Assembly: GCA_016208915.1 (NCBI GenBank)
Contig: JACQXE010000048.1
Location: forward strand, 1 to 48,816
Length of the DNA: 48,816 nt
Source: Nitrospirota bacterium
Lineage (GTDB): Bacteria > Nitrospirota > Thermodesulfovibrionia > Thermodesulfovibrionales > UBA1546
Direction: 5' to 3'
The position numbers and the translations under genes were made by a program. Positions 1-48,816 of the stretch are shown here, one piece after another; within the stretch, counting starts at the first letter, position 1; the number at the start of each line of letters is the position of its first letter. Below the pieces are notes generated by a model. It was not told the origin of the DNA and ran no database searches. It saw nothing but the letters and a program-made list of their open reading frames with translations.

Positions 1-744
1 AAATAGGGACAGCGACTATTTTCTTGACTTATTAAGATAAAACACATATTATTACTTCCATGCCAAGAATGGCTCGTGCAGTAGCAATAGGGTATCCCAA
101 TCATATAACTCAACGAGGCAATTATCGCCAGACAGTTTTTGAAAGTGATGGAGATTATCAGCAATATTTGGAGTGGCTGAAACTTTATAGTAGTAAATAT
201 TCACTAAAGATATGGGCTTACTGTCTTATGGGGAATCATGTGCATTTTATCGCAGTGCCTATGGAGAGTGATTCACTGTCAAAGACCTTCAATACACTTC
301 ATATGAGATATTCTCAGTATTTCAATACGAGGAATAAAGCAACTGGTCATCTGTGGCAGGGGCGTTTTTTCTCATGTATGCTTGATGAGAGGCATCTTTA
401 TGCAGGGATAAGATATGTAGAAAACAATCCTGTCATGGCAAAAATAGTAAAGAGAGCAGAAGAATATAACTGGTCAAGCGCAATAGGTCATGTAAAGGGC
501 AGAACAGATACTATAATATCGAATGATTGTTACATTGTTGAAAGGATAAAAGACTGGGCGGCATATTTGAGGGAGAAAGAGGATAAGACTCTGGAAAATG
601 ATATAAGGCAGAATACAAGGACAGGTCGTCCATGCGGTGATAACAGCTTTGTATTAAGGATAGAGAAATTGCTTGGGAGGAAATTATCTGCGTTTCCATG
701 GGGGAGACCACGGAAAAGCAAATAAATAGTCGCTGTCCCTATTT
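1..744 (+). mobile_element. RAYT element with perfect 20-bp terminal inverted repeats
   Basis: Bases 1-20 (AAATAGGGACAGCGACTATT) are the exact reverse complement of bases 725-744, and the pair encloses one transposase gene. The right repeat begins on the last base of the stop codon. REP-associated tyrosine transposases are known to sit between palindromic or inverted short repeats that they recognise as single-stranded hairpins. The left repeat starts at the first base of the window, so the element may extend further left. No target duplication can be judged. Confidence 0.8.
60..725 (+). CDS. REP-associated tyrosine transposase (Y1/HUH family)
   Basis: This is a 221-residue single-strand DNA transposase of the Y1_Tnp (IS200-like) superfamily, RAYT branch. 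The metal-binding HUH motif is visible as NHVHFI (His60, His62). The likely nucleophilic tyrosine is Tyr119 in RYVENNPV, a block typical of RAYTs. The HLWQGRF block near residue 97 is also typical. The length fits the family, and no frameshift or missing motif is seen, so it may be active. The ATG at 60 is the first start, without a clear Shine-Dalgarno. It stands alone inside the inverted repeats, upstream of purN, and is not part of that operon. Confidence 0.88.
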   Translation: MPRMARAVAIGYPNHITQRGNYRQTVFESDGDYQQYLEWLKLYSSKYSLKIWAYCLMGNHVHFIAVPMESDSLSKTFNTLHMRYSQYFNTRNKATGHLWQGRFFSCMLDERHLYAGIRYVENNPVMAKIVKRAEEYNWSSAIGHVKGRTDTIISNDCYIVERIKDWAAYLREKEDKTLENDIRQNTRTGRPCGDNSFVLRIEKLLGRKLSAFPWGRPRKSK

Positions 745-856
745 AATCTATTTAATTACCTATTTAATCATTACAATCTAATAAATCTTGTCAAAACCTG
801 CTGATTTTTATAGAATGGATAAAGTTTCAAAACTTGAAATGGGATGGAGGTAATCT

Positions 857-1507
857 ATGCTTAAGCTCGGCGTTCTTGCATCAGGCCGCGGTTCTAATTT
901 TCAGGCAATTATAGATGAGATAGAGAAAAAAAAGCTGCAAGCATCAGTAGAGTTATTGATAACAGACAATCCGGATGCCTATGCGATAGAAAGAGCCAAG
1001 AAGCATAATATCAGACATCTCTATATAAACCCAAAAGAGTCTGCATCAAGAGACGATTTTTTTAAGAAAATAGCGGATGAATTAAAATCTAAAGGTGTTG
1101 AGCTTGTCATACTCGCAGGTTTTATGAGGGTAGTAAAAAAACCATTGATAGATGCATTCCCGAATAGGATAATGAATATCCATCCTGCTTTATTGCCGGC
1201 ATTCCCCGGACTGCATGGACAAAAGCAAGCAGTTGATTATGGCGCGAAGATATCAGGATGCACAGTTCATTTTGTTGATGAAGGCATGGATACCGGGCCG
1301 GTCATAATTCAGGCAGCAGTTCCTGTCTTGCCTGATGATACAGAGGATACGCTCTCAGAGCGCATATTGAGTTTTGAGCATAAGATATTTCCTGAGGCTA
1401 TAAGGCTTTTTTCTGAGGGAAGGCTTGAGGTTAAAGGCAGGAAGGTTCTGATAAAAGATTATCCTGCAATTTCATCAAATATTGTAAATCCACCTTACAG
1501 GGCATGA
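857..1507 (+). CDS. purN: Phosphoribosylglycinamide formyltransferase
   Basis: This cytosolic enzyme of de novo purine synthesis transfers a formyl group from 10-formyltetrahydrofolate to GAR, giving FGAR. The 216 residues match the family length. The phosphate-binding N-terminus reads [12 protein letters not shown]. The catalytic triad is present: Asn107 and His109 in [12 protein letters not shown], and Asp145 in [10 protein letters not shown]. The ATG at 857 is preceded by a good Shine-Dalgarno (GGAGG). No other pur gene is next to it. It is followed by a repeat element and then rsmD. Confidence 0.96.
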
Positions 1508-1527
1508 TATATGTGAGATTATCAGTG

Positions 1528-1721
1528 TATAGTATTTTCGCTCATTCTCGGTCGCCAGAGTCGACCTCCTCCGCCCCAGGCGGATTCCCGCCTCGGGCGG
1601 GTCGCCCCCGCACTCAGGCGGGTTCGCCGAGGAGAAGAGGAGACGCCGAGGTGAAGAGGTTTTTGCCTCTTGATATTTAAAATTTGGAATATCGGCAAAA
1701 TAAATCCGCTCAAATACTATA
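1528..1721. repeat. Intergenic repeat, copy A, with GC-rich insert
   Basis: The segment is bounded by TATAGTATTT (1528-1537) and its reverse complement AAATACTATA (1712-1721). Inside, CGCTCATTCTCGGTCG on the left, and TTTTGCCTCTT followed by GGAATATCGGCAAAATAA and CCGCTCAAA on the right, are shared with copy B at 12275-12394. Copy A also carries a GC-rich palindromic block (about 1564-1650) absent from B. That block shares CCGCACTCAGG with the block inside the gspG-gspH junction. Apparent reading frames across it are compositional and not genes. Confidence 0.7.
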
Positions 1722-1747
1722 CCCTGACATAAACATAGGAGAAAAGC

Positions 1748-2326
1748 TTGCGAATCTCTGGTGGTGATTTTAAGGGGAGAAAGATAAGCTCGAAAAAGGC
1801 GCTGGGGCTTGTCTCGAAGCATGGCATATTAAGGCCCACCTCCTCTAAGGTCAGGGAGTCAATATTTAATATTATCGGAGGTGACATAAGGGATTCCATT
1901 TTTGTAGACCTTTATGCAGGAACAGGCGCGGTTGGTATTGAGGCCATGAGCAGGGGAGCAAGAATGGTCTTTTTTGTAGAGACTGACAGAAAAAGGGCAT
2001 TGCTCATAGAGAAGACCTTAAGCGACTGCGGTTGCATTCCGAGGGCAAGGATTATAAATCAAAAAGCATATGATTTTATAAGCAGAGCAAAAGAGGACGG
2101 ATTAAAATTCGATATAATCTTTCTCGATCCCTCATATTATTCTGCAGAACTTGAGGATGCGCTTTTTCTGCTTTCAGGGGGAGAATTGCTTTCTGAGCAA
2201 GGGGTTGTTATTGCTGAACATTCATTCAAGACAAAACTGCCTGACAAGATAGGCGCGCTCAAACAGAAGAAGGCTTACAAATATGGCGACACTATGCTAA
2301 CATTGTTCAAAACTGAGGGTGGTTAA
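1748..2326 (+). CDS. rsmD: 16S rRNA (guanine-966-N2)-methyltransferase
   Basis: RsmD is a SAM-dependent methyltransferase that modifies G966 of 16S rRNA in the small subunit. The 192-residue protein opens with MRISGGDFKGRKI. It has the conserved RPTSSKVRESIFNII stretch (residues 29-43), a SAM-binding motif I (DLYAGTGAVGIEA, about 54-66) and a motif IV that reads DPSY (127-130) instead of the usual DPPY. The start is a TTG at 1748, supported by TAGGAGA just upstream. The alternative would lose the conserved N-terminus. It lies 80 bases upstream of coaD, a pairing common in many bacteria. Confidence 0.93.
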   Translation: MRISGGDFKGRKISSKKALGLVSKHGILRPTSSKVRESIFNIIGGDIRDSIFVDLYAGTGAVGIEAMSRGARMVFFVETDRKRALLIEKTLSDCGCIPRARIINQKAYDFISRAKEDGLKFDIIFLDPSYYSAELEDALFLLSGGELLSEQGVVIAEHSFKTKLPDKIGALKQKKAYKYGDTMLTLFKTEGG

Positions 2327-2405
2327 CCAGAATAATGCAGACATTGCTCCAGAATTTATTTGCATTATTGTAAAACACTTTTTGGGTTAATATTGAGGAG
2401 GATTA

Positions 2406-2888
2406 ATGAAAAAAATTGCTATTTGTCCCGGGACATTCGATCCGATAACAAATGGGCATATTGATCTTATTGAAAGAGGGCTGAGAATTTTTGATGAGAT
2501 TATAGTTGCGGTTACGACTGCGTATAAAAAGCAGCCTCTCTTTGAAATCGAAGAAAGACTGGAATTAATAAAAGATGCAATCAGAGATTATAAGAATGTA
2601 AGGGTTGAATCCTTTGACGGACTTTTAGTCGAATATGCAAAAGCAAAAGGCGGGATTGCAGTCATAAGAGGGTTAAGGGCTATTTCTGATTTCGAGTATG
2701 AGCTTCAGATGGCTTTGATGAACAGAAGGCTCGACCTCAGCATAGAAACAGTATTTATGATGCCCTCAGAGGAGTATTCTTTTCTGACATCCACTATGGT
2801 AAAGGAGATTGCCTCGTTAGGAGGCTCTGTAAAGGGATTAGTGCCTCAGATAGTTGAGAGGGCGTTGGAGAGGAAATCCAAAAGATGA
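2406..2888 (+). CDS. coaD: Phosphopantetheine adenylyltransferase
   Basis: CoaD transfers AMP from ATP to 4'-phosphopantetheine, the penultimate step of coenzyme A synthesis. It is a 160-residue cytosolic nucleotidyltransferase. The GTFDPITNGH motif (residues 9-18, the (H/T)xGH signature) and the C-terminal STMVKEIASLGG block are both present, and the length is standard. The ATG at 2406 follows TGAGGAGGATTA, a strong ribosome site. Its last four bases (ATGA) overlap the start of the next gene, so the two are probably translationally coupled. Confidence 0.97.
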   Translation: MKKIAICPGTFDPITNGHIDLIERGLRIFDEIIVAVTTAYKKQPLFEIEERLELIKDAIRDYKNVRVESFDGLLVEYAKAKGGIAVIRGLRAISDFEYELQMALMNRRLDLSIETVFMMPSEEYSFLTSTMVKEIASLGGSVKGLVPQIVERALERKSKR

Positions 2889-3205
2889 TAACAATCGAGG
2901 ATTTCGCAAAAGTAGAGTTAAAAACAGGGAAGGTAATTGAGGCAAATAGAGTTGAAGGCTCAAACAAGTTAATCGTCATGAAGGTTAATACTGGTGAGGA
3001 CCGTCAGCTAGTAGCCGGGATAGGAAAGGCATATACGCCTGAGGAGCTTATAGGAAAGAGCATTGTTATTGTAACAAATCTCCAGCCGGCAAGACTTATG
3101 GGAGTCGAGTCTCAGGGGATGCTGCTTGCCGCCTCTGATGATGAGGGCAGGCTGTCAATTCTTATCCCTGAAAGAGAGATAAAAGAAGGCTCAAAAGTAA
3201 AGTAG
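2885..3205 (+). CDS. Stand-alone tRNA-binding OB-fold protein (MetRS C-terminal domain-like)
   Basis: This 106-residue protein matches the tRNA_bind (EMAPII/CsaA/MetG C-terminal) domain over its whole length. The core LKTGKVIEANRVEGSNKLIV, the VAGIGKAYTPEELIGK stretch and the LQPARLMGVESQGMLLAA block are classic for the C-terminal dimerisation and tRNA-binding domain of methionyl-tRNA synthetase. Here no synthetase is attached, so it may work in trans with MetG or bind tRNA by itself. It overlaps coaD by four bases. It ends only seven bases from the convergent corC-like gene, with no obvious terminator between them. Confidence 0.88.
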   Translation: MITIEDFAKVELKTGKVIEANRVEGSNKLIVMKVNTGEDRQLVAGIGKAYTPEELIGKSIVIVTNLQPARLMGVESQGMLLAASDDEGRLSILIPEREIKEGSKVK

Positions 3206-3212
3206 GAATGAA

Positions 3213-4478
3213 TTAAAGTTTTGTAATCCTGACCTTTGATATCTTTTTGTCGTCCATTTCAAGTATGAGAAATCTGAGATTGTGATATCTTACCTGTTCT
3301 CCGACCTTCGGCAGTCTCCGGAAGAGACCAAAGATAAAACCTCCGAGCGTATGGAAGTCTTCACTTGAGATTTCAGTGCCGACAAGTTCGTTAAATTCAT
3401 CAAGCCCTGTCTGTCCTGAGACTATGAATGTCCTTTCGTCTATAATCTCAACTTCCTTTTCCGCCTCCATCGCCTCAAACTCGTCCTGTAGTCCACCCAC
3501 GATTTCCTCTATGATGTCTTCGAGGGTAATAAGGCCTGCAGTGCCTCCGTATTCATCCATGATTAGTGCGATCTGCAGCTTTTTCTTCTGCATCTCGTCG
3601 AGGAGTTCTGTTACCATCTTGTTCTCAGGTATGTAATATGCCTCTCTCACAAGTTCTGTGATGGGGGAATGTTTCTGTATTTTGCCTTCAGCCATCTTTA
3701 TCAATATATCTTTTACATAAAGTATGCCTGTGATAGTGTCAATACTTTCGTTAATAACAGGGTAACGGGAATATCCCTCTTCTGATACAAGTCTTATTGC
3801 ATCGTCCACTGTTGATTCCTGCGGAATAGAAACGATCTCTGTCCGCGGCACCATTACCTCTGTGACTACCTTGTCACCAAATGCAAAGACATTGTGGAGC
3901 ATCTCCTTCTCTTCCTGTTCAAGTGTCCCCTCTTCTTGGCCTATGCTTATCATCGTCTTTATCTCCTCTTCTGTAACGAGGGGTGATAAAGGTCTTTTTT
4001 TGCCGCCAAGTATCCTGATTATGAAGTTTGATGCAAAATTAAATATCCATACCAAGGGCGAGATTGTTTTAATATAAAACGCTATAGGTTTTGCAAGGAA
4101 TAGCGATACTTTTTCTGAATGGGCGACTGCAAATGTCTTTGGCGCGAGTTCTCCGAATACAACTGTGAGGAAAGTCATCACTATGGTGGCTATTATTATT
4201 CCATCTTCACCAAAGTATTGAAGCGCCAGTGCGGTGCCAATGGATGTCGCAAGGATTGTGAAGAGATTGCCAGAGAGTATCACGGCGCTGAAAAACCTGT
4301 CATGTCTTTCTAATATCTTCTGAACAGCTTTAGCCCTGCTGTCTCCCTTCTCGAGAAGGCCCCTTATCCTTATTTTGTTAACTGCAATAAAGGAAGACTC
4401 TGAACTCGAAAGGAGTGCAACCGCTATTATAGACAGAACAATGACGATGATGAGGAATATACTATGGGGATCCATCAC
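3213..4478 (-). CDS. CorC/HlyC-family (CNNM-like) membrane protein with CBS domains
   Basis: The 421-residue integral membrane protein has the order DUF21 membrane domain (about 1-190, several hydrophobic helices), a CBS pair (about 205-325), and a C-terminal CorC_HlyC domain (about 340-418). The family is annotated as hemolysin/CorC and is linked to magnesium or cobalt transport and export. The name hemolysin is historical. VPRTEIVSIP and the EYGGTAGLITLEDIIEEIVG stretch are typical of the CBS region. It is convergent with the coaD pair and lies downstream of the isocitrate dehydrogenase gene on the same strand, separated by a short heptamer-repeat spacer. Confidence 0.9.
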   Translation of the reverse strand: MMDPHSIFLIIVIVLSIIAVALLSSSESSFIAVNKIRIRGLLEKGDSRAKAVQKILERHDRFFSAVILSGNLFTILATSIGTALALQYFGEDGIIIATIVMTFLTVVFGELAPKTFAVAHSEKVSLFLAKPIAFYIKTISPLVWIFNFASNFIIRILGGKKRPLSPLVTEEEIKTMISIGQEEGTLEQEEKEMLHNVFAFGDKVVTEVMVPRTEIVSIPQESTVDDAIRLVSEEGYSRYPVINESIDTITGILYVKDILIKMAEGKIQKHSPITELVREAYYIPENKMVTELLDEMQKKKLQIALIMDEYGGTAGLITLEDIIEEIVGGLQDEFEAMEAEKEVEIIDERTFIVSGQTGLDEFNELVGTEISSEDFHTLGGFIFGLFRRLPKVGEQVRYHNLRFLILEMDDKKISKVRITKL

Positions 4479-4480
4479 TC

Positions 4481-4515
4481 AAATTAGAAATTAAAAGTTG
4501 GAAGTTGAGAGTTTT
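4481..4515. repeat. Seven-base tandem repeat in the icd to corC-like gene spacer
   Basis: Five degenerate 7-base units lie side by side: AAATTAG, AAATTAA, AAGTTGG, AAGTTGA, GAGTTTT. The spacing is strictly seven. The run belongs to the set of heptanucleotide arrays that recur at many places in this window, and is one of the few copies outside a gene. Confidence 0.55.
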
Positions 4516-4535
4516 AAAAGGTTTCACTTTTAATT

Positions 4536-5612
4536 TTAAACTCTTAATTTTGTTATAACTGCATCAGCCACTTCTGATGTCTTTGCAGCATGGTCGTCTG
4601 GCCGGGGTTTCATATCATATGTAACAGATTTTCCCTCTGCTATAACAGAAGAAATTGCATTTTCAAGCCTGTCAGCTGCGTTGAATTCTCCGAGATATCT
4701 TAACATCATCACTCCTGAAAGCATCATAGCAAAAGGGTTCATTTTATTCAAGCCTTTATATTTGGGCGCGCTTCCATGTGTTGGCTCGAATACAGCCATC
4801 TCATCTCCGATGTTTGCTCCCGGGGCAAGTCCGAGCCCGCCGATTAGTCCTGCAGCGAGATCTGAGACGATATCGCCGTAAAGATTTGGAAGCACCAACA
4901 CATCATACAGTTCCGGCTTCTGTACAAGTTGCATGCACATGTTGTCGATGATCTTGTCTTCGAACTCTATATCGCTGTAAGCTGATGCAACGTTTCTTGC
5001 AACTTCGAGGAAGAGTCCGTCAGAATATTTCATTATGTTCGCCTTGTGCACAGCAGTAACCTTTTTTCTTTTGTTTTTCCTTGCGTATTCAAATGCGAAC
5101 TTTACTATTCGCTCTGTGCCATAGACAGAGATTGGTTTAATGCTAATCCCCGAATCAGGCCTTATAGTCTTTTTAGTCGATACCTTTATAAACTCAATAA
5201 GTTTGTTTGCCTCTTCGGAGTCTTTCTGGAATTCTATGCCTGCATAAAGATCTTCGGTGTTTTCTCTTACGATGACAAGGTCAATATTTTCGTATCTTGC
5301 GCGCCCCCCCTTAAAACTCTTGCAAGGTCTCAAACAGGCGTAGAGATCTAATTCCTGCCTTAAGGTGACGTTAACGCTTCTGAATCCTGTACCTACCGGT
5401 GTTGTCACAGGACCCTTGATTGCAACCTTATTCTTTTTTATTGAACTGATTACACGCTCAGGTAAGGGATTGCCTTCTTTTTGATAAACATCTTCTCCTG
5501 CATCCTGAATATCCCATTGAATTGGCACCCCTGTGGCTTCGAGAACCTTTTGTGTTGCATCTGATATCTCCGGGCCGACACCATCTCCGGGTATAAGTGT
5601 TATCGTATACAT
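4536..5612 (-). CDS. icd: Isocitrate dehydrogenase (isocitrate/isopropylmalate dehydrogenase family)
   Basis: This 358-residue beta-decarboxylating dehydrogenase most likely oxidises isocitrate to 2-oxoglutarate. GDGVGPEI at the N-terminus and [18 protein letters not shown] (from Ser79) fit isocitrate binding: Ser79 and Asn81 occupy the SxN positions that isopropylmalate dehydrogenases lack. [12 protein letters not shown] carries the catalytic tyrosine. In the cofactor loop THGSAPKY, Lys284-Tyr285, with Tyr332 further on, match the NADP-contacting residues of E. coli Icd, although a following arginine is not conserved. NADP use is therefore likely but not certain. The ATG at 5612 has GAGGAGA upstream. 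It is cotranscribed behind the synthase-like gene. Confidence 0.82.
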
Positions 5613-5699
5613 AACATCTGTCTCCTCGTGTGTATTATACGGGTTTCTGGTTCATAGAATAACCTGACCCCTTGTGTCCTTAATCACCGAACCCCGTTG

Positions 5700-6935
5700 C
5701 TATGGATCCACTGTCATTATCTTGCGGACTATGTCAGGATAGCTCGCTATAAACCTGAGCTCGTCATCTGTCAAAGGTTTCTGAGTATGGAGATTTGCAT
5801 ACTGGGCAAGCTCAAGTATTCTTCTTGCTTCATTGTCATTTTGGAAATGTATACCTAACTTGTCATATACATGCCTGAAGCCTTTAATTCCTCCGTATTC
5901 GCCTGTTGTTATGATTCTCCCTGTCTCAAGCAGTTCTGGTTCGCCTCTTCCTACATCTTCAGGGTCATACAGCTCGTAATTTCTCCTGTCTTTTAAAGCG
6001 CCATCTGCATGGATTCCTGACTCATGTGCGAATGCATTGGCTCCAACGCCGGGCTGGTTTATGGGTATTGGAAGGTTAAAAGCATAGGATGCATATTTTG
6101 CAAGCTTCCAGGCCTTCCTTAAATCTATATGTTCATCGAGATGAACCTTTTTTGTCAGGCCATGTGAAAATTTGAGAGCAAGTATTGTGGAGACAAGGTC
6201 ACAGTTCCCGCAGCGCTCTCCATAGCCGTTTATGGTTGTATTGATATACGAATCAACTCCTCCTTCGATTGCTCCCTGGGCACCGGCAACTGAGACCGCC
6301 TCTCCCATACCGAGGTCGTTATGGCAGTGCATTTCAATCGGAAACTTTGTTGTGAGTGCAAGAGACTTAATTCTTTCATGAATTGTGATAGGGTCATCAG
6401 CGCCAAGCGTGTCACAGTATCTGAATCTGTCTGCCCCTGCCTCTTTGGTTGCAATTACAAACTCTATCAGTCTTTCGAGTTCTGTCCTTGAGGCATCCTC
6501 TGCATTGATGCCGACAGTGGTCGCCCCCTGTGCCCTTGCGGCCTTTACAGCCTCTACAGCTGATTTGACAATATCTTTAAATGTTTTCCGTCCTTGAAAC
6601 TTGCCCTGTATCATTATCTCAGATGTTGATATAGAGACGTTCAAGTGTTTTATATCAGGACAGTTTTTAAATGTAAGTTCTACGTCCTCAGGGATAGCCC
6701 TGCACCATCCCTCAAGATGGATGCGTTTGATTGCGCCTATTTTTACAAGATCAAGGTTCCCGTTTATATAATTCACCTCATGTTTGAGAGTTGGGAATCC
6801 CATCTCGCTCTGATATAAGCCCATCTCATCGAGATAGATGTTTAACATTGTCTTTGAAAGCTTGGGAAGGAGTATCCTTGATGTCTGGACGCCATCCCTG
6901 TTTGTGACGTCAATAAGATATACTGTATTTATCAT
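5700..6935 (-). CDS. Homocitrate/isopropylmalate synthase family enzyme, possible Re-citrate synthase
   Basis: The 411-residue protein is a DRE-TIM metallolyase of the HMGL-like family, which condenses acetyl-CoA with a 2-oxo acid. The usual DTTLRDGEQ signature is replaced by DVTNRDGVQ (residues 9-17). The metal-binding HCHND (203-207) and NGYGERCGN (236-244) are intact. It lacks the C-terminal allosteric LeuA domain, so it is not a canonical isopropylmalate synthase. Candidates are homocitrate synthase (NifV/AksA-like) and Re-citrate synthase, a family member that replaces normal citrate synthase in several anaerobes. The next gene is isocitrate dehydrogenase, which favours a citrate role. 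Family assignment is firm; the substrate is inferred. Confidence 0.75.
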   Translation of the reverse strand: MINTVYLIDVTNRDGVQTSRILLPKLSKTMLNIYLDEMGLYQSEMGFPTLKHEVNYINGNLDLVKIGAIKRIHLEGWCRAIPEDVELTFKNCPDIKHLNVSISTSEIMIQGKFQGRKTFKDIVKSAVEAVKAARAQGATTVGINAEDASRTELERLIEFVIATKEAGADRFRYCDTLGADDPITIHERIKSLALTTKFPIEMHCHNDLGMGEAVSVAGAQGAIEGGVDSYINTTINGYGERCGNCDLVSTILALKFSHGLTKKVHLDEHIDLRKAWKLAKYASYAFNLPIPINQPGVGANAFAHESGIHADGALKDRRNYELYDPEDVGRGEPELLETGRIITTGEYGGIKGFRHVYDKLGIHFQNDNEARRILELAQYANLHTQKPLTDDELRFIASYPDIVRKIMTVDP

Positions 6936-6973
6936 TTTTTTGCCTCTTGCCTGCCAGATTTAGGCGAGTATAT

Positions 6974-7003
6974 ATTATAATGGAATCGACATTTATATTA
7001 CAA
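6974..7003 (-). promoter_or_regulatory. Predicted promoter for the synthase-icd operon
   Basis: On the minus strand, TTGTAA (complement of 6998-7003) and a perfect TATAAT (complement of 6974-6979) are separated by 18 bases, about 40 bases upstream of the start at 6935. An AAGAGG ribosome site follows. The call rests only on consensus similarity. Confidence 0.4.
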
Positions 7004-7019
7004 TTCTCCGGCGGCATTT

Positions 7020-7048
7020 TTGATTTTAAAGATATAAATATGTAGAAT
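7020..7048 (+). promoter_or_regulatory. Predicted promoter for the gsp operon
   Basis: TTGATT (7020-7025) and TAGAAT (7043-7048) are 17 bases apart, upstream of the GGAGG ribosome site of gspG. It would be divergent from the synthase-icd promoter in the same 147-base gap. The call rests on consensus similarity alone. Confidence 0.4.
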
Positions 7049-7082
7049 TAATTACAGCCCAATAATTGACGGAGGTAAGGCA

Positions 7083-7520
7083 ATGCAGAAGTGTAAGACA
7101 GACGGATTTACCCTTCTTGAGATAATTGTTGTTGTCTTTATCCTTGCCCTGCTGGCTGCAATAGTTACTCCGAAGATAATAGGAAGGACTGACGACGCCA
7201 GAATCACTGAGGCAAAGGTGCAGATAAAGAATTTTGAGACTGCGCTGAAGCTGTTTAAGCTTGACAGCAGTTTTTATCCGAGCACTGAGCAGGGGCTTGA
7301 GGCCCTTATCAGAAAGCCTACAATTGGAAGGATCCCTGCAAATTACAGAGAAGGAGGATATCTCGAGCAGAAAAGAATTCCCTTAGATCCATGGGGTAAT
7401 CCTTATATTTATGCGTCACCAGGGCTTTACGGAGACTTCGATATTATAAGTCTGGGTGCTGATGGGAAAGAAGGCGGAGATGGAAAGGATGCTGATATCA
7501 AGAGCTGGGACATGCAGTAG
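7083..7520 (+). CDS. gspG: Type II secretion major pseudopilin GspG
   Basis: GspG is the main subunit of the T2SS pseudopilus, assembled at the inner membrane and processed by the prepilin peptidase. The 145-residue precursor has a short leader ending in Gly8, followed by [20 protein letters not shown] with the essential Glu at mature position 5. The C-terminal part ([14 protein letters not shown], then [20 protein letters not shown]) is the conserved calcium-binding region of the major pseudopilin. A strong ribosome site (GGAGGTAAGG) precedes the ATG. It is the first gene of the run; gspC, D, E and F are not in this window. Confidence 0.95.
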
Positions 7521-8061
7521 AAATAAAGTCAGAAGTCAGTATCCTTCGGCGACTCGTCCGCACTCAGGTCTCCTCGGCGACTCGCCTGAGGCGAGCCGAG
7601 GCGAGAAGTCAGAAGTCAGAAGTGTTTATAATGGATTCACTCTCATCGAGCTTATTGCAGTTATATTTATACTTTCTGTGCTTGCAGGGCTTGTGATGCC
7701 TTCTTTTTATGAACTATCTGAGGGCAGTCTTAAAGCAGAGACAGGAAAGGTGGCTTCACTCCTCAGATACATGAATGACAGCGCAATATCGAGGAAGGAG
7801 ACCCTGCCCCTCAGAATCAATCTTGATTCAAAAATAATATGCTGGAAAACCCCGGATGGAGAGAAGACAGAAAATTTCAAAAGTCTTTTTGAGGTGTCCG
7901 CCGCCTCTACAGGAAATGTCTCACAAGGTGAGATAACTCTTTTTTTTGGACCTCTCGGTCTTCAGGAAAACCTTGTCATCAGGATGAAAAAGGATGAAAA
8001 AGGGATGCTCGTCTCATTTAATCCCCTAAGCGGAAGAGTCAAGATTAAAAATGAAGGCTAA
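7489..8061 (+). CDS. gspH: Type II secretion minor pseudopilin GspH with abnormal leader
   Basis: The mature part, starting at 7636 ([20 protein letters not shown]), is a normal minor pseudopilin with Glu5, and fits GspH by position between G and I. The start is the problem. Between the mature Phe and the ATG at 7489 there is no in-frame ATG, GTG or TTG. Translation must therefore begin inside gspG (ATG at 7489, 7480 or 7456), giving a leader of at least 49 residues, much of it encoded by repeats at 7526-7619. The original start was probably displaced by the repeat insertion. It overlaps gspI by 11 bases at the 3' end. Whether the long leader is processed is unknown. Confidence 0.75.
7526..7619. 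repeat. Heptamer repeats flanking a GC-rich palindromic block
   Basis: AAGTCAG occurs twice in tandem at 7526-7539 and twice again at 7606-7619. Between them, 7540-7605 is GC-rich and partly palindromic (for example CTCGCCTGAGGCGAG). It shares CCGCACTCAGG with the GC-rich block of copy A near 1610. The whole block separates the end of gspG from the mature region of gspH. Confidence 0.7.
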
Positions 8062-8392
8062 GGCAGGATTTACCTTTCTTGAGATAATGATCTCTCTCGC
8101 AATAATAGGGGGACTTCTTATCACGCTTATCTATACGCTCAATTATCATTTTGGGTTGGCAGAAAGGCACGAGACTGTTACTGTAGCGTCTTTTCTGGCG
8201 AGGGAGAAGATTATAGAAGCAGAGAAATCCCTGAAGGATTCGAGTGGCGTATTCCCTGAGCCATATTCTAAATATTACTATGAGGTAAACATAAAAGAAG
8301 CTGCTTATGCCGGCATGTCAGAGATTTCTGTAATTGTCAGGGGCGATAAGGAAAAGATAATATTCAGCAAACTTGTGAGCGCTATGAAATGA
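8051..8392 (+). CDS. gspI: Type II secretion minor pseudopilin GspI
   Basis: This 113-residue minor pseudopilin is part of the GspH-I-J-K tip complex of the T2SS pseudopilus. The leader MKAKAG is followed by FTFLEIMISLAIIGGLLITL with Glu at mature position 5. The downstream ASFLAREKIIEAE stretch resembles the conserved alpha-helix of GspI. It starts inside the last 11 bases of gspH and ends in an ATGA overlap with gspJ, so translation is coupled along the operon. Confidence 0.88.
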   Translation: MKAKAGFTFLEIMISLAIIGGLLITLIYTLNYHFGLAERHETVTVASFLAREKIIEAEKSLKDSSGVFPEPYSKYYYEVNIKEAAYAGMSEISVIVRGDKEKIIFSKLVSAMK

Positions 8393-8991
8393 AAGGCCTG
8401 AGATTAAGGAGCGCGGCAGGAGGTTTCACACTTCTAGAGGTATTAATTGCATCTGTACTTCTCTCTTTAATCCTCGGAGCGCTTTACAGTACATTTTTCC
8501 TCTCGCATAAGGCTGTGCAAGGACTTGATGAATCTATGCTAAGGCTTCAGGAGTGCAGAGGAGTTCTCGACATGCTGAGGAGAGAAATAGACGCCTCTTT
8601 TTACAGGGATGGGGATAAAAATACCATATTCAGGATTGATGACAGGGATATGTATGGCAAGCAGGCATCTCGTATTACTTTCACAGGATTTTCTTCTGTC
8701 ATGCCCGGGGTCACTGAGATGAGATACTATATAGAAGAGTCCGGGGATAAGCTGACTCTTTACAAGGGTATTTTAACGCCTTTCAGTATCAAGGAAAAGA
8801 TACAGGAGTCGGATTTGGTAGAGGATGTAGAGGAATTTCTGATAGAGGCAAGAGAGGGTGACAAGTGGGTCAGGACATGGGATTCTGCGCTTTTGCACAG
8901 CCTGCCTGAAGAAGTAAAAATAACAGTAAAGATTAAAGTAAAGGATAAGAAAGTCCTGCTTAGCGTCAGGGCAAGACCGATGATAAAATGA
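8389..8991 (+). CDS. gspJ: Type II secretion minor pseudopilin GspJ
   Basis: The 200-residue pseudopilin has a leader ending in Gly-Gly and a mature start FTLLEVLIASVLLSLILGAL. The segment LQECRGVLDMLRREIDASFY matches the GspJ family helix that follows the transmembrane part. It forms the pseudopilus tip with GspI and GspK. The start overlaps the gspI stop as ATGA, and the end overlaps the gspK start the same way. Confidence 0.9.
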   Translation: MKGLRLRSAAGGFTLLEVLIASVLLSLILGALYSTFFLSHKAVQGLDESMLRLQECRGVLDMLRREIDASFYRDGDKNTIFRIDDRDMYGKQASRITFTGFSSVMPGVTEMRYYIEESGDKLTLYKGILTPFSIKEKIQESDLVEDVEEFLIEAREGDKWVRTWDSALLHSLPEEVKITVKIKVKDKKVLLSVRARPMIK

Positions 8992-9899
8992 AAAGCCTCA
9001 GGATCTTTGATTTTAAATTTCTGGTTATGAATTCCAAGAAGGGAATGGCGCTTATTCTGACTTTAATGATTCTTGCGCTTATCACAGCCATGGTCACTGA
9101 GTTTGCTTATGGGGTTTATACAGGCACGAACATCCTCCATAACTGGTATGAATCCCAGAGGCTGTCTTTTTATGCAGGCTCAGGTGTGAATGTAGCAATA
9201 AATTTAATATCTGATACCTTGGCAAACAGCAGTTATACGCCCGGCTTTTTTGATGCTAAGTTTGATGGACAATCGCAAGACAATGATGGCGAGGTACTGA
9301 TAAGGATAGAAGATGAGAATTCAAAGTTCAATGTGAATACGATTGTTGACTCGATAGGAACTGTGAATGACGGGGCATATAAATCCTTCAGGAGGCTTTT
9401 GTCAAATCTGCGTATTGATGAAAATATAGCTGATTATGTTGCAGACTGGATAGACCCTGATACTGAGGAGAGGCTGAGCGGTTCTGAATACAGGACAAAA
9501 AATGCACCTCTTTACAATGTTGGTGAATTGATGTTTATAAAGGGGATTGATACCACTGTATATGAAAAACTCTTTCCATATGTTACTGTGTATGGAAATG
9601 GCCGTATAAATATAAATGGCGCTGAAAAACCTGTGCTTATTTCTCTGTCGAATGATATAACTGATGAACTTGCCCAGAGGGTAATTGATTACCGGAGGTT
9701 TACACCCTTTGAAGAGAAAATTCAGCTTCAGAAGGTTATAGGTTTTGACCTTTTAGTCTATGGTCCTATAAGTGGTAAGATAACTGTAAAAGGGGGAGCC
9801 TTCTATGTAAGGTCAATTGCTTCTTCAGGCGGGATAAAGAGAATCATAGAGGCTGTTATAGGAATGAACAGGGATATAAAATACTGGAGAGAGAGTTGA
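8988..9899 (+). CDS. gspK: Type II secretion minor pseudopilin GspK
   Basis: GspK is the large, bulky tip pseudopilin of the T2SS. The 303-residue protein has a prepilin-like N-terminus, KKG followed by MALILTLMILALITAMV. It then has the ENSKFNVN segment and helix-hairpin-helix-like repeats (for example YNVGELMFIKGI, about 180-191) typical of the family. The ATG at 8988 overlaps the gspJ stop. An in-frame ATG at 9027 would give a more usual short leader of MNSKKG. As in other GspK proteins, the Glu5 of other pseudopilins is not present at the usual place. Confidence 0.92.
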   Translation: MKSLRIFDFKFLVMNSKKGMALILTLMILALITAMVTEFAYGVYTGTNILHNWYESQRLSFYAGSGVNVAINLISDTLANSSYTPGFFDAKFDGQSQDNDGEVLIRIEDENSKFNVNTIVDSIGTVNDGAYKSFRRLLSNLRIDENIADYVADWIDPDTEERLSGSEYRTKNAPLYNVGELMFIKGIDTTVYEKLFPYVTVYGNGRININGAEKPVLISLSNDITDELAQRVIDYRRFTPFEEKIQLQKVIGFDLLVYGPISGKITVKGGAFYVRSIASSGGIKRIIEAVIGMNRDIKYWRES

Positions 9900-10960
9900 T
9901 GCAGAAAATAGGCTTTATTGACATTGGCAGGGACTCCGCACTATATATCATAGAGAGAAAAGGGGACAGGTTTGAGTTTAAAACCCAAAAACACTTTCAT
10001 TGCAGTGATAATTATGAAATTTCTGTTCCTGAACTTCCTGATGGGGTAGATGAATTTTATCTGAGCCTTCCGTTGAGTGCCTTGGATTTCAGGCTTTTGG
10101 AACTGCCTTTCTCTGATGCGGAAAAGATACTCAATGTCCTGCCCTTTGAACTCGACAGCATTGTTCTCGAGGGAGCTGAAAGCATTATTTCTGACGGTAT
10201 TATACTTAACCATGGCAGCGGTAAAAGCAGAGTTCTTGCTGTTTTTGTAAAAAAGGCTGTTCTCAGCAGCATACTTGAGAAGTTAAGGAATTTTAATATC
10301 AATCCCAAGGTTGTGACATCTATAGAACTCAGCCGGGTTATTAAGGATTTTTCTCCTGATAAGCTGCTGAATCCTGTTCAGACAGACCAGAAGGAGAGGG
10401 CAGATATTGCTATAGAAGAAATAAAGAAAAGCACGATTAACCTGAGGCGCGGAGAGTTTTTATATACAGGGGATACTGAGAGGATAATAAAATCTCTCAG
10501 GCAGATAATGGTTTTAGGCATCATAGCGCTTATGATATTTATTACGTCTTTTGTAATAAAAACAGTTGTTGCCAAAAGAGAGCTCTCGTTCATAAACAGG
10601 GATATTCAGAAGATTTATTCCGATATCTTTCCTGAGGACAAAAATAAATTTTCAGGGTTATACCAGTTTAAATCAAAGATGAAGGCGCTGAAAGATAAAG
10701 AAACCTATCTTGCCGGGATATCTCCGCTTAATCTCCTGCTTGGGATTTCCAATATCAACAGAGGCAATATCTTTTTCAGCGAGATTGCAATGGACAGTGA
10801 TAAGGTTACGCTTAAGGGCGAAGCCTCAGCCTTCAGCGATGTGCAGAATATCAAGAATGTCCTCGCTGATATTCTGGATGATGCAAATATCGCTGATTCA
10901 AAGACATCAGTACAGGGCAAAGTACTGTTTACAATAACAGGAAGGGAGAAGAAAGGTTGA
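9899..10960 (+). CDS. gspL: Type II secretion inner-membrane platform protein GspL
   Basis: The roughly 353-residue bitopic protein has a cytoplasmic actin-like domain (about 1-190; starts with MQKIGFIDIG), one membrane helix near residues 205-222 (IMVLGIIALMIFITSFVIK), and a periplasmic ferredoxin-like domain. GspL couples the GspE ATPase to the platform. The ATG at 9899 shares its first base with the gspK stop (TGATG). A TTG three bases earlier is possible. The end overlaps the TTG start of gspM. GspE itself must be encoded elsewhere. Confidence 0.88.
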   Translation: MQKIGFIDIGRDSALYIIERKGDRFEFKTQKHFHCSDNYEISVPELPDGVDEFYLSLPLSALDFRLLELPFSDAEKILNVLPFELDSIVLEGAESIISDGIILNHGSGKSRVLAVFVKKAVLSSILEKLRNFNINPKVVTSIELSRVIKDFSPDKLLNPVQTDQKERADIAIEEIKKSTINLRRGEFLYTGDTERIIKSLRQIMVLGIIALMIFITSFVIKTVVAKRELSFINRDIQKIYSDIFPEDKNKFSGLYQFKSKMKALKDKETYLAGISPLNLLLGISNINRGNIFFSEIAMDSDKVTLKGEASAFSDVQNIKNVLADILDDANIADSKTSVQGKVLFTITGREKKG

Positions 10961-11463
10961 CGGCATATTTCAGAGACAGAAGAATTTTGTACCTTTCTGT
11001 CATGTTAGCAGTCCTGTTCATATCAGCGATTGCAGTTATAAGAATCCATTCGTCGGAAATAAAAGAACTTGACAGCTTAAGGGGCCGGCAGAAAGAGATA
11101 GTAATGCTTAAAAATGAGTTTTTCCCTCTCAGGACAAGGATAGATGCCTTAGAAAGAAAAAAAAGTCTGACAAAGGTAAACGGTGTTGTTTCTGCTGTTG
11201 AGGATATATTTTCCACTCTCGGACTGAGGAGTAAGATCAAATCAATTAAGCCTCTCGGCAGCAGGGATGTATCAGGTGAAATTGAGGAGGATGCAGAGGT
11301 GACTGTAGAGAAAATTACGATGAATGAGATAGTAAATCTTTTTTACAGGATTGATAATGCGCCAATCCTGCTGGTATTGAAAAAGGCAGATATCAAGACA
11401 TCCTTTGAAAGGCCTGAACTCCTGAATCTTACCATAATGATCTCACTCGTTCATGGAAAATAG
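10957..11463 (+). CDS. gspM: Type II secretion protein GspM
   Basis: This 168-residue inner-membrane protein has one N-terminal membrane helix (about 12-29), a coiled region (HSSEIKELDSLRGRQKEIVM) and a C-terminal periplasmic domain. That is the layout of GspM, the GspL partner. The start is a TTG that overlaps the gspL stop as TTGA, preceded by GGGAGAAGAAAGG. Sequence conservation in GspM is low, so the call leans on order and topology. It ends 11 bases inside the next gene. Confidence 0.8.
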   Translation: MTAYFRDRRILYLSVMLAVLFISAIAVIRIHSSEIKELDSLRGRQKEIVMLKNEFFPLRTRIDALERKKSLTKVNGVVSAVEDIFSTLGLRSKIKSIKPLGSRDVSGEIEEDAEVTVEKITMNEIVNLFYRIDNAPILLVLKKADIKTSFERPELLNLTIMISLVHGK

Positions 11464-12253
11464 AGTACGTTCTTTATCCTTCATCTTTGTTCCCATAGTC
11501 TTAATCTTCATTGCTATCTTGTTTTTGTGGATAGCTTTAGTTCAGGAACCTAAGATAGCTGAAATAATAAATGGTCTGACCAGCGAAAATGTTAAAGTGG
11601 AGATGAAAGGATTTAAAAGAGGATTATTTTTCAATATCAGCATGGACAGGCTGACATTGAAAGGCAGGGGTGAAGAGATTATTTGTATTGAAGATATTTC
11701 AGTAAGGATAAATCCCTTATACCTTTTTTTGCTCAGGATTAAAGCTTCTTTTGCCGGGAAGATTCAGAATGGTCTTGTCGCTGGAGTTATTAGTATCAAC
11801 AGTAATAAAAGGCTGATGAAAATTAAAATTGATAATGCTGATATAAAAGATATAGGACTTTTTGCCAAGATAGGCATTCAGGGCACAGGCATTCTTAATG
11901 CAAGGTTAAGAATGGAGAATAATAGCGGAGAGATAAAGTTTGGCATTGAAAATGCCAAACTTGAGACAGCAAACTTTTCAGGCATAAGCGTGCCGATAAA
12001 TCTATTCAATAAGATAAAAGGATTGGTGACTATAAACGGCAATGTAGCTGAGATTAATTCCGTCAGCCTTGAAGGCGCTGATGTGTATGGCCGTGTAAAA
12101 GGTACAATTAAAAATAATGTTGCTGATCTGAATCTGGAGCTTATGCCAGAGGCTTCTGCTCGGAATAATTTTTTTGTATTATCGCTGATAGATAAATATC
12201 AGGTCTCTCCCGGATATTATGTTATTCCGATAAAGACAAGACTTTCTTTTTGA
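11453..12253 (+). CDS. gspN: Type II secretion protein GspN-like
   Basis: The 266-residue protein has one N-terminal membrane helix (FIFVPIVLIFIAILFLWIAL, about 10-29) and a periplasmic domain rich in beta-strand patterns resembling AsmA-like or GspN proteins. GspN is an accessory T2SS component found at the end of such operons in deltaproteobacteria and relatives. Its role is poorly defined. It overlaps gspM by 11 bases. It is the last gene of the run, followed by repeat copy B. Confidence 0.72.
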   Translation: MENRVRSLSFIFVPIVLIFIAILFLWIALVQEPKIAEIINGLTSENVKVEMKGFKRGLFFNISMDRLTLKGRGEEIICIEDISVRINPLYLFLLRIKASFAGKIQNGLVAGVISINSNKRLMKIKIDNADIKDIGLFAKIGIQGTGILNARLRMENNSGEIKFGIENAKLETANFSGISVPINLFNKIKGLVTINGNVAEINSVSLEGADVYGRVKGTIKNNVADLNLELMPEASARNNFFVLSLIDKYQVSPGYYVIPIKTRLSF

Positions 12254-12274
12254 TCTCCAAAAAAGCTGCCATGG

Positions 12275-12394
12275 GGGGACAATCCTCTCGCTCATTCTCG
12301 GTCGTTCCGACCTCCGAGGTATTTTGCCTCTTAATTATTCATATTTTATAGTATAGGAATATCGGCAAAATAATGCCGCTCAAAGACAGTCCCC
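12275..12394. repeat. Intergenic repeat, copy B
   Basis: The segment is bounded by GGGGAC (12275-12280) and GTCCCC (12389-12394). It holds several small hairpins: GGTCG TTC CGACC near 12300, GAGG TATTTT GCCTC near 12316, and CGGCA AAATAA TGCCG near 12363. It shares CGCTCATTCTCGGTCG, TTTTGCCTCTT, GGAATATCGGCAAAATAA and CCGCTCAAA with copy A at 1528-1721, in the same order. It lies between the convergent gspN and RF-like genes. Confidence 0.7.
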
Positions 12395-12419
12395 TCCTGT
12401 CATGTGAATAGAATAAGTG

Positions 12420-12842
12420 TTAGCCCTCAACAATATCAAATTTCCCTGATCTCAATCTTTTTTTCTCAGATACCATCCGTTTTTCAGCGAGCATCTTTTC
12501 CTTTGCCCTCTTTGAGCGTTTCCTTTTCTGACGCCTGATTTTTTCTATCCGTTTTCTTTCCTCGCTCTCTTTTCCTCTTATGAACTGATCGATCTTGTTT
12601 ACGAGAAGTACCCGCGCACGATAACGGTTTAATCCCTGAGAGCGTTCCTCCTGGCATTTAACCTCAATCCCTGTTGGAATATGCTTGAGATAAACACATG
12701 TAGCAACCTTATTGACATTCTGTCCGCCCTTTCCGCCTGAACGGACAAACGTTTCCTGAATATCCTCTTCGCGGATATTCAGGGCTGCCATCCTTTCCCT
12801 GAGTTCTGTTTCTTTTGTTTGATTAACAGGGAATATGCTCAT
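12420..12842 (-). CDS. Release-factor-like GGQ domain protein (ArfB/RF-H type)
   Basis: This 140-residue protein has only the catalytic RF-1 domain of class I release factors. The peptidyl-tRNA-hydrolysing loop reads [12 protein letters not shown] with GGQ at residues 39-41. It is followed by [20 protein letters not shown], and a long lysine/arginine-rich tail from about residue 88. No codon-recognition domains are present, so it probably rescues stalled ribosomes, as ArfB (YaeJ) does, with the basic tail entering the mRNA channel. Whether it is a true ArfB orthologue is not decided here. It stands alone between convergent gspN and a divergent metallopeptidase gene. Confidence 0.85.
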
Positions 12843-12937
12843 ATGAAGACCGTGGATTTTGGGTTTTTAGTCATCGGGTAAAGTTTACCCTTTCTTATAT
12901 GTTTAGCTCAATAGATCATTTTTTGTACAATAGAAGC

Positions 12938-13315
12938 ATGAGCTACAGCGTAAGCAGAGAACGCTTTGAAATGCTTGCTGAAGAGGCTGTTGAAAATCTG
13001 CCTGGTGAATACAGGAAATATTTTACGAATATCACAATCACCATCGAAGATTATCCAACTGGGGGAGAGGCAAAGAAATTGAACGTAAGAAGAGGTTGTC
13101 TGCTTGGGCTTTTCAGCGGAGTCCCCTATCCATCAAAAGGAGGATTCTTCAATATCCCTTATCCCATGACTGACAGAATAATCCTGTATCAGAAAAACAT
13201 CGAGGATATCTGTGCATCCGAAGCGGAACTTATCGAGCAGATACGAAAGACCCTTATCCATGAGTTCGGCCATTATTTCGGGCTCTCAGAGAGAGACCTA
13301 AGAGAGTATGAATAA
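12938..13315 (+). CDS. Zincin-like metallopeptidase family protein
   Basis: The roughly 125-residue protein carries a zinc-binding HEFGHYFGL motif (HExxHxxG) close to its C-terminus and a following acidic stretch. It fits the small zincin-like family (PF06262 type) found in many bacteria, whose function is mostly unknown. The N-terminal SRERFEMLAEEAVENLPGEY pattern is typical and suggests the ATG at 12938. An earlier in-frame ATG at 12899 would add 13 residues that look unlike the family. It sits just upstream of the mraZ promoter and is not obviously part of the dcw operon. Confidence 0.8.
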   Translation: MSYSVSRERFEMLAEEAVENLPGEYRKYFTNITITIEDYPTGGEAKKLNVRRGCLLGLFSGVPYPSKGGFFNIPYPMTDRIILYQKNIEDICASEAELIEQIRKTLIHEFGHYFGLSERDLREYE

Positions 13316-13402
13316 AAAAATATTTTATTATCCCTGCATATAGTGGTATTATCTGTAGCAAGCACAAAATATAGATAAGCCTCAATTTTATTATTTTTCC
13401 CC

Positions 13403-13431
13403 TTGACAACCCATGCCATAAGCTCTATATT
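13403..13431 (+). promoter_or_regulatory. Promoter of the division and cell wall (dcw) cluster
   Basis: TTGACA (13403-13408, perfect) and TATATT (13426-13431, five of six to TATAAT) are separated by exactly 17 bases. This is the best sigma-70-type promoter seen in the window. It lies directly upstream of the MraZ operator repeats and mraZ. Confidence 0.75.
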
Positions 13432-13432
13432 A

Positions 13433-13462
13433 GTGGGAGAAAGTGGAGGGAAGTGGAGGGGA
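13433..13462 (+). promoter_or_regulatory. MraZ operator: three 10-bp direct repeats
   Basis: Three in-phase 10-base repeats follow the -10 box without a gap: GTGGGAGAAA, GTGGAGGGAA, GTGGAGGGGA. MraZ is known to bind tandem GTGGG-type boxes spaced about one helical turn apart upstream of its own gene and repress it. Here the last repeat also supplies the Shine-Dalgarno for the ATG at 13464, so one block could serve transcriptional repression and translation start. Confidence 0.75.
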
Positions 13463-13463
13463 G

Positions 13464-13916
13464 ATGCCATCTTTTTCAGGTAAATATTATTATACAGTAG
13501 ACCCTAAAGGCAGAATAATCATTCCAGCTCCCTTCAGAGAAATCATATCTGCTAATTATGGTTCTAAGCTCTATCTTGCCAATGCTGCTTTTGACAAATG
13601 CCTGCATGTATATCCGCTTGAAGAGTGGGGCAAACTCGAAGAAAAATTGAGGACACTGCCAAAGTCTGCTGATGCAGTTAAATATTACATGAGAAGGGTT
13701 ATTGCATCTGCTGTTGAGATTGAACTTGACAAGCAGGGAAGGATTCTCGTTCCTGCTGCACACAGAGAAGATTCAGGCATAAACGGTGATGTGGCTATCG
13801 TGGGACAGATCGAGAAGATAGAATTGTGGGACAGGAAAGAGTGGGATGCTATGTTTGATCCTTCAAAGATAGATAAGAAGACTCTCGAAGAAAAACTTGA
13901 GGGCTATGGGCTTTAG
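13464..13916 (+). CDS. mraZ: Transcriptional regulator MraZ
   Basis: MraZ is a ring-forming DNA-binding protein with two AbrB-like (SpoVT) half-repeats that represses the dcw operon. The 150-residue product shows both copies: DPKGRIIIPAPFRE near the start and LDKQGRILVPAAHRE near residue 96. The start at ATG 13464 gives the canonical N-terminus MPSFSGKYYYTVD. A GTG at 13443 in frame would begin within the operator repeats and is rejected. It is the first gene of the cluster, 12 bases before rsmH. Confidence 0.95.
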   Translation: MPSFSGKYYYTVDPKGRIIIPAPFREIISANYGSKLYLANAAFDKCLHVYPLEEWGKLEEKLRTLPKSADAVKYYMRRVIASAVEIELDKQGRILVPAAHREDSGINGDVAIVGQIEKIELWDRKEWDAMFDPSKIDKKTLEEKLEGYGL

Positions 13917-13928
13917 AGGCTGTTTTAT

Positions 13929-14801
13929 ATGATTGTGATTCATCTCCCTGTCATGCTGAGGGAGGTGATTATGTTGCTTAGACCAAGATCTGGGGGGATT
14001 TATGTTGATGCAACAATCGGGTTTGGCGGACATTCTGAAGAAATACTCAGACACATCGGTGATGGCAGGCTTATCGGCATTGACAGAGATGAAGAGGCTC
14101 TAACTATGGCAATCAGAAGACTTTCAGATGAAAGGGTGATTGTTAAAAAGGGGAAATTCTCAGAGATTAAGCAAGTGATTACCGATGCAGGGGTAACCGG
14201 TGTGGACGGAATACTTTTTGATCTCGGCACTTCAATGTTGCATCTGAAGACCCCTGAAAGAGGGTTCAGTTTTCTCTCAGGAGAGAGGCTGGATATGAGG
14301 ATGGACAATAAACAGGCGCTGACAGCATGGAATATTGTCAATGAATATCCTGAAGATGATATAGAAAAAATCCTGCGTGAATACGGTGAAGAGAAATTCT
14401 CGCGCAGGATAGCAAAGGCAATAGCTATGCGCAGGGAAGAAAAGAATATAGACACGTGCGCTGAACTCTCAGACATTACATGGAGAGCATATAGAAAAAG
14501 GGGAAGAATACATCCTGCTACTAGGACATTTCAGGCATTGAGAATTGCTGTGAATGATGAACTCTGTGAACTCGAAAAAGGACTTGTTGCCTCGCTTGAT
14601 GTTCTAAAGAGCCAAGGGCGACTCTGCGCTATTTCATACCACTCTCTTGAGGACAGAATCGTTAAAAATTTTATGAGGAATAATCAGAAAGACGGAAGGT
14701 TAAATGTGATAACAAAAAAACCACTTGTCCCGTCATATGAGGAGATAAGGAAGAATCCCTCAGCAAGGAGCGCAAAACTCAGGGGGGCAGAAAGGATATG
14801 A
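13929..14801 (+). CDS. rsmH: 16S rRNA (cytosine-1402-N4)-methyltransferase
   Basis: RsmH (MraW) methylates N4 of C1402 in 16S rRNA. The 290-residue protein opens with the family's HLPVMLREVI. It has the SAM-binding motif DATIGFGGHSEEIL (about 25-38), the FDLGTSMLHLKTPERGFSF block and the C-terminal ISYHSLEDRIVKNFM stretch. Its place between mraZ and ftsL is the normal one in dcw clusters. The last four bases overlap ftsL as ATGA. Confidence 0.96.
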   Translation: MIVIHLPVMLREVIMLLRPRSGGIYVDATIGFGGHSEEILRHIGDGRLIGIDRDEEALTMAIRRLSDERVIVKKGKFSEIKQVITDAGVTGVDGILFDLGTSMLHLKTPERGFSFLSGERLDMRMDNKQALTAWNIVNEYPEDDIEKILREYGEEKFSRRIAKAIAMRREEKNIDTCAELSDITWRAYRKRGRIHPATRTFQALRIAVNDELCELEKGLVASLDVLKSQGRLCAISYHSLEDRIVKNFMRNNQKDGRLNVITKKPLVPSYEEIRKNPSARSAKLRGAERI

Positions 14802-15145
14802 CCTATATCTCTTACAGGAGCAGTTTTTCTTTTGTTGTCATACCGGTGGTCATAATCTTTCTTTTGCTTGGAGTCTTTTCCCTTATATGGCTCAGGTCGA
14901 ATGTAAAGGCGGTTGAATATGATATAGGTTTGCTGAGCAACAAGAGGATGGAAGTCCTTAAAGAGAGGAAGATGCTGATGGCTGAGAAGGCAAGCATCCT
15001 CGCAATACAAAATATAAAGCATGCGAACGATGGACAACTTGCAATGGTTTTCCCTGACAGGATTAAAGTGTTTTATGTAAAGAAGGGAGAAAATTCTGCT
15101 CCATACAGGGTTTCTATGGAAGAGAGAAATATCTCTAATCCATAA
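14798..15145 (+). CDS. ftsL: Cell division protein FtsL-like
   Basis: This 115-residue bitopic protein has one N-terminal membrane helix (about 13-30) followed by a charged periplasmic segment with heptad character (VEYDIGLLSNKRMEVLKERK, then MLMAEKASI). That is the FtsL/FtsB coiled-coil layout. FtsL recruits and activates the FtsW-FtsI septal synthase together with FtsB and FtsQ. Sequence conservation is weak in the family, so the call relies on topology and position between rsmH and ftsI. It overlaps rsmH by four bases. Confidence 0.8.
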   Translation: MTYISYRSSFSFVVIPVVIIFLLLGVFSLIWLRSNVKAVEYDIGLLSNKRMEVLKERKMLMAEKASILAIQNIKHANDGQLAMVFPDRIKVFYVKKGENSAPYRVSMEERNISNP

Positions 15146-15166
15146 CTCAGGCGGGATAAGGTATTA

Positions 15167-16867
15167 ATGAAAAAGAGGGCGATAATTATTAATACCGCAA
15201 TAATGTTTGGTTTTATTGCGGTATTTTTACGTCTTATAGGGCTGATGGTTATTAATCATGAACGCCTCTCTGAGATGGCAAAGATACAACAGCTCAAACA
15301 TGAGAACAAACAGGTAAGGCGCGGGACGATATTCGACAGGAGAGGACGCGAATTAGGAGTGAATCTTGAGATGGAGTCATTGTACTGCGACCCTGATGCA
15401 ATAGCCCATCCGCGGACAGCAGCCCATAACATTTCGAGGGCTACAGGGGAGAACCCTAATATAATACTCGCTAAGTTCTCACAGAAAGGAAGATTCGTGT
15501 GGTTGGAGAGAAAGCTGCAACCTGAGGTATCAGCGAAGATAAAAGGAATGAGCATGAAAGGGATCGGATTAATGCCTGATGCGAAGAGATTCTATCCGAA
15601 GGGAATGCTCGCATCACATGTTATTGGCGCGGTCGGAATTGATAATCAGGCGCTTGAAGGCGTCGAGCTGAAATATGACAAGTTTCTAAGAAATCGCGGG
15701 GGAAAGGTTCTGGTTGCGAGAGATGCAAGAGGAACGACCCTTTCAGACGGCGTTGAAATAGAATCAAAGGGAAACAATATTATCCTGACAATAGACGAGG
15801 GGCTGCAGTACATAGTTGAAAAAGAGATAGAAAGTGCAATGATCCGCTGGAATGCCTCTGCTGTGACTGCAATAATGATGAACCCGTTTACCGGCGAGGT
15901 ACTGGCCCTCGCAAACAGGCCTGCATATGATACAAACCAAATAATTAATGCAAGCAACAATGAAAAAAGGAACAGGGCAATAACAGACTGTTATGAGCCA
16001 GGGTCAACATTTAAGATCATCGTGGGCACAGCAGCTCTCGAAGAGGGAATTGTTGATCTGGACACTAAATTCGACTGCAGCAAAGGCTTCATAGCGGTTG
16101 GAGGCAAGGTGATACATGATGCGCACAAGCACGGAGTTCTTACTTTCAGGGAGGTTATACAGAAATCATCGAATGTCGGTTCTGTAATGATCGGTATGAA
16201 GCTCGGTAAAGAGAAGATATATGAATATGCAAAACATTTTGGGTTCGGAGAAAATACAGGCATTGACCTTCCCGGCGAAGTATCCGGTTGGATAAGACCT
16301 CCTGAGAAGTGGTCAGGCGTATCACTCGGCGCAATACCTATAGGACAAGAGGTAGCAGTTACCCCTCTCCAGATCCTGAGGGCATACTCGGCAATAGCAA
16401 ACGGGGGGATGCTCGTAACGCCTCATGTTGTTTCAGAGGTGCAATCTCCTGAGGGACATCTTGTCTATTCTTTTGTGTCTAAAGATAACAAGGCTGCTAT
16501 ATCGCAGAGGACTGCAGAGATATTTAAAGATATACTGAAGACTGTTGCAGAAGAAGGCGGAACCGGAACAGGCGCATCTGTCGAAGGAAACCAGGTTGCA
16601 GGAAAGACAGGAACTGCCCAGATGATAGATCCGAAGACCAAGAGATACTCAAGGGAAAAGTTTGTAAGTTCATTTGTGGGTTTTGTCCCTGCAGATAACC
16701 CGAAGATAGCGCTAATCGTGATTGTCTATGAACCAAAAGGACAGAATTATGGAGGTGTGGTTGCAGCGCCTGTTTTTAAGGAAATAGCAAGGCAGTCGCT
16801 TTCTTATCTCAATGTCCCGAGAGAAGATGCAGAAGGGAGGAACATTCTGGTTGTAGACAGGCGATGA
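15167..16867 (+). CDS. ftsI: Septal peptidoglycan transpeptidase FtsI (PBP3)
   Basis: The 566-residue class B penicillin-binding protein cross-links septal peptidoglycan. It has a membrane anchor at about 7-29, a dimerisation (pedestal) domain from about residue 50 (RRGTIFDRRGRELG), and a C-terminal transpeptidase domain. The active-site motifs are all present: STFK with Ser280, SSN at 334-336, and KTG at 480-482. No C-terminal PASTA domain is seen, which separates it from the sporulation type. It overlaps murE as ATGA. Confidence 0.95.
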   Translation: MKKRAIIINTAIMFGFIAVFLRLIGLMVINHERLSEMAKIQQLKHENKQVRRGTIFDRRGRELGVNLEMESLYCDPDAIAHPRTAAHNISRATGENPNIILAKFSQKGRFVWLERKLQPEVSAKIKGMSMKGIGLMPDAKRFYPKGMLASHVIGAVGIDNQALEGVELKYDKFLRNRGGKVLVARDARGTTLSDGVEIESKGNNIILTIDEGLQYIVEKEIESAMIRWNASAVTAIMMNPFTGEVLALANRPAYDTNQIINASNNEKRNRAITDCYEPGSTFKIIVGTAALEEGIVDLDTKFDCSKGFIAVGGKVIHDAHKHGVLTFREVIQKSSNVGSVMIGMKLGKEKIYEYAKHFGFGENTGIDLPGEVSGWIRPPEKWSGVSLGAIPIGQEVAVTPLQILRAYSAIANGGMLVTPHVVSEVQSPEGHLVYSFVSKDNKAAISQRTAEIFKDILKTVAEEGGTGTGASVEGNQVAGKTGTAQMIDPKTKRYSREKFVSSFVGFVPADNPKIALIVIVYEPKGQNYGGVVAAPVFKEIARQSLSYLNVPREDAEGRNILVVDRR

Positions 16868-18396
16868 GACTAAAGATGCTTATAAAAGATATGAACATAA
16901 AGAGTATATCAGGCAGTACCGATATTGAGGTGTCAGGTATTGGTTATGATTCGAGGAAGATAGCAAAAGGAGATGTCTTTATTGCTTTGAAGGGCGAAAA
17001 GTTTGATGGTCATGATTTTATAGGTGATGCGGTTAAGAATGGCGCGGGGGCTGTTGTATATGAAAAGGTAATAAGCAATGTTAAAGATGAGCTGACAGCC
17101 ATCAGCTCTCAGCTAACCGCTATCAAGGTAAAAGACAGCAGGGAGGCGCTTGCATGCATTTCGAATAATTTTTATGAAAGGCCTTCTGCCAGATTGAAAG
17201 TGATTGGCGTTACAGGCACGAATGGAAAGACGACCACAACATACCTTTTGAAGTCAATACTTGAGTCATGGGGAAGGGAAGTTGGTTTGATCGGCACGAT
17301 TAGTTATCTCGTGAGAGAAAAGCAGTATGCTGCTCCGCATACTACTCCGGAGGCGCCTGATTTCCAGCGTATTTTGCAGGAGATGGCTTTGTTAGGGTGC
17401 AGCCATGTTGTAACAGAAGTGTCATCTCATGCCCTTGCACAAAGGCGTGTTGACTGCACAAATTTCGATGTGGCTGTTTTTACAAATCTTACGAGAGACC
17501 ATCTTGATTTTCATATAACAATGGAAGATTATTTCATTGCAAAAAAGAGGTTATTTGAAGAACTGCTTTCAGAGAAAGGCACGGCTGTAATAAATTTTGA
17601 CGATCTGTACGGAATGAGGCTGCATTCTGAATTCATGGATTCAGAGTTTTGTAATAAGAATTTCCTGACATACGGCATTGAGACAAAATCAGATCTTAAT
17701 GCATTAAATATAAAAGATTCATTTGAAGGCCTTGTTTTTGATATCAGTTTCAGAGATATGATTTATAGAATAGAATCACCGCTTGTAGGCCTTTATAATG
17801 TCTATAACATACTCTCTGCTGCAGGCGCTGCTGTTGCTTTGGATGTTCCGTGGGATTCTATTAGAGAAGGCGTCAGGAAGCTTGATCAGGTAAAAGGGCG
17901 ATTCGAAAAGGTTGACTGCGGACAAGATTTCCTGTGCATAGTTGACTATGCGCATACAGAAGATGCACTCGAGAGGCTTATAAAGGCCACGAGGAAATTT
18001 TTAGAGAATATAGAAATCAAAAGGCAGGGGCAAGAAGCCGGCAGCAGACATATTATCACTGTATTTGGTTGCGGCGGGAACAGGGACAGGGGCAAAAGAC
18101 CGCGCATGGGGGCAATAGCAACAAGGTTAAGCGACTATGTGGTGATTACCTCTGATAATCCAAGAAATGAAGACCCGCTTGAGATAATCAGAGAAATACA
18201 GGCGGGCACCTTACGAAGGAATTATATTATTGAGCCTGACAGGGAAAAGGCAATCAGGAGGGCTATTGATATTGCAGAGAAGGGAGACATAGTTCTGATT
18301 GCCGGAAAAGGGCACGAAGACTATCAGGAGATCAAAGGCATAAGATACAGATTCAGTGACAGAGAGATAATTGAGAGGACGGCAAAAGAGAGGTAA
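16864..18396 (+). CDS. murE: UDP-MurNAc-L-Ala-D-Glu: meso-diaminopimelate ligase
   Basis: MurE adds the third stem residue in peptidoglycan precursor synthesis. The 510-residue protein has the ATP-binding loop GVTGTNGKTTTT (about 114-125). The DNPR motif at 431-434 is diagnostic for meso-diaminopimelate instead of lysine. This implies the A1-gamma peptidoglycan usual in Gram-negatives. Residues of about 76-88 (LTAISSQLTAIK) are encoded by five 7-base repeats and look like an insertion between the N-terminal and central domains. The gene overlaps ftsI and murF. Confidence 0.96.
   Translation: MRLKMLIKDMNIKSISGSTDIEVSGIGYDSRKIAKGDVFIALKGEKFDGHDFIGDAVKNGAGAVVYEKVISNVKDELTAISSQLTAIKVKDSREALACISNNFYERPSARLKVIGVTGTNGKTTTTYLLKSILESWGREVGLIGTISYLVREKQYAAPHTTPEAPDFQRILQEMALLGCSHVVTEVSSHALAQRRVDCTNFDVAVFTNLTRDHLDFHITMEDYFIAKKRLFEELLSEKGTAVINFDDLYGMRLHSEFMDSEFCNKNFLTYGIETKSDLNALNIKDSFEGLVFDISFRDMIYRIESPLVGLYNVYNILSAAGAAVALDVPWDSIREGVRKLDQVKGRFEKVDCGQDFLCIVDYAHTEDALERLIKATRKFLENIEIKRQGQEAGSRHIITVFGCGGNRDRGKRPRMGAIATRLSDYVVITSDNPRNEDPLEIIREIQAGTLRRNYIIEPDREKAIRRAIDIAEKGDIVLIAGKGHEDYQEIKGIRYRFSDREIIERTAKER
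17091..17125 (+). repeat. Heptamer array inside murE
   Basis: Five 7-base units are in tandem: GCTGACA, GCCATCA, GCTCTCA, GCTAACC, GCTATCA. The reading frame stays open through the array. The same unit family (GCTATCA) occurs inside ddl at 28445-28472. Confidence 0.75.
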
Positions 18397-19748
18397 TGAA
18401 AACTTTGACAACAGAGGACATTGTAAAGGCAACAGGCGGAAGGATTGTTTACAACAATGGAAATTCGCGTGCGTTTACAGGAATATCTATAGATTCAAGG
18501 ACAATAAAAGAAGGCGAGATGTTTATTGCCCTGAGGGGGGCAAGATTTGACGGGCATGATTTCATTTATAAGGCATTGGAGAGGGGCAATGGCGTGCTTG
18601 TAAACTGCCCTCCGCCCGAGCCTGTAAAAGGGAAGACAATAATCTACGTGAAAAATACCCTGAATGCGCTTCAAGATATTGCTCACTATATAAGAATAAA
18701 CAGCAATATTCCAGTTGTAGGCATAACAGGCACAAATGGAAAGACAACGACCAAGGAATTGATAGCATCAATATTAAGCGCGAGGTTTAAGGTCCTCAGC
18801 AGTTCAGGGAATCTGAATAATCAGATCGGTCTTCCATTGAGCATTACAAAACTGAGAAATGAAGATGAGGTCATTGTTCTTGAGATGGGCGCAAGCGCTC
18901 CCGGTGATATAAAGGAGCTTTGCAGGATTGCTGTTCCTGACTATGGCGTTGTGACTAACATAGGCCCTGCTCATCTTGAGGGTTTCGGAAGCATAGAGGG
19001 AATAAGAAATACCAAGCTTGAACTTCTTGACACAGTCAGAACTGTGATAGTTAATGCCGATGACAGGTTTCTCGTCGAAGGGCTCTCTGGATTTAAAGGA
19101 AAGATTGTTACATTCGGGATAGTAAATCAGGCTGATATATTTGCAAAAGATATTGAGATCGGAGAAAAAGGGTCATATTTTTTGCTATGCATGAACATAG
19201 ACGACTGCATAGAGGTAAATCTTAATATACAGGGCATTTTTAATATCCGGAATGCACTGGCTGCGGCAGCCATAGGAAATATATTTAATATGAGCCTTCC
19301 TGAGATAAAGAATGGTCTTGAGTCTTTCAAAGGCGTTCCAATGAGACTTGAGATAAAGGAGTTAAAGGGCGCGACAGTAATAAGTGATGTATATAATGCA
19401 AACCCGGCATCCATGGAAGAGGCGATAAGAGAGCTTGTTAGGCTTAAGAGAGGAAGGGCAATCGCTGTTCTCGGAGATATGCTTGAACTCGGTTCATATG
19501 CAGAAGGCGCGCACAGGAAACTAGGCGCACTGATGACAGAACTTCCTGTAGATGTATTCATCGCAGTTGGACCTTTGATGGGAATTGCAGAATCTGTATT
19601 TTCTAAAACAGGCAGGCAATCATTCAGGACAGCCAATGCCTCAGGCGCAGGAGAGGTGCTGATTAATCTTTTCAAGGAGGGCGACACAATTCTTATAAAA
19701 GGCTCAAGAGGGATGGAGATGGAAAAGGTTATGGAGGCGAAGAGGTAG
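18396..19748 (+). CDS. murF: UDP-MurNAc-tripeptide: D-alanyl-D-alanine ligase
   Basis: MurF attaches D-Ala-D-Ala to the tripeptide, completing UDP-MurNAc-pentapeptide in the cytosol. The 450-residue protein has the Mur ligase fold: an N-terminal substrate domain (SIDSRTIKEGEMFIALRG), the ATP loop GITGTNGKTTTKELIA (109-124), and a C-terminal domain with VISDVYNANPASMEEA and AVLGDMLELG. The ATG shares one base with the murE stop (TAATG). mraY follows after two bases. No repeat insertion is seen in this member of the family. Confidence 0.96.
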   Translation: MKTLTTEDIVKATGGRIVYNNGNSRAFTGISIDSRTIKEGEMFIALRGARFDGHDFIYKALERGNGVLVNCPPPEPVKGKTIIYVKNTLNALQDIAHYIRINSNIPVVGITGTNGKTTTKELIASILSARFKVLSSSGNLNNQIGLPLSITKLRNEDEVIVLEMGASAPGDIKELCRIAVPDYGVVTNIGPAHLEGFGSIEGIRNTKLELLDTVRTVIVNADDRFLVEGLSGFKGKIVTFGIVNQADIFAKDIEIGEKGSYFLLCMNIDDCIEVNLNIQGIFNIRNALAAAAIGNIFNMSLPEIKNGLESFKGVPMRLEIKELKGATVISDVYNANPASMEEAIRELVRLKRGRAIAVLGDMLELGSYAEGAHRKLGALMTELPVDVFIAVGPLMGIAESVFSKTGRQSFRTANASGAGEVLINLFKEGDTILIKGSRGMEMEKVMEAKR

Positions 19749-19750
19749 AT

Positions 19751-20833
19751 ATGTTATACAATTTTATTTACAGCCTTCATGATTGGATATCCCCTTTAAA
19801 TTTATTCAGGTATATAACATTCAGGACTGCGCTCTCTATTCTTACGGCAATGTTTATTGTGTTTGTCATAGGTCCTTGTGTTATAGAGAGACTCAGAAAA
19901 TTCAGTGTCACGCAGAATATAAGGCATGATGGTCCGCAGACCCATAGGGGAAAGGCAGGGACGCCGACAATGGGCGGCGTGCTTATTATAATCTCAATAC
20001 TCATCACTGTTTTTCTTTGGGGCAACCTGAAAAACAGATATATATGGGTAATGATATTCTCACTTACAGGCTTTGGAACAATAGGTTTTATTGACGATTA
20101 TCTGAAGGTGGTGAGAAGGAACTCAAAAGGCCTGCGCGTCTGTTATAAATTTGGAGGTCAGATACTGCTCGCTCTTGTAATAGGAATCTTTCTTTATATA
20201 AATCCCAAGGACCCTTACAATGATGTCCTGAGCATCCCGTTTTTCAAGAAATGGCTTTTTGACCTCGGATGGTTTTACATCCCGTTTTCCATTATTGTAA
20301 TTGTCGGTTCCTCAAATGCAGTTAATCTAACAGACGGGATAGACGGCCTTGCAATAGGTCTTGTTGGTATAGCAGTGCTCGCAACAGGCGCCCTCGTTTA
20401 TATCTCAGGACATAAGGGGCTTGCCCAATATCTGCAGGTGCTTTATCTTCCGGGTACAGGAGAACTGACAGTCTTTTGCGGCGCAATGTTCGGCGCGTCT
20501 TTAGGTTTCCTCTGGTATAACTCATATCCTGCTGATGTATTTATGGGAGATGTGGGTTCGCTCTCGTTGGGCGGCGCACTCGGCACCCTTGCCGTGATAA
20601 CAAAACATGAGATAGTTCTGGCTGTTGTAGGCGGGATATTTGTAATAGAGACGCTCTCGGTTGTTGTTCAGGTTGCATCATTCAAACTCACCGGCAGGAG
20701 GATATTCAGGATGGCTCCTATACATCATCATTTCGAACTCAAGGGATGGCCGGAGCCTAAGGTTATAGTCAGGTTCTGGATAATGGGAATTATGCTGGCT
20801 CTGCTGAGCCTCGCGACATTTAAAATAAGGTGA
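19751..20833 (+). CDS. mraY: Phospho-MurNAc-pentapeptide translocase MraY
   Basis: MraY is a polytopic inner-membrane enzyme that transfers phospho-MurNAc-pentapeptide to undecaprenyl phosphate, making lipid I. The 360-residue protein begins with MLYNFIYSLHDWISPLNLFR. It contains the conserved GKAGTPTMGG, the GFIDDYLKV aspartate pair, NAVNLTDGIDGLAIG, and the C-terminal MAPIHHHFELKGWPE, all with catalytic or metal-binding residues. About ten membrane helices are apparent. It is followed, unusually, by a carboxypeptidase gene before murD. Confidence 0.97.
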   Translation: MLYNFIYSLHDWISPLNLFRYITFRTALSILTAMFIVFVIGPCVIERLRKFSVTQNIRHDGPQTHRGKAGTPTMGGVLIIISILITVFLWGNLKNRYIWVMIFSLTGFGTIGFIDDYLKVVRRNSKGLRVCYKFGGQILLALVIGIFLYINPKDPYNDVLSIPFFKKWLFDLGWFYIPFSIIVIVGSSNAVNLTDGIDGLAIGLVGIAVLATGALVYISGHKGLAQYLQVLYLPGTGELTVFCGAMFGASLGFLWYNSYPADVFMGDVGSLSLGGALGTLAVITKHEIVLAVVGGIFVIETLSVVVQVASFKLTGRRIFRMAPIHHHFELKGWPEPKVIVRFWIMGIMLALLSLATFKIR

Positions 20834-20835
20834 TT

Positions 20836-21915
20836 ATGAGACAGTTACGAGTTACGAGTTACGAGTTACGAGTTAAAAATGCCAAAAGGTTAATTTTGTT
20901 TTTGTCTTTGCTTGTCACTTGTTACTTGTCACTTGTTATTTCTGTGTTTGCTGATGAGATCGAATCAAAGGCTGCTCTTGTAATGGAGGCTTCGACAGGA
21001 AGGGTGTTGTTTGCAAAAAACCCAAATCTCAAACTGCCTCCTGCAAGCACTGCAAAACTTGTTACAGCGATGGTAGTTCTTGACAATACTCAGCTCGGCA
21101 ATATGGTGACAATAAGCAATAACGCTGCAAAGGTGTCTTCCCTGAGAGAGACCAGACTTAAAGCTGGCGAGACAATGACAGTTCAGGCACTTTTGGATGC
21201 TGCGCTTATTAGGTCTGCAAATAATGCCGCCTATGCACTTGCAGAGGCAGTATCAGGCTCTGAAAAGGAGTTTGTTAAGCTTATGAACAGAAAGGCTGTT
21301 GCGATAGGCGCCAATAATACGAAATTCATAAATACAACAGGGCTGCCGGGCCAAGGGCAGCAGATAACAGCGTATGATCTTGCAAAGATACTCAGATATT
21401 CTCTCAAATATCCGGTGCTGAAAGAGATCATCGGCACAAAGACAATGGAAATAGCGACAGAGGAGGGCAGAACCATTACCCTCGAAAATACCAATAAGCT
21501 TTTATGGTCTGACAACGGAGCAGTCGGAGGCAAGACAGGATATACAAGGGCAGCAAGACATTGTTTTGTATATGCAGAGGAAAAGAACAATGAGACAGTA
21601 ATAGTTGCGCTTCTTGGAGCTCCGAAAAGGAATCTGTTATGGGAAGAGGCAGAAAGGCTTGCAACAAGAGGCTTTGATGTTATGGCGAATAATGAGCCGC
21701 CCCTCATCTATTTTACAAAAGCAGATTACAAAAACGGTCTGCAGTCTAAGGTATCTTCCAAGGATCGGGAAAAAAAGATTACGAGGGTTTCATCAAAGAA
21801 GAGATCAAAAAAGGCGAAGACAGGAAAACCAGATGTAAAAACCACCTCGAGCGGGAATAGTGAAATGAAAGACACAGGGATGGCATGGAGAAATAGTAAT
21901 GGAAGTAAAGGATAA
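20836..21915 (+). CDS. dacA: D-alanyl-D-alanine carboxypeptidase (S11 family, DacA-like)
   Basis: This periplasmic penicillin-binding protein trims the terminal D-Ala from stem peptides. The S11 motifs are present: STAK with Ser71, the SxN motif within IRSANNAAYALAEA, and GGKTGYT. The N-terminal signal sequence is odd: it is almost wholly encoded by two heptamer arrays (20842-20876 and 20911-20938). The C-terminus is a lysine/serine-rich tail (KKRSKKAKTGKPDVK) without the amphipathic anchor of E. coli PBP5. A GTG at 20830 overlaps the mraY stop; the ATG at 20836 is preferred because AAGG precedes it. It overlaps murD by 17 bases. Its position inside the dcw cluster is unusual. Confidence 0.88.
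   Translation: MRQLRVTSYELRVKNAKRLILFLSLLVTCYLSLVISVFADEIESKAALVMEASTGRVLFAKNPNLKLPPASTAKLVTAMVVLDNTQLGNMVTISNNAAKVSSLRETRLKAGETMTVQALLDAALIRSANNAAYALAEAVSGSEKEFVKLMNRKAVAIGANNTKFINTTGLPGQGQQITAYDLAKILRYSLKYPVLKEIIGTKTMEIATEEGRTITLENTNKLLWSDNGAVGGKTGYTRAARHCFVYAEEKNNETVIVALLGAPKRNLLWEEAERLATRGFDVMANNEPPLIYFTKADYKNGLQSKVSSKDREKKITRVSSKKRSKKAKTGKPDVKTTSSGNSEMKDTGMAWRNSNGSKG
20842..20938 (+). repeat. Two heptamer arrays in the dacA signal peptide
   Basis: The first array (20842-20876) has CAGTTAC, then GAGTTAC three times, then GAGTTAA. The second (20911-20938) has CTTGTCA, CTTGTTA, CTTGTCA, CTTGTTA. The two arrays have roughly complementary character (AGTTAC versus CTTGT-A), so they could pair as a hairpin over the translation start region of dacA. 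Both are translated in frame. Confidence 0.75.
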
Positions 21916-23311
21916 GAAGATACTTATTTTTGGCCTTGCCAGAAGCGGTGTGGGAGCAGCCAATCTGCTTTCGAAGCTTGGGGCAGAGGTTACTGTAACT
22001 GACAAAAAATCAGAAGGCGATTTAGCTGACTTTATAACAAGGCTCCTGCCTTCTGTCAAGCTCAGAATAGGCGGGCATCCTGATGAGATATTCATGAATA
22101 TGGATTTGATAGTGGTGAGCCCTGGTGTGCCTCTTGATATCAGTCTTCTGAAAAAAGCACACGAGAAAGGGATAGAGATTATAGGCGAACTTGAGCTTGC
22201 ATATCAGATCATAAGTTCAGAGTTCAAAGTTCAAGCTTCAAAATATCAGGGATTTCTGGCAGTGACGGGCACCAATGGCAAATCTACAACTACAACGTTG
22301 CTTGATATGATGTTAAGGAAGCATGGATTCAGAACTGTTTTAGGCGGGAATATAGGGAATGCGCTTTCTGAAGAAATACAAGGAACTCTTAACTCCCAGC
22401 TACCGACTCCTGACTATGTTGTTGCTGAGGTATCAAGCTTTCAGCTCGAGTCAATAGATAAATTCAAGCCAAAGGGCGCGACTATCCTTAATATCACGCC
22501 TGACCATCTTGACAGATACCATTCAATGGGTGAATACAAGGATGCGAAGGCGAGGATATCTTTGAACCAGCAGGAAGAAGATTTCCTTGTACTGAATGCA
22601 GATGACCCTGAAGTAATGAAGGTTGGAAGTGAAAGGTTGAAAGTGAAAAGTAGAACGCCAAGAATCTTTTATTTCAGCAGGAAAAAGAAAGTTGAAGGCG
22701 CTTATTACAAAGATGGAGTCATTTATTTCAATATGCCGGATGTTCCTTCAATTTTCAACCTTCAATCTTCAACCTTCAGAATCAAAGGGGTCCATAACCT
22801 GGAGAATGCCATGGCTGCTTCAGCCATGGCTCTCCTTGCAAAATGTTCTAAAGAGGCGGTTGTAAGCACACTGAAGGAATTTCCGGGTCTCGAGCACAGA
22901 CTCGAATTTGTAAGAGAGTTAGAGGGTGTTAGTTACATAAATGATTCAAAGGGCACAAATGTCGGCGCAGTGGTTAAATCGCTCGAGAGTTTTTCGAAAC
23001 CTGTAGTACTTATCGCAGGAGGAAGGGACAAGGAAGGAGATTTTTCAGTTCTCAAGCCTTTCGTGAAGAACAGAGTAAAAACCATAATCCTTATAGGAGA
23101 GGCAAGGGAAAAGATTAAAAAGATTTTAGGTAATCTGACAGAAACGAAATTTGCAGACAGCCTTAAGGAGGCTGTGCTGCTTTCGAAGAGCTATGCGTTA
23201 AAAGGTGATGTTGTCCTCCTCTCCCCTGCATGCGCGAGCTTCGATATGTTTAAGGATTTTGAAGACAGGGGGAGACAGTTTAAAAAAATAGTGATGGAGC
23301 TTGGTGGATGA
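21899..23311 (+). CDS. murD: UDP-MurNAc-L-alanine: D-glutamate ligase
   Basis: MurD adds D-glutamate as the second stem residue. The 470-residue protein has the N-terminal Rossmann-like domain (ILIFGLARSGVGAANLLSK), the ATP loop GTNGKSTTTTLL from residue 124, and the C-terminal NDSKGTNVGAV and LLSPACASFDMFKDFEDRG blocks typical of MurD. It is slightly long for the family. Three heptamer insertions in the reading frame (22214-22241, 22622-22656, 22754-22781) account for the extra residues. It overlaps dacA by 17 bases and ftsW by four. Confidence 0.95.
   Translation: MEVKDKKILIFGLARSGVGAANLLSKLGAEVTVTDKKSEGDLADFITRLLPSVKLRIGGHPDEIFMNMDLIVVSPGVPLDISLLKKAHEKGIEIIGELELAYQIISSEFKVQASKYQGFLAVTGTNGKSTTTTLLDMMLRKHGFRTVLGGNIGNALSEEIQGTLNSQLPTPDYVVAEVSSFQLESIDKFKPKGATILNITPDHLDRYHSMGEYKDAKARISLNQQEEDFLVLNADDPEVMKVGSERLKVKSRTPRIFYFSRKKKVEGAYYKDGVIYFNMPDVPSIFNLQSSTFRIKGVHNLENAMAASAMALLAKCSKEAVVSTLKEFPGLEHRLEFVRELEGVSYINDSKGTNVGAVVKSLESFSKPVVLIAGGRDKEGDFSVLKPFVKNRVKTIILIGEAREKIKKILGNLTETKFADSLKEAVLLSKSYALKGDVVLLSPACASFDMFKDFEDRGRQFKKIVMELGG
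22214..22241 (+). repeat. Heptamer array 1 in murD
   Basis: The units are AGTTCAG, AGTTCAA, AGTTCAA, GCTTCAA. They encode residues of about 106-115 (SSEFKVQASK) between the substrate domain and the ATP loop. Confidence 0.65.
22622..22656 (+). repeat. Heptamer array 2 in murD
   Basis: The units are GTTGGAA, GTGAAAG, GTTGAAA, GTGAAAA, GTAGAAC. They are partly complementary to array 3 (TTCAACC type) about 130 bases downstream. Confidence 0.6.
22754..22781 (+). repeat. Heptamer array 3 in murD
   Basis: The units are TTCAACC, TTCAATC, TTCAACC, TTCAGAA. They encode a surface-type stretch (IFNLQSSTFR) in the central domain. Confidence 0.65.
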
Positions 23312-24513
23312 ATTCCCAGATAGCAGCGCGCCATGCAACAGCCACAGGCGATTATGACAGATGGCTTCTGCTGATAACTTTTCTCCTTGTAGGGTTAGGG
23401 GCAGTCATGATATACAGCTCGACATCAGTGGTGCCTCCTTCTCTGACAAAAAAGAATATTACCCAGTTCTTTTATTTCAAGAGACATCTGTTTACCATGA
23501 TACTTGGTTTTGCAGCAATGTTTACAGCATACAGACTCAAAGTCGAAACCATACAGAAATTTGCGCTGCCTCTGCTCATATTCTCTTTTCTGCTTCTGAT
23601 GCTTGTTTTTGTTCCCGCTATAGGGATATCGAGTGGCGGGGCCAGGAGATGGCTGAGACTCTGGCCTTCAACCTTTCAGCCTTCAGAACTGGTAAAGCTT
23701 TCAATGGTTATATATCTTGCGAAATATATGTCAGCATCTGATTACAGAACTGACAGCTTTATTTCTTTTATAAAGCCTATTGCAGTCATGGGAACATTTC
23801 AGGTGATTTTTCTGCTACAGCCTGATTTTGGTGCAGCCATTAGTCTCGGCATTATCACACTCGCCATGCTGTTTTTCTCGGGCATGAGATTGAGATACCT
23901 GTTATCGCTTGCCGCGGTTACAGTTCCTCTGATAATAAAACTCATAAAGGAACCCTATCGCTGGAAGCGCGTTACCTCTTTTTTGAACCCCTGGGATGAT
24001 CCGCAGGGAAGTGGTTTTCAGCTTGTGCAGTCATTTATTGCTCTGGGCAGCGGAGGGCTGAGGGGTGTGGGGCTTGGCGATAGCAAGCAGAAGCTGTTAT
24101 TTCTGCCTGAACCGCATACAGATTTTATATTTTCCCTGATAGGCGAAGAACTTGGACTTATAGGCGCGACAGCGGTCATTATTCTGTTCTTGCTTCTGTT
24201 CTTTAGAGGAATAGCTATAACAAATAAGGCAAAAGACGGATTTGTGTATTACCTGTCTTTTGGGCTTTCAATCATGATCGCATTTCAGGTGCTGATAAAT
24301 TTTTTTGTTGTTACAGGGCTGATACCGACCAAGGGGCTTCCGCTGCCCTTTATAAGTTACGGAGGCTCATCATTACTTGTGAACATGGCGGCAGTAGGCA
24401 TGCTGCTTAATTTTTCGAGAGATCTTGGCAACAGAAAGGTTTATGACAGAACAAGAGATATGATTGTCAGAAAAAAGGCATTAAGGACAGTTTACAGGAG
24501 CAGAAGGAGATGA
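23308..24513 (+). CDS. ftsW: Septal peptidoglycan polymerase FtsW (SEDS family)
   Basis: FtsW is the polytopic SEDS glycosyltransferase that polymerises septal glycan from lipid II with FtsI. The 401-residue protein has about ten membrane helices. The SEDS landmarks are WLRLWPSTFQPSELVKLSMV, LLQPDFGAA, the large loop with AVIILFLLLFFRG nearby, and GLIPTKGLPLPFISYGGSSL. The catalytic aspartate is expected in the LLQPDFGAA segment by family precedent. It overlaps murD and murG by ATGA. Confidence 0.95.
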   Translation: MNSQIAARHATATGDYDRWLLLITFLLVGLGAVMIYSSTSVVPPSLTKKNITQFFYFKRHLFTMILGFAAMFTAYRLKVETIQKFALPLLIFSFLLLMLVFVPAIGISSGGARRWLRLWPSTFQPSELVKLSMVIYLAKYMSASDYRTDSFISFIKPIAVMGTFQVIFLLQPDFGAAISLGIITLAMLFFSGMRLRYLLSLAAVTVPLIIKLIKEPYRWKRVTSFLNPWDDPQGSGFQLVQSFIALGSGGLRGVGLGDSKQKLLFLPEPHTDFIFSLIGEELGLIGATAVIILFLLLFFRGIAITNKAKDGFVYYLSFGLSIMIAFQVLINFFVVTGLIPTKGLPLPFISYGGSSLLVNMAAVGMLLNFSRDLGNRKVYDRTRDMIVRKKALRTVYRSRRR

Positions 24514-25724
24514 GGATGGTAATCGCAGGCGGCGGCACAGGAGGACATCTTTTTCCGGGCATAGCCATAGCAGAGGAATTCAAGAGAAGGGATGCTAAGG
24601 CAGAAGTGATATTTATAGGCACAGAACATGGCATAGAGGCAAAAATCATTCCACGTGAGGGATATCCTATAAGATTTCTGAGGGCAGAAGGTTTTGTAGG
24701 AGCGCCTATTTTCAGAAAGATCCTGTCTGCAGGAAAGATGTTGTTTTCTCTTGTTGATTCTTACAGGATACTCAGATCTTTAAAGCCGAAGATTGTTATA
24801 GGCGTTGGCGGTTATGCATCTATAGCTCCTGTTATGACAGCATTTATGATGTCAGTGCCGACAATGATTGTGGAGCAGAACTCTATCCCAGGCCTTGCTA
24901 ACAGGATTCTCGGCAAATTTGCAAGGGCTATTGGGATTACATATCAGGAGAGCATGGCGCTTTTTCCTAAGGAGAAGACATTTCTTACAGGAAATCCTGT
25001 CAGGATGCGCATTGTTAAAGGGAGCAGAAGCGCAGCGTATAAAATCTTTTCCCTTGATAGGGATAAGTTCACGATATTTGTCTTCGGCGGCAGCTCAGGC
25101 GCAAAGAGTATAAACATGGCAATGGTAAATGCCTTCAACCATATGCTTGATCTCAAGGAGAGTGTCCAGTTTCTTCACCAGACAGGCGAGATAGACTACG
25201 AGTATGTAAGAGAATCCTACAGGAAGTGGGGGTTCAAAGGCACTGTTACGCCTTTTATATATCAGATGGCAGAGGCTTATGCGGTTGCAGACCTTGTTAT
25301 ATCGAGGGCAGGCGCAACAACGCTGGCAGAGATAACTGCTATAGGCAAGTCTGCAATCCTTATCCCTTATCCATATGCGGCAGCGCATCATCAGGAATTT
25401 AATGCGAATAAACTTGTGGAGATGAAGGCTGCCAGGATGATACTCGACCATAATCTCAGAGGAGAGCTGCTTGCAAATTATATAAAAGAATTATACGCAG
25501 ATACAGGACTGAGGCTCGAGATGGAAAAGCACAGCAGGGCAGTAGGAATGCCTGATGCTGTGCAGAGAGTGGTTGATATAGCGCTGAGCCTCTCAAGGCA
25601 GGAGAGCGGCGACAAAAGGCTGAATATATCGGACAGAAGACAGGCGATAAAAGACAGGAGACAAAAGAGACAGGATATAAGACAAAAAACAGAAGACAGG
25701 GAAGGCGAAAACAGGGATGTTTGA
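24510..25724 (+). CDS. murG: Lipid II synthase MurG with repeat-derived C-terminal tail
   Basis: MurG is the membrane-associated GT28 transferase that adds GlcNAc to lipid I, making lipid II. The 404-residue protein has GGGTGGHLFPG at residues 7-17, VGVGGYASIAPV, EQNSIPGLANR, FGGSSGAKSIN, and the UDP-GlcNAc site SRAGATTLAEI with the following PYPYAAAHHQEFNA. MurG proteins are usually about 355-365 residues. The extra C-terminal tail, from about residue 370 onward, is a run of Arg, Asp, Gln and Lys encoded by a ten-unit heptamer array. It overlaps murC by eight bases. Confidence 0.95.
   Translation: MRMVIAGGGTGGHLFPGIAIAEEFKRRDAKAEVIFIGTEHGIEAKIIPREGYPIRFLRAEGFVGAPIFRKILSAGKMLFSLVDSYRILRSLKPKIVIGVGGYASIAPVMTAFMMSVPTMIVEQNSIPGLANRILGKFARAIGITYQESMALFPKEKTFLTGNPVRMRIVKGSRSAAYKIFSLDRDKFTIFVFGGSSGAKSINMAMVNAFNHMLDLKESVQFLHQTGEIDYEYVRESYRKWGFKGTVTPFIYQMAEAYAVADLVISRAGATTLAEITAIGKSAILIPYPYAAAHHQEFNANKLVEMKAARMILDHNLRGELLANYIKELYADTGLRLEMEKHSRAVGMPDAVQRVVDIALSLSRQESGDKRLNISDRRQAIKDRRQKRQDIRQKTEDREGENRDV
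25632..25701 (+). repeat. Ten-unit heptamer array encoding the MurG tail
   Basis: Ten consecutive 7-base units follow the pattern GACAGAA/GACAGGC/GATAAAA/GACAAAA. It is the longest such array in the window and ends just before the murC start. Because 21 bases are read as seven codons, the tail has a seven-residue rhythm (for example DRRQAIK, DRRQKRQ). Confidence 0.8.
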
Positions 25725-27129
25725 GCAATACAGGATTATTCATTTTGTCGGCATCGGGGGCATAGGCATGAGCGGGATAGCCGAGGTCCTTCACAATCTC
25801 GGATATGAAGTTACAGGGTCAGACGTAAAGGAGTCTGAAACAACTCACAGGCTTAACAGCCTTGGCATAAAGGTGCACATCGGGCACAGGCCTGAAAACA
25901 TTGATGAGGCGCATGTCGTAGTAATATCCTCTGCTGTGTCCAGGAACAATGCTGAGGTAATTGCAGCAGAAGAGAGATCAATTCCTGTAATCCCGCGCGC
26001 TGAGATGCTCGCTGAACTTGCGAGACTGAAGTACAGCGTGCTTATCGCAGGCGCCCACGGCAAGACAACAACCACGTCATTAATCTCGGCTATTCTTGCC
26101 CATGGCGGCCTTGATCCCACAGTTGTGATAGGTGGAAAACTGATAGCCACTGGCAGTAATGCAATTCTTGGTCAGGGAGATTTTCTCGTGGCCGAGGCTG
26201 ATGAGAGTGACGGGTCATTCCTTAAACTCTCTCCGACAATCGCTGTGGTTACAAATATAGATAAGGAGCATATGGATTTTTTCAAGACAATGGATTCATT
26301 GAGAGAGGCATTTCTCTCATTCATGAATAAGGTTCCATTTTACGGAGTATCAATAATCTGTATCGAAAATGAAGATCTCCGCAGGCTTATGCCATCCGTT
26401 CACAGGCGGTGTATCACATACGGGCTTTCAGCTGATGCTGATGTATATGCAGTTAACGTCAACAAGGGTTTTATGTCCGTGAGTTTCGATGTTGTTTACA
26501 AAGGAAGCAATATCGGCAATTTCAGCCTTCCTGTGCCGGGAATGCACAGTATCCTTAACAGCCTTGCAAGCATTGCAGTTGCGATGGAACTAAAGCTGGA
26601 TAAAGACATGATCAGGGAGGCATTAAGAAAATTCAGCGGTATACAGCGGAGGTTTGAGTTAAAAGGGGATATGCGTGGAATAAGGATATTTGATGACTAT
26701 GGACACCATCCCACTGAGATAAAGGCGACACTTAAGGCTGCAAAAGAAGGACTTATAGCCAGGCAGCAGTCAGAAACCGGCAGTAAGATAAAGGGAAGGC
26801 TATTCGCAATCTTTCAGCCGCACAGATATACAAGAACGCGGGATCTTATTGATGAGTTTGCAGCCTGCTTCTCAGAGGCTGATGTCCTTTATCTGATGGA
26901 TATTTATCCTGCCGGGGAAAAACCTATAGAAGGAATTAATTCAAGGATTATGCTTGACCGCATAAAAAGAGAAGGACAGAAGGATTGTTCTTATTTCTCT
27001 GACAGGGAAAAGCTGTTGGAGAGCCTGCTCCTGCGGGTTAAAGATGGTGATGTAATTTTTACCCTCGGAGCAGGGGATGTTTGGAAAACCGGTGAAGAGA
27101 TAATAAAAAGACTGAAGGCTGGGAAGTGA
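25717..27129 (+). CDS. murC: UDP-N-acetylmuramate: L-alanine ligase
   Basis: MurC adds L-alanine to UDP-MurNAc, the first stem peptide step. The 470-residue protein has HFVGIGGIGMSGIAEVL at its N-terminus, the ATP loop GAHGKTTTTSLI (about 111-122), the DESDGSFL motif and the C-terminal FDDYGHHPTEI and IFQPHRYTRT blocks. The order murG-murC-murB-ddl-ftsQ is standard. It overlaps murG by eight bases and murB by four. Confidence 0.97.
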   Translation: MFEQYRIIHFVGIGGIGMSGIAEVLHNLGYEVTGSDVKESETTHRLNSLGIKVHIGHRPENIDEAHVVVISSAVSRNNAEVIAAEERSIPVIPRAEMLAELARLKYSVLIAGAHGKTTTTSLISAILAHGGLDPTVVIGGKLIATGSNAILGQGDFLVAEADESDGSFLKLSPTIAVVTNIDKEHMDFFKTMDSLREAFLSFMNKVPFYGVSIICIENEDLRRLMPSVHRRCITYGLSADADVYAVNVNKGFMSVSFDVVYKGSNIGNFSLPVPGMHSILNSLASIAVAMELKLDKDMIREALRKFSGIQRRFELKGDMRGIRIFDDYGHHPTEIKATLKAAKEGLIARQQSETGSKIKGRLFAIFQPHRYTRTRDLIDEFAACFSEADVLYLMDIYPAGEKPIEGINSRIMLDRIKREGQKDCSYFSDREKLLESLLLRVKDGDVIFTLGAGDVWKTGEEIIKRLKAGK

Positions 27130-28076
27130 GGACTCATAAAAGCATGAAAAATATTGATAAAAATTTATTGAGAGAAATAATAACCCACAAAGATTTCTCA
27201 GGCAGCGTGAGTTTCATGGAGCCGATGAAGGATCATACGTCACTCAGAATAGGAGGTCAGGCTGATGTCTTCGCAGTTCCCAAGGAGGCGATCTCTTTAA
27301 AAAATATGCTTTTTGCATTGAAGGAAGAGGGAATCCCCTTCATCCCTGTTGGCGGAGGCACAAATATGCTTGTTAGAGACAATGGGATAGAAGGTGTTGT
27401 GATTTCATTAAAAAATTTTGAGCGCATGGATATTGTAGGGAAAGAAAGAGATTCAGTCATGATTTATATTGAATCAGGCGCGCCGTTGCAGAAACTTGTA
27501 AGCCTTTCAAGAGACAACGGCTATTCAGGAATAGAAGGGCTTATCGGGATCCCGGGTTCTATCGGAGGAGCGGTTTCCGGCAATGCAGGCTCGTTTGGAT
27601 ATTCTGTAAAAGACGTTCTCATATCTGCTACTTTGATGGATGCTGATGGAGAGGTCACTGAGATAAATGCAGACAGGCTCAGGCTTGGTTACAGGTCATC
27701 GAGGATACCGCAAGGTTCAATTATCCTGAGCGCAATCATAGAGATGAGACCGAATTCGAAAGAAGACGTTAAGAAGAAAATGAAGGAGTTTATTAAGGAA
27801 AAACGGGAAAGGCATCCCCTGTCAGAACTTTCAGCAGGATGTGTATTCAGGAATCCTGAAGGCATGTCTGCCGGGAGGCTTATAGACGAGGCGGGATGTA
27901 AAGGTATGAAGATAGGAGAGGTTGAAGTGAGCGGCTTGCATGCAAATTATTTTGTAAATAAGGGGAATGCAACAGCCTCTGACTTTATAAGGCTGATGGA
28001 TGAAGTAAGTAAAAGAGTGAGAAAGGCCTTTGGCATAAACCTTGAACCGGAGATAAGGATTATTGGCAGAAGATGA
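27126..28076 (+). CDS. murB: UDP-N-acetylenolpyruvoylglucosamine reductase
   Basis: MurB is an FAD enzyme that reduces enolpyruvyl-UDP-GlcNAc with NADPH to UDP-MurNAc. The 316-residue protein has the FAD-binding [32 protein letters not shown], and the proton-donor region GCVFRNP, where cysteine replaces the more usual serine (residue 239 in this numbering). That substitution is known in some type II enzymes. The listed start is a GTG at 27126 overlapping the murC stop. An ATG at 27144 would also be reasonable. Confidence 0.94.
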
Positions 28077-29002
28077 GACTGACTGATAAAAAAATAGGTG
28101 TGCTGATGGGTGGCGTATCTGCTGAGAGAGAGGTTTCGCTGAGGAGCGGGACTGCTGTGTTCAATGCGCTGAAAGCCCTTGGCTATGACGTTGTTTCGAT
28201 GGATGTCTCTTCAAAAAGCATATGTGAAGATATAAGGAAAGAACATGTGGACGCAGCATTTATTGTCCTTCACGGAGGCTGGGGAGAAGATGGTTCAGTT
28301 CAAGGACTGCTCGATGTGATTGGGATCCGGTATACCGGCTCTAATGTGCTTGCTTCAGCTCTCGCTATGGACAAAGAGGCGTCAAAGAAGATATTCCTCT
28401 ACCACAATATCCCTGTGCCGCCATTTATGGTTGTCACGCGGAAGGCTGTCAGCCGTCAGCTATCAGCTATCGGTTATGAAATGCCATGGGTAATCAAACC
28501 GGTATGCGAAGGCTCGAGCGTTGGCGTAAGTATAGTTAAGGATAAAGAAAGATTGAGTTCTGCCATTGAGCAGGCATTTTCGCATGATGAAAGGGTAATT
28601 ATAGAGAAGTACATAGAAGGCAAGGAAGTCCATATCGGCATTCTCGGAGAAAGGGTTCTTGGCGGGGTTGAGGTTAGACCATCCCTTGAGTTCTACAGCT
28701 ATGAGGCAAAGTATACGGCAGGACTTACAGAATATATACTTCCGCCTGAGATAGATGATAAGACATATGAGAAAGCAGAAAAGACCGCTTTTGCTGCGCA
28801 TTCAGCGCTCGGCTGCAGGGGTGCAACAAGGGTTGATCTGAGGCTTGACAGTGCAGGTAACCCTTATGTGCTTGAAGTAAATACTATTCCGGGAATGACA
28901 GAAACCAGCCTTCTCCCGAAGATTGCAAGGAACGCAGGCCTCGATTTCCCTGTTCTTATTGAGGAAATACTGAAAGAGGCGCTCGAGAGGAAAAAAGGAT
29001 GA
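28073..29002 (+). CDS. ddl: D-alanine: D-alanine ligase
   Basis: This ATP-grasp enzyme makes the D-Ala-D-Ala used by MurF. The 309-residue protein has [16 protein letters not shown] at the N-terminus, [15 protein letters not shown], the ATP-binding [14 protein letters not shown], and the C-terminal [19 protein letters not shown] heptamer array (28445-28472) encodes [11 protein letters not shown] in the loop just before the ATP-grasp domain, where extra residues are tolerated. It overlaps murB and ftsQ by ATGA. Confidence 0.96.
28445..28472 (+). repeat. Heptamer array inside ddl
   Basis: The units are GCTGTCA, GCCGTCA, GCTATCA, GCTATCG. This is the same unit family as the array inside murE at 17091-17125. 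Both are translated in the same sense but in unrelated genes. Confidence 0.75.
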
Positions 29003-29781
29003 GAGCAAGCAATAAAAAAACAGACAAAAAGACTTCAGCGCAAAAGTCAGGCATGGCGCGCTGCGTCGTGAAATTAATGTTTGTTATCGCATTCCTTACG
29101 GTTATATATTTCGGAGTGAGTTATGCATTGTCTTTAAAGCACTACACCCTGTTCCCTGTCAAGGATGTTGTATTTTCAGGAAACAAACATCTGACAGATA
29201 ATGAGCTAAAGGCAATGATGGGTTTCAAAGGGGAGGAAGGGCTTATAGGATTGTCAGGCAAAGAATTTTCAGCAAGGCTTTTGAAATCTCCATGGGTTAA
29301 GGCGGTCAGCTTCAGAAAGGATTTCCCGAACAGATTCCTTATTAGGGTGGAAGAGGCAATGCCTTACGCGCTTCTGGAGATGAATGGACGCACGTTTTTT
29401 ATTGATGACGAGGGCAATCTTCTTGAGGAGATAAAAGGCGGCTCTATCCCGTTCCTGCCTGTAGTTTCAGGCGATCCTTTCAATAACCACGCCAGTTTTA
29501 CAGAGGCGCTGAACATTATAAGGGCAGTCAAGGCAAAAGGTTTTACCAACATAAAGGACCGCATAGAGGTAATACTTCCTCAGGGTTCCGGCACAGAGAA
29601 TCTTTCGATGCAGATTGACGGCACTCTCGTAAAGATAGGTTATGGCGAATATGAAGAAAAACTTGAAAGACTCATTGAACTAGAAGACGAGATAGTAAAG
29701 AGGGGCATCCCTGTTGATTATATTGATCTAAGATTTGCAAACAGGGTTATTGTTAAGCCTGTAAAAGAGGTTGTACGGTGA
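28999..29781 (+). CDS. ftsQ: Cell division protein FtsQ
   Basis: FtsQ is a bitopic divisome protein that links FtsB/FtsL to the early ring. The 260-residue protein has a lysine-rich cytoplasmic start, one membrane helix at about 27-46, and a POTRA domain beginning at [19 protein letters not shown]. The FtsQ beta-domain follows, with [20 protein letters not shown]. Its position between ddl and ftsA is canonical. It overlaps ddl and ftsA by four bases each. Confidence 0.93.
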
Positions 29782-31037
29782 GGAAAAGAAATATTTTCGT
29801 GGGGCTTGATGTCGGCACAACCAAGATATGTGCCCTTGTAGGCGAGCTTACAGATAAAAAAATGGATATCATCGCAATGGGCTCAGCTCCTTCAACCGGG
29901 CTGAGAAAAGGGATTGTGATAAATATAGAGGCAACTGTTCATTCCATAAAAAAGGCGGTAGAAGAGGCTGAGGCAAAAGCCGGATTTGATATACGTTCTG
30001 TTTATGTCGGTATTGCCGGCGGGCATATAAAAAGCTTTGAGAGTTATGGCGCAGTAGGAGTACATGGGAAAGAGATAAAGCAGCGTGATGTTGATAAGGT
30101 AATAGCGTCTGCGAGTGTTGTGTATATTCCACTCGACAGGGAAGTGCTTCACATAATACCGTCAGAGTTCATACTGGACAGTCAGGCGGGGATAAAAGAT
30201 CCTGTTGGCATGTCAGGCGTCAGGCTCGAGGCAAAGGTTCACATAGTTACAGGAGCTGTGTCGTCTGTGAAGAATCTGCTGAAATGCTGTGAAAAGGCAG
30301 GGCTTGATGTAGCTGATATTGTGCTTGAGCCGATAGCCTCTGCAGAGGCAGTGCTTACTGAAGATGAGAAGGAGTTAGGCACTGCGCTTATTGATATCGG
30401 AGGCGGGACAACAGATATTGCCATATATAAGGATGGAAGCCTGAGACATACGGCCGTGCTTGCGCTTGGCGGAAATCATTTCACAAATGACATTGCTGTT
30501 GGTCTGAGAATTCCTGTTCAGGAGGCAGAAAGGGTCAAGAAAAGATACGGCTGCGCATATGCGAATGCTACTGATGGAGCCACAGAGATAGATATGGAAG
30601 GAGCAGACAGGCAGCTTAGGAAGATACAGAAAAAATACATTACAGAGATAATACAGCCAAGGTGTGAAGAACTCTCTGAACTTATAAGGGAGGAGATAGA
30701 GGGCACATATGTCATTGCAAAAAATACGTCAGGTATTGTGTTGACAGGAGGAGCTTCTCTGCTCGAGGGAATCGACAGCTTTCTGGAATCAGAATTAGGA
30801 TTTCCTGTGAGAAAGGGAATTCCTGAAGGGATAAGAGGAAACGGCTTAAACAACCCGATGTATTCGACAGGAGTTGGTCTCATTCTCAGGGGTGCCCCCC
30901 ATATGACAGAGGACGACCTTTACGAAGGCGTTTTAAATACTGCATTCGAAAGGATGAAAGGTTGGGTAAAGGATTTATTTGAATCAGGATCTCGTGTGTT
31001 TGGCAACAGGAAGATATCGGTAAAACAGAGGATATAA
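29778..31037 (+). CDS. ftsA: Cell division protein FtsA
   Basis: FtsA is the actin-like ATPase that tethers FtsZ to the inner membrane. The 419-residue protein has the phosphate-1 motif GLDVGTTKICALVGE, the SHS2 (1C) domain including VYVGIAGGHIKSFES, phosphate-2 LIDIGGGTTDIAIYKDGSL, and the adenosine motif VLTGGASLLEGI. The C-terminal region ends with GWVKDLFES, consistent with an amphipathic membrane-targeting helix. The start is a GTG overlapping the ftsQ stop. Confidence 0.96.
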   Translation: MRKRNIFVGLDVGTTKICALVGELTDKKMDIIAMGSAPSTGLRKGIVINIEATVHSIKKAVEEAEAKAGFDIRSVYVGIAGGHIKSFESYGAVGVHGKEIKQRDVDKVIASASVVYIPLDREVLHIIPSEFILDSQAGIKDPVGMSGVRLEAKVHIVTGAVSSVKNLLKCCEKAGLDVADIVLEPIASAEAVLTEDEKELGTALIDIGGGTTDIAIYKDGSLRHTAVLALGGNHFTNDIAVGLRIPVQEAERVKKRYGCAYANATDGATEIDMEGADRQLRKIQKKYITEIIQPRCEELSELIREEIEGTYVIAKNTSGIVLTGGASLLEGIDSFLESELGFPVRKGIPEGIRGNGLNNPMYSTGVGLILRGAPHMTEDDLYEGVLNTAFERMKGWVKDLFESGSRVFGNRKISVKQRI

Positions 31038-31094
31038 AGGGAATGGATATAAAGGTAAAAAAATATTTTATCAAAGATGAAAAGGAGGTGTCTT

Positions 31095-32273
31095 ATGTTT
31101 AGGTTGGAGGAGATAAGGGGACAGGGAGCAAGCATAAGGGTTATTGGAGTAGGTGGCGCAGGTGGAAACGCTGTCAATAATATGATCGCATCCAGTCTGC
31201 AGGGAGTTGAGTTCATAGCAGTGAATACAGACAGTCAGGTTCTCGAGACTTCACTTGCCTCTACCAAGATGCAGGTTGGTGTGGAACTTACAAAAGGACT
31301 TGGCGCAGGCTCTAATCCTGAGATCGGCAGAGAGGCGGCGCTCGAAAACAGAGATGCCATTGCAGACTGCCTCAAAGGCGCTGATATGGTCTTTATAACA
31401 GCAGGCATGGGCGGCGGAACAGGAACAGGAGCATCGCCTGTCATTGCGAGCGTAGCAAAGGAATTAGGTATTCTCACTGTTGCTATTGTCACAAAACCAT
31501 TCTTTTATGAGGGCAAGAAAAGGACTATGAATGCAGACATAGGATTAAAAGAGCTTCAGAACTATGTTGATACGCTTATTACTATACCGAATGACAGGAT
31601 AGGGCTTGTTGTTGAAAAAGGGACTCCAATGCTCAAGTCTTTTGCAGTTGCCAATGATGTCCTCAGACAAGCTGTACAGGGCATATCAGACCTGATTCTT
31701 ATACCCGGACTTATAAACCTTGATTTTGCAGATATAAAGGCAGTAATGGCTGATGCAGGAAGAGCTGTGATGGGAGTCGGTCTCGGCAGAGGAGACGGAG
31801 GAGCACTCGAGGCAGCCAAGAAGGCAATCTCTAATCCATTACTTGAGGATTATACAACCGAAGGCGCAAAAGGAATTGTTATCAATATCACAGGCGGGCT
31901 CGCACTCTCCTTAAGTTCTGTGCAGGATGCAGCAGCTTTTATATATGACATGGCGCATGATGACGCAAACATAATTTTCGGCGCAGTCATCAACCCTGAC
32001 ATTGAGGATGAGGTGAGGGTGACTGTTATTGCCACAGGTTTCGAGGAAAAGAAAGAAAAGGTCGCTCTTTCGCAGATCCGGAAATGGACACCCGTAAAAG
32101 AACCTATGAGTTTTAAAGGAGCAGACAGGGTTCTCGCAAAAAATCTAAGGTCAGCCTATGCAATAGCAGCTTCGGCTGTAAAGGGCGAGCTGCCTGATAA
32201 TGAAGTGATGAATTATGAAGATCCTTTAGATATTCCAGCGTTTATGAGAAAATCCCACCCCATAGGCACATAA
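31095..32273 (+). CDS. ftsZ: Cell division GTPase FtsZ
   Basis: FtsZ is the tubulin-like GTPase that forms the division ring. The chosen start is the ATG at 31095, because AAAGGAGGTG (31081-31090) is an ideal ribosome site at correct spacing; an upstream in-frame ATG at 31077 lacks one. The 392-residue product has the G-box GGGTGTG (106-112), the T7 loop region NLDFADIKAVM and a short linker ending in the conserved tail DIPAFMRK that binds FtsA. It is the last gene of the dcw cluster, followed by a strong hairpin. Confidence 0.97.
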   Translation: MFRLEEIRGQGASIRVIGVGGAGGNAVNNMIASSLQGVEFIAVNTDSQVLETSLASTKMQVGVELTKGLGAGSNPEIGREAALENRDAIADCLKGADMVFITAGMGGGTGTGASPVIASVAKELGILTVAIVTKPFFYEGKKRTMNADIGLKELQNYVDTLITIPNDRIGLVVEKGTPMLKSFAVANDVLRQAVQGISDLILIPGLINLDFADIKAVMADAGRAVMGVGLGRGDGGALEAAKKAISNPLLEDYTTEGAKGIVINITGGLALSLSSVQDAAAFIYDMAHDDANIIFGAVINPDIEDEVRVTVIATGFEEKKEKVALSQIRKWTPVKEPMSFKGADRVLAKNLRSAYAIAASAVKGELPDNEVMNYEDPLDIPAFMRKSHPIGT

Positions 32274-32284
32274 ATTTCCCCCAT

Positions 32285-32314
32285 GAGGGGCTTCCTTCCC
32301 CAAGGAAGCCCCTC
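32285..32314. terminator. Perfect 13-bp hairpin after ftsZ
   Basis: GAGGGGCTTCCTT pairs perfectly with AAGGAAGCCCCTC around a CCCC loop, 11 bases after the ftsZ stop. A run of C, not T, follows, so it is not a textbook intrinsic terminator. It may act as a barrier or mRNA-stabilising structure, or be another palindromic repeat. Confidence 0.6.
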
Positions 32315-32436
32315 CCCCCCTCCTAAATTAAAGGATGGGAAACAATATTGTAAAGAATATTCTCTCTATGGTATTCTTCACCTGTTATTATGATTATTCC
32401 CTCATGTGTTGAAAAACTTAAGTTAGGAAATAGAGA

Positions 32437-33459
32437 ATGAAATTAAGAGACATTGCTGAATTGATTGATGGAGAGATTATCGGCGAGCCTGATATCGAGA
32501 TTAAGGGCGTTGCAGGCATATCAGATGCAAAAGAGGGCGATATCACATTTCTCGCAAATACAAAATTTCTGAAAGAATGCATAAAGGGCATGGCATCTTG
32601 CGTTATAGTCAAAGACGCAATCCCTGATATAAAAAAAACTCAGATTAAGGTCTCAAATCCTCAGTACGCATTTGCAAGGCTTCTTGGGCATTTTTATGTG
32701 AAACCCATTATGCCTTCAGGAATCAGCGATAAGGCATATGTATCCCACAGTGCCAGGATAGGCAAAGAGGTATCAATATATCCTCTGTCTTATATCTCAG
32801 ACAATGTATCGATAGGTGATAATGCAGTTATCTGTCCGGGCGTGTTTATCGGCGAGAATTCTTCAATCGGAGAGGGATGCATAATATATCCGAATGTGAC
32901 TATAAGAGAGAAGGTGAGGGTTGGCAATAGAGTTATTATACATTCTGGCTCTGTGATAGGCTCTGATGGTTTTGGTTATGTATTCGAGAAAGGAATTCAC
33001 TACAAGATACCCCAGATAGGCGGAGTCGTCATAGGGGATGATGTTGAAATAGGAGCCAATGTAACTATTGACAGAGCGACAACAGGAAATACTATCATAG
33101 GAAACGGCAGTAAGATAGATAATCTTGTACAGATTGCGCATAATGTCAAAATAGGCCAAAATTCTGTTATTGCTGCACAGGTAGGAATTGCAGGAAGCGC
33201 TGAGATAGGAAATTATGTTCTGATAGGCGGTCAGGTGGGCATTGCAGACCATGCGAAGGTGGATGACGGCTGTATGGTAGGCGGTCAGTCAGGGGTTATG
33301 GGACATCTTACAAAAGGGGTTTATTCAGGCACCCCTGTTATACCGCACAGAGACTGGCTTAAGGCAGTTGCAATATTCGCCAAACTACCTGAACTAAATA
33401 AAAGGATAAAGGAACTTGAAGAAAAGATAGACAACATCGAGAGGAGGCAAGAAAAATGA
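32437..33459 (+). CDS. lpxD: UDP-3-O-acylglucosamine N-acyltransferase
   Basis: LpxD transfers the second hydroxyacyl chain from acyl-ACP in lipid A synthesis. The 340-residue protein has an N-terminal uridine-binding domain (residues 1-100, with [11 protein letters not shown]) and a long left-handed beta-helix of hexapeptide repeats. The active-site histidine region reads [18 protein letters not shown]. The C-terminal helix ([19 protein letters not shown]) is usual. TAGGAAATAGAG precedes the ATG. Unlike many Gram-negative loci, lpxC is not between ftsZ and lpxD. Confidence 0.95.
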
Positions 33460-33890
33460 TGGATGTAAATAAGATACAGGAACTTATGCCGCACAGATAT
33501 CCGTTTCTTATGGTTGACAGGATTATTGAGCTTGAACCGAATGTGAAGGCAACAGCCATTAAGAATGTGACGATTAATGAGCCTTTTTTCCAAGGGCATT
33601 TCCCGGGTAATCCAATCATGCCTGGGGTTCTGATTATAGAGGCGATGGCACAGGTCGCAGGTGTGCTCGCATTCAGTTCAGGGATTCAAGGCGATACGGT
33701 TTTTTTTATGAGTATAGAAAAGGCAAAGTTCAGGAAGCCTGTCGTGCCTGGGGATCAGCTCAGGATGGAGGTTAAGGTGGTACAGCAGCGCGGCAATGTC
33801 TGGAAATTCTCAGGAGATGCAATGGTTGACGGAAAGGTTGCCACAGAGGCAGAATTTACTGCCATGGTGCTTACAAAGGAGCATAAATGA
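33456..33890 (+). CDS. fabZ: 3-hydroxyacyl-ACP dehydratase FabZ
   Basis: FabZ dehydrates 3-hydroxyacyl-ACP in type II fatty acid synthesis and competes with LpxA/LpxD for the same substrate pool. The 144-residue hot-dog protein has [13 protein letters not shown] and the catalytic [20 protein letters not shown], with His and Glu in the expected places. It lies between lpxD and lpxA with ATGA overlaps on both sides, the classic coupling of lipid A and fatty acid genes. Confidence 0.97.
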
Positions 33891-34666
33891 AGACAGAGAT
33901 ACACAAGACAGCGATAATAGATCCGAATGCATTTATAGATGAAGGCGTTTCTATAGGTCCGTTTTGCATAATAGGCGAAGGCGTCAAATTAAGGAAAGGG
34001 ACAAGGCTTGTATCAAATGTTGTCATAGAAGGAAATACTGATATAGGAGAGAACTGTACGATATATCCTTTTACAAGCATTGGGCTTCCTCCTCAGGACC
34101 TCAAATACAAAGGAGAAAAAACCGGCGTAAGGATTGGCAATAACAATACAATCAGGGAATATGTAACAGTACACAGAGCATCTGTTGGCGGCGACGGCAT
34201 AACAGAAATCGGTGATAGTAATTTCCTTATGGGTTATGTCCACATAGCACATGACTGTAAGATAGGAAGCAATGTCGTTATGGCAAATCTCGCAACGCTC
34301 GCAGGACATGTAATGGTCGAAGACTATGCTTTCATAGGAGGGATAGTTGCTATTCATCAGTTCACACGGATTGGAGCTTATGCAATGGTTGGAGGTTTCA
34401 GCGGCATAGGACAGGATATACCTCCTTATACAATGGCATCAGGCCCAAGGGCCAAACTATTCGGACTCAATTCAGTAGGGCTTAAAAGACACGATTTTTC
34501 TGACACAACGATAAATGCATTAAAAAAGGCATACAAGATTTTATTCAGGGAAAAGCACACCTTGAAAGAAGCCATAAAGAAGGTTCAGAAGGAAGTGCAT
34601 CAGACAGATGAGATAAAACACCTCATAGGGTTTATCGAGGAAAATACAAGAGGGATATGCAGGTGA
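33887..34666 (+). CDS. lpxA: UDP-N-acetylglucosamine acyltransferase
   Basis: LpxA catalyses the first step of lipid A synthesis, 3-O-acylation of UDP-GlcNAc. The 259-residue trimeric beta-helix protein has hexapeptide repeats from the start (IHKTAIIDPNAFIDEGVSIG), the catalytic histidine within VHIAHDCKIG, and a C-terminal helical domain (LKKAYKILFREKHTLKEAI). It overlaps fabZ by four bases. A dispersed inverted-repeat element separates it from lpxI. Confidence 0.96.
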   Translation: MKTEIHKTAIIDPNAFIDEGVSIGPFCIIGEGVKLRKGTRLVSNVVIEGNTDIGENCTIYPFTSIGLPPQDLKYKGEKTGVRIGNNNTIREYVTVHRASVGGDGITEIGDSNFLMGYVHIAHDCKIGSNVVMANLATLAGHVMVEDYAFIGGIVAIHQFTRIGAYAMVGGFSGIGQDIPPYTMASGPRAKLFGLNSVGLKRHDFSDTTINALKKAYKILFREKHTLKEAIKKVQKEVHQTDEIKHLIGFIEENTRGICR

Positions 34667-34719
34667 AGCAAGAATTAAAAATGAACCTTTCATTTCAAAG
34701 GAGTGAGATATGCCAGTTT

Positions 34720-34797
34720 TGTCATTCCGCACTTGATGCGGAATCCAGAGCTATCATGAGCTTATAATGCTGGATTCTTGCTTTCGCAGGAATGACA
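34720..34797. repeat. TGTCATTCC...GGAATGACA palindromic element, copy 1
   Basis: The element starts TGTCATTCC and ends GGAATGACA, with internal GGAATCCAG near the left and CTGGATTC near the right forming a nested inverted repeat. The same family is seen at 36844-36909. It lies between lpxA and lpxI, just behind a Shine-Dalgarno-like AAAGGAGTGAG followed by an ATG that opens only an eight-codon frame. Confidence 0.75.
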
Positions 34798-34826
34798 GAT
34801 AATTTTGAAAGAGGTCTTTTAATCAG

Positions 34827-35636
34827 ATGAAAACACTCGGATTGATTGCAGGAATGGGTGAACTGCCGAAATTAGTGGCAGAAGAAGCAAAGTCAAAAGG
34901 ATACAGGGTTGTTGCAGTTGCTCTGGAACCGCTTGCTGACAAAGGCCTTGCATCACACGTTGATGAGATAAGGCATGTGAATGTCGGCAAGCTCGGAGAG
35001 ATAATAGATTCCCTGAAAAAAAATAATGTTAAAAAAGCTGTTATGGCCGGCAAGGTTCCCAAATCTCTCCTCTATAAAAGCAAAATAGTCCCTGATTTCC
35101 GTGCCATAAAACTGCTTTTCTCTCTCAAAGATAAGAGCGATGATTCAATCCTTCTTGCAATTGCAAAAGAACTCGAAAAAGATGGGATCACATTGCTTAA
35201 TACAACTGATTTCAGTTCAGGACTTGTGACCCCAGAGGGGCTTCTTACAGAGGAACGACTCTCAGAGAACGAATGGAGGGATATTGCTTTTGGCTGGAAG
35301 ATAGCCAAAGAGATCGGCCGTCTGGATATTGGCCAGACAGTTATAATCAAGGATCAGGCTGTTATGGCAATAGAGGCGATAGAAGGCACTGACGAGGCTA
35401 TTTTGAGAGGTGGAAAGCTTGCAAGGGAGGGCGCTGTTGTAGTGAAGGTGAGCAAGCCACAGCAGGATATGCGTTTTGATGTTCCTGTCGTTGGAATGAC
35501 TACATTGAAATCCATGATAGAAGTCAATGCACGCGTCCTTGCAGTGGAGGCTGGCAAAAGCATTCTTTTAAAGAGAGAAAAGATGATTAAAGAGGCAGAT
35601 GAGGCAGGGATTTCTATTGTAGGATATGAGGAATAA
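34827..35636 (+). CDS. lpxI: UDP-2,3-diacylglucosamine pyrophosphatase LpxI
   Basis: LpxI hydrolyses UDP-2,3-diacylglucosamine to lipid X and UMP, replacing LpxH in organisms that lack it. The 269-residue protein begins LGLIAGMGELPKLVAEEAKS, has VMAGKVPKSLLY and GRLDIGQTVIIKDQAVMAIE, and ends with the DUF1009-type AVEAGKSILLKREKMIKEAD. Its place after lpxA fits. A GAGG lies 12 bases before the ATG, a rather long spacing. It is convergent with the binding-protein gene 28 bases away, with no clear terminator. Confidence 0.93.
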   Translation: MKTLGLIAGMGELPKLVAEEAKSKGYRVVAVALEPLADKGLASHVDEIRHVNVGKLGEIIDSLKKNNVKKAVMAGKVPKSLLYKSKIVPDFRAIKLLFSLKDKSDDSILLAIAKELEKDGITLLNTTDFSSGLVTPEGLLTEERLSENEWRDIAFGWKIAKEIGRLDIGQTVIIKDQAVMAIEAIEGTDEAILRGGKLAREGAVVVKVSKPQQDMRFDVPVVGMTTLKSMIEVNARVLAVEAGKSILLKREKMIKEADEAGISIVGYEE

Positions 35637-35664
35637 AGTTCCAATTAAGATATTCAAAGCCTTT

Positions 35665-36780
35665 TTACGGTTTCCAGAATTCTTCAAACTTTCCGTTTTT
35701 TGTAATCCAGACAACATAAGGCGCAACTGTCACATCACCTTTCTCATCAAACCTGATCTTGCCTACTGCGCCGTCGAATTCCATGGAATGAAGCTTATCG
35801 ATAATAGTTTTTCCATCAGTTGAGCCGGCTTCTTTTATTGCAGAAAGCATTACATTTGCAGCGTCATATGCGTATACAGAATACGGTCCTATCTCACCGA
35901 ATTTTTTCTCATAGTTTTCTATAAATGTTTTTGCTGTATCTATTTTTTTGGGATCCGGGCTGAATGTTAGATATGTGCCTTCAGCTGCCTTAGCGCCTGC
36001 AATCTCTATGAACTTAGGATCTATTGTTCCGTCACCGCTCATGAAAGGCGCCTGAATATTCAATTCTTTAGCCTGCTTTACGAGGAGTCCTGCCTCAGGG
36101 TATATGCCGCCAAAGTAGATTAGTTCAGGTTTCTTTTCTTTTATTGAGGTAAGAACTGTCTTGAAGTCTTTATCTCCCTGTATGATGCCGCCATAGTAGA
36201 CAACATCAACATTCTTCTCAACAAACTTTTTGAACTCGTTAGCAAGTCCCTGCCCGTATGTTGTCTTGTCATGGATTATCGCTATTTTTTTAAGTTTTAG
36301 TTTGTTTATCACGAATTCAGCTCCCACTTTGCCCTGCTGATCATCCCTTCCGCATACCCTGAAGACACCCCTGTATCCTTTCTCTGTTAACTGTGGATTT
36401 GTTGAACCCGGAGAAAGCATCGGAATGCCTCCACGGTTATAGACATCGGACGCAGGGATTGAACAACTGGAATTAAAATGACCGATTACTCCAACTGCAC
36501 CTGCATTCACCAGTTTGTTCGCAAGCGAGACTGCCTGTTTTGGGTCATGCTGGTCATCCTCGATGAGAATGGCAATTTTTTTACCGAGCACACCGCCGCT
36601 TGAATTCCACTCCTCGACTGCGAGTGTGACGCCGTTTTTAAAATCAGTCCCCATCTTTGCCTGATCTCCTGTCATTGGTCCGGCAACACCAATCCTGATT
36701 ACATCCTCTTTTTTCTGACAGCCTGAAAATATCAATCCAAGAATAGCTAATGCAAGCAAAGGCATAAAAAACTTTCTCAT
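35665..36780 (-). CDS. Branched-chain amino acid ABC transporter substrate-binding lipoprotein
   Basis: The 371-residue protein is a LivK-type periplasmic binding protein (Peripla_BP_6). A lipoprotein signal ends in FSGC with Cys21, so it is anchored to a membrane. The core shows IRIGVAGPMTGDQAKMG, GVIGHFNSSCSIPAS and the later YDAANVMLSAIKEAGS. By family it would bind leucine, isoleucine, valine or a related ligand. No livH, M, G or F permease or ATPase gene is nearby, so it is an orphan here and must use a transporter encoded elsewhere or act as a sensor. AAAGAGGGGG lies before its ATG. Confidence 0.9.
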   Translation of the reverse strand: MRKFFMPLLALAILGLIFSGCQKKEDVIRIGVAGPMTGDQAKMGTDFKNGVTLAVEEWNSSGGVLGKKIAILIEDDQHDPKQAVSLANKLVNAGAVGVIGHFNSSCSIPASDVYNRGGIPMLSPGSTNPQLTEKGYRGVFRVCGRDDQQGKVGAEFVINKLKLKKIAIIHDKTTYGQGLANEFKKFVEKNVDVVYYGGIIQGDKDFKTVLTSIKEKKPELIYFGGIYPEAGLLVKQAKELNIQAPFMSGDGTIDPKFIEIAGAKAAEGTYLTFSPDPKKIDTAKTFIENYEKKFGEIGPYSVYAYDAANVMLSAIKEAGSTDGKTIIDKLHSMEFDGAVGKIRFDEKGDVTVAPYVVWITKNGKFEEFWKP

Positions 36781-37153
36781 TGTTCCCCCTCTTTATGATT
36801 TTTTACAGTAAAATCCTATAAATTAACTCGATAATTTCCTTGTGTCATTCCCACGAAGGTGGGAATCCAGCAAAACATACTGCCGGATTCCTGTTTTCAC
36901 AGAAATGACGAAACAAAACTCATGTGATTTTTATGTTTGATACCCTGCGGTTTTGCCGTAAGGTTTTTCATTCCGGGACCTCGGGCTATATTTTACAATA
37001 TTTAAATGACAGATAAAACTACAAAACATAGGCGACCTGTCCCAGCCCTTCCACAATATCCCCTATGATGATTTTAATAAGACACATCACTCCAAGGATG
37101 ATGGGATAGTTGAGGATGAGGTCTTTTAAAATCCTCATCTTATAGAGAAAAAT
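36781..37153. other. Intergenic region with one dispersed repeat and a small inverted repeat
   Basis: This 373-base gap holds the TGTCATTCC-type element (36844-36909). It also holds a short GATGAGG/CCTCATC inverted repeat (37115-37139), about 15 bases before the small ORF at 37154. I see no tRNA, riboswitch core or convincing gene in the rest. Confidence 0.6.
36844..36909. repeat. GTCATTCC...AATGAC palindromic element, copy 2
   Basis: GTCATTCCCACGAAGGTGGG opens the element and AAATGAC closes it. The inner GGAATCCAG and CCGGATTCC form a second inverted pair. It has the same organisation as 34720-34797 with a different hairpin tip. Elements of this kind are widespread in many bacterial genomes. 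Confidence 0.75.
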
Positions 37154-37357
37154 ATGTATGCAATCAAACTTCGCACAGAGCATTTTGATGAGGATCTGTC
37201 AAAGGAGATAGCCCGCATTGCTAATATCTCAAGAAAACTCGGGCTTAAGCTCAGGGCGGAGAACAGAGATACGACAAGAGATGAGGCTTATGTTCAGCTC
37301 GGTCACAGCGCATCATTATTAAGATCTGTACTGAGGCGCCTCGGCAAAATCAATTAG
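37154..37357 (+). CDS. Hypothetical small basic protein
   Basis: The 67-residue ORF encodes an Arg/Lys-rich, probably helical protein (EHFDEDLSKEIARIANISRK, then LGLKLRAENRD). I do not recognise it. A weak TAGAG lies before the ATG. It has no predicted membrane segment. Its 3' end overlaps the minus-strand radical-SAM remnant by about 40 bases, suggesting that a deletion or insertion joined the two. It could be a real small gene or a chance frame. Confidence 0.4.
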   Translation: MYAIKLRTEHFDEDLSKEIARIANISRKLGLKLRAENRDTTRDEAYVQLGHSASLLRSVLRRLGKIN

Positions 37358-37480
37358 CAGTGCTATGCCTCTGATAGTTGACTCCCTCAAGGAATGCGAA
37401 ATATATTCAATGCCAATAGGTATGACAGGTGGGAAGCAAAACCTGTTTGGATTTATCAGTAAGACTTTTTTTTCACGCAT
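37319..37480 (-). pseudogene. N-terminal remnant of a B12-binding radical SAM protein
   Basis: An ORF of 53 codons too short for usual calling reads MREKKVLLINPNR, then FCFPPVIPIGIEYISHSL, then ALLIDFAEAPQ. KVLLINPN...PPVIPIGIEYI is the characteristic first strand and loop of cobalamin-binding radical SAM proteins (BchE/Mg-protoporphyrin cyclase type), which normally continue for several hundred residues, including a CxxxCxxC cluster. Here the frame ends at a TAA and no such cluster follows. I read it as a truncated relic. The call is from motif memory and short, so moderate confidence. Confidence 0.5.
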
Positions 37481-37607
37481 GGATTGAGGGCAAAAGAAGT
37501 TTTAGCAGTTCCTTGAGTTTTCTTTGAGCCAGGATGGAATCCTGAAACCCTTTTGCTTCAATTTCTGGATTATTTTCGCTCTCATGGAGCGATTTGCCCC
37601 TCCTCAT
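37473..37607 (-). CDS. Possible 44-residue small protein
   Basis: The ORF starts with an ATGA overlap of the upstream 30-residue frame and ends overlapping the radical-SAM remnant. The peptide is charged with a C-terminal helix (KLKELLKLLLPSIHA). A competing 27-codon frame inside it (37502-37585, starting MRAKIIQKLKQ) is equally plausible. No homology is recognised; the chained overlaps are the only support. Confidence 0.2.
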   Translation of the reverse strand: MRRGKSLHESENNPEIEAKGFQDSILAQRKLKELLKLLLPSIHA

Positions 37608-37696
37608 AAGAGTTTACTATAACCCATTCTCAGTACTATAGTCGCATAAATATAGACACATATCAGGATGAATATGACAAGAAGCAAAGCCTTCAT
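37604..37696 (-). CDS. Possible 30-residue membrane peptide
   Basis: The frame encodes a single hydrophobic helix, ALLLVIFILICVYIYATIVL, with a short positive tail. It is followed by the next small frame in an ATGA overlap. It lies downstream of the PilZ-REC gene on the same strand. There is no clear ribosome site, so this is tentative. Confidence 0.25.
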   Translation of the reverse strand: MKALLLVIFILICVYIYATIVLRMGYSKLL

Positions 37697-37758
37697 GCTT
37701 ATACTATATCATAGATGTATGACAGAAGGAAAAACCTGGATTGCAGAAGACGACAGAC

Positions 37759-38442
37759 TTAGACGCCGAGTATTTTTTTTACCTTTTCCGCCAGTTTTAT
37801 AGGGGTGGTGGTCATCTTGACGAGATAGTCTTTTGCACCGAGCGCCACTGCCTTTTCGAAGTCTGAAGGTGTGCTCCTCGCGGAAAGGATCATAACAGGC
37901 GTTTTTGCAAGCACAGGATTTATCTTCATAAGCTGAAGTATCTTGAAACCGTCAATGCCTTCCATCCATAGATCAATTATAACCAGATCAAAGTGTATTT
38001 CCTGGAGCTTTTTCAGGGCTTCTGTGCCGTTTGCTGCTTCTACTGCATCGAATCCCTCGCCAAGAAGTCTGTTCCTGTATATGGATCTCGATTGATGATT
38101 CTCATCAACAATCAGGATTCTTTTTACGTTCGATTCTTCTGATATCACATCAGGCTGGCATTCAAGGAATTGCTTTATGCACATGAAATGGTCTTGGGAG
38201 ATTTTGTGAAATCTCACCCCTATTCCTATTCCGGGCTTCGTATGCTGGACAATGCCTTTTGCAGTGATCTTTTCACTGTTTATGGTAAAGCTAAGGTCAA
38301 GTAAGACGTGAGGGATGAATTCTGCCTGTGTGTAGATGTATATGCCGCCTTCGCTTAGATTCAGCATATATCCTTTAATGACATTATTGATTATGATCTC
38401 TTTCTTAAGGAGAACCCTGCGCTTCTTGCGCCCTTTCTTCAT
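37759..38442 (-). CDS. PilZ domain - response regulator fusion
   Basis: The 227-residue cytosolic protein has an N-terminal PilZ domain (about 5-95: KKGRKKRR, then NLSEGGIYI, then GIGVRF) and a C-terminal receiver domain (about 106-226). PilZ binds c-di-GMP; here the DxSxxG motif reads NLSEGG with Asn for Asp, so affinity may differ. The receiver has its acidic pair at Asp113-Glu114, phospho-acceptor Asp157 (IIDLWMEG), Ser187 and Lys209; the usual Pro after Lys is Met. No output DNA-binding domain is present. Two genes upstream is a diguanylate cyclase. No Shine-Dalgarno is evident. Confidence 0.85.
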   Translation of the reverse strand: MKKGRKKRRVLLKKEIIINNVIKGYMLNLSEGGIYIYTQAEFIPHVLLDLSFTINSEKITAKGIVQHTKPGIGIGVRFHKISQDHFMCIKQFLECQPDVISEESNVKRILIVDENHQSRSIYRNRLLGEGFDAVEAANGTEALKKLQEIHFDLVIIDLWMEGIDGFKILQLMKINPVLAKTPVMILSARSTPSDFEKAVALGAKDYLVKMTTTPIKLAEKVKKILGV

Positions 38443-38497
38443 AAATGAATTTTATACAATATAAAATGACTTTGTAAAGCATTTTCGGTGGGGATTT

Positions 38498-39115
38498 TCA
38501 TTGCCTGTTTCTTGTCATTTTCAGGAAGCATGCAATATTATCGCAGATGTCTCCTTTCAGTATTGCAGAGGCAATTGCCACAGCATCAGCGCCTGAATCA
38601 AGCACAGATATTATATTTCCTCTGTTAATGCCGCCGATGGCAACAACAGGGATTTTTACGCTCCTCTTAATCTCTTTCAACATCGCTATGCCTTTTGGTT
38701 CACCTGTATCTTTGGTGCCTGTCTTAAATATTGGTCCGAAGCCGATATAATCAGCGCCGCCTGTTTCAGCTTCTGCGGCCTGCTCAATGGTGTGAGTAGA
38801 TATGCCTATGATCTTTTCTTTGCCAAGGATCTTCCGCGCTTCTTTCAATGGCATATCTTCCTGCCCGAGGTGAACTCCGTCTGCGTTTACTGCAATTGCG
38901 ATGTCTGTATGGTCATTAACTATGAATACGGCATTGAATTTTTCTGCCATTTTTTTTAGTCTCAATGCCTCTTCATATGTCTTTCTGCGGGAATTATTCT
39001 TCTCTCTGTACTGAAGCCACCTGACGCCTGCTCTGAGGGCAATATCTGCCATCTCCTTTGAGGTTAGGTCACAGGCTTTCCTGTCAGTAATAAAACAGAG
39101 TCCGCCGAGATACAT
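38498..39115 (-). CDS. thiE: Thiamine-phosphate synthase
   Basis: ThiE joins HMP-PP and the thiazole phosphate to make thiamine phosphate. The 205-residue TIM-barrel protein has WLQYREKN, VNDHTDIAIAVNADGVHLGQ, GISTHTIEQA, GADYIGFGPIFKTGTK and VVAIGGINRGN, all standard ThiE blocks. It starts five bases after the diguanylate cyclase stop on the same strand, so no room exists for a TPP riboswitch directly in front of it. No other thi gene is nearby. Confidence 0.96.
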   Translation of the reverse strand: MYLGGLCFITDRKACDLTSKEMADIALRAGVRWLQYREKNNSRRKTYEEALRLKKMAEKFNAVFIVNDHTDIAIAVNADGVHLGQEDMPLKEARKILGKEKIIGISTHTIEQAAEAETGGADYIGFGPIFKTGTKDTGEPKGIAMLKEIKRSVKIPVVAIGGINRGNIISVLDSGADAVAIASAILKGDICDNIACFLKMTRNRQ

Positions 39116-39120
39116 ATTAA

Positions 39121-40050
39121 TTACGAGATTTCTATCCTGTTGCGCCCGTTCTTCTTTGCTTCATAGAGCGCAACATCTGCTGCATGGATCAGCTTCTCTT
39201 CGGTGTCTATGGAGGGATCAGGTATGCCTGCAATTCCTATGCTCACAGTAATCTGTTCATCAGTAATGCCGGTGAATTTATGCTCTGATATTGCTGTGAG
39301 AATCCTTGAAGCGGGCTGCAAGGCATCATCTTTTTTAATCTGCGAAAAAAGGACGATGAATTCCTCGCCTCCCCATCTCGCCACGGTATCTATCTCTCTT
39401 GCATTATTTGTTATTATATGAGCTATTTCTTTCAGTGTAATATCACCTGCGCGGTGACCATACATGTCATTTATCCTTTTAAAATGGTCTATGTCTATCA
39501 TCAGGCATGTCAGATAATTTTTATAACGCGCAGTCTTATTGAATTCTTTTTTCAGGATTGTCTCGAAAAGCCTTCGGTTATGAATCCCTGTAAGCTGGTC
39601 TGTGATTGCCATTAGCTCGACCTGTTTTAGGAGTTCTTCTAACTGGCGATTTTTCTCTTTTAACTCATCCTGAAGCGCCTTTGTCCTTAAACATGCATAT
39701 ATCCTTGCATTGAGTTCGATCTCATTAAATGGTTTCTGAAGGTAATCGTCAGCACCTGCCTCTAAGCCTGCAACTTTATCTGTAACAGCTCCTTTGACAG
39801 TGAGCATGATTATTGGTATGCCTTTTGTATCTGCGCTCATCTTTAACCAGCGGCATACCTCATTGCCGCTTATATCAGGAAGGACAAGGTCGAGCAGTAT
39901 GATATCCACAGGCTGGGTTTTGGCAATCTTGATGGCAGACTTGCCGTCTTCTGTCCAGACAACCTCGTATCCCCTGCTTTCCAGAAACTTTGTTACAAGC
40001 TCTGCCTGTGGCTTGCTGTCTTCAACAAGGAGGATCCGCGCCTTTGCCAT
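39121..40050 (-). CDS. Response regulator diguanylate cyclase (REC-GGDEF)
   Basis: The 309-residue PleD-like protein makes cyclic di-GMP from two GTP when its receiver is phosphorylated. The receiver (about 4-118) has Asp54 in LLDLVLPDI and Lys106 in LQKPF. A coiled linker (about 125-147) leads to the GGDEF domain. The active-site signature is GGEEF at 227-231, which is catalytically competent. The inhibitory I-site RxxD is present as REID (218-221), five residues upstream, so product feedback is expected. It is read divergently from the truncated kinase at 40130. Confidence 0.93.
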   Translation of the reverse strand: MAKARILLVEDSKPQAELVTKFLESRGYEVVWTEDGKSAIKIAKTQPVDIILLDLVLPDISGNEVCRWLKMSADTKGIPIIMLTVKGAVTDKVAGLEAGADDYLQKPFNEIELNARIYACLRTKALQDELKEKNRQLEELLKQVELMAITDQLTGIHNRRLFETILKKEFNKTARYKNYLTCLMIDIDHFKRINDMYGHRAGDITLKEIAHIITNNAREIDTVARWGGEEFIVLFSQIKKDDALQPASRILTAISEHKFTGITDEQITVSIGIAGIPDPSIDTEEKLIHAADVALYEAKKNGRNRIEIS

Positions 40051-40129
40051 ATGTGGTGTAGTATAGCATTTCTTAGTTGTAAATTTGATTATGTTTATAA
40101 TGACGCGCTATTATAAGTTATTGAGAAAT

Positions 40130-40402
40130 ATGGATAAGCGTTTATACCTTCTTGTCTTGCTTATTGCTGCTGTAACAGCAATCACACTAACAAGCACATA
40201 TCTTTTCTACAGAACCGCCCTAACAGCATCAGAGACATTTTTATCATCACACGCTACAGCCCTTAGCGCTACACTTGAGGCAGCATTAAAGAGATACGGA
40301 CTCAGGACAAGAATATTTAAGGGAACAGCAAGAACTCCCTGTGCTCTTGGCACAGGGTTCTTAACAAAATCTTCATCCTTGAAAAATAGCTATGAATCCT
40401 GA
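40130..40402 (+). pseudogene. Truncated sensor-kinase-like N-terminus at the island border
   Basis: The frame begins MDKRLYLLVLLIAAVTAI with one membrane helix. It continues with a short periplasmic-type stretch (SSHATALSATLEAALKRYGL) as in two-component sensor kinases, then changes near 40315 to unrelated residues and stops at 40402. No HAMP, HisKA or ATPase domain follows. An in-frame ATG at 40085 could extend it. I read it as the 5' remnant of a kinase gene disrupted by arrival of the defence genes. The kinase label is an inference from the N-terminus and the neighbouring receiver genes. Confidence 0.45.
40331..40362. repeat. Palindrome at the left border of the defence island
   Basis: CCCTGTG and CACAGGG (40337-40343 and 40351-40357) form a 7-bp stem with a 7-base loop, extended outwards by AGAA/TTCT. 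It lies where the kinase-like coding sequence gives way. It could be a terminator, a repeat, or a recombination site. Confidence 0.5.
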
Positions 40403-40413
40403 TACCTTAGTTC

Positions 40414-43400
40414 ATGCCTGAAAAGGACAGCATAAAGCAAAGACCTATAACAGACCTTACCTTTTTTACTAACGAACCAGAGCATTCCCTTTTAGACAGA
40501 TTTAAAGTAACCATCGAGCACAATACCCGCTTCTTTGATGTGCTTGTTGGTTTTTTCAGGACAAGCGGATTTTTCAACCTCTATAAGTCCCTTGAGAAAA
40601 CAGAGAAAGTTAGAATCCTTGTTGGTATAAGCCTCAACAGACAAGCATACGAATTAATGAAAAAAGCAAATCCCCCCTCGCCCCCCTTTAGCAAAGGGGG
40701 GATGGGGGGATTTTTCCACTTATCCCACAGTGAGGCAAAAGATGATTTTAAAGAAAATGTAATCTCTGAAATGGAGAACTCTTCTGATAAACCAGAAGTT
40801 CAGGAAGGTGTCGAGAAGTTCATTGAATGGATTAAATCCGGCAAGCTGGAGATCAAGGTATATCCACATACCTCTATCCATGCAAAGGTCTATATAATGA
40901 CCTTTGGCGAGGGGGATAGGGATGTCGGAAGAGTTATCACAGGTTCAAGCAACTTTACCGAAGCTGGTTTTATAGATAATCTCGAATTTAACGTAGAGCT
41001 TAAAAATAGGGCGGATTATGATTTTGCCATCAAGAAATTCAATGAACTCTGGAATAAGTCAGTTCCTGTGTCAGAGGATTATATAGAAACAATTAATACC
41101 AAGACCTGGCTCAACAACAGTATCACACCATATGAACTTTATCTGAAATTCCTCTATGAATATTTCGGTGAAAAGATTAGCAGGACGACTGAAGATATAT
41201 CTTCCACATACTTGCCTGAGAACTTTGTTGAATATCAGTATCAGAAAGAAGCAGTTGTTGATGCTAAATCAAAGCTTGAAGAATACGGCGGAGTGTTTCT
41301 TGCTGATGTCGTAGGCTTGGGCAAGACTTATATCTCAGCGCTCCTTGCTCAGCAGCTAAGCGGCAAACATCTTGTGATTGCCCCTCCTGCACTTCTTGAT
41401 GAGCAAAACCCCGGCTCATGGAGAAATGTATTTAATGATTTTGGCGTCAGAGGGACATACTATAGATCTATAGGCAAACTGGATGACATTATCAAAGAAG
41501 GAACGGACAGATATACTAATGTCTTTATTGATGAGGCTCACCGATTCCGTACAGAGACAAATATCAGCTATGAAATGCTTGCACAGATATGCAGAGGGAA
41601 AAGGGTGATTCTGGTTTCAGCCACGCCCCTTAACAATACGCCTAAGGACATCTTAAGCCAATTGAAACTGTTCCAGAAAGCCCGTAATTGCACCTTGCCT
41701 AATCCAAAAGTCCGTGACCTTGAGAAGTTCTTTAACCGTCTTTATGAAAGACTTAAAAATCTTGACAGACTTGAAGACTATGATGAATTTATTAAAGTAA
41801 CCAAAGAGAATGCAAAAGAGATAAGAGAGAATATTCTTAAATATCTGATGGTAAGGAGAACCAGAAACGAAATTGAAAAATATTTTGAAGACGACCTTAA
41901 AAAGCAGGGGTTAAGGTTTCCTGAAGTTGCAGACCCTGTATCTGTTTTTTACGAATTTGACAATGTTCTTGATAAAGTTTTTACAAGCACGATAGAACTG
42001 ATAACCAAAAGCTTTAAGTATTCAAGATACATGCCGCTCCTTTATTTAAAACCTGGGATTAGAGAACTCACTCAGCCAGAAGAGCTCTCCCAAGAGAATA
42101 TGGGAAAATTTATGAAGATTCTCCTTGTCAAACGCCTCGAAAGCAGTTTCTTTGCATTCAAAAACACCCTCGGCAGGTTTATAGGCTCGTATGAGGCATT
42201 TATCAGGGAGTACGACAAGGGAAGGGTTTTTGTAAGCAAAAAGCACATAAATAAGATTTTTGAGTTTCTGGAAGATAATGATGAAGATGCAATCCAGCGA
42301 CTAATAGATGAAGATAAGGCAGAGGAATATAAGTCAGGGGACTTTGAGAAAAACTTTAGAGATAAGTTAGAGAATGATTTGAAGATTCTAAAACAAATCA
42401 ATGATATGTGGGCAGAGATAGACTATGATCCTAAAATCAATAAATTTCTTAATCTGCTTGGGAGCGACAACATTCTTAAAGAAAACAAGCTGATTGTCTT
42501 TACTGAATCTAAAGAGACCGCAGACTACGTTGTAGAAAATATAAGCAAGAAATTCGGAAATATTGTGCTTGGGTTCTCAGGGCGCTCTGGTGCCGCTGAA
42601 AAAGAAAAGGTTATAGAGAATTTTGATGCCAGAGCACGCAATCCCAGGGATGATTATCGGATTCTAATTACTACAGAAGTTCTTTCAGAAGGTGTCAGCC
42701 TTCACCGGTCCAATGTCGTTATAAACTACGATATCCCATGGAATCCAACAAGGGTTATACAGCGTGTAGGCAGAATCAACCGTGTAGATACAAAATTCGA
42801 GAAAATCTATGCATACAATTTCTTCCCTACAGTTCAGGCCGAATCCGAAATTGGATTAAAAGCTGCGGCAGAAACCAAGATTAATGCCTTTATTGAAATG
42901 CTCGGTGCTGATGCAAAGCTGCTTACTGATGGTGAACCCATTAAATCACACGAAATATTTAACCGCTTAAGCTCAAAGAAATTGCTCACAGGCGAGGATG
43001 AGGAAGAGGAAAGCGAACTTAAGTATTTAAAGATTATCCGTGAGATTAGGGACACCAACCCTGATCTTTTTGAAAAGGTAAAACGTTTGCCGAAGAAAGC
43101 AAGAACAGCAAGAAGGATTCAAAATGTCATTGTGAGGAGCGAAGCGACGAAGCAATCTCATGGCTCTGTCCTTACATTCTTCCGCAAAGGAAAGCTTCGG
43201 AAGATATTCCTTGCTGATAAGAAAAGCATTGAAGAGGTAGACTTTTTCAGGGCAGCAGATATCTTAAGAGCAGAAAAAGACACTCCAAAAGAGTCTTTAC
43301 CTAAGGACTTTTATGGTTTTCTGGATGCGAATAAAAAAGAGTTCGAGCTGGCAACAGCGGATGAGATAAGGCACTTAACACATCCGGGCAGCAGAAGTTA

Positions 43401-43698
43401 CGAATCAAGACTGTTACAGATTATTAAGGCTATAAAAAATGATAAGAAGTTTACAGAGGATGACGAGGAATATCTTAAAAAACTCCTGAAAGTGTTAGAA
43501 GAAGGCTCGCTTCCGAAACAGACTGCAAAAAAGTTAATAAACGCTGCTAATGCTGATAAAATAAAAGATCCGTTAAAGTTATTGGCAATATTCAGAAGCG
43601 GTGTGCCGCAGGAGTTTTTCAAAGAACATATCTCTGAATCCGCAGCCGAGACCTCAGGGCCAAGAGAGGTGATTCTCTCAGAATATCTGATATGCTAA
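40414..43698 (+). CDS. PLD-nuclease / SNF2-type helicase fusion of a defence system
   Basis: The 1094-residue protein joins an N-terminal phospholipase-D-type nuclease (HAK at 156-158, GSSNFTEAGF at 177-186, an HxK...N/S motif) to a superfamily 2 translocase. The helicase motifs are Walker A VGLGKTY (from 300), DEAH (373-376), SATPLNN (402-408), and the C-terminal VLSEGVSL and QRVGRINRV (about 785). Such fusions occur with adenine methylases in restriction-like and phage-defence loci, where they would cut and translocate unmodified DNA. Two repeat insertions are translated in frame (residues 86-101 and about 905-917). The ATG has no Shine-Dalgarno and starts 12 bases after the kinase-remnant stop. 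Confidence 0.85.
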   Translation: MPEKDSIKQRPITDLTFFTNEPEHSLLDRFKVTIEHNTRFFDVLVGFFRTSGFFNLYKSLEKTEKVRILVGISLNRQAYELMKKANPPSPPFSKGGMGGFFHLSHSEAKDDFKENVISEMENSSDKPEVQEGVEKFIEWIKSGKLEIKVYPHTSIHAKVYIMTFGEGDRDVGRVITGSSNFTEAGFIDNLEFNVELKNRADYDFAIKKFNELWNKSVPVSEDYIETINTKTWLNNSITPYELYLKFLYEYFGEKISRTTEDISSTYLPENFVEYQYQKEAVVDAKSKLEEYGGVFLADVVGLGKTYISALLAQQLSGKHLVIAPPALLDEQNPGSWRNVFNDFGVRGTYYRSIGKLDDIIKEGTDRYTNVFIDEAHRFRTETNISYEMLAQICRGKRVILVSATPLNNTPKDILSQLKLFQKARNCTLPNPKVRDLEKFFNRLYERLKNLDRLEDYDEFIKVTKENAKEIRENILKYLMVRRTRNEIEKYFEDDLKKQGLRFPEVADPVSVFYEFDNVLDKVFTSTIELITKSFKYSRYMPLLYLKPGIRELTQPEELSQENMGKFMKILLVKRLESSFFAFKNTLGRFIGSYEAFIREYDKGRVFVSKKHINKIFEFLEDNDEDAIQRLIDEDKAEEYKSGDFEKNFRDKLENDLKILKQINDMWAEIDYDPKINKFLNLLGSDNILKENKLIVFTESKETADYVVENISKKFGNIVLGFSGRSGAAEKEKVIENFDARARNPRDDYRILITTEVLSEGVSLHRSNVVINYDIPWNPTRVIQRVGRINRVDTKFEKIYAYNFFPTVQAESEIGLKAAAETKINAFIEMLGADAKLLTDGEPIKSHEIFNRLSSKKLLTGEDEEEESELKYLKIIREIRDTNPDLFEKVKRLPKKARTARRIQNVIVRSEATKQSHGSVLTFFRKGKLRKIFLADKKSIEEVDFFRAADILRAEKDTPKESLPKDFYGFLDANKKEFELATADEIRHLTHPGSRSYESRLLQIIKAIKNDKKFTEDDEEYLKKLLKVLEEGSLPKQTAKKLINAANADKIKDPLKLLAIFRSGVPQEFFKEHISESAAETSGPREVILSEYLIC
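40668..40713. repeat. CCCCCC/GGGGGG palindromic insert in the helicase gene
   Basis: The insert reads AATCCCCCC, TCG, CCCCCCTTT, AGC, AAAGGGGGG, AT, GGGGGGATT: a nearly perfect palindrome. It encodes NPPSPPFSKGGMGGFF (residues 86-101) between two parts of the PLD domain. The same element occurs twice more in the methylase gene. Confidence 0.85.
43126..43160. repeat. GAGCGAAGCGACGAAGCAAT-type repeat insert in the helicase gene
   Basis: GTCATTGTGAGGAGCGAAGC followed by GACGAAGCAATCTCA is a member of a well-known dispersed bacterial repeat type (often read as GTCATTGCGAGGAGCGAAGC). Here it is read in frame as VIVRSEATKQSH in the C-terminal region of the helicase, near residues 905-916. Confidence 0.75.
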
Positions 43699-43738
43699 AA
43701 TATGCATAAAGAAGGCTTAATTGAAAGGGGTGAGGAAA

Positions 43739-44014
43739 ATGACAAAGTTAGTTGTCGAAACAAACAATGATTGGACCAAGAAGAAGATAGAGGGCGCTAT
43801 ACATACTGAAACTGATTTACTCAGAAAGGCTGTCCAGAGAATTCAGTCTAAATTGCAGGACTTTGAGAATAAATACGGAAAGTTTGACAGAGATTCCTTT
43901 TATGGCAAAGTGGATGACATGGAGCTTATAGAATGGGAAGGCGAACTTGAGACATTGAAAAGATTAAAGGCAAACGTGAAGTCTCTTGAGGAAATAACTT
44001 TTGAATATAAGTGA
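43739..44014 (+). CDS. Putative antitoxin of a TumE-type pair
   Basis: The 91-residue protein is acidic and likely helical (DLLRKAVQRIQSKLQDFENK, then ELETLKRLKANVKSLEE). It overlaps the DUF6516/TumE-like toxin gene by 14 bases, the usual antitoxin-first arrangement. AAAGGGGTGAGG precedes the ATG at 43739. An upstream in-frame TTG at 43721 is less likely. The function is inferred from the neighbour; I do not recognise the family from its own motifs. Confidence 0.6.
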   Translation: MTKLVVETNNDWTKKKIEGAIHTETDLLRKAVQRIQSKLQDFENKYGKFDRDSFYGKVDDMELIEWEGELETLKRLKANVKSLEEITFEYK

Positions 44015-44393
44015 TTACATTGCAGAATTAGAAGCTCTCATTAATTCATCCCCAATAGTATCTTCATACAATTTAACCATTGACCGCAAAACAGCAGATA
44101 TTGCCTTTGTCTCAGGAAAGATTGACTTCAGGGACGGGACAATACTTGATTTCAAAGAGTTTATAGAAGAATCCGAAGGCAGCATAGAGAAATATAAATA
44201 TGGCTATAATTACCGTAAAGGGTCAGATAGTATTTTCAGATATGACAATGCTCCTGATCCAAAGGCTAAAAACATAAAGACCTTTCCTTATCATAAACAT
44301 CTTAAAGACGGAACCATCGCAGAATCAAAAGAGATAGAGCTGGCAGTTGTCCTTGCTGAAATAGAAGGCTCTTATTTTTTGGAAGATAATTGA
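44001..44393 (+). CDS. DUF6516/TumE-like toxin
   Basis: The 130-residue protein matches the DUF6516 (TumE) family. LEALINSSPIVSSYNL near the start, the DGTILDFKEF strand, IFRYDNAPD and the histidine-bearing TFPYHKHL, with the trailing AESKEIELAVVLAEIE, are all family landmarks. TumE-type proteins are toxins of type II toxin-antitoxin pairs; the molecular target is not established to my knowledge. The start is a TTG at 44001 inside the upstream gene, with TGAGGA before it. It ends six bases before the methylase, so the pair is built into the restriction operon. Confidence 0.75.
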   Translation: MNISDYIAELEALINSSPIVSSYNLTIDRKTADIAFVSGKIDFRDGTILDFKEFIEESEGSIEKYKYGYNYRKGSDSIFRYDNAPDPKAKNIKTFPYHKHLKDGTIAESKEIELAVVLAEIEGSYFLEDN

Positions 44394-44399
44394 ACCCTT

Positions 44400-47300
44400 A
44401 TGGAAAAACAGGCAGCAGCAAGACTAATCAAAGACGCCCTCCAGAACCCCTTTGACAGAGAGCGTTTTGTATATTTTATAAAAAATCTCCTTAACAGAAT
44501 TGATGAATCCAAAGCCTTCCATGCCAGAGGATATGTGCCTGAAATATTTAAAGACCATGTCAAAACATATGAACGCATAGGAACCTACACAGACCCTGAA
44601 GATAAAAAAACAGACATTATAATTGTTTATCTCCAAAAAGAAACCGCCCTTGACAAGGCGCGGACAACCCAGCGTAATTTTATAGCCCGATACCTGAAAG
44701 ACAGGGGCGAAAAAGATGCCGGCCTCATCGCATTTGTATCGCCTGATGAAGAAGACTGGCGGTTTTCTTTTGTGAAAATGGAGTATAGGCTTGCCGAGAC
44801 CCCGACAGGCAAAATTAAGGCAGAGGAAGAATTCACGCCTGCAAGGCGCTATTCGTATCTTGTCGGGAAGAATGAAAACAGCCATACAGCCCAGAGTCGC
44901 ATGGTCCCGATTCTGGAGGATGACAAAAACAGTCCCACGCTTGCGAAGCTTGAAGAAGCGTTCAGTATCGAAAAAGTCACAAAAGAATTCTTTGAAAAAT
45001 ACCGCGACCTGTTTATGCGAACAAAAGAGGCATTGGATGAAATCATAAAAGAAAACGAGAAAGTCAAAAACGACTTCTGGCAAAGAAGTGTAAACACTGT
45101 TGATTTCTCAAAGAAACTGTTAGGCCAGATTGTATTCCTCTATTTTCTTCAGAAGAAAGGCTGGTTCGGCGTTGCGCGTGATGCAGGCTGGGGAACAGGG
45201 CCGAGGAATTTCCTGCGGCTTCTCTTTGAAAAAAAGCTCTCAAATTACCAGAATTTTTTCAATGACATACTCGAACCTCTTTTTTATGAGGCGCTGGCAA
45301 TAGAACGTCAGGCTGATTTTTACAGCCGGTTTAATTGCAAGATCCCTTTTCTGAACGGAGGACTTTTTGACCCGATAAACAGCTATGACTGGGTGCATAC
45401 AGATGTGCTTTTGCCTGATGAGCTTTTCTCAAATGATATTAAAACCAAAGAAGGGGACATAGGCATAGGCATTTTAGATGTATTCGACCGTTACAATTTC
45501 ACTGTCAAAGAAGATGAGCCATTGGAAAAAGAGGTTGCTGTTGATCCGGAAATGCTTGGCAAGGTTTTTGAAAACCTGCTCGAAGTAAAAGACAGGAAAT
45601 CAAAGGGCACTTACTACACGCCGCGTGAGATTGTCCATTATATGTGTCAGGAAAGTCTTATCAACTATCTCGACAATGTAATCAACACAAGCAAAGAGGT
45701 AATCGTTGCGCAAAAAGCAGTCCAGAAAAAACTCATTGGCGAAGACGACCCCGAACAGCTTGGAATCATGGAACAAAAGCAGAAGACAGTAATTCCCAAA
45801 GAAGATATTGAATCTTTCATCAGGCACGGCATTTCAGCCATTGAGCATGACAGAAGGGTTGAGGCAAAGGGCCGTGAAACAGAAACCTACAGTTACCGGA
45901 TGCCGGACACAATCCGCCTGAATGCTCGGCTTTTTGATAATGCGCTTAAGTTTGTCAATATCTGCGACCCTGCGGTTGGGTCAGGAGCTTTTCTTGTGGG
46001 AATGATGCATGAGATTATCAGGGCAAGAGAGACCCTTACCACTTACTTCCCCACTTTAGAAAAGGGGGGCAAGGGGGGATTTTCCAAAGAAAGAACCCCT
46101 TACAATTTCAAACATCATGCGATACAGGACTGCCTCTATGGCGTGGATATTGATCCCGGAGCGGTGGAGATAGCAAAGCTGCGATTGTGGTTATCCCTGA
46201 TGGTTGATGAAGAAGATATAAAACATATTAAACCCCTGCCGAATCTGGATTATAAGATTGTCTGCGGAAATTCGCTCCTCGGCATTAATGCGCTTTTTCA
46301 TCATGCAGAGCTTAAGAAGCTTGAAGAACTAAAGGGCAGATTTTTTGAAGAGACAAATTCAAAGAAAAAATCTCAATTGAAAGATGATATCGGCCATCTT
46401 ATCGGCGAGATAACGCATGACGATAAACATTTTGATTTCAAGGTTTATTTTAGCGAGGTGTTCAGCCCCTCTCAGTCCCCCCTTGCCAAGGGGGGAAATC
46501 AGGGGGGTGGTTTTGACATCGTTATTGCTAATCCACCGTATGTCAGGCATGAGACGATTAAGGACATAAAGCCGCAGCTTTCAAAAGATTTCGGCAGCTT
46601 CTATTGCGGCACAGCAGACATTTATACCTATTTCTACAAGAAAGGTATTGATATCCTTAAGCCCAATGGCCATCTTTGTTTTATAGCTCCGAATAAGTTC
46701 ATGAGGGCAGGATATGGAAAAAATACGAGAAGTTTATTTACCACAGAGACAACGCTCAAGATTGTGATAGATTTTTCCGATCTGCCTATCTTTGATGCAA
46801 CAACGTATCCTTCAATTATTCTGCTTGAGAAAAGACTGCCTGTCGTGCAGGATAAAGCCATCGCCGCAACTTTTACTGAAATTGCCCAGCTTGAGCGTGT
46901 GGAGGAGACCCTTTCTATAATCGGTTTTCCAATGCCGATAGCTTCATTGAAAAACGAAGGCTGGAATCTGGAACAGCCTGATGTCATAGCCTTGATGGAA
47001 AAACTGCGCAAGGCTGGCAAGCCGCTTGGAGAATATGTCCATGGGCGATTTTACAGGGGAATATTGACTGGACTTAATGAAGCCTTTGTTATTGACGAAG
47101 AGACTCGTAAGAAACTTATTGCCGAAGATCCGAAGAGCAAAGATATTATTAAACCTTGGTTGAGGGGCCGCGATATTAAGAAGTGGAAGGCTGAATGGGC
47201 AGGACTTTATATTATTAATATCCAGAGCAGTTCTAACCATCACTGGCCTTGGTCTGATGAGAAGCCTGAATCCAAGGCAAAAAAGATATTCAAAGACACT

Positions 47301-47816
47301 TTCCCTGCAATTCATGACCATCTGACACAGTGGAAAGATAAATTGCAGAAGAGAGACGATCAGGGGAAATTCTGGTGGGAATTACGATCATGCGCTTATT
47401 ATGCTGATTTCGAAAGACCAAAAATAATATATCCTGATATTGCCAAAGGCCCTGAATTTACATGGGATGAAAGCAAAGCATTTCTCGGAAATACAGCTTA
47501 TATTATTCCAACCGAGGAAGTATGGCTGTTGGGACTACTAAATTCACAATTAATCTGGTGGCTATACCTTCATATTAGTTCGACTATTCAGGGAGGTTTT
47601 GTTAGGTTTATTGCTCAGTATATGGAACAGCTTCCAATTCCCTTTGCCACTGACAAACAAAAAGCTCCCATTATCACCATCATCGACCAAATCCTCTCCG
47701 CCAAACAAAAAGACCCCAATGCCGACACCTCCGCCCTTGAACGCCAGATTAATAAAATGGTCTATGAGCTATACGAATTAACTCCAGAGGAGATTGAGAT
47801 TGTTGAAAACTCCTAA
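44400..47816 (+). CDS. Eco57I/PglX-like N6-adenine DNA methyltransferase
   Basis: The 1138-residue protein is a large adenine-specific DNA methylase. The entry helix region GTYYTPREIVHYM (403-415), SAM motif I DPAVGSGAF (523-531) and catalytic NPPY (711-714) are present. The C-terminal third (from about 860) resembles TaqI-like target-recognition domains. The N-terminal 200 residues include TDIIIVYLQK and DWRFSFVKMEYRL, as in large type IIG and related enzymes, but I cannot name a nuclease site there. Two palindromic inserts are translated in frame (residues about 550-564 and 689-704, the second six residues before NPPY). It probably modifies host DNA against the PLD-helicase. Confidence 0.87.
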   Translation: MEKQAAARLIKDALQNPFDRERFVYFIKNLLNRIDESKAFHARGYVPEIFKDHVKTYERIGTYTDPEDKKTDIIIVYLQKETALDKARTTQRNFIARYLKDRGEKDAGLIAFVSPDEEDWRFSFVKMEYRLAETPTGKIKAEEEFTPARRYSYLVGKNENSHTAQSRMVPILEDDKNSPTLAKLEEAFSIEKVTKEFFEKYRDLFMRTKEALDEIIKENEKVKNDFWQRSVNTVDFSKKLLGQIVFLYFLQKKGWFGVARDAGWGTGPRNFLRLLFEKKLSNYQNFFNDILEPLFYEALAIERQADFYSRFNCKIPFLNGGLFDPINSYDWVHTDVLLPDELFSNDIKTKEGDIGIGILDVFDRYNFTVKEDEPLEKEVAVDPEMLGKVFENLLEVKDRKSKGTYYTPREIVHYMCQESLINYLDNVINTSKEVIVAQKAVQKKLIGEDDPEQLGIMEQKQKTVIPKEDIESFIRHGISAIEHDRRVEAKGRETETYSYRMPDTIRLNARLFDNALKFVNICDPAVGSGAFLVGMMHEIIRARETLTTYFPTLEKGGKGGFSKERTPYNFKHHAIQDCLYGVDIDPGAVEIAKLRLWLSLMVDEEDIKHIKPLPNLDYKIVCGNSLLGINALFHHAELKKLEELKGRFFEETNSKKKSQLKDDIGHLIGEITHDDKHFDFKVYFSEVFSPSQSPLAKGGNQGGGFDIVIANPPYVRHETIKDIKPQLSKDFGSFYCGTADIYTYFYKKGIDILKPNGHLCFIAPNKFMRAGYGKNTRSLFTTETTLKIVIDFSDLPIFDATTYPSIILLEKRLPVVQDKAIAATFTEIAQLERVEETLSIIGFPMPIASLKNEGWNLEQPDVIALMEKLRKAGKPLGEYVHGRFYRGILTGLNEAFVIDEETRKKLIAEDPKSKDIIKPWLRGRDIKKWKAEWAGLYIINIQSSSNHHWPWSDEKPESKAKKIFKDTFPAIHDHLTQWKDKLQKRDDQGKFWWELRSCAYYADFERPKIIYPDIAKGPEFTWDESKAFLGNTAYIIPTEEVWLLGLLNSQLIWWLYLHISSTIQGGFVRFIAQYMEQLPIPFATDKQKAPIITIIDQILSAKQKDPNADTSALERQINKMVYELYELTPEEIEIVENS
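46047..46085. repeat. CCCC/GGGGGG palindromic insert 1 in the methylase gene
   Basis: The right arm AAAAGGGGGGCAAGGGGGGA matches the helicase insert closely. The left arm is decayed (TTCCCCACTTTAG). It encodes FPTLEKGGKGGFSK. Confidence 0.75.
46464..46514. repeat. CCCCCC/GGGGGG palindromic insert 2 in the methylase gene
   Basis: CAGTCCCCCCTTGCC and AAGGGGGGAAATCAGGGGGG are opposed arms. It encodes SPSQSPLAKGGNQGGG immediately before FDIVIANPPY. This is a third copy of the element in the operon. Confidence 0.8.
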
Positions 47817-47835
47817 ATGATTTTTGAGGCAAAAA

Positions 47836-48018
47836 ATGAGTAACAGTAATGTAAAAAAATATCTTGAACAGTTAAAGGCCGACGGAAAGCTCGATAGCGA
47901 GTTTATTGATGTATTGATAGCTTCTGATATTAACGATGATGACTGGTCTGTTACCGCTACCAAATTATCAGAAGTTATAGATCGAAGATATGCTGAAAAT
48001 AAGAAAAATAAAACTTAG
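47836..48018 (+). CDS. Small acidic protein upstream of the ATPase
   Basis: The 60-residue protein is helical and acidic (VKKYLEQLKADGKLDSEFID, then DVLIASDINDDDWSVTATKL). GAGG precedes the ATG at 47836; the earlier in-frame TTG at 47824 has no support. It starts 20 bases after the methylase stop and overlaps the ATPase start by 29 bases, so it belongs to the same transcription unit. I do not recognise it. A partner or regulator of the ATPase is an inference from the overlap. Confidence 0.6.
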   Translation: MSNSNVKKYLEQLKADGKLDSEFIDVLIASDINDDDWSVTATKLSEVIDRRYAENKKNKT

Positions 48019-48691
48019 CGGTTTTCGGGGTATAAAGACTCCCCAAGAACTGTTTTGCGTCAAAGACGGCGAAACAGTGCCAACATCTTTTGTTTTATTC
48101 GGCGTTAACAGTTCAGGAAAAACATCTTTCATGGACGGCTTAGAGTGGTTTTTGTCGCCCGAAAACAAAATCCAGTGGCTGAGACGAGAAGATGCGCAAG
48201 AGGCGGCTTACCCCCACCAATCCGCACAGCCCGGCGATAGTTATGTTGAGATTGAATTTTTTGAAGATGGCAAAGTAACGAATTTGAGGAAAACATTTGA
48301 CGACAGTCGAAAAACCAAACCAGTTTTATCCGATAAAGATGAATTCCAGAGAATTTATCAATCGTTTGTTATTAAGCCCTATTTTCGCTATATAGAGATC
48401 GTTGAGTTTGTTTTGAACCGAACGGGCGTTGAGAAATACCAGGAACTCGCAAGGTGGATGGGTTTTGAATCTGAACTGAACTTTCAGGAAAGGCTCGCGA
48501 AAATTGTCTCACAACTGGAGAAAAAGAAAGAACAGATAGAAACAAGGCGTGATGACACTTTAAGGGCGATGGGGCAACTCACAAGAAACACGGTCGTCGA
48601 TGATGCCAGTATCATTGCTTATTGTAACAACCTCCTAAAGAGCATCAGTACACCGTCAAACGGAACAAAAATTGCACTTCTAACTCACTGA
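47990..48691 (+). pseudogene. SMC/RecF-like AAA ATPase, truncated by an insertion
   Basis: The 233-residue frame is the N-terminal lobe of an AAA ATPase: IKLSGFRGIKTPQEL at the start, Walker A GVNSSGKT (38-45) and a long helical, coiled-coil-like stretch (FQERLAKIVSQLEKKKEQIE, about 160-180). Proteins of this type (RecF, OLD-like, Wadjet- or septu-like ATPases) normally need a C-terminal Walker B lobe, which is absent. The frame stops at 48691, just before hairpins typical of an insertion-sequence end. It is probably interrupted. The missing half may lie beyond the window. Confidence 0.75.
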
Positions 48692-48756
48692 TAGGTAAGC
48701 CACTGGTTTGACCAGTGTGACTTGAAAAGGTTTGACCTTGCAGAATTAAGTAAGAT

Positions 48757-48802
48757 AAACCTCCAGAGAGGCTTGACGGAGTCAAAGGCTATCTGGAGGT
48801 TT
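48757..48802 (+). promoter_or_regulatory. Hairpin sequestering the transposase ribosome-binding site
   Basis: AAACCTCCAGA (48757-48767) pairs over 11 bases with TCTGGAGGTTT (48792-48802). The latter contains the Shine-Dalgarno GGAGG six bases before the ATG at 48805. The inner part adds CTTGAC/GTCAAAG. Folding would hide the ribosome site, as described for IS200 tnpA mRNA. Confidence 0.65.
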
Positions 48803-48804
48803 AA

Positions 48805-48816
48805 ATGGACAGTTAT
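48805..48816 (+). CDS. Start of a probable transposase gene (partial)
   Basis: Only four codons, ATG GAC AGT TAT (MDSY), fall inside the window. The start is well supported by GGAGG at correct spacing. The IS200-type transposase call rests on the hairpin context, not on the peptide. Confidence 0.4.

Follow-up and report, generated by a model that had tools for sequence, protein, structure and literature searches.

An IS200-group insertion sequence cuts short an SMC/RecF-like ATPase gene in a putative defence cluster of a Nitrospirota bacterium

Introduction

Elements of the IS200 group, for which IS200, IS608 and ISDra2 serve as points of comparison, carry a single Y1 HUH transposase gene, tnpA, without tnpB, with subterminal hairpins at both ends, a conserved short sequence in the left flank and a variable right flank, and they insert without duplicating their target, which is TTAC in IS608. 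Insertion in this family takes place 3' of a short conserved target that flanks the left end of the element (PMC6006769), with TTGAT serving as the target of ISDra2, the excision of which restores a tetA gene (PMC2806898). In Salmonella IS200 the ribosome-binding site is hidden in a stem (PMC12594629). Two described defence systems bear a partial likeness to the genes around the insertion reported here, namely Lamassu (LmuABC, or ABC-3C), in which an SMC/Rad50-like ATPase, LmuB, shares an operon with an LmuA effector and usually LmuC (PMC10586767), and the DUF499-centred BREX-related (Hma) type-2 systems, in which a fusion of an HKD/PLD nuclease and a Swi2/Snf2 helicase stands beside an N6 methyltransferase (PMC12839542).

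The stretch of DNA analysed here (the window; 48,816 nt) is the entire contig C24 of a Nitrospirota genome of 2.51 Mb in 88 contigs. An earlier note on this DNA had proposed that an SMC-like ATPase gene at its end is interrupted by an IS200-like element, and the present analysis bears this out, with a repeated left end beginning at 48681 and a Y1 transposase in two complete related copies of the element elsewhere in the assembly.

Results

The truncated ATPase and its intact homologues

The ATPase ORF (47990-48691; Table 1) encodes 233 residues, with the first ~231 derived from the ATPase and the final residues read inside the element, where the stop TGA (48689-48691) forms the second codon (CAC TGA). 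A Walker A motif is present (GVNSSGKTS), with weak profile matches to AAA_15 (1.8e-7) and SMC_N (1.9e-6), and when set against the 820-aa homologue P0001 the ORF is without the ABC signature, Walker B, the CPxC hook and the C-terminal lobe. The element leaves only about one quarter of the gene, and because a fragment without signature motif, Walker B and C-terminal lobe cannot form a working ATPase, we infer that ATPase function has been lost. The earlier description of an ATPase that stops without its C-terminal lobe just before three hairpins (48701-48803) and a new start codon (ATG 48805) holds in each of these respects.

Table 1. Features of the insertion and of the neighbouring genes in the window.
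Feature	Position	Strand	Basis
PLD-nuclease/SNF2 helicase	40414..43698	+	Pfam PLDc_2, SNF2-rel_dom, Helicase_C; PADLOC HKD+Snf2 1.4e-43
TumE-like toxin gene	44001..44393	+	Pfam TumE 1.6e-20; NCBIfam TumE below cut-off
Type IIG restriction enzyme-methyltransferase (Eco57I class)	44400..47816	+	PADLOC REase_MTase_IIG 1076 bits, full length; Pfam Eco57I, TaqI_C
60-aa ORF overlapping ATPase start	47836..48018	+	62-aa counterpart in same position in L044; without family match
SMC/RecF-like ABC ATPase gene, 5' part (codons 1-230)	47990..48680	+	profile matches; 85% aa identity, residues 1-225, to intact 820-aa P0001 in L044
IS200-group insertion sequence, left end including target, cut by contig end	48681..48816	+	136-nt repeat, at least 99% identical, at the ends of eight further contigs; complete relatives C39, C15
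TAACT, probable target/cleavage pentanucleotide (cut 3' of TAACT)	48681..48685	+	boundary of repeat common to nine contig ends
Hairpin 1, subterminal, 7 bp, 3-nt loop, probable TnpA-binding	48701..48717 (48701-48707/48711-48717)	+	paired in 6/6 copies
Hairpin 2, small, 5 bp, 3-nt loop	48727..48739 (48727-48731/48735-48739)	+	93% of cells paired
Hairpin 3, perfect 12-bp stem, TAAACCTCCAGA (48756-48767) with TCTGGAGGTTTA (48792-48803)	48756..48803	+	
GGAGG, tnpA Shine-Dalgarno in 3' arm of hairpin 3	48795..48799	+	5 nt upstream of ATG 48805
tnpA, first four codons (M D S Y), cut by contig end	48805..48816	+	start context as in C15 (MDNYKSL...), C39 (MQDYRSL...)

The intact close relative P0001 is encoded on contig JAGUWZ010000059.1 (locus L044) of an Omnitrophota MAG, a member of another phylum, with a gene order matching that of the window, in that a small gene of the 60-aa type and the same type of methylase precede the ATPase. 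On a single chain P0001 combines Walker A with a C-terminal signature (LSES) and Walker B (FIVLDD), as well as a CPxC hook, and matches SMC_N (3e-15) over residues 4-638. Past residue 225 its identity to the window protein fades, and the two proteins remain alignable without gaps up to the junction, where CTA ACT in the window faces TTA AAG in L044 with TAA shared, so that TAACT can belong to the ATPase gene itself. Over the aligned fragment, which carries no further lesion, dN is 0.07 and dS is 0.60, and the insertion therefore looks recent.

The absence of stops and frameshifts from the fragment, together with its low dN/dS against L044, would also suit a short protein of 230 residues that is functional in its own right, the insertion then being neutral. 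Such a product would, however, do without the signature motif, Walker B and the C-terminal lobe, and the full-length relatives speak against it, with ten matching frames of 798-820 aa (798-814 aa for those in other genomes) and two exceptions, L030, located close to the end of a contig, and L031, which has 1167 aa. This reading is scarcely credible.

In viral contigs, phages and plasmids the ATPase search returned only distant plasmid homologues (20-27% identity). Distant relatives of 805-814 aa at L023-L025 each follow a small protein of ~155 aa, in a different type of operon; by eye these small proteins resemble a GIY-YIG nuclease. At the DNA level, window 47739-48659 is 84% identical to L044 2347-3266, a stretch that runs from the tail of the methylase across the small ORF into the beginning of the ATPase, and most of the methylase is without DNA-level alignability to L044. 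Such identity with an Omnitrophota MAG beside an unalignable methylase body suggests horizontal transfer, with exchange of the methylase body.

The inserted element and its copies

The 136 nt from 48681 onward are shared by at least nine left ends, that of the window included, which are at least 99% identical and have unrelated upstream flanks. This near-identity of the copies is a further indication that the insertion is recent; the element is small and recently multiplied or active. Each related left end has TAACT or TAATT in front of it, with variable sequence further upstream, which fits the family rule of insertion 3' of a short conserved target, and the probable target TAACT, read in the window within codons 231-232 of the ATPase ORF (CTA ACT), differs from the pentanucleotide of ISDra2 and from the tetranucleotide of IS608. 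At the position of the insertion L044 reads TTAAAG. Most of the other junctions lie outside long frames, with the C24 junction having the longest left-flank frame (235 codons). The exact left-end pattern was found in only two other genomes among 395 of the phylum, and a scan of viral contigs for it returned none. A sigma-70 promoter-like site was sought near the left end and not found, and an Rfam search gave nothing meaningful. The top strand of the insertion sequence is G-rich (positive GC skew) on 8 of the 9 left-end contigs, with gene direction confounded with skew; a G-rich top strand is the expectation for insertion into the lagging-strand template.

The two complete related copies, on contigs C39 and C15, are 86-88% identical and ~620 bp between their ends, each with an intact 141-aa Y1 transposase (Y1_Tnp, E 8e-35 and 1.5e-33) right after the same three hairpins and with tnpA as the sole gene, without tnpB. 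The C39 transposase scores above the NCBIfam cut-off for the IS200/IS605 transposase (NF033573), and that of C15 is related to solved TnpA proteins, IS608 TnpA among them. All of the seven right ends found terminate in ..TATGACT followed by variable flanks, and every right end of sufficient length has the G+C-rich hairpins GCCGTCT/AGACGGC and CTCCCTC/GAGGGAG, so that, with hairpins 1 and 2 on the left, subterminal palindromes are present at both ends. The element belongs to the IS200 group of the IS200/IS605 family, sharing with IS200, IS608 and ISDra2 the lone Y1 transposase gene of its complete copies, the hairpins at both ends, the stem-hidden ribosome-binding site (below) and the conserved left and variable right flank. 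The window copy, in which the readable transposase is MDSY only, is incomplete beside these references, as the contig ends.

Two further observations concern transposases and interrupted frames. At the start of L086 (G000:C55) a right end of the element abuts a stop-free frame of 1017 codons that runs on the opposite strand and may be another interrupted gene. At the opposite end of the window, 60-722 encodes a Y1 transposase of the REP-associated type (Y1_Tnp 8.7e-15, NCBIfam REP model below cut-off), which belongs to another branch than the IS200 element.

Contig C24 stops 12 nt into tnpA, at a branch in the assembly graph. The left-end contig ends have 139-141 nt in common with one another (less in the variant copy C22), which points to an assembly graph with k=141 and a branch where it enters the repeat; the sequence breaks off at 48816 because of the assembly, the contig stopping at a multicopy element, and nothing beyond this position is readable in this assembly. 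A chimeric assembly or scaffold join at the junction was considered and rejected, as the overlap between contig ends equals the k-mer length and falls at a genuine repeat, and the junction of ATPase and element is thus assembled sequence.

Hairpins upstream of tnpA

Folded as single-stranded DNA, the last 141 nt of the window reach -27.5 kcal/mol against a mean of -12.1 for shuffled sequences (z -6.5, 0/200 shuffles), so the hairpins are not a product of chance; folded as RNA, the same stretch gives z -3.8. The earlier note had placed the Shine-Dalgarno GGAGG of the new ORF in the third hairpin, and this is confirmed, with the stem a perfect 12 bp and not 11 bp as first given. Across six left ends, drawn from three genomes, all 12 pairs of hairpin 3 are kept, three of them with changes in both partners, and the covariation score is 0.17, compared with 0.07 when shuffled (0/500) and at most 0.06 with the partners slid. 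The set is small (six sequences), with the paired A-U to U-A exchanges being direct. That a stem-masked Shine-Dalgarno is a known feature of IS200, as the note had also held, is upheld by the literature (PMC12594629), and given this precedent hairpin 3 is likely to act as a brake on tnpA translation.

The missing half of the gene

The remainder of the ATPase was sought across the 88 contigs with both a remote homologue and the 85%-identical homologue, which returned only residues 1-225. Neither was a relative of the PD-(D/E)XK nuclease gene downstream of the L044 ATPase found in the 88 contigs, and none of the seven right-end flanks, when read for an ATPase frame, fits. With the genome rated 98.8% complete, these absences favour an insertion followed by deletion, in which the rest of the gene was lost afterwards, for instance by recombination between copies, leaving the gene permanently dead. 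Against this, nine left ends stand beside only seven right ends, which means that the bin lacks two or more of the right-flank contigs, and binning often leaves out short contigs bounded by repeats; we regard such a loss as conceivable, if rather unlikely. The C-terminal half is either unbinned or deleted, and a larger rearrangement at the locus is possible.

Genes upstream of the insertion

The ATPase sits behind a helicase, a TumE-like gene and a methylase, and it is because of these neighbours that the locus may be taken for a defence-type cluster and the ATPase for a defence protein. Between helicase and methylase, 43721-44393 holds the TumE-like gene with an unassigned 92-aa gene before it.

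The intact homologue resembles the SMC/Rad50-like ATPase of Lamassu, including its CPxC hook, and PADLOC gives LmuB as the best match to both the fragment (E 7e-14) and P0001 (2e-19), although the match is partial and weak. Unlike in Lamassu, no LmuA or LmuC was recognised among the scanned neighbours and the ATPase lies behind a type IIG restriction-methylase; with an LmuB-like match over part of the profile and LmuA and LmuC absent, assignment to Lamassu was rejected (PMC10586767). Similarly, the helicase fusion beside a methyltransferase recalls the BREX-related (Hma) systems, however the scanned operon has no DUF499 ATPase or DUF3780, its methylase matches type IIG and its ATPase is of the ABC/SMC class, and this assignment was likewise rejected, the core DUF499 AAA+ ATPase being unmatched by the scanned operon proteins (PMC12839542).

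Short G+C-rich palindromes lie in frame at 40669-40716, 46047-46082, 46467-46514 and 43126-43164, within the helicase (..NPPSPPFSKGGMGGF.., ..VIVRSEATKQSHG..) and the methylase (..FPTLEKGGKGGF.., ..SQSPLAKGGNQGGGF..). The first two GG-rich ones are alike, and the third resembles sequences of contig C15. They look like protein-embedded palindromic elements.

Discussion

Taken together, an IS200-group element with a Shine-Dalgarno-masked tnpA has very probably inserted into an SMC/RecF-like ATPase gene, truncating and inactivating it. An element of ~0.6 kb, presumably transposed as single-stranded DNA, would have landed just 3' of TAACT within ATPase codons 231-232, co-oriented with the gene, leaving as product an N-terminal lobe with Walker A that would end at the second codon of the element. 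Hairpin 1 would provide the transposase-binding end, with the 12-bp stem hiding the Shine-Dalgarno such that little transposase would be made from readthrough of the ATPase operon.

Whether such an insertion could be undone bears on the fate of the gene. Elements of the IS200/IS605 family excise precisely as single-stranded circles, as in the restoration of tetA by ISDra2 (PMC2806898), and from the sequence, departure of the element from its target would leave the reading frame intact, with ..CTTCTAACT the left-flank sequence expected to join the ATPase remainder directly after excision. The element might accordingly be absent from, or precisely excised in, some cells of the population, with the ATPase switched reversibly, in line with the earlier note's suggestion that precise excision could restore the gene. 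Salmonella IS200, however, is described as apparently non-mobile and silenced by several mechanisms (PMC12594629), and we consider such a polymorphism improbable. Reversible switching might follow from the chemistry of the family, and the stronger proposal, that precise single-strand excision at TAACT restores the ATPase in part of the population, as a form of bet-hedging with the defence cassette active in some cells and silent in others, is very improbable.

The insertion in the ATPase gene is an ordinary insertional inactivation, a fresh example of a well-known phenomenon. It is a clear example of how a mobile element can knock out a single member of a defence-type cluster, and another phylum supplies the intact gene for comparison. 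If excision does occur, the element would constitute a simple, naturally occurring means of switching a defence gene on and off.
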